The notes beneath the pieces are model-generated. The model saw only the letters and a program-made list of their open reading frames with translations, was not told where the DNA came from and ran no database searches. Both the position numbers and the translations under genes were made by a program. From positions 1 through 21,660 of the IMG/VR virus record IMGVR_UViG_3300025642_000033: a DNA stretch of 21,660 bases, one strand, 5' to 3'. The DNA is from a virus. Shown piece after piece: positions 1 through 21,660 of the stretch. The stretch's first letter is position 1. The number at the start of each line of letters is the position of its first letter.

Positions 1-1
1 T

Positions 2-310
2 TTAATGGATGCGGACGGATGTAGGAAAACATATTACACCGCTAACTTAAAATTAGCAGAACAAGTATTAGAGTTATTAATTAAAATTGGTTATTCAGGA
101 AGTATAATTAAAAGAGAGAGGGAGCAGCTTTATAGTGGTTATAAAATCCCTGTTTCTACGATTGGTTATTCGGTTACAAGGCATGCCTATAAAAATAGGT
201 TTTTATTGAAGATAAATAAAGCTCAATATAAAGGGAAGGTATTTTGTCTTTCAACTGGAAATGGTAACTTTTTAGCTATGCGAAATGGTAAAATATTCCT
301 AACTGGAAAT
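2..310 (+). mobile_element. C-terminal part of a LAGLIDADG intein
   Basis: The first codons read LMDADG, a second LAGLIDADG-type motif of a homing endonuclease, followed by a segment typical of that domain. The end of the segment has intein blocks F and G: VFCLSTGNGNFLAMRNG, then KIFLTGN, then Thr of the extein. The terminal Asn is codon 308-310 and the +1 residue is Thr at 311-313. The usual penultimate His is replaced by Gly (GN instead of HN), a variant known in some inteins. The insertion point is directly in front of the catalytic GNHE motif of the host enzyme, a conserved site as expected for inteins. The N-terminal splicing block is outside the window, so activity cannot be judged. Confidence 0.85.
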
Positions 311-781
311 ACAGGCAACCATGAGTTGAAATTAGCCAAGTCTGGTTATGGCGACCCTATGGCCTGGTTATGTCAGGAGCTCAGAGTCAAATATGGCGGA
401 ATATCCGCCTTTCTTAAACTAAGGTGTTTTCCCAAGACACACTTATCACCTGTTGTGTTTTTTCTACATCATGGCTGGACAGCCGGCAGACAAACTGGCA
501 ACACAATTAACAATCTGGAAAGACTCGCTCAGTATTGGGAGGCGGATGTTTATTGCATAGGCCACAGTCATAAGCTTTTCGTATCAAAGCGCGTTAGAGT
601 AAATATAGATGGAAAGAAGACCCTTTTGTTCGTTAATACTGGAACCTTCCTAGAAACAGCCTCTTACGGAACGTCTGGGTATAGTGAACTGGCCGGGTAT
701 CCACCTTTAAGGATAGGTTCACCTAAGATAAAGTGGTATCCAACAAAGCGCGACGGGAATACATTATATGCGTCAGAATAA
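2..781 (+). CDS. Metallophosphoesterase interrupted by an intein (5' partial)
   Basis: The reading frame enters from the left edge. The first ~103 codons are the C-terminal part of an intein and the rest is the C-terminal part of a calcineurin-like metallophosphoesterase. Extein motifs seen: GNHE at 314-325, then HHG and GHSH, which are standard metal-binding blocks of this superfamily. Phage members near replication genes are often SbcD-like or Mre11-like nucleases or other phosphoesterases; the substrate cannot be told here. The N-terminal metal-binding motifs and the first half of the intein lie outside the window. If splicing occurs, the mature enzyme has Thr immediately before GNHE. The stop overlaps the next gene by 14 bases. 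Confidence is high for the family and low for the exact role. Confidence 0.85.
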   Translation, partial: LMDADGCRKTYYTANLKLAEQVLELLIKIGYSGSIIKREREQLYSGYKIPVSTIGYSVTRHAYKNRFLLKINKAQYKGKVFCLSTGNGNFLAMRNGKIFLTGNTGNHELKLAKSGYGDPMAWLCQELRVKYGGISAFLKLRCFPKTHLSPVVFFLHHGWTAGRQTGNTINNLERLAQYWEADVYCIGHSHKLFVSKRVRVNIDGKKTLLFVNTGTFLETASYGTSGYSELAGYPPLRIGSPKIKWYPTKRDGNTLYASE

Positions 782-1082
782 AATACCAAAATCTATTTAT
801 ATTTTTGGTCGGAAATTTAAAATTAAAACAACAAACGGTTCTGGTGGTTCAGCAAATACCGCGACTTGTGAAATAGAAATAGGTTTAAAATACCCTAAAG
901 ACAGGGCTGATATAATAATACACGAGGTCTTAGAGGTAATTTTACTTGAAAGGGGTCATAGGTATTATAGGTATTCAGGAGATGTAAACGAGAACTATCA
1001 CTTTTCTTTTAATCACAATGAATTTGAAAATATTTGCACGGACTTAGCTGGGGCAATAAAACAACTAAGGAGATGTTTATAG
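768..1082 (+). CDS. Putative zincin-like metallopeptidase (HEVLE)
   Basis: A 104-residue protein. At residues 52-56 it has HEVLE preceded by hydrophobic residues (ADIIIHEVLEVILL), then a downstream FNHNEFENIC segment with His83 and Glu85. HExxE-type helices of this kind occur in small phage proteins annotated as putative metallopeptidases. Zn binding is inferred from H52, E56 and possibly H83. It lies between the phosphoesterase (14-base overlap) and the HAD gene (1-base overlap), so it is translationally coupled to both. Substrate is unknown. The protein is much shorter than classic zincins, so it may be structural or regulatory instead. Confidence 0.55.
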   Translation: MRQNKIPKSIYIFGRKFKIKTTNGSGGSANTATCEIEIGLKYPKDRADIIIHEVLEVILLERGHRYYRYSGDVNENYHFSFNHNEFENICTDLAGAIKQLRRCL

Positions 1083-1564
1083 TGATTGCCTTCGATTTAG
1101 ACGGCGTTTTAAGAGACCTACAAGGCTATCTAAGGACAAAATACGGCGTTCCCCTACCCAGTGTATGGTTTTTCACTTACAAGGGCTTAGGATTCTGGGA
1201 ATGGGCTGAATTTGATAATAATAAGATGCCCCTTTTGGCAAAACCTACCAAGTATTATAATACCATTAGAAAGCACTGCAAAAATATAGAAATATGGACT
1301 CATCAATATCCGCATTGGAGACCCTTAACAAAACTATGGATAAAAAAGTACCTTGGAGATTGCACGGTAAGGTTTCTCACTACCAAGCAAAAAAGAGCGC
1401 GCCTGGATAGATGTAAGGATACTATATTGATTGAAGACTGCCCTAATTTCAAAAGCTACGATAGGATTGTTCTCATAGATAAGCCTTATAATAGAAACAT
1501 CAAAGCTAAGAGGATTAAAAAGGTCGGTCAGCTAGAAAAGCTACTATTAAAGGAGGGGAAATGA
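1082..1564 (+). CDS. HAD-superfamily phosphatase (nucleotidase-like)
   Basis: A 160-residue protein. Residues 5-9 are DLDGV, the HAD motif I with nucleophile D5 and acid/base D7. WTHQ at 72-75 fits motif II (T73), K102 may be the motif III lysine, and IEDC at 117-120 fits motif IV. Small phage HAD proteins of this size include 5'(3')-deoxyribonucleotidases and polynucleotide phosphatases, so a role in nucleotide recycling is likely but not proven. I chose the GTG start at 1082 because AAGGAG at 1067-1072 is 9 bases upstream. An ATG at 1073 lies on that SD itself and one at 1034 is deep in the previous gene. The stop overlaps the next ATG (AATGA). Confidence 0.75.
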   Translation: MIAFDLDGVLRDLQGYLRTKYGVPLPSVWFFTYKGLGFWEWAEFDNNKMPLLAKPTKYYNTIRKHCKNIEIWTHQYPHWRPLTKLWIKKYLGDCTVRFLTTKQKRARLDRCKDTILIEDCPNFKSYDRIVLIDKPYNRNIKAKRIKKVGQLEKLLLKEGK

Positions 1565-1689
1565 CAGATGCCTTAAGGGAGACCTTAATAGCGTTGCTTA
1601 ATAAGCACAAGAGCGGAGAAATGAATACCATTGATGCCATTACAGAAATCGAGAGGGTTCTGCCCTTAAAGGAAGGAGATGTTGCATGA
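1561..1689 (+). CDS. Small hypothetical protein, 42 aa
   Basis: Not recognised. It starts at an ATG overlapping the previous TGA, behind a strong SD (AAGGAGGGG, 1551-1559), and ends in a TGA overlapping the next ATG (ATGA at 1686-1689). The product is soluble and mixed-charge with predicted helical stretches (ALRETLIALLNKHKSG; ITEIERVL). The tight coupling on both sides and the strong SD are the case for it being real. Confidence 0.65.
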   Translation: MTDALRETLIALLNKHKSGEMNTIDAITEIERVLPLKEGDVA

Positions 1690-2012
1690 GAACCTTTAAT
1701 TCAGGGGCAACTCGAGATTCCGATAATAACAAAAATGATTTTGAAGGGTTCCTTAGCCCACAGGTAATAGAATGCTTCGGCAACTACATGACAAAGCACC
1801 GCAAACAGGCCGATGGGAACATCAGGGACAGCGACAACTGGCAAAAAGGAATCCCTAAAGACGCTTATATTAAATCAGCGTTCAGGCATCTCCTTGATTG
1901 GTGGAAGGAACACCGAGGTATAAAGTCTAAAGACGGCTTAATAGAGGCTCTGTGTGCGCTGATGTTCAACGTAATGGGGTATTTGCATGAGACATTGAAG
2001 GAGGGGAAATGA
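1686..2012 (+). CDS. DUF5664 / dATP-dGTP diphosphohydrolase N-terminal-domain protein
   Basis: A 108-residue protein matching the family remembered as DUF5664 (PF18909), a common phage domain with MazG-like helical folds. Visible signature pieces are FNSGATRDSD near the N-terminus, FEGFLSPQVIECFGNYM, the middle DSDNWQKGIPKDAYIKSAFRH, and HLLDWWKEHRG. The family is thought to hydrolyse deoxynucleoside triphosphates. The DSDNWQKG/E-H segments are the likely metal-binding region. Its place after the HAD phosphatase suggests a small nucleotide-pool module. The family is named partly from Z-genome phages, but no PurZ-like gene is in this window, so a modified genome should not be inferred. Confidence 0.75.
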   Translation: MRTFNSGATRDSDNNKNDFEGFLSPQVIECFGNYMTKHRKQADGNIRDSDNWQKGIPKDAYIKSAFRHLLDWWKEHRGIKSKDGLIEALCALMFNVMGYLHETLKEGK

Positions 2013-2260
2013 GATTAAATACAATAATTGAATTACCAGATGGTCGCATAGGAACGATTTGTTATAATAATTTAGATGGTCGTGGTGGTGTGTGGGGAAA
2101 ACATAAATTTGAAATGCCTTCCAATGGTTTTGGCGATGAATTACCTAAACCTGATTTTATGTTAAGAGAAAAAAGTATGCAGGGCAGGGTGGGGGTAGAT
2201 TGTAGTGAGTGTGTAGGAGAAGAATTTAAAATAATAGAAAAAGGAGGGTATAATGAGTAA
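2009..2260 (+). CDS. Hypothetical protein, 83 aa
   Basis: Not recognised. The start overlaps the previous stop (ATGA) behind AAGGAGGGG, the same SD block seen before 1561. The N-terminal half looks beta-rich (NTIIELPDGRIGTICYNN) with a Gly-rich turn, and two Cys sit near the C-terminus (VDCSECVG). It may be a small OB/SH3-like or zinc-free barrel protein, but there is no firm match. Confidence 0.6.
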   Translation: MRLNTIIELPDGRIGTICYNNLDGRGGVWGKHKFEMPSNGFGDELPKPDFMLREKSMQGRVGVDCSECVGEEFKIIEKGGYNE

Positions 2261-2390
2261 TTTCTATCTCGAAAACGAGGGATATAAGAAATTAAAAAAA
2301 GAGCTAAGGAATTTTAGTTTAATTGAAAAATTTACAGAGGTTGTGGGCGATGCTATTCAATATGGCATTGCCTTAAGGAATAAAAAATGA
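2253..2390 (+). CDS. Small hypothetical protein, 45 aa
   Basis: Not recognised. ATG 2253 has a strong SD (AAGGAGG, 2241-2247) and overlaps the end of the previous gene. The product is Lys/Glu-rich and probably helical (YKKLKKELRNFSLIEKF). The stop TGA overlaps the next ATG at 2387. Confidence 0.6.
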   Translation: MSNFYLENEGYKKLKKELRNFSLIEKFTEVVGDAIQYGIALRNKK

Positions 2391-2530
2391 CCTATGATGG
2401 CAAGAAAGAGACGGGTTTCTGCTGGTCGTGTGGCCGACAATGCAAGAAGTTCTTTTGTAACGAGAAATGTTACAAGGCTTATAACAGAAAGAATGGTATA
2501 AAAAATAAGAAATTCGAGAAAAAGCCTTGA
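2387..2530 (+). CDS. Small zinc-ribbon-like protein, 47 aa
   Basis: The product has CWSCGRQC and FCNEKC, so Cys pairs at about residues 12/15/19 and 24/28, followed by a Lys/Arg-rich tail. That is a plausible single zinc knuckle, and a nucleic-acid-binding role is an inference. It is coupled to the previous gene through an ATGA overlap. Its TGA stop is part of the TTGACA -35 box of the promoter starting at 2527. Confidence 0.65.
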   Translation: MTYDGKKETGFCWSCGRQCKKFFCNEKCYKAYNRKNGIKNKKFEKKP

Positions 2531-2555
2531 CAGAATTAGAAATGTAGTGTATACT
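2527..2555 (+). promoter_or_regulatory. Sigma70 promoter of cassette A
   Basis: TTGACA at 2527-2532, a 17-base spacer, then TATACT at 2550-2555. This is a perfect -35 box with optimal spacing and a 5/6 -10 box. The expected transcription start is near 2562. It closely resembles the promoter at 5434-5462: both begin TTGACAGAA and have GTG directly before the -10, CTT after it, and TATGA further on. Confidence 0.8.
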
Positions 2556-2561
2556 TTATAT

Positions 2562-2713
2562 GAGGAGAAAAATTGAATATGAAACACAAATCCCGCAAAC
2601 AAAAAAAGTCGCCTATCTTTATGTCAACAATTAGCCCTTGCGGACACGAAACAAACGGTGACTACCTCGTTGAGAGGTCATTGTTTGCGGGTCGGGTTCG
2701 TATAGGGCTTTTT
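2562..2713 (+). ncRNA. Structured promoter-proximal RNA of cassette A
   Basis: Between the promoter and a U-run the RNA can form these elements. P1 pairs 2592-2602 (CCCGCAAACAA) with 2681-2691, 11 perfect bp. P2 pairs AGCCCT 2633-2638 with AGGGCT 2704-2709, extended by ACGAA 2646-2650 with TTCGT 2697-2701. P3 pairs 2652-2661 with 2678-2687. P4 pairs CCTC 2665-2668 with GAGG 2674-2677. The P1 3' strand lies inside the P2 loop and overlaps P3, so P1 is either a pseudoknot or an alternative fold that breaks the terminator. Cassette B (5469-5614) has the same order of elements. Function is unknown: attenuator, cis antitermination site or small RNA. A 49-codon ORF overlaps it. Confidence 0.55.
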
Positions 2714-2728
2714 AGTTTAAGGGGATAA
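2579..2728 (+). CDS. Possible 49-aa ORF overlapping cassette A RNA
   Basis: ATG 2579 follows GAGGAG (2562-2567) at about 11 bases. The frame runs through the hairpin and the U-run (GGG CTT TTT read as Gly-Leu-Phe) to TAA 2726-2728. The N-terminus is Lys-rich (MKHKSRKQKKSPIF). Compared with the 49-codon ORF at 5469, a KS...SP stretch aligns with several synonymous third-base differences (AAG/AAA, TCG/TCT, TCA/TCT, AGC/AGT), which hints at coding constraint. The same frame continues after the TAA into the DUF559-like remnant. It could be a real small protein, a leader peptide or a by-product of the RNA. Confidence 0.35.
   Translation: MKHKSRKQKKSPIFMSTISPCGHETNGDYLVERSLFAGRVRIGLFSLRG
2633..2713 (+). 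terminator. Intrinsic terminator of cassette A
   Basis: A long imperfect hairpin closed by AGCCCT/AGGGCT (2633-2638 with 2704-2709), extended by ACGAA/TTCGT, followed by five T (2709-2713). The hairpin loop is itself structured. The alternative pairing 2592-2602 with 2681-2691 would compete with its upper part. Confidence 0.6.
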
Positions 2729-3046
2729 AAAGAATTAAATTACCTTGAAGACTTAAAGGTTGTCCCTCAATATAAAATCGGTCAATATAGGGTAGATTTT
2801 TTGGTTGCAAAAAAGAAAGTAGTTATCATTGAGTGTGATTCACAGCAATTTCACGAGAGAACTGAGCCTGAAAGACGATATGAAAAAGCAAGAGACAGGT
2901 TCCTGCAAGTAGAAGGTTATAAAATATTTCATTATACTGGTGCAAGTATTAAAAATAATTCCTTAGATATAGCAAAGGAAATTATAGCCTATGTTTTAGA
3001 TTGTGATGAAAGATGTTTATGTAAAAGTGCTGATGGGATAAACTAG
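2729..3046 (+). pseudogene. DUF559/Vsr-like endonuclease without an intact start
   Basis: The frame from 2729 encodes a DUF559-type PD-(D/E)XK fold: PQYKIGQYRVDFLV with the catalytic-type Asp, then KKVVIIECDSQQFH, then RYEKARDRFLQVEGYKIFHYTG. Similarity to the family begins right after the TAA at 2726-2728, yet there is no ATG or GTG start. The first usable start, TTG 2801, comes after the Asp of YRVDF and would remove a catalytic residue. Options are a 5'-truncated endonuclease cut off by cassette A, readthrough of the TAA from the ORF at 2579 (same frame), or a sequencing error. Such domains in phages are often mobile or homing nucleases. Confidence 0.6.
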
Positions 3047-3056
3047 GGAGACCAAA

Positions 3057-3692
3057 ATGCCATATAAGAACATAATCTTTGTAAAGCTATTATGGAAAGA
3101 ATTGTTATTAGAGGACAACAGGTTTACTGAACTATGTAATGATGGACAAAAGGGGCTTTATTTAATGCTCCTCTTGCTCGCTGGAGCCACCAATAATAAC
3201 ATACCAGAAAGTGAAAATTACCTGAAAAGAACGTTAAATCTCGTTGAAAAACCTGAAATCGTTGCACAAAATAGGGATTTCCTGCTGTCCACTTTTCCTA
3301 AACTTATTAGGAGTAACGGTTATCTTAAGTTCAAGAAATTCAAGGGCTTACACAATTACCTTGGGAAGTCCAAAGTGGGTACAATCGGAAACGATTTGGG
3401 ACGTCCAAGAATAGATAAGAATAGAATAGAAGAGAATAGAATAGAAGAGAATAGAATAGATAAGATAAAAGTCAAAAAAGACATCTACCTAGAATTTGTC
3501 TTACTAACCAAAGAAGAGCTTGAAAAACTCGTTAAAAGATTTGGGGAACCTCAAATAAAAGATGGCATAGGGCGGCTCAATAATTACATCGGCTCAACAG
3601 GCAAAAAATATAAGTCGCATTATTTTACAATATTAAACTGGTTGGCAAAAGATGAGCCAGTTAAAAAGAAAGACGAGGGGTGGAAATTATGA
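3057..3692 (+). CDS. Replication initiator / helicase-loader-like protein
   Basis: A 211-residue protein. The N-terminal ~105 residues look like a winged-helix type domain (LLWKELLLED...GLYLMLLLLAG). Residues 118-140 are a charged repeat linker (RIDKNRIEEN...). The C-terminal module, about 147-198, has LTKEELEKLVKRFG...RLNNYIGS then KKYKSHYFTILNW, a pattern common at the end of phage DnaD-like or O-like replication proteins upstream of helicase genes. It probably binds the origin and/or loads the helicase encoded at 4097. The SD is GGGAG just upstream. The linker is encoded by a 15-bp tandem repeat that could itself be a DNA element. Confidence 0.65.
   Translation: MPYKNIIFVKLLWKELLLEDNRFTELCNDGQKGLYLMLLLLAGATNNNIPESENYLKRTLNLVEKPEIVAQNRDFLLSTFPKLIRSNGYLKFKKFKGLHNYLGKSKVGTIGNDLGRPRIDKNRIEENRIEENRIDKIKVKKDIYLEFVLLTKEELEKLVKRFGEPQIKDGIGRLNNYIGSTGKKYKSHYFTILNWLAKDEPVKKKDEGWKL
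3420..3464 (+). repeat. 15-bp tandem repeat inside the replication gene
   Basis: Three consecutive units: AATAGAATAGAAGAG twice (3420-3434, 3435-3449) and a near copy ending in ATAAG (3450-3464), preceded by a partial unit at 3411-3419. It encodes the RIEEN-type linker. Repeats inside initiator genes act as origins in lambda and several Gram-positive phages, so an origin is possible, but A/G-rich linker repeats also arise without that role. Confidence 0.6.
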
Positions 3693-3901
3693 AAAAAATA
3701 GATGGAGAGATGAAGGTAGACTTTGAGCAATTCCTAATGGATACACACGCAGAGGGTTATATTGGCACAGATGATATGATGAGTGATGCTTTTGAAGATT
3801 GGGTGCAAGATTTAAACATTGATGACTGGATTGAATATGGGAATTTATATGTCAAGAAAATACTTACCGACTCAGAGGGCAAGGGAAACTGGGCAGCATG
3901 A
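3689..3901 (+). CDS. Acidic hypothetical protein, 70 aa
   Basis: Not recognised. I chose ATG 3689 (overlapping the previous stop as ATGA) because GAGGGG lies 9-10 bases upstream. A GTG at 3680 sits on that SD. The product is strongly acidic (DDMMSDAFEDWVQDLNIDDW) and probably helical. It lies between the initiator and helicase genes, so it may be a replication accessory factor, by position only. The stop overlaps the next ATG. Confidence 0.6.
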   Translation: MKKIDGEMKVDFEQFLMDTHAEGYIGTDDMMSDAFEDWVQDLNIDDWIEYGNLYVKKILTDSEGKGNWAA

Positions 3902-4155
3902 TACCTCACACAAACGCAGATAAAGCCATATCAAACGAACTCCTTAGAATAGACCGTTCTATCTGGCACACCTTATCCTGTATTAAAGAAACATGCTCAA
4001 AACTTTATTTGTCTTGCTTACTATCAAACCCAGGATTCAGCGATTACATATTAGAAACAATTTTACTAATAGAAAAGGAACAGGGGGAAATACACAATGG
4101 TTATAAATCCCAAGGACGTCCAGAGGATAAGCAGTCACTTAGCTGGCTTACATAA
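3898..4155 (+). CDS. Hypothetical protein, 85 aa
   Basis: Not recognised. ATG 3898 overlaps the previous TGA (ATGA). The product is probably helical with four Cys (SCIKETC, LSCLL) and no clear zinc pattern. Its last 59 bases overlap the start of the helicase gene in another frame, which is long for this genome, so its true end or existence is less certain than its neighbours. Confidence 0.5.
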   Translation: MIPHTNADKAISNELLRIDRSIWHTLSCIKETCSKLYLSCLLSNPGFSDYILETILLIEKEQGEIHNGYKSQGRPEDKQSLSWLT

Positions 4156-5029
4156 AGACCTTTCAACCAGGCCGCCGAGTCCGAAATACCCTATATCATC
4201 CTTACCTCATTTTAATCGCAAGGCATGGGGGCTTCAATGTGGCAAAGTTACTGTAATCGCAGGTCGGACATCTTCCGGAAAATCCGCGCTATCAGAAGGA
4301 TTCGCTCTTGACTTAGCTGAAAACGGGGTTCCTACGCTATTTTTATCCTTAGAAATGGATGTTGCGTCTTTGACAGAAAGGGCTTTTTGTCGCACAATGC
4401 AGGTAGATAATTACTCCTTATTAACAGGACAATTTAAGTTTCAGAAGGAAATTCAGGACAAATGGAAGATTTTTACAGAGTCAATGGCGAAATTACCACT
4501 CCTTATAACCTGCGAAATAGGCAAGACCTTTAAGGAAGTAAATCAAATAGTAGAAGCCCTTGACCCTACGCCAAAAGCGGTATTCGTGGATTACATAGGA
4601 GCGATAGCTTTCAAGGACAGGCAGTCCAGGGAAATGATGAATGAATATATCCGGCAATTTAAGGAACTTGCTATAAAGAAGGATTTTATAGGTGTCTTAT
4701 GCAGTCAGATAAACAGACAAGGCGCGGTAGCCGGAGAGGAACCTCAGCTTCATCAATTAAAGGAGACTGGAAATCTCGAAGAAACCGCATCCGTTGTATT
4801 TTTAATCCACAATCCATACATAATGACGCATAACGAAGAGGACAGGGGCAAGGCTACTATTGTAATTGCGAAAAACAGAAACGGCAGGACAGGCCGGCAC
4901 AAGGTAAAGTTCGTTCCTCAGTATTATAGGTTCGAGGAGCTTGATACAGTGGAACCCAGTAATGACTCTTTATTTGAAGACGATAGTAAGCGGTTTCTGG
5001 ATACATTTGGCGGGAAGGTGGTAAAGTGA
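4097..5029 (+). CDS. DnaB-type replicative helicase (ATPase domain)
   Basis: A 310-residue RecA-fold helicase of the DnaB C-terminal family. Visible motifs: Walker A GRTSSGKS (56-63), the LFLSLEM motif with Glu (81-87), Walker B AVFVD (161-165), SQINR (203-207), and IAKNRNGRTG (257-266) containing the arginine-finger region. The N-terminal primase-binding domain of cellular DnaB is missing, as in many phage helicases. It would unwind the replication fork as a hexamer. The SD GGGGG lies 9 bases before ATG 4097. The initiator-like gene upstream and NinG-like gene downstream support a replication and recombination operon. Confidence 0.85.
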   Translation: MVINPKDVQRISSHLAGLHKDLSTRPPSPKYPISSLPHFNRKAWGLQCGKVTVIAGRTSSGKSALSEGFALDLAENGVPTLFLSLEMDVASLTERAFCRTMQVDNYSLLTGQFKFQKEIQDKWKIFTESMAKLPLLITCEIGKTFKEVNQIVEALDPTPKAVFVDYIGAIAFKDRQSREMMNEYIRQFKELAIKKDFIGVLCSQINRQGAVAGEEPQLHQLKETGNLEETASVVFLIHNPYIMTHNEEDRGKATIVIAKNRNGRTGRHKVKFVPQYYRFEELDTVEPSNDSLFEDDSKRFLDTFGGKVVK

Positions 5030-5472
5030 AACGCAAACAAAAACCCCTTAAAACCTTATCAAAACTAAAAAAAGACCTTTGGAAATTAGTATCAATATAT
5101 GTAAGAGTAAGCGAAGCAAACGGCGAAGGATTAGTTAGATGCGTTACCTGTGGCAAATGGCTCCATTGGACAAAAATGCAAGCAGGACATTTTATAGACG
5201 GCAGAACAAACTCTATTCTCTATGATTTACGAGGTGTACACCCCCAGGACATCAGGTGCAATATCTTCCTTTCAGGAAATAAAGTAGAATACACCCTTTA
5301 TATGCAGAAACGCTACGGGCAAGAAGTAGTAGACGAATTACGGCAACTCAGAAAAACTGAGAAGAAATATCTGCGGCATGAACTTGAAGACATGATTGCT
5401 GATTTCAAGGAACGATTAAAAAAATATAAACACTTGACAGAACGGAAAACATCGTGTATGCTTGTAATATGA
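5026..5472 (+). CDS. ninG: NinG/Rap-like recombination protein
   Basis: A 148-residue protein matching the lambda NinG family (Rap; PF05766). It has CVTCGKW (C39, C42), then MQAGHF (H55) with GR, DLRGVH (H72), RCN (C78) and LSGN: an HNH-like metal site with zinc ligands. Lambda Rap is a Holliday-junction/D-loop endonuclease that aids RecBCD- or Red-mediated exchange, and a similar role in resolving phage DNA branches is inferred. It starts with GTG overlapping the helicase stop (GTGA) after GGGAAGG. The second sigma70 promoter begins within its last codons. Confidence 0.8.
   Translation: MKRKQKPLKTLSKLKKDLWKLVSIYVRVSEANGEGLVRCVTCGKWLHWTKMQAGHFIDGRTNSILYDLRGVHPQDIRCNIFLSGNKVEYTLYMQKRYGQEVVDELRQLRKTEKKYLRHELEDMIADFKERLKKYKHLTERKTSCMLVI
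5434..5462 (+). promoter_or_regulatory. Sigma70 promoter of cassette B
   Basis: TTGACA at 5434-5439, a 17-base spacer, then TATGCT at 5457-5462. The -35 is perfect and the -10 is 4/6. It lies inside the end of the NinG-like gene. The flanks match promoter A: TTGACAGAA start, GTG before the -10, CTT after it, TATGA downstream. The expected start is near 5469. Confidence 0.7.
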
Positions 5473-5614
5473 TTACAACAACCCCCAACGATAAACAGAT
5501 GAGACGGACGGCTAAATCTTTTATTTTGTCTAACAGTCCTGTGGATAAAGAAAATGATTTGGCTTTCTCGCAAGAGAACTCATTTCGTTGGGGCTTTTCC
5601 ACAGGGCTTTTTTT
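5469..5614 (+). ncRNA. Structured promoter-proximal RNA of cassette B
   Basis: P1 pairs CCCCAACGA 5483-5491 with TCGTTGGGG 5585-5593 (9 perfect bp). P2 pairs 5535-5545 with 5598-5608 (11 bp, one G-U), plus AAAG 5547-5550 with CTTT 5594-5597 across one bulged T. P3 pairs AAATGA 5552-5557 with TCATTT 5580-5585. P4 pairs TTCTC 5565-5569 with GAGAA 5574-5578, closed by a GCAA tetraloop. The 3' strand of P1 occupies what is otherwise an unpaired bulge between P3 and P2, so a pseudoknot is sterically suggested. The RNA ends in seven U. Same element order as cassette A. Function is unknown; it precedes the MCQF-repeat gene at 5635. Confidence 0.6.
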
Positions 5615-5618
5615 ATAA
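5469..5618 (+). CDS. Possible 49-aa ORF overlapping cassette B RNA
   Basis: ATG 5469 lies at about the predicted transcription start, so translation would be nearly leaderless. No SD fits. The 49 codons read through P2 (AGT CCT = Ser-Pro) and the terminator (GGG CTT TTT = Gly-Leu-Phe) to TAA 5616-5618. The ORF at 2579 has the same length and the same frame for both P2 strands. The KSFILSNSP stretch resembles the KSPIF...ISP stretch there. It may be a genuine tiny gene or a consequence of RNA conservation. Confidence 0.35.
   Translation: MITTTPNDKQMRRTAKSFILSNSPVDKENDLAFSQENSFRWGFSTGLFL
5535..5614 (+). terminator. Intrinsic terminator of cassette B
   Basis: An 11-bp stem (5535-5545 with 5598-5608, core CCTGTGGA/TCCACAGG) with a structured loop, followed by seven T at 5608-5614. 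It ends 20 bases before the start of the MCQF gene, so that gene is expressed only by readthrough or when termination is blocked. Confidence 0.75.
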
Positions 5619-5634
5619 CGGACAGGAGGAACAA

Positions 5635-6225
5635 ATGTGCCAATTTATTAGCTGGGTAGAGGAAGATAACAAACCTTATTATTTAGATAATAAGGCGTTA
5701 AAAACCAAAGAAGGAAAGTCTCTCCTTAAATACCTCAGAGACAACGACTCCCTCTGTGATTTACAAGGACACGGAGCATTGAGAAGATACTACTCTGAGT
5801 TAAAAGGAAGGAATATGGAGTGTACTGATTTTTCTACACCTAAAAACTTCCCAAAAGAAATAGTCAACTCTATAAAGAATATGGAAATGACTAATATTCC
5901 CCTTGGTGATGAAATTCCCTTGGGTTTGCTCAATAGCGAGGGTCGAGCTGAGTATGAGAAGACAACGCAACTTGCATGGGCTGAGTATCAGAAGATAAAG
6001 CAATCTGCATGGGCTGAGTATGAGAAGATAAGGCAACCTGCATTGGCTAAGTATGAGAAGATAAGGCAATCTGCATGGGCTGAGTATCAGAAGACAGAGC
6101 AACTTGCATGGGCTGAGTATCAGAAGATAAAGCAATCTGCATGGGCTGAGTATGAGAAGATAGAGCAACCTGCATTATGGAAACTCTTTAAACAGGAAGA
6201 GTATAGAAATAAGCTTTGGATTTAA
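5635..6225 (+). CDS. MCQF-domain protein with 11-residue tandem repeats
   Basis: A 196-residue protein of unknown function. It starts MCQFISWVEED and has PYYLD, a GHGALRRYY segment and MECTDFSTPKNFPKEIV in its N-terminal ~100 residues. Next come seven tandem 11-residue repeats (AEYEKIRQSAW type) and a short C-terminus. I chose ATG 5635 because AGGAGG lies 6 bases before it; the frame stays open upstream into the terminator but without an SD. It shares the MCQF-S...D..PYY-D start with the product of 6892. Cys2 would be N-terminal after Met removal, as in Ntn-type amidotransferases or SRAP proteins; this is only a suggestion. The repeats look helical and may be hypervariable. Confidence 0.75.
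   Translation: MCQFISWVEEDNKPYYLDNKALKTKEGKSLLKYLRDNDSLCDLQGHGALRRYYSELKGRNMECTDFSTPKNFPKEIVNSIKNMEMTNIPLGDEIPLGLLNSEGRAEYEKTTQLAWAEYQKIKQSAWAEYEKIRQPALAKYEKIRQSAWAEYQKTEQLAWAEYQKIKQSAWAEYEKIEQPALWKLFKQEEYRNKLWI
5947..6177 (+). repeat. Seven 33-bp tandem repeats in the MCQF gene
   Basis: Seven in-frame units of 33 bp, each starting GCTRAGTAT and encoding A-E-Y-E/Q-K-I/T-x-Q-S/L/P-A-W/L. The ninth residue runs L,S,P,S,L,S,P. Unit 2 is identical to unit 6, and units 1-3 resemble units 5-7, so the array shows a 4-unit (132-bp) higher-order period and probably grew by segmental duplication. Confidence 0.9.
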
Positions 6226-6241
6226 CGGACAGGAGGACAGT

Positions 6242-6433
6242 ATGAAGGATTGCGTGAGCGGATTTAAGGAGAATAGAGAAACAAGGAATTTAGTTGACTG
6301 TGAAGAGAAAGACCGTTGCCCTATTTGCGGAGAAGTCGAAGAAAATAGATTTTCTCATGGAACCGTAACGGTCGGAGACGAAGTGCATCACCCAGCAGTT
6401 TGCAAAACATGTGGATATGGGGAGACGGTATGA
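6242..6433 (+). CDS. Small zinc-ribbon protein, 63 aa
   Basis: The product has CPICG and CKTCGYG, a classical two-CxxC zinc ribbon at about residues 27-59, with an acidic N-terminal part. It is probably nucleic-acid or protein binding. The SD context TAACGGACAGGAGGA is the same 15-mer found before the MCQF gene at 5635, indicating a duplicated translation-start module. The stop overlaps the next ATG (ATGA). Confidence 0.7.
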   Translation: MKDCVSGFKENRETRNLVDCEEKDRCPICGEVEENRFSHGTVTVGDEVHHPAVCKTCGYGETV

Positions 6434-6555
6434 AAATAGCACTTATTTTAATGGTGATACTATCTTTTGTAGTCGTAAGGCTCGCATTTGATTACAAAAG
6501 AGCATCTGACGAATTATGTAAGGCTTTAATAGATTTTTTTAAAGAGGACAAATAA
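6430..6555 (+). CDS. Small single-pass membrane protein, 41 aa
   Basis: ATG 6430 overlaps the previous TGA. Residues 3-20 are strongly hydrophobic (IALILMVILSFVVVRLAF), then a charged tail. It would insert as one transmembrane segment with a cytoplasmic or periplasmic C-terminus. Function is unknown. It is too short and misplaced (early region) to be called a holin. Confidence 0.6.
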   Translation: MKIALILMVILSFVVVRLAFDYKRASDELCKALIDFFKEDK

Positions 6556-6571
6556 GAAAGGATGGAAAATA

Positions 6572-6892
6572 ATGGCTATGGAACATCAGGATATAGAAGA
6601 ACAGAACGCGCGATGTAATATCTGCTCAAGAGGCTTATTGCCAATAGAGGCCTTCTTATATGGTAACCGTTGCGTATTCTGCACAGAGCCCACAAGGATA
6701 GGTATATTCCGCTGGATACTTCATTCCACGGTTGATTACCTTATATACCTACAGATGCTACGGATTAAGAAATTTGAAGACGCGCGCTTTAAGTTTCTCG
6801 GAGCGCTGAGTATGTTTTCTCGGGACATTAACGAGATAAAGAGCATATTTACAAAACTAGAGCTCCTTGGAGAGCTGAGGGGGATAAAATAA
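6572..6892 (+). CDS. Zinc-binding hypothetical protein, 106 aa
   Basis: The N-terminal 40 residues contain CNICSRG and CVFC, a treble-clef or ribbon-type zinc site. The rest is helical with an amphipathic C-terminal segment (DINEIKSIFTKLELL). AGGATGG precedes the start. The last base overlaps the ATG of the next gene (TAATG). No family is recognised. Confidence 0.6.
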   Translation: MAMEHQDIEEQNARCNICSRGLLPIEAFLYGNRCVFCTEPTRIGIFRWILHSTVDYLIYLQMLRIKKFEDARFKFLGALSMFSRDINEIKSIFTKLELLGELRGIK

Positions 6893-7653
6893 TGTGTCAA
6901 TTTTTCAGTGTTTGCAGTAAAGACGGACAGCCTTATTACTTTGATTGGGCATTAAGAGAAAAGGTAATCAAGGGAGAATTAAAGTTTGAACCTGACTCGC
7001 ACACATCTATCCTTGATTATTATGGATTTAAAGGACTGGCTCAAGATAGATTTAATAAGTATGAATATAATCCTCTAACTAAGAACTTTCAGATAGACAG
7101 GCTTTGTACTGAAGACGACTCTATCCTTATTAAAGACTTCTGTGAAAAACTTAACTTTAAAAGGATTGTTCCTCAACTTACTTTTAATCCCATTATTCAC
7201 CCATTTAAAGACAGAGACGCCAAAAAAGTCACTAAGTCTGACCTAAAACTCCTTAAACAATGGGCCAGCGTGTGGGCCAGCGTGTGGGCCAGCGTGGGGG
7301 ACAGCGTGTGGGACAGCGTGTGGGACAGCGTGAGGGACAGCGTGGGGGACAGCGTGAGGGACAGCGTGTGGGACAGCGTGAGGGCCAGCGTGAGGGCCAG
7401 CGTGTGGGACAGCGTGTGGGACAGCGTGAGGGACAGCGTGGGGGACAGCGTGGGGGACAGCGTGTGGGCGTATACTTCTAACCAATTCACCTTAGATAAA
7501 TGGAAATACATAAAACACGAAAAAGGAGTCAATCCTTACCAGTGCTTAATAGACTTATGGGAAAAGGGGTTAGTGCCAACTTATGATGGAAAGATTTGGT
7601 ATCTGTTGGGTGGAAAGAAGGTTAAGATAATTTGGAAAGGTAAGATAAAATAA
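6892..7653 (+). CDS. MCQF-domain protein with WDSV-type 4-residue repeats
   Basis: A 253-residue protein with three parts. The N-terminal ~120 residues start MCQFFSVCSKDGQPYYFD. A central block of 17 four-residue repeats follows (W/G/R-A/D-S-V). The C-terminal ~65 residues end in a basic tail (KKVKIIWKGKIK). The N-terminus is related to that of the protein at 5635. Phage proteins with WASV/RDSV repeats exist but I know no proven function. Position between small zinc proteins and the exonuclease gives no strong hint. The SD GAGGGG lies about 9 bases upstream. A repeat of this kind may form a beta-solenoid or helical rod. Confidence 0.75.
   Translation: MCQFFSVCSKDGQPYYFDWALREKVIKGELKFEPDSHTSILDYYGFKGLAQDRFNKYEYNPLTKNFQIDRLCTEDDSILIKDFCEKLNFKRIVPQLTFNPIIHPFKDRDAKKVTKSDLKLLKQWASVWASVWASVGDSVWDSVWDSVRDSVGDSVRDSVWDSVRASVRASVWDSVWDSVRDSVGDSVGDSVWAYTSNQFTLDKWKYIKHEKGVNPYQCLIDLWEKGLVPTYDGKIWYLLGGKKVKIIWKGKIK
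7261..7464 (+). repeat. Seventeen 12-bp tandem repeats (WDSV array)
   Basis: Seventeen contiguous units of consensus DGGGMCAGCGTG. Only two bases vary: base 1 is T, A or G (Trp, Arg or Gly codon) and base 5 is A or C (Asp or Ala codon). The AGC GTG half is invariant. The array is open in several frames on both strands, which creates spurious ORFs. The G-rich strand and uniform units favour slippage or recombination that keeps the frame. Confidence 0.95.
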
Positions 7654-7664
7654 GGAGGTTTGAA

Positions 7665-7868
7665 GTGATACTGAATATTACTACTGTAACTGCATTAAAG
7701 GAAGAGGATATTAAGGTAGAGTCGGACAAAAAAACCGTAAACATCTTTATCTATGATAAGGTCGGGAAGAATTACATAGGTTTGTATTTTACTCCAGAAC
7801 AGGCGCAGATGGTATCAAAGAAAATAGAGCATATTCTTATAGCGGAGACATTTGGGGAGGGGAAATGA
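7665..7868 (+). CDS. Hypothetical protein, 67 aa
   Basis: Not recognised. It starts at GTG 7665 behind AAGGAGG. The pattern suggests a small alpha/beta protein (VNIFIYDKVGKNYIGLYFTPEQAQMVSKKIE). Its stop overlaps the exonuclease start (AATGA), so the two are probably co-translated. Confidence 0.65.
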   Translation: MILNITTVTALKEEDIKVESDKKTVNIFIYDKVGKNYIGLYFTPEQAQMVSKKIEHILIAETFGEGK

Positions 7869-8707
7869 AAAAGACCATAAGGATTAGTGGCGGAATATCG
7901 GCAACAATAGCAACTGGAAGCTTTCAAAACCTCAAGCCTAGTTTTTCATGGGAAGAAGTTATAGAGGATTGTGACCTGAACGATACACAAATAGAGGAAC
8001 GCATAAGAACCCTCTATGATAAATCATCCGCGATGTTGCATGAGGCCGAACAGAAGGCTATAGTTGAACGTATACAGCGCGAGAGAAAAGATTTAAGATT
8101 TCTACCATCCCCTAAAACAAAGATAATCCTACCCAGCGTCACCTCTATAATAAACTACGATGCAGACTTCTTTGTGTCAGGGGAAGACCTGGCTCAGTAT
8201 TGCGCTCAGGGTAACATAATAGACAAGAAGGTAAAGCATTTTATCGCAGAACATAAATGGGTAAATGCAAAAGATATTAAGGACAACTGGACAGATATTG
8301 TTATATTGACGAAAGGGGGATTAAAACTTGAGACAGACGTAGGCGACTTCCCTGCTTTTCTTGAGAAATATTTTGTAGAAAATATGGAAGTAGGGAAGCG
8401 CTTCTTTTGTGATGAATACGGGTTCACAGGTGAGCCTGACTTCACAGGCATACCTCAGTTCAAGGATGCCAAAGAGGTTCCTACAATATTTGATGTCAAG
8501 AGAACGCCATCTTCGCACAGCAACGGACAACAGTTGGCAGCATATTGTAAGGCCCTGGGTATCAAGCAGGGTATCATTGTGCCACTTTCAGGAAAAACAC
8601 AACAAGGTTATTCTAAACCTGTTATATACGGTGAGGATAAGCTCGAAGGTTATTGGAAAATGTTTTGTGCAAAGCAAAAGGAATTTAAAAAGCGGTATAA
8701 CGTATAA
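7865..8707 (+). CDS. PD-(D/E)XK exonuclease (RecB/Cas4-like)
   Basis: A 280-residue protein with the signature of phage RecB-type exonucleases: VTSIINYDADFF, then QGNIIDKKV (helix with G near 116), EPDFTG with D192, TIFDVKRT with D210 and K212, and QQLAAY with Q223 and Y227. These residues form the metal-dependent nuclease core. It would resect DNA ends for recombination or replication, working with the SSB-like product of the next gene. The N-terminal ~85 residues are charged and helical and not assigned. The SD GGAGGGG is just upstream. Confidence 0.8.
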   Translation: MKKTIRISGGISATIATGSFQNLKPSFSWEEVIEDCDLNDTQIEERIRTLYDKSSAMLHEAEQKAIVERIQRERKDLRFLPSPKTKIILPSVTSIINYDADFFVSGEDLAQYCAQGNIIDKKVKHFIAEHKWVNAKDIKDNWTDIVILTKGGLKLETDVGDFPAFLEKYFVENMEVGKRFFCDEYGFTGEPDFTGIPQFKDAKEVPTIFDVKRTPSSHSNGQQLAAYCKALGIKQGIIVPLSGKTQQGYSKPVIYGEDKLEGYWKMFCAKQKEFKKRYNV

Positions 8708-8716
8708 GGGGGGCAT

Positions 8717-9103
8717 ATGCTTCGAACAACTATCAAAAAAACAATCGGAAAAACAATTTATCACTTTCAGGTAGAGGGTGAGAATTTACACGCAGTAGGC
8801 ATGGAGCTTCAGAAGCTTGGGTTCAGAGATGTCTATAAATGCGGGAAGTGTAGCAGTGAGAGCCTATATCTAAGAGCATACATCACAGAGAAGGATAAGT
8901 ATGAATACATCAAGATACAATGCGCGGAATGCAAGGCTAGTCTGACCTTTGGTAAAGCTAAAGAACAGAAAGACCTCTATTTCTTGCGTAAGAACGATGA
9001 TAAGAGCCTGGCATGGGTAGAGTATAAGCCCAAGGACGGCGGAGGAGCAGTAACAGGCGGAGGCGTGGGGAGTCAAAAAGGCGAAGACGAGTCACCATTC
9101 TAA
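8717..9103 (+). CDS. SSB-like zinc-ribbon protein with acidic C-terminal tip
   Basis: A 128-residue protein. CGKC (C42, C45) and CAEC (C69, C72) form a zinc ribbon in a beta-rich core with YIKIQCAEC and LTFGK. A Gly-rich linker (108-119) follows, then the C-terminus GEDESPF. The last residues resemble the acidic xDxPF tip that bacterial SSB uses to recruit partners, so I infer a phage ssDNA-binding protein although no standard OB-fold motif is obvious. Position right after the exonuclease fits. The SD AAGGGGGG lies close to ATG 8717. Confidence 0.6.
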   Translation: MLRTTIKKTIGKTIYHFQVEGENLHAVGMELQKLGFRDVYKCGKCSSESLYLRAYITEKDKYEYIKIQCAECKASLTFGKAKEQKDLYFLRKNDDKSLAWVEYKPKDGGGAVTGGGVGSQKGEDESPF

Positions 9104-9116
9104 CAAGAGAGGGATT

Positions 9117-9362
9117 ATGAGAGATCTAGAACAGATTGAAAATTTGCGGGTGCAGAAAAGAAAAGAGAAGATGGAGCTAGAGAAAAGCCGGAGCATGGTA
9201 ACCCTGGAGAAGATTAAAATATCCAGAGAGATACTAGCACTTGAAATAAAGAAAAAAGACCTGTCAACTACGATGGAGAAGGCCAGGACAAGTATAAAGG
9301 AGTTGTCCCTGGAGATTGATAATTTAACTGATGATTTTTGGAGAATGAAGAATGGGATGTGA
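9117..9362 (+). CDS. Coiled-coil protein, 81 aa
   Basis: Not recognised. Almost the whole protein is a charged heptad-like helix (EQIENLRVQKRKEKMELEK; LALEIKKKDLSTTMEKA), so it is probably a dimeric or trimeric coiled coil. AGAGAGGG precedes the start. It ends close to the next gene. Confidence 0.6.
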   Translation: MRDLEQIENLRVQKRKEKMELEKSRSMVTLEKIKISREILALEIKKKDLSTTMEKARTSIKELSLEIDNLTDDFWRMKNGM

Positions 9363-9370
9363 GGATAATC

Positions 9371-9532
9371 ATGCAATACTGCGAAAACTGTAAATTCTTA
9401 AAAGAGGCTTTCTTCAATCTGCCTTGCGGTTGCAGGAACGCTTGGTGTCACTTGCGTATCACTTGCGATTTTGTGAAGCCTAATAACTGTAAGTGGTATC
9501 ACCGCCTGTGGTGGAAATTTTGGGTGGGGTGA
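9371..9532 (+). CDS. Cysteine-rich hypothetical protein, 53 aa
   Basis: I chose ATG 9371, with GAGGAT about 6 bases upstream, because an in-frame ATG at 9338 lies inside the previous gene. The product has CENC, CGCRNAWC and further Cys (seven or more) plus a Trp-rich C-terminus (WYHRLWWKFWVG). A metal-binding role is likely. Nothing more can be said. Confidence 0.6.
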   Translation: MQYCENCKFLKEAFFNLPCGCRNAWCHLRITCDFVKPNNCKWYHRLWWKFWVG

Positions 9533-9536
9533 AGTT

Positions 9537-10232
9537 ATGGAGTGGTATCAACGTAAAATGAAAAAATGTAATCTATGTCACCAGACTAAGCCAATGAGTG
9601 AGTTTTATAAGAACACTCCATGTAAAGGTGGTCATATACACCAATGTAAGGAATGTCGTAAAAAGAAATCTTGGTATAATCCTCCAAACAAGAAGAAAAT
9701 TTGGGATAAAACATATCGAGACAACAATAAGGAATTGGTGCGTAAGAGAGCGAGAGAATGGGCTAGAAAGTGGCGCAAGGAAAACCCTCAGTTAGCACTC
9801 GAAAGAGACAAGACATACCAAGTAAGATACAGGAAACAAAGAGCATTGTATAATAGAGAATACACCAAAAGACGAAAGAAAACTGATATTAAATTTAAGT
9901 TAAGAAGATACATGTCTTCAATGATAGCTTCTCGATTAAGGCAAAGATTGGCAAGCAAGAATGGTGAAAGGGGTCTAAAATATCTTAATTATAATATACC
10001 AGAGCTAATAATACATTTAGAGAAAGACTTTCAACTAGGGATGACTTGGAAAAACTACGGCAAGTGGCACATAGACCACATAATCCCAGATAGTCACTTT
10101 AATTATAAGAGCGTCTATGATGTTGGGTTTCAAAAGAGTTGGTCGTTAGATAACCTTCAACCATTATGGGCGGTAGATAATTTAAAAAAGGGGAAGAAAA
10201 AATGCGTTGTCCAAAGTGTAATACAGAAATAG
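9537..10232 (+). CDS. HNH endonuclease with N-terminal zinc finger
   Basis: A 231-residue protein. The N-terminus has CNLC (11-14) and CKEC (37-40), the zinc finger found before HNH domains in many phage endonucleases. A very basic middle (about 50-120) follows, then WHIDHIIP at 177-184 with the HNH His pair, and SWSLDNLQPLWAVDNLKKG at 201-219. This is typical of free-standing homing or other HNH nucleases in phages. ATG 9537 follows GGGGTGA; ATG 9558 is an alternative. The frame overlaps the next start by 31 bases. It may be a selfish insertion among small genes. Confidence 0.8.
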   Translation: MEWYQRKMKKCNLCHQTKPMSEFYKNTPCKGGHIHQCKECRKKKSWYNPPNKKKIWDKTYRDNNKELVRKRAREWARKWRKENPQLALERDKTYQVRYRKQRALYNREYTKRRKKTDIKFKLRRYMSSMIASRLRQRLASKNGERGLKYLNYNIPELIIHLEKDFQLGMTWKNYGKWHIDHIIPDSHFNYKSVYDVGFQKSWSLDNLQPLWAVDNLKKGKKKCVVQSVIQK

Positions 10233-10402
10233 TCCTGGATAAGGAGAAGATAGAAGATGTAATAAAAAAGAGCAACTATGGAAACTTTGCTCGGTTTGGG
10301 TATAGTGTGGCAAGGAAAAAATCAACAAAGGAAACAACTATACGAAACATAAGAGAAGAATTAGCTCAAGCACTTATAGATTATATGAAGGGGGGAGTAT
10401 GA
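10202..10402 (+). CDS. Small CxxC protein, 66 aa
   Basis: It starts MRCPKCNTEIVLD, a half zinc ribbon with only one CxxC, followed by a Lys/Arg-rich helical region. AAGGGGAAG precedes ATG 10202. The first 31 bases overlap the end of the HNH gene. A truncated ribbon or a dimeric zinc site is possible. No family is assigned. Confidence 0.6.
   Translation: MRCPKCNTEIVLDKEKIEDVIKKSNYGNFARFGYSVARKKSTKETTIRNIREELAQALIDYMKGGV
10383..10402 (+). repeat. 20-bp exact repeat carrying an SD and start (copy 1)
   Basis: ATATGAAGGGGGGAGTATGA occurs here and at 10744-10763. Each copy covers the end of one gene, the AAGGGGGGAG SD and the next ATG. It suggests local duplication of a translation-start module. 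Confidence 0.9.
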
Positions 10403-10749
10403 AGAGGATAGAAGATAAAGTAGTATCATTAGAATTAGCCAAAAGGATGAAAGAGTTAGGTTGGGATTATGAGACGGAGAGGTGGTGGGCAATTTTTGAC
10501 GCTGAAAGTGGTGAGTTGGGAAATATCAAAGAAATAGCTAATTTAAAAGGAGATTTTGAAGATTGCATATCTGCCCCTGATGTAATAGAGGTGGGGGATG
10601 AGTTGCCTTGTGGATATTATTCTATTAGAGAAGAAATAGGAAAGTGGGAGTGTTGGTTAAGAACAGAAAAGCAGAAAGTTGAAGGTAATACCGAAGCTGA
10701 GGCAAGAGGTAAGATGTGGTGCTATCTAAAAGAAGAGAAGTTGATATGA
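10399..10749 (+). CDS. Conserved-type phage hypothetical protein, 116 aa
   Basis: The layout is a recurrent phage pattern: an SLELAKRMKELG start, a middle ISAPDVIEVGDELPCGYYS, and a C-terminal NTEAEARGKMWCYLKEEKLI. The function of such proteins is unknown. Start ATG 10399 overlaps the previous TGA. The 20-base stretch at this start (10383-10402) is repeated exactly at the next gene. Confidence 0.65.
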   Translation: MKRIEDKVVSLELAKRMKELGWDYETERWWAIFDAESGELGNIKEIANLKGDFEDCISAPDVIEVGDELPCGYYSIREEIGKWECWLRTEKQKVEGNTEAEARGKMWCYLKEEKLI

Positions 10750-10763
10750 AGGGGGGAGTATGA
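10744..10763 (+). repeat. 20-bp exact repeat carrying an SD and start (copy 2)
   Basis: Identical to 10383-10402. It provides the SD and ATG for the gene at 10760. Confidence 0.9.
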
Positions 10764-11008
10764 TAGACGATAAACTTAATGAGGTGTTGAGAGAGTTAGT
10801 ATTATGGCAAAACACAGGTGCTTCTGTTGGGGAAAAGGTTGCTTATACCCTATCTGCCATTAAGAAGATAGTGAGGGAAGAATCTGAAGACTTTGAAAAG
10901 TGGTTTCTTGTGAATAACTATAATAATTATGGCAGTAAGAGCCAGCATGAGATAAGAATGGCGATAGATGCCTATGGTCAGTTATTACGCAGAAAATTAG
11001 GGGCGTAG
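10760..11008 (+). CDS. Hypothetical protein, 82 aa
   Basis: Not recognised. It is probably all helical (LNEVLRELVLWQNTG; AYTLSAIKKIVREE). The start comes from the repeated SD module. The product is near neutral in charge with no Cys or membrane segment. Confidence 0.6.
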   Translation: MIDDKLNEVLRELVLWQNTGASVGEKVAYTLSAIKKIVREESEDFEKWFLVNNYNNYGSKSQHEIRMAIDAYGQLLRRKLGA

Positions 11009-11043
11009 TCAAGAAATACTTGACAACTCGAAAGGGAAATAAA

Positions 11044-11208
11044 ATGAAAAGAACTGTTAAAAGAAAAGCACAGGCCAGTAAGGTAAGGGATTTACTTGGG
11101 TTCCCAATGGAACGAGAAATAGGTGAGATGAGATGCGGGGGGTGTAACCCTGATAATGACAGAGGGTTTAATGACGCCCTTGAGATATGTGGCAATCTCG
11201 ACATATAG
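11044..11208 (+). CDS. Small protein with CGGCNPDN motif, 54 aa
   Basis: I chose ATG 11044 with AAAGGGA about 6 bases upstream; the frame is open from a TTG at 11020, which I judge a shadow. The product has a basic N-terminus (MKRTVKRKAQASK) and a motif MRCGGCNPDNDRGFNDALEIC that recurs in small phage proteins. The Cys pair may bind metal. It is the last gene before the dyad-rich gap. Confidence 0.6.
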   Translation: MKRTVKRKAQASKVRDLLGFPMEREIGEMRCGGCNPDNDRGFNDALEICGNLDI

Positions 11209-11558
11209 GACTTGTGATATATGTAAACTTACATTATGTAATTTAACATAATGCGATACTTCATACAAGAAATTACCACCCAATATTCAACAAATATGAT
11301 TAAAAACAATAAACAAATTCAATATATACATTGAAATGCGACATAAACATAGTGTGACTATGTATATTAGCTTCAATAAGGAATAGAGTAATTGAAGCAA
11401 ATAGGGTAAATGTTCACTATTAACTGTAATACAAATAGGTAACGAGAGTAACCCATTTAGGTTACAAACTATAAATTTATAATTAGCACAGAATGTCAAC
11501 GTTTAATGCACAATTCAGTCAGTTAGCATATTCATAAATAAAGTGAATCGGGTGAGTA
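11209..11558. other. AT-rich, dyad-rich intergenic region
   Basis: I see no convincing gene. The stretch holds many perfect inverted repeats: ATGTAA/TTACAT at 11221-11234, CATTATGT/ACATAATG at 11232-11253, ACATAGT/ACTATGT at 11347-11363 with GTG loop, GCTTCAAT/ATTGAAGC at 11370-11398, GTAACC/GGTTAC near 11448-11465, and palindrome TATAAATTTATA at 11470-11481. It lies at the junction between the early and late regions, next to a tRNA. It could be an origin, a control region or a structured ncRNA. Confidence 0.6.
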
Positions 11559-11669
11559 ATGGGTAAAGGCTCGAGAAGAAGACAAGAAGATTCAAAGAAG
11601 ATACGCGACAACTGGGACAAGATTAAATGGCCTGAGAAAAAAAGATTAAATAAACCCTTGACAAAATAG
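11559..11669 (+). CDS. Small basic phage protein (MGKGSRRR type), 36 aa
   Basis: The product begins MGKGSRRRQEDSKKIRDNWD and ends Lys-rich. Very short phage proteins starting MGKGS with a basic run and a following N-Y/W-D are frequent, so I take it as real although no function is known. The SD is weak (GGGTGAG). Promoter 11658-11686 begins inside its last codons. Confidence 0.65.
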   Translation: MGKGSRRRQEDSKKIRDNWDKIKWPEKKRLNKPLTK

Positions 11670-11686
11670 GGAACGTGTGGTATAAT
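11658..11686 (+). promoter_or_regulatory. Consensus sigma70 promoter
   Basis: TTGACA at 11658-11663, a 17-base spacer, TATAAT at 11681-11686, with TGG before the -10 (extended -10 TGn). All twelve consensus bases match. The expected start is near 11693. It reads toward the tRNA and late genes through a terminator. Confidence 0.9.
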
Positions 11687-11703
11687 ATATAAGACAATAA
11701 GGT

Positions 11704-11744
11704 AGGAGCGAATCTTGAGGGGATTAGCTTTATTCAGGTTGTGA
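11704..11744 (+). promoter_or_regulatory. Possible leader peptide over an attenuator
   Basis: AGGAG at 11704-11708 is 6 bases before TTG 11715, which opens a 9-codon frame (MRGLALFRL) ending at TGA 11742-11744. It covers the 5' arm of the terminator stem and the first arm of the inner hairpin. Translation could therefore block termination. The very short length means it could be chance. Confidence 0.3.
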
Positions 11745-11772
11745 ACCTGGACAGGGCGAAATCCCCTTTTTT
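11718..11772 (+). terminator. Intrinsic terminator shortly after the consensus promoter
   Basis: AGGGGATT 11718-11725 pairs with AATCCCCT 11760-11767, with six T at 11767-11772. The loop contains a second perfect hairpin CAGGTT-GTG-AACCTG at 11735-11749. The transcript from the promoter would be about 80 nt if terminated here. Confidence 0.75.
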
Positions 11773-11775
11773 ATT

Positions 11776-12032
11776 ATGATAAATAATATAACCCCAAAAG
11801 ATGCAGATAAATTAAATGAGATATATACCTGGGCCTCAAGGCTAATATATATTTTAGAGAGCATAAGACCCGACATAAAAGAAAAGACTTATACGCGTGT
11901 TGCGAAAACTGCAAAGAGATGTTTGAGGATGACTTATCGATTGCCATGAACTCAGTAAGATGTCCGGATTGTGGTAGGATGTTAAGGCGCGGGATATACA
12001 AAGATGAGTTGGGGATGTATCCAGGTGGATAA
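11776..12032 (+). pseudogene. Frame-disrupted zinc-ribbon protein
   Basis: Frame 1, from ATG 11776, reads MINNITPKDADKLNEIYTW and continues in a helical segment to about 11880, then loses sense and stops at 11949. The -1 frame from about 11880 encodes CCENCKEMF...VRCPDCGRMLRRG, a clear two-CxxC zinc ribbon, to TAA 12030-12032, but has no start codon before its Cys pairs. Joined by a -1 shift near the A-rich stretch 11872-11886 they give one ~85-residue protein. Options are programmed frameshifting (no classical heptamer seen), a degenerate gene, or a sequence error. Confidence 0.55.
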
Positions 12033-12119
12033 CCCATCAGCATGTACATTAGGATTGATAATGATTTTTTTAGTATGTGTCTTATTGAATAGTAACGAAC
12101 CGCCGAAGGTGGGGTAAGC

Positions 12120-12182
12120 ATGTGGATGATAGGTGTGGTATATGGATTATGTATAATAGTGTATTTGATGATAAATATATAA
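12120..12182 (+). CDS. Possible 20-aa transmembrane micropeptide
   Basis: ATG 12120 follows GAAGGTGGGG at a suitable distance. The product is almost wholly hydrophobic (MIGVVYGLCIIVYLMI). Length is minimal, so this may be chance. It sits just before the tRNA. Confidence 0.25.
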   Translation: MWMIGVVYGLCIIVYLMINI

Positions 12183-12206
12183 AAGGTGCAAGATATCGGA
12201 ACAACT

Positions 12207-12282
12207 GCCGAAGTAGCTTAATTGGTGAAGCACCTCACTTGTAATGAGGATATTGAGGGTTCGAGCCCTTCCTTCGGCCCCA
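12207..12282 (+). tRNA. tRNA-Thr (UGU)
   Basis: Cloverleaf read by eye: acceptor GCCGAAG 12207-12213 with CTTCGGC 12272-12278; D stem GCTT/AAGC; anticodon stem CCTCA/TGAGG with loop CTTGTAA, so anticodon TGT at 12240-12242; T arm GAGGG-TTCGAGC-CCTTC (one G-U). After the acceptor comes C then encoded CCA (12280-12282). The anticodon reads ACA (Thr), a common codon in this AT-rich genome. The C at the discriminator position is unusual for tRNA-Thr. No second tRNA was found. Confidence 0.9.
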
Positions 12283-12295
12283 AGAGGATAAAGAG

Positions 12296-12745
12296 ATGGC
12301 TATACCAGAACATATAAAAGAAGAGATAAGAACAAAGGCCGGGCAACCGATGAAGTATCAGACCGAAGATGAGCTAAAGGTGGCCATAGGTAAATACTTT
12401 CTGAATTGTGAAGAGAAGAGTAAGCCTTTGACCTTAAGCGCGCTCGCAGTGGCCCTAGATGTAAGTCGAAGAACCATAACCAATTATGGAAAGACGGATA
12501 AATTCTTTCACACTATAAAAAAAGCCCGGGAAATGTGTGAGGCTTATGCAGAGGAATGTCTATATACAAAGAACAGTGTAGCGGGTGTAATATTCAGCAT
12601 TAAGAATAACTATGGGTGGGTGGATAAACAGGAGATACAGCATTCAGGAGACACAGAGAAACCAATAAGCATTAAAGTAACCGAAATGCCAACAGATGCT
12701 ATTATAAACGATGTGATAGCCAAGCTAACTGAGAATACGAACTGA
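12296..12745 (+). CDS. terS: Terminase small subunit
   Basis: A 149-residue protein of the phage DNA-packaging small-subunit type (Terminase_3/P22 gp3-like). It has a GQPMKYQTEDELKVAIGKYF N-terminus, then PLTLSALAVALDVSRRTITNY as a helix-turn-helix (about 44-65), then a helical oligomerisation region with AGVIFSIKNNYGWVDKQEI. It would recognise the pac or cos site on concatemers and hand DNA to the large subunit at 13103. It starts the late operon, directly after the tRNA. Confidence 0.8.
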   Translation: MAIPEHIKEEIRTKAGQPMKYQTEDELKVAIGKYFLNCEEKSKPLTLSALAVALDVSRRTITNYGKTDKFFHTIKKAREMCEAYAEECLYTKNSVAGVIFSIKNNYGWVDKQEIQHSGDTEKPISIKVTEMPTDAIINDVIAKLTENTN

Positions 12746-12936
12746 TGGACGCAATAAACAACCAAAAGCTATCAGACTATAAGGCAAAGTACCTTACACG
12801 AGAGCTTATTAAAGACGGTATGCCAATACCAGACTGTAATGGTTGCATCAGGCCGGAACAGTGCTCATTTAAACAGACAGGAAATTGCTCGCCTGGGGTA
12901 AAGAATGACAGACAGAGTCTTAAGAATAACAAATAA
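12745..12936 (+). CDS. Cys-rich hypothetical protein, 63 aa
   Basis: Not recognised. The start overlaps the terminase small subunit stop by one base. Four Cys (DCNGCIRPEQCSF...GNC) suggest a zinc knuckle. It sits between the two terminase genes, so a packaging accessory role is possible from position only. The SD is weak. Confidence 0.55.
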   Translation: MDAINNQKLSDYKAKYLTRELIKDGMPIPDCNGCIRPEQCSFKQTGNCSPGVKNDRQSLKNNK

Positions 12937-13093
12937 CATGAAAGACTATATAATGGATGGCGCAGAATGGTATTTACCAAACACACATAACTCGTTTATA
13001 TCTTATTTTAACCACTATAACTATAAGAATATGAAATACCATGATTATGTTAAGCTTATAGTTAGGGACATAAACTCATTGAGAGGCCATTAG
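12905..13093 (+). CDS. Hypothetical protein, 62 aa
   Basis: Not recognised. ATG 12905 follows GGGGTAA and overlaps the previous gene by 32 bases; ATG 12938 is an alternative without SD. It is rich in Tyr and Asn (NSFISYFNHYNYKNMKYHDY). It ends 10 bases before the large terminase. Confidence 0.5.
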   Translation: MTDRVLRITNNMKDYIMDGAEWYLPNTHNSFISYFNHYNYKNMKYHDYVKLIVRDINSLRGH

Positions 13094-13102
13094 AGCAACG
13101 AT

Positions 13103-14827
13103 ATGAGACTTGATTATCCAAAGGATTTAGCGAAAAACCTCAATTTCAGGGTAGATATAAGAAACCGCTGTATAAAAGACCCTGTGTTAAGGCATGAGAT
13201 GAAAGAACTATGCCGGAGGGATATACTGACATGGGTTAATTTGTTCTGCTGGACGAAAGACCCGAGAAAGTCAACACCGGTATTACCGTTCATAACATAC
13301 GATTATCAAGACAAGTATATCCTTGAGGTAGAAGACGCAATAGATAAGCAGTATGATAGATTATCTGAGAAGTCCAGAGACGCAGGGGCATCCTGGTGTA
13401 TCTTATATGTTCTAAATCATAAGTGGCAATTTGAGATAGGCTCAGATTTTAGGGTAGGTAGTAGAAAAGAAGAGTTCGTTGATAAATTAAATGTCATTGA
13501 TACGTTGCTAGAGAAGGTCAGATTCAACCTGGCCAGGCAACCGGGATGGCTATTGCCTAAGGGATTCACCATTAAAGACCACGCGGGATTCATGCGCATA
13601 GTGAACCCGGAGAATGGTAACACAATAGTAGGTGAATCAGCAAATCCTCATTTTGCATCAGGTGGCCGTAGTAAAGCGGTGCTGATGGATGAGTTCAGTA
13701 AATGGGATGTAACCATAGCTAAATCTGCATGGTCGGCTACTGCGGACGTAACAGGATGTAGGTTACCCCTTAGCACCCCATTGGGCTCTGGAAACAAGTT
13801 CGCGATGCTTGCCCATGGCACAGAAGAGAAGATAGTAAAATCAACATTACACTGGACACTACATCCCAACAAGACCAAGGGATTATATTATAAGAGTGGA
13901 GTAGAAAGTATACCAATACTAACTAAGGAAAAAGCCTTTGAGCTATGGAAGATAGGATACGAAGTAAGGTCTGAATGGTATGATGCTGAATGTGAGCGCA
14001 GAAGTGAATCAGATGTAGCACAAGAGCTTGATATTAACTACTTAATGTCAGGTTATCCATTCTTTTCAATGAAGGCCTTAGCATTACAGAAGATATTTCC
14101 TCTACATGTAAGGTCGAATGAGATAGAACCGATACCATTTGAGAGACATATACTTATAAACTTAATAGAGACTGATGGTAAAATAGAACCAAGGGACAAG
14201 GATGGCTGGCTGAGAGTATATGAATACCCAGAGATCGGCAAGCAATACATAGTAGCAGCTGATACCTCAGAAGGCCTGGCCAAGGGTGATGAGGCTACAA
14301 TCGTTGTAAGAGAGAAGTTCACCAATGACATTATAGCCGTAGCAAATGGCGCGTATCCTCCTGATGACCTGGCATTCAAGATTCAGAAGGTGGCCAAGTG
14401 GTATAACGTAGCGCTTACGGCCCCAGAGAATAATAATCATGGGTTCACAACATGCAACATCTTAAGGAACCTTGATTGCAACTTGTATCATACAATGACC
14501 CAGGGCGGGGATGTTAAGAAGCCTGGATTCACAACCACAGCGCAGACTAGACCCTTAATGCTTGACCTATTAGAACAGCAGATTCGCAAGAATGAGTTTG
14601 CAATGCGTGATGAGATACTTATAAAGCAATGTCGGACATTCGTAAAGAATCAAAAGCGTGGCCAACCCGAGGCAGATGGAGACTTTAAAGATGATGTGGT
14701 GATTGCGTGTGCGATTTCAGGAGCAATGATTAAAGAGCATCCGTTCCAGGCTAAGGCAGATGACAACTCAGGAGCCCGTAGAAGAAAGATTGAGGATTTC
14801 AAGAAACCCGTAGTGAGGTTCAGGTGA
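13103..14827 (+). CDS. terL: Terminase large subunit
   Basis: A 574-residue packaging motor. The N-terminal ATPase has a variant Walker A EKSRDAGASW (89-98), Walker B KAVLMDEF (191-198) with the catalytic Glu following Asp, and coupling motif STPLGSGN (224-231). The C-terminal RNase H-like nuclease has acidic residues in AADTSEG (D387), PENNN (E442) and FKDDVV (D531). It cleaves concatemers and pumps DNA through the portal encoded at 15181. Only a weak SD is seen before ATG 13103. Length is typical. There is no sign of an intein. Confidence 0.93.
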   Translation: MRLDYPKDLAKNLNFRVDIRNRCIKDPVLRHEMKELCRRDILTWVNLFCWTKDPRKSTPVLPFITYDYQDKYILEVEDAIDKQYDRLSEKSRDAGASWCILYVLNHKWQFEIGSDFRVGSRKEEFVDKLNVIDTLLEKVRFNLARQPGWLLPKGFTIKDHAGFMRIVNPENGNTIVGESANPHFASGGRSKAVLMDEFSKWDVTIAKSAWSATADVTGCRLPLSTPLGSGNKFAMLAHGTEEKIVKSTLHWTLHPNKTKGLYYKSGVESIPILTKEKAFELWKIGYEVRSEWYDAECERRSESDVAQELDINYLMSGYPFFSMKALALQKIFPLHVRSNEIEPIPFERHILINLIETDGKIEPRDKDGWLRVYEYPEIGKQYIVAADTSEGLAKGDEATIVVREKFTNDIIAVANGAYPPDDLAFKIQKVAKWYNVALTAPENNNHGFTTCNILRNLDCNLYHTMTQGGDVKKPGFTTTAQTRPLMLDLLEQQIRKNEFAMRDEILIKQCRTFVKNQKRGQPEADGDFKDDVVIACAISGAMIKEHPFQAKADDNSGARRRKIEDFKKPVVRFR

Positions 14828-15051
14828 GCTTTAAAGGTGATGTTAAGATAATAATTGATGTTAGGGCTATTCTTACTAAGAACAAAGCTCGAAGCGGGAA
14901 TTATCTTGTTTCCTCTAAACAGATTTTAGATTACATAAAAGCTATAGATAATGAAAAGGAATTAGATAAATACTTAAAGAAAGCATATCAGGGAGCCTTG
15001 AAATTTTTAGACACTGTACCTGATTATTATAAGGAGCACTTTAAAATATGA
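14824..15051 (+). CDS. Hypothetical protein, 75 aa
   Basis: Not recognised. GTG 14824 overlaps the terminase stop (GTGA). The product is basic and probably helical (SSKQILDYIKAIDNEKELDKYLKKAYQ). It lies between the terminase and portal genes. Confidence 0.55.
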   Translation: MSFKGDVKIIIDVRAILTKNKARSGNYLVSSKQILDYIKAIDNEKELDKYLKKAYQGALKFLDTVPDYYKEHFKI

Positions 15052-15188
15052 ACATGGGAATAATAAGAGACAAAATACTAGCAGATAACCATAAGGACAC
15101 CGAGGCAACGGAAGAACAGAAGTCATCCTATGCCAATGGAGTCCTTGATTACCATAATGCAATTATAAAGGAGCTGAGTAATGGTTAA
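15048..15188 (+). CDS. Small hypothetical protein, 46 aa
   Basis: Not recognised. ATG 15048 follows AAGGAG at about 11 bases and overlaps the previous TGA. The product is helical and charged (GIIRDKILADNHKD; GVLDYHNAIIKEL). Its end overlaps the portal start by 8 bases. Confidence 0.6.
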   Translation: MNMGIIRDKILADNHKDTEATEEQKSSYANGVLDYHNAIIKELSNG

Positions 15189-17292
15189 GAAACCTGAAAA
15201 AGATTATACGCTCAAGGTCAATACAAAGAAAGACGATGACAAGGATGAGACGCTACCTATTTACATGGATAGGATTAAGCTATCTGAAGACCAGAAGACC
15301 AGACTTGTCAAAGAGATATACCTTGAGAGTGATGAAATAGAATCAGAGTGGAGGGCGGAAGATGTAATAGGCAAGTTCGATGCCCTTGACAACCAATATA
15401 AAGGCAAGATAGAAGAGGATGAGAGACGGCAGTTCAATCTATCGAAGAATGTAACGAAGTCCAAGTGTAACAAAGTAAGCAACATGACGGTTCAGTCCTT
15501 CTTAGAGACTGACCCTAAGTATTCAATAACACCACGGCCTGAGTTCGAGAAGCAAGGTGGCACAGATGTATGCGACGGACAGCAGGATTTCCTAGATTAT
15601 AAGCTAGACAATCTTTCTTCCTTTAGAAGCGCAATGGCCAGGGTGAGTCATCACTCTACATTAAAGGGTCTTGGAGTTCTCAAGGTAACACATAAAATAA
15701 CAAGGGAGAAGAAGAAGCGTGAAGAGGAATATGATGGAAGCATTCTTAAGCTACCCAATGGCACAGTATATGAGGCAGAAAAGCATGGCCCAGTGCCTCC
15801 CGGGGTTGAGCTTGTTAATCAAGGGCTTAAAGATTTCCTTGACAACTATCCGGATGCAGAGACTAGATACAAGGGATTCGTTAAGAAACTTACTGAAGGA
15901 AAGAAAATATCAATCATAGCTGAATATGAAGACACTACATATAATGACCCGTTCTTCAAATCAGTAAACCCTAAGAATCTTAAAGTCAGGTTATCAACAC
16001 CGGGTATTGAAGGCCTGAAGATTACGAGATTAGTTATAGAAGAAAGCGAGATGAGTTGGTGGGATTTAAAGAGGGAGGAGAAGGCAGGACATTTCGAGGA
16101 CATAGATAAGCTGGCGCAGGTAAGCGAAGGCGATACAACCAAGAAAGATAAGTATGACCATGAGATGTATAAGATACTCGAGTGTGTATATTACTTCAAG
16201 ATGAATGAGGACGATGAGGACGAACAGAGAATAGTTGTATGGATAGCTGATGAAAGAAAGATGGTGTTAGGCGCTATCAATTATCCTTATTACCTTATAG
16301 ACACTTATTACATTCCATTCTTTATCAATGACAAGTGGGATGGATGGTTACAGCCTGGCATGGGTGAGGATTTAACAGATAACCATATCGCTGAATCCTT
16401 TATATTGAATTTCACGCTTGAAGGCGCGTATCAGACAAATGTAGTCACGCCCATAGTCCAAGAGGGTTCACCGGTTGCATCTCAATTCTTGAATAAAGAG
16501 TTCATGCACGGCATCCCTATAGAGTTAAAGAAGGGTGAGAAGATAGATTTCCTACAGAAGTATATGAAGCCTTTTGATATAAATGGCATGTTAGGCTTGT
16601 TTCAGGTCTTGTTACAGAATGATGATGATGTAACAGGCGTATCAACGGCCAGTGCAACAGGTAGGCCAGACCCATTAGACCCAAGGGCCCCGGGAAACAA
16701 GACCATAGCGCTCTTACAGCAGTCAGGTATAAACATAAAAAACTATATATTTGCGATGCTACCATCGTTCAATGAACTTGGATACGTTATATTGAACATG
16801 TATTTCCAGATGTCCAAGGAAGGCCGGAAGTATAAGATAAGGCCTGAAAGAGTAGTAGGTAAAAATCCGTTTGCAACCCTGGAACGAAGCGCGATGTCTG
16901 CTAGAACAAATATTCAGGCCCAGGCATACACGTTCAACTTTGAGAAATTAAATGAGAAGAGAGAAGATGTAGCACTATATCAGATAGCAAGACAGGAACC
17001 ATTGATAGCCAGGAACCCTGAGTCAGTGTATATTATGCTTAAGAACATAATAAAGGGTTGGTCGCCAAAGTGGAGGAATATGGTTGATACTATACTCCCA
17101 CCGCTGGCCGAGTTCAAGAAGGGCCAGGCAAAGATGGCACTCATGGCCCTACAGAAATACTTGATGGGTAAGAAGAGCCAACAGGAGATGACAGGGATAC
17201 CTGCGGAATTTAAGGCCGTAGAGTTTATACCGATGATGAATGAGTTAATGGCATTGAGCGCGACACAGCCAGCTAAGGAGAACACTCAGTAA
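15181..17292 (+). CDS. Portal protein
   Basis: A 703-residue protein of the size and layout of long P22-type portals. It has a charged N-terminus, a core with FLETDPKYSITPRPEFEKQG, a segment DDVTGVSTASATGRPDPLDP near residues 481-500, and helices downstream corresponding to the portal crown side. A C-terminal barrel-like helical part ends Lys-rich. Twelve copies would form the channel at the head vertex that receives the terminase. The SD AAGGAG is 9 bases before ATG 15181. Position after terL and before the scaffold is as expected. I cannot delineate clip and wing domains from sequence alone. Confidence 0.85.
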   Translation: MVKKPEKDYTLKVNTKKDDDKDETLPIYMDRIKLSEDQKTRLVKEIYLESDEIESEWRAEDVIGKFDALDNQYKGKIEEDERRQFNLSKNVTKSKCNKVSNMTVQSFLETDPKYSITPRPEFEKQGGTDVCDGQQDFLDYKLDNLSSFRSAMARVSHHSTLKGLGVLKVTHKITREKKKREEEYDGSILKLPNGTVYEAEKHGPVPPGVELVNQGLKDFLDNYPDAETRYKGFVKKLTEGKKISIIAEYEDTTYNDPFFKSVNPKNLKVRLSTPGIEGLKITRLVIEESEMSWWDLKREEKAGHFEDIDKLAQVSEGDTTKKDKYDHEMYKILECVYYFKMNEDDEDEQRIVVWIADERKMVLGAINYPYYLIDTYYIPFFINDKWDGWLQPGMGEDLTDNHIAESFILNFTLEGAYQTNVVTPIVQEGSPVASQFLNKEFMHGIPIELKKGEKIDFLQKYMKPFDINGMLGLFQVLLQNDDDVTGVSTASATGRPDPLDPRAPGNKTIALLQQSGINIKNYIFAMLPSFNELGYVILNMYFQMSKEGRKYKIRPERVVGKNPFATLERSAMSARTNIQAQAYTFNFEKLNEKREDVALYQIARQEPLIARNPESVYIMLKNIIKGWSPKWRNMVDTILPPLAEFKKGQAKMALMALQKYLMGKKSQQEMTGIPAEFKAVEFIPMMNELMALSATQPAKENTQ

Positions 17293-17429
17293 TGAGACTG
17301 ATGGGGGAAATAATAGGTTGTATATTCTGGTTAATAGTATTTGCACTCCTATGTATTGTGTGGTTTGTAACATATTCGTGGCATAGATTGAGTTTTCGTT
17401 ATTACATGTGGGGTCGAGGCGCAAAATAA
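17292..17429 (+). CDS. Small membrane protein, 45 aa
   Basis: ATG 17292 overlaps the portal stop. One hydrophobic segment at residues 7-28 (IIGCIFWLIVFALLCIVWFV) is followed by a basic tail (WHRLSFRYYMWGRGAK), giving a single-pass topology. It could be a pinholin-like or injection-related protein, but position in the head module gives no proof. Confidence 0.6.
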   Translation: MRLMGEIIGCIFWLIVFALLCIVWFVTYSWHRLSFRYYMWGRGAK

Positions 17430-17441
17430 AAAGGGGGATAC

Positions 17442-17771
17442 ATGAGGGGATTAGAGTTCTTTAGAAACCCAGAAGCAAAGAGAAAAAAGATTGAGAAGGA
17501 GAAGGCCCACATACAGAAGGATATAAAAAACCTAGCTGTATTGGCCGGTAGATGCCTAGCAGATAAAAACTTCCTACGATACGTAGAAGGCGTTGAGGCA
17601 ATGAAGGATAGAATAATAGATGTAATGCTTACTCATACTGACCCAGACCCAGTGAGAGATGGCTTTTTCACAAGGTCGTGTCTGAATCAGCTTATTCCCT
17701 TAATGGAGATAGTTGAATCTATCAAAAGGGAAAAAGTAAAGGGAGGGGAAAATGCCAGCAGGAGTGCGTAG
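17442..17771 (+). CDS. Hypothetical protein in head module, 109 aa
   Basis: Not recognised. The N-terminus is highly charged (NPEAKRKKIEKEKAHIQKD), then helices to the C-terminus. AGGGGG precedes the start. Its last 20 bases overlap the basic-peptide gene at 17752. Confidence 0.6.
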   Translation: MRGLEFFRNPEAKRKKIEKEKAHIQKDIKNLAVLAGRCLADKNFLRYVEGVEAMKDRIIDVMLTHTDPDPVRDGFFTRSCLNQLIPLMEIVESIKREKVKGGENASRSA

Positions 17772-17850
17772 AAAGAGATGTCTAGTTACAGGAAAGAGAC
17801 CAACACACAAGAGGCGTGGAAAGAATCGTAGGAAGAGAAATGGCAGATAA
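17752..17850 (+). CDS. Arg/Lys-rich peptide, 32 aa, with bL28-like motif
   Basis: ATG 17752 has a strong SD (GGGAGGGG). The product is more than half Arg/Lys and contains RKRCLVTGKRPTHKRR. The CxVTGKRP piece matches the conserved N-terminus of ribosomal protein bL28. A nucleic-acid-binding role is likely from charge. The resemblance could be chance in so short a protein. Confidence 0.55.
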   Translation: MPAGVRRKRCLVTGKRPTHKRRGKNRRKRNGR

Positions 17851-18265
17851 CGATAGAGATAAAAACAAGCCCTTAAGCATTAACGAAGCTATAAATAAGC
17901 TCAGGGTTGAAGCGCCGAGGATTGAGGAAGCCACAAAGAAAGAGATGTCTAAGGCTAAGATAACTACGGCTGACCCTAGGTCAAGGATAAAGTTTCTTAA
18001 TTACGCTATATCACTTCTTGGTGATTTGGACTTTGACTTAAAGAAAAAGTTACCGTTCAATGCGTCAAGTAAAGAGATGGCCGAGATATTAAAGGCTCTT
18101 ATGTATTTAAGGACAAATGGTATCTCTGCAAGACAGATAGCCCATAGATTCGGAATAGAGCGAACAGTTGTTATGAAGGTTGAGAAGATTGCTACTGAGG
18201 CAGTGAAGCGCGTTATAGCGCGAAAGCTTCAGAACGGGACACCGATACTAGGGGAAAAACAGTGA
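17840..18265 (+). CDS. Helix-turn-helix protein, 141 aa
   Basis: I chose ATG 17840 with AGGAAG just upstream; the frame is open from 17816. A C-terminal HTH at about residues 93-117 reads GISARQIAHRFGIERTVVMK, followed by a basic helix. The N-terminal half is helical and charged. It could be a late-gene regulator or a second packaging-related DNA binder; sequence gives no more. The GTG of the next gene overlaps its TGA. Confidence 0.6.
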   Translation: MADNDRDKNKPLSINEAINKLRVEAPRIEEATKKEMSKAKITTADPRSRIKFLNYAISLLGDLDFDLKKKLPFNASSKEMAEILKALMYLRTNGISARQIAHRFGIERTVVMKVEKIATEAVKRVIARKLQNGTPILGEKQ

Positions 18266-18504
18266 GGAACATAGAATTATACTCCTGGTGGGGATATTTT
18301 TCTCACGCTTGTTACATAGCAGGATTAGATTGCTATGGTCTTCATATTAAGGGATTGTGTTATATACATGTTCACACAGGAATAGTCAAGGAGATTTCTA
18401 AGGATTGGCCTTGGTTCAGAATAAGAAGTTTTGAATTGTTTGGAAATAAATGGAATAAATGGAAAGGTTTTACTGTTCCGTTTATAAAATATTATTCAAT
18501 ATGA
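18262..18504 (+). CDS. Trp/Tyr-rich hypothetical protein, 80 aa
   Basis: Not recognised. It starts at GTG 18262 (GTGA overlap) after AGGGGAA. Many aromatic residues (YSWWGYFSHACYIAGLDCYG; WPWFRIRSFELFGNKWNKW) suggest a compact beta fold or a membrane-associated protein. The stop overlaps the next ATG. Confidence 0.55.
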   Translation: MRNIELYSWWGYFSHACYIAGLDCYGLHIKGLCYIHVHTGIVKEISKDWPWFRIRSFELFGNKWNKWKGFTVPFIKYYSI

Positions 18505-18653
18505 CCGAATGTCATCGTTGTCTAAGCTGTGACATAAATAAAAGCAAGAAGACAACTAAGGATGACAACGGAAAGAAAGAAACAATAACAACTTATATTT
18601 GCACTTCATGTGGTTATAGAGTCGTGGAACAAGAGACAGGAGCAAGTAAATGA
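18501..18653 (+). CDS. Zinc-ribbon protein, 50 aa
   Basis: ATG 18501 overlaps the previous TGA (ATGA), so I prefer it to the in-frame ATG 18459. The product has CHRCLSC near the start and CTSCGYRVVEQ near the end, a small zinc ribbon with a Lys-rich loop between. It is coupled to the Com-like gene by another ATGA overlap. Confidence 0.65.
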   Translation: MTECHRCLSCDINKSKKTTKDDNGKKETITTYICTSCGYRVVEQETGASK

Positions 18654-18817
18654 ATCGCTTTGAATGTAAAGATTGTAAGAGACTATTGTTCAAAGGCGGT
18701 GGATGTGATAAGGAAATAAAGGCAGTTCATATATACTCAGATTTTAGGATAGAGATTAAATGTCCTAGATGTAAGAAGTTGAATAGTTTTAAATTAAATG
18801 AGCTAGTAATAGCCTAG
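18650..18817 (+). CDS. Com-like zinc-finger protein, 55 aa
   Basis: The product begins MNRFECKDCKRLLFKGGG and has IEIKCPRCKKLNSF. This two-CxxC pattern with RLLFK and CPRCKKxN matches the Mu Com family. In Mu, Com is a zinc protein that binds mom mRNA and activates its translation. No mom-like gene is in the window, so another target or a general role is likely. Com-like genes are often found near portal/terminase genes in unrelated phages. Confidence 0.7.
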   Translation: MNRFECKDCKRLLFKGGGCDKEIKAVHIYSDFRIEIKCPRCKKLNSFKLNELVIA

Positions 18818-19085
18818 AATAACGGGGGTTGTGGGGTGGTTGTGTGTCAGACCCCATGTATTGTGACCACAAACCTACAGTAAGTCGGCCATTATACCTG
18901 CTTACCAGCCCCTAACATAATATATAAAACGAGGAACTTGATTCCCATACTGATAATATCGGTATGGGTTTTTTATTATAGAGGTTACAAAGTCCCAGTA
19001 TTAAAAGTAGTTACCCTTACAGGGAGTAAGGCACTGCTTACATAAATGCGATACCCTTATAGGCTCGCAAGAAAGGAGGGCTGTT
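18818..19085 (+). promoter_or_regulatory. Structured leader region before the scaffold gene
   Basis: No convincing gene, though a TTG-start frame at 18938-19045 follows GAGG. The region holds a G-rich hairpin (TGGGGT 18832-18837 with ACCCCA 18851-18856), repeated GTAAG/CTTAC elements (18880, 18901, 19016, 19026, 19037), a strong terminator at 18944-18974 preceded by an ATAATATATAA stretch, a hairpin CCTTAC/GTAAGG (19014-19030) and a direct repeat TACCCTTAYAGG (19012 and 19052). It ends in AAAGGAGGG, the SD of the scaffold gene. Confidence 0.55.
18944..18974 (+). terminator. Strong intrinsic terminator
   Basis: An 11-bp stem (18944-18954 with 18958-18968, one T-G pair), three-base loop AAT, six T at 18969-18974. 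It separates the terminase/portal genes from the scaffold/capsid genes, so abundant head genes may have their own promoter or rely on controlled readthrough. Confidence 0.9.
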
Positions 19086-20366
19086 ATGGATAAACCCAAA
19101 ACGCCAGTAGAAGTAGCAGAAGTACCGGAAACAGGACAAAACCTTAATGAAGCTGAAGAAGCTAAGGTAAGAGCAGAAGCATTAGCGGAAATAGCCAAAG
19201 AAGAGGGTAGGGAGCCTGAACCGGAGAGCGCAGAGGTTATAAAAGAGGAGGTAGTGAAAGAAGAACCTGAAAAGGTCGAAGAAGGCGAGGAAGAACCTAA
19301 GGAAGAGGAGAAGCCTAAGGAAGAGCCGAAGGAGCCGGAGAAACCTATAGAGGAGAAGCCGAAAGAGGAAAAGCCTAAAGAGGAACCGAAACCTAAGGAA
19401 GAGCCGAAGGAAGAACCTAAGCCCAAGGAAGAACCAAAGCCAGAAGAGGAAATTAAAGTCTCTGATGAGGACGTAAAAGCATATTCAGCGGAGAACACGG
19501 TTTCAGAGGATGAGGCGCGAAGCGAGCTTGAGAGCATTGGTCGTATCTCAAAGAAGTATGGAGATGACCCGAAGAAATTAGCAAAGGTCAACCTGCACAT
19601 TCAGCGGTTAAATGCTAAGACTCAAGATGAGCTCAAGAAGATTAAAGCTACGCCACCCCCACAGCCTGTGAAAGAACCGACCACTGATGATGTTCTTAAA
19701 GCCCTTGATGCAGGAAAGATTAAGATTAAGGGTAATGTCATGGACGCAGAGACAGCGGTAGAGTTATATCGCAAAAACAACCCCAAGCTAGCTGCTGGTA
19801 TGGAGGACGAGACAGTTCTTCAGCATGTAGCTGATAAAATGATTACGGCTTGGAGGGAATCCTTTAAGGAAGCGCGCAGAGAAGGCGCGGATAAGATTAA
19901 GGGAATGGCTAAAGAGAAAAGGGTAGCCTTAGTTAAAGACTTGCCTATCGGAGATAAGCCTTTTGCAGGTGAATTAAAGGACATCCTCGATAACATGCCT
20001 GACGAGTTCATCGCTCAGGAAAACTTTGATGTCGATGAGGTATTGCTTAACGTTAAGGGAATAAGGTTCGATAAGTTGAATAAGACTTTCAATGCTCAAA
20101 TTAAAGACGCAGAAGAGCGCGGATTTAAGCGGGGGCAGGAGAACAAGAAAATCCTTGGCGAAAAGGTAGTGCTTCCCGAGACAAAGACACCTGTCAAGAA
20201 AGTAGAAACATCATCCTTAATGGATAAGCTTAATCACGCTGATAAAGAAAGGGCGATGCAGATGTTTGAAGGACAGGAGATGGACGAAAAAGCAAAACTA
20301 CAAGCGTATATTGATGTATACGAAGACGATATAAAGGAACGTATCAAAAATGAAGGAGGAAAGTAA
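19086..20366 (+). CDS. Scaffolding protein
   Basis: A 426-residue acidic protein. Residues ~45-125 are almost only E, K and P in short repeats (KPKEEPKEEPKP). Helical charged segments and a C-terminal helix pair follow (about 330-425). Low-complexity acidic N-terminus, helical body, and place between portal and head proteins are typical of phage scaffolds. It would nucleate procapsid assembly and leave before or during packaging. No protease motif was found, so self-cleavage is not suggested. AAGGAGGG precedes ATG 19086. Confidence 0.75.
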   Translation: MDKPKTPVEVAEVPETGQNLNEAEEAKVRAEALAEIAKEEGREPEPESAEVIKEEVVKEEPEKVEEGEEEPKEEEKPKEEPKEPEKPIEEKPKEEKPKEEPKPKEEPKEEPKPKEEPKPEEEIKVSDEDVKAYSAENTVSEDEARSELESIGRISKKYGDDPKKLAKVNLHIQRLNAKTQDELKKIKATPPPQPVKEPTTDDVLKALDAGKIKIKGNVMDAETAVELYRKNNPKLAAGMEDETVLQHVADKMITAWRESFKEARREGADKIKGMAKEKRVALVKDLPIGDKPFAGELKDILDNMPDEFIAQENFDVDEVLLNVKGIRFDKLNKTFNAQIKDAEERGFKRGQENKKILGEKVVLPETKTPVKKVETSSLMDKLNHADKERAMQMFEGQEMDEKAKLQAYIDVYEDDIKERIKNEGGK

Positions 20367-20854
20367 TGGCTGAGTTAAAATATGGATGTATAAACGGAGA
20401 CCACAAAACAGCTGTGCCTGTTAGTATTACGGACGCGGAAGCTATAAAGATGCAGAGTGGTCGCTTTGCAACTAGAAACACCTCTACAGGTGCGATGGAA
20501 ATAGCTGATACCACGGACGATTTATTTGGTTGGTTAGAATTTGGTGGAGATGACTCATCTACATCAAACCAGGTAACTAACATGATAATTGACCCTTCAG
20601 CTGTTTATAGGATTCCATTGATTTACGACAATGACACTTATTCCGTAAATTATTCAGAAGCTCTACTCGGGGAAACTTGCGACCTTAAGGTTTCAGGTGG
20701 AGTGCAGTATGCAGACCCTAATGCAGTATCCAACAACAGCATTATAATCGTTGGTGGAAAAGCAGCAACAGGAACTACCGTATCGGCAGCTGATGGCTAT
20801 TTGGATGTTATGATAAATTCAAATGCACAGCATCAGTTAGCAGTAGGCGCATAA
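20366..20854 (+). CDS. Putative head-decoration protein
   Basis: A 162-residue protein with a beta-rich, Gly/Ser/Thr-rich pattern, few Cys, and an N-terminus (MAELKYGCINGDHKTAVPVS) like small capsid-decorating proteins. It sits directly between scaffold and capsid with a one-base overlap (TAATG), the usual place for decoration proteins. Function is inferred from position and composition. Confidence 0.6.
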   Translation: MAELKYGCINGDHKTAVPVSITDAEAIKMQSGRFATRNTSTGAMEIADTTDDLFGWLEFGGDDSSTSNQVTNMIIDPSAVYRIPLIYDNDTYSVNYSEALLGETCDLKVSGGVQYADPNAVSNNSIIIVGGKAATGTTVSAADGYLDVMINSNAQHQLAVGA

Positions 20855-20887
20855 GGTAGTAGTATTAGTAGTATAATGGGAGAAAAG

Positions 20888-21541
20888 ATGCCATATAATG
20901 TAAAGGGTGAACAAAGGAATACTGGTAGAACCCATTTTAAGAAGGGTTACACCCATTGGAATAAAGGAAAAACGGGAGTTTTTTCTGAAGTCACTCTCAG
21001 TAAGATGAGTGTTGCAGCTAAAGCTAGAATAAAGATTAAACATCCGTTTAAAGGGAAACACCATTCCGATGAAACTAAAAGAAGAATAGCCCTTAAGATT
21101 AAGGCTCTTCCTAAGAAGACATTGTCTAGTAAAGGAAAACCATGGACAATGGCAAGAAGAGAAGCACAGAAGAAAGTAGTGTTTAAAAAAAAGAAAAAAA
21201 GAAAACAAGAAACAAAGAAATCAAGAGGGGTAAAACGTCCTCGCAAGTCATTCTTTATAAGTGGAAATGAATATCCATATTTTTGGAATGATTTAAGAAA
21301 AATTATTTATAAGCGAGATAAGTGGACTTGCCAAGAATGTGGGGTTAAGTGTAGGGATAAAAAATCTAAGGCGACAAAGAATAAAATTCAATGTCATCAC
21401 ATAGATTATAACACCCTAAACAGTGACCCATCTAATTTATTGACTTTGTGTGCAAGTTGTCATGCAAAGACAGGCTTTAAAAGAATAGATTGGATACAAC
21501 ATTTTAGCAAGACACAAGAAAGGCAAAAATGTCGGGACTAA
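20888..21541 (+). CDS. HNH homing endonuclease with NUMOD3-like region
   Basis: A 217-residue protein. Residues ~38-71 (SKMSVAAKARI...KGKHHSDETKRRI) resemble NUMOD3 DNA-binding repeats. A very Lys-rich linker (98-120) follows, then an HNH domain: WTCQECG (C148, C151), CHHIDY (H170-H171), SNLLTLCASCH (C188, C191, H192). It lies between the decoration and capsid genes and its end overlaps the capsid start by 13 bases, typical for a free-standing homing nuclease. I chose ATG 20888 with GGGAG upstream rather than 20876. Confidence 0.8.
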   Translation: MPYNVKGEQRNTGRTHFKKGYTHWNKGKTGVFSEVTLSKMSVAAKARIKIKHPFKGKHHSDETKRRIALKIKALPKKTLSSKGKPWTMARREAQKKVVFKKKKKRKQETKKSRGVKRPRKSFFISGNEYPYFWNDLRKIIYKRDKWTCQECGVKCRDKKSKATKNKIQCHHIDYNTLNSDPSNLLTLCASCHAKTGFKRIDWIQHFSKTQERQKCRD

Positions 21542-21660
21542 AAAAAGACCAATTAGCATTATACACGAAAGATATGTATAAGGCTGAAAGAGAGACATAC
21601 AAGGAAATAGAAACCAAGTATGACAAAGTTTACTCTGTGAAAACAGGCGTAAAGGGTTCT
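21529..21660 (+). CDS. Major capsid protein, N-terminal fragment
   Basis: The first 44 codons only. The N-terminus (MSGLKKDQLALYTKDMYKAE) and YKEIETKYDKVYSVKTGVKG resemble the start of phage major capsid proteins, and the place after scaffold and decoration genes fits. AAAGG precedes ATG 21529. The rest lies outside the window, so the fold cannot be confirmed. Confidence 0.65.
   Translation, partial: MSGLKKDQLALYTKDMYKAERETYKEIETKYDKVYSVKTGVKGS

Follow-up and report, generated by a model that had tools for sequence, protein, structure and literature searches.

What kind of element is a near-consensus phage promoter that leads, through a folded RNA of about 150 nt, into a terminator placed ahead of a gene? 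The question is raised by two cassettes in the window, which is the whole 21,660-nt stretch of DNA analysed here, a 21.7-kb virus record whose main genes all lie on the + strand. The record opens with a reading frame (5-781) that begins with an apparent intein C-terminal part (ending ...GKIFLTGN), followed immediately by a putative metallophosphatase GNHE motif. A sequence-only reading had described the cassettes, at 2527-2713 and 5434-5614, as paralogous promoter-RNA-terminator units with a pseudoknot-like layout, and had named an attenuator, an antitermination RNA of the HK022 put kind and a small RNA as candidates. The near-consensus promoters, the helices and the U-runs were all recovered at both places.

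Crossing helices in the two cassettes

Both cassettes lie on the + strand and open with a promoter of 17-nt spacing. In cassette 1 this is TTGACA-17-TATACT (2527-2555; 11/12 consensus). P1a (CCCGCAAACAA, 2592-2602) pairs over 11 bp with P1b (TTGTTTGCGGG, 2681-2691). P3a (GTCGCC, 2608-2613) pairs with P3b (GGTGAC, 2657-2662) in the minimum-energy fold, and the P4 hairpin (ACCTC gttga GAGGT) is predicted at 2664-2678. P2a (AGCCCT, 2633-2638), located within the P3 loop, pairs with P2b (2704-2709), which runs into a U-run to give an intrinsic-terminator-like end (AGGGCTTTTT, 2704-2713). The promoter of cassette 2 is TTGACA-17-TATGCT (5434-5462; 10/12 consensus). Here P1a (CCCCAACGA, 5483-5491) forms 9 bp with P1b (TCGTTGGGG, 5585-5593), P3a (GGCTAAATC, 5510-5518) pairs with 5556-5564, and the predicted P4 hairpin (TTCTC gcaa GAGAA) occupies 5565-5578. 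The minimum-energy fold contains an extra stem, whose 5' arm (GATGAG, 5498-5503) pairs with 5579-5584. P2a (AGTCCTGTGGA, 5535-5545) forms 11 bp with P2b (5598-5608), the latter continuing into the U-run (TCCACAGGGCT then T's, 5598-5614). The perfect P1 pairing of 9-11 bp described earlier was thus found in both cassettes, and P3 and P4 are paired in both minimum-energy folds. The P2 stem with its U-run is also present in both, with the 6 bp described earlier in cassette 1 but 11 bp in cassette 2. In each cassette P1 (9-11 bp) crosses P2 (6-11 bp).

MAFFT left P1 of the two cassettes out of register, so a structural descriptor (crossing P1 and P2 plus a U-run) was used in place of a covariance model. 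On both strands of the window it matches the two cassettes only. In 1227 dinucleotide-shuffled windows it gave 7 matches, or 0.006 per window, a figure that serves as a guide rather than a strict probability because the descriptor was devised after both cassettes had been inspected. Two matches against 0.006 expected agree with the earlier view that the pseudoknot-like layout is unlikely to be accidental. By chance, a compact, AT-rich genome might place strong terminators behind promoters, the 5' complementarity then being a coincidence. The late date of the descriptor and the many promoters tested leave some room for this reading, but the shuffle controls and an independent orthologous pair in two other phages (L069 and L227, described below) already disfavour it, and we regard it as very improbable.

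The nested folding energy is better than that of shuffled sequence in both cassettes (z -2.4 for cassette 1 and -4.5 for cassette 2), and the trimmed RNAs give z values of -3.1 and -3.6, respectively. The alternative folds containing P1 or P2 differ by about 5 kcal/mol or less (-43.5 vs -39.9 kcal/mol in cassette 1; -42.2 vs -37.3 kcal/mol in cassette 2), and such near-equal energies are as expected of a switch.

An open frame spans each cassette, and each might encode a small protein of about 50 codons, from a leaderless or an ordinary gene. In cassette 2 the frame (5469-5618, + strand) begins with an ATG at the predicted transcription start and crosses the terminator. Such a 5' AUG, exactly 6 nt past the -10 box, is found in three of five units of this layout (cassette 2 and those of L069 and L103). 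Across the contigs of phages that share the gene behind cassette 2 (the MCQF gene), an ATG 6-8 nt past the -10 box is about twofold enriched after strong promoters, which suggests leaderless transcripts in this group. Against a protein, codon usage in 5469-5618 is not coding-like (-0.02 per codon, compared with +0.09 for genes), no family match was obtained, and no such frame exists in L227. We therefore give a coding function hardly any credence.

The layout in other phages

Sequence searches found no close relatives of either cassette, so phages sharing the MCQF gene were collected and most of those contigs were fetched. The promoter pattern occurs at 30 loci in viral contigs, none of which carries the RNA, and the pattern AGYCCT/TCATT/AGGGCTTTTT returned 22 loci with no clear homologue as judged by eye. 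A DnaB query retrieved no relatives, and a TerL query yielded two 99% sister contigs, both of which start downstream of the cassettes. Neither cassette reaches the gathering score of any Rfam family.

A total of 1.82 Mb, mostly related phage contigs, was scanned for a promoter followed by crossing helices and a U-run. Four units score at least 44, where 0.2 would be expected. They are the two cassettes, one in L069 (3602-3745) and one on the minus strand of L103. A fifth, in L227, was located by a search with the L069 helicase (0.05 expected). The order promoter, P1a, P2a, P1b, P2b with U-run, gene is therefore also present, in unrelated sequence, in three other uncultured phages, and the layout exists beyond the window. 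Two further matches were set aside, one in L119 (score 44.5) for its weak promoter match (9/12) and one in L235 as repeat-driven. On the minus strand of L156, at about 14983, a strong promoter likewise opens onto a leader that is about 145 nt long, has a terminator and folds very stably (z -4.8), apparently as simple hairpins.

The L069 and L227 units are orthologous: each immediately precedes the gene for the same primase-helicase (66% identical at the protein level); at the locus of the L228 helicase (64% identity) no unit was found. Between the two, all 8 pairs of P1 are kept with 2 double changes, a flipped pair being seen within otherwise similar arms. P2, in the register adopted, keeps all 11 pairs and shows 8 double changes. 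Compensatory changes in orthologous copies, with P1 still paired, are thus seen in this pair, which provides the best evidence for selection on the pairing. The inner architecture varies: in L069 and L227 a hairpin with a U-tail separates P1a from P2a, the two cassettes contain P3 and P4, and L103 contains neither. Since both sequence and inner architecture differ, the five units may not form one family. Of the two alternative folds, that with P2 is much the more stable in L103 and L069, so P1 may matter little.

Relationship between the two cassettes

The claim that the cassettes are paralogues had rested on promoters that match beyond the boxes. The likeness exists, but it is not specific to the cassettes: of the 34 non-box positions in the cassette 2 promoter, 26 are shared by a promoter of L213 but only 17 by that of cassette 1. 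From these comparisons, it is a promoter type that also occurs in related phages. Once promoter and terminator are removed, little likeness is left between the RNA bodies; their local alignment score is no better than that of shuffled sequence, and the global score was equalled by 5 of 1000 shuffles. The L213 promoter and the dissimilar bodies weaken the argument from the promoter, and common descent is possible rather than shown because similar promoters occur elsewhere in the group and the bodies are hardly alike. The covariation noted earlier has a basis in five double changes in P1 and two in P4, but it is suggestive only, as just two sequences are compared and their alignment was set by the pairing itself.

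Genes behind the cassettes

About 10 nt past the cassette 2 U-run lies a ribosome-binding site (AGGAGG, 5624-5629, + strand), followed by the MCQF family gene (5635-6225, + strand), which has WAEYEKI-type repeats and homologues in L071, L072 and L115. Short tandem repeats (WAEYEKI, WASVWDSV) characterise the MCQF-family proteins of the window, encoded at 5635-6225 and 6892-7653, and homologues occur in uncultured phages (about 45 contigs) and in a few contigs of MAGs (Methanoperedens, Fibrobacteres, Patescibacteria). In L071, L072 and L115 a consensus promoter is located 33-42 nt upstream of MCQF with no terminator in between. In the window the -10 box is 172 nt upstream of the gene, and the folded terminator intervenes. 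No unit was found upstream of the MCQF homologues in other phages. Because the three relatives have plain promoters at this position, the cassette 2 promoter is probably the MCQF gene's own.

For the same reason the cassettes were read as 5' leaders. Two features predicted from the sequence fit this: a promoter directly upstream of the leader and a terminator (P2 with U-run) between promoter and gene. The distance from the U-run to the ribosome-binding site or start of the next gene is about 0-25 nt in cassette 2, L069, L103 and L227, which is weak evidence because phage genes are packed. Cassette 1 counts against the leader reading. The DUF559 endonuclease-like frame downstream of it (2729-3046, + strand; Pfam PF04480) has no ATG, GTG or TTG within 2717-2800, and its first canonical start is at 2801 at the earliest, inside the domain. 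DUF559 domain-like sequence extends upstream of 2801 in the same frame.

A proposed gated leader

The reading we prefer takes the cassettes as promoters and 5' leaders of the genes behind them, that is, as cis-acting attenuators in which P1 competes or interlocks with P2; we hold it at somewhat short of an even chance. Among the candidates first named, the attenuator is the best supported, given the terminator between promoter and gene and the plain promoters in L071, L072 and L115. The folded RNA is probably a switch for the gene behind it. The leader would end in an intrinsic terminator, P2 with its U-run, whose large loop holds P1b. The 5'-proximal P1a would pair with P1b, and the result would be an H-type pseudoknot or else two folds that exclude each other. 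Since transcription reaches P1b ahead of P2b, P1 is able to form first; it would then hold P2a, within P3, so that termination becomes conditional. Read-through would express the gene, and termination would release an RNA of about 150 nt. A plausible trigger would be a ribosome at the 5' AUG that covers P1a. P1 need not block P2, since the two share no sequence and both may form together. We infer that the cassettes produce RNA, with P2 acting as a terminator and P1 as its gate.

A free trans-acting small RNA gene, with its promoter, compact pseudoknotted RNA, helix-protected ends and own terminator, is a less likely account, to which we give perhaps one chance in four. It fits the self-contained units of about 150 nt, the fold z-scores, which are strong (-2.1 to -5.8), the pairing of the 5' end in both L069 and L103, and the presence of two copies, each before an unrelated gene. 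However, the units lack the conserved sequence to be expected if a regulator acted on a single target or bound one protein, no complementarity that stands out was seen between them and the remaining window sequence (judged by eye, with no shuffled control), and relatives carry a plain promoter where cassette 2 sits.

Comparison with known systems

In phage HK022, put is a structured RNA located right after an early promoter; it acts on downstream terminators and is not known to have a terminator of its own. Each cassette, in contrast, has its own U-run terminator, and HK022 yielded no architecture match and no similarity above shuffled sequence. For these two reasons the put-like candidate is not favoured. 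Phage lambda places a strong promoter, a short leader RNA and a terminator ahead of a gene block (pR'-6S RNA-tR'), and no crossing helices were found in it. The better counterpart of this late leader in the window is not the cassettes but a third promoter-RNA-terminator unit at 11658-11775. The promoter of that unit matches the consensus at 12/12 positions and includes TG; an 80-nt leader comes next, then a GGGGATT/AATCCCC terminator, immediately ahead of tRNA-Thr, terS and terL. Its fold has a z of -3.6, no crossing helices were found, and it looks like a late leader of the lambda pR'-tR' type.

Attenuators and transcriptional riboswitches resemble the cassettes in the order of promoter, pseudoknotted structured leader, intrinsic terminator and regulated gene. 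The fluoride riboswitch, for example, combines a pseudoknotted aptamer with an intrinsic terminator (PMC11077080). Unlike riboswitches, the cassettes have no conserved ligand-binding sequence and no Rfam match, and their pseudoknot uses the terminator's own loop. On present evidence they would work like an attenuator.

The nearest known cassettes are the PeSLs of T4-like phages, units of a promoter and a stem-loop (Arbiol 2010; Comeau 2014); the account in PMC4503421 describes these as promoter stem-loops through which genes are shuffled. As far as that account goes, the likeness lies in small promoter-terminator units within phage intergenic spaces, and the difference in the crossing helices and length of about 150 nt of the present cassettes, whose copies share very little sequence identity and of which no sequence-conserved copies were seen. 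A comparable mobile regulatory cassette, a portable expression unit and recombination linker in which the pseudoknot is secondary, would explain why the DUF559-replication-NinG segment (2717-5433) has a unit on either side, both in direct orientation, and why presence varies among orthologous helicase loci (L069 and L227 with, L228 without). The two bodies share almost no sequence and so offer little basis for homologous recombination, and the crossing helices are kept with compensatory change, which a mere linker would not need. This origin seems unlikely to us.

Returning to the attenuator reading, a broader and more doubtful proposal is that such leaders constitute a class set by topology rather than sequence. 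In this class, each transcript would use its 5' end to pair into the loop of the terminator that it carries (P1a-P2a-P1b-P2b-U) and so gate read-through, perhaps via a ribosome at a leaderless AUG over P1a. If this is true, uncultured phages gate terminators by the transcript's own 5' end, with the fold kept through base pairing alone; such regulators would therefore be absent from RNA family libraries and would be missed by sequence-based RNA searches, and a simple descriptor would be at hand for finding further leaders of this kind.
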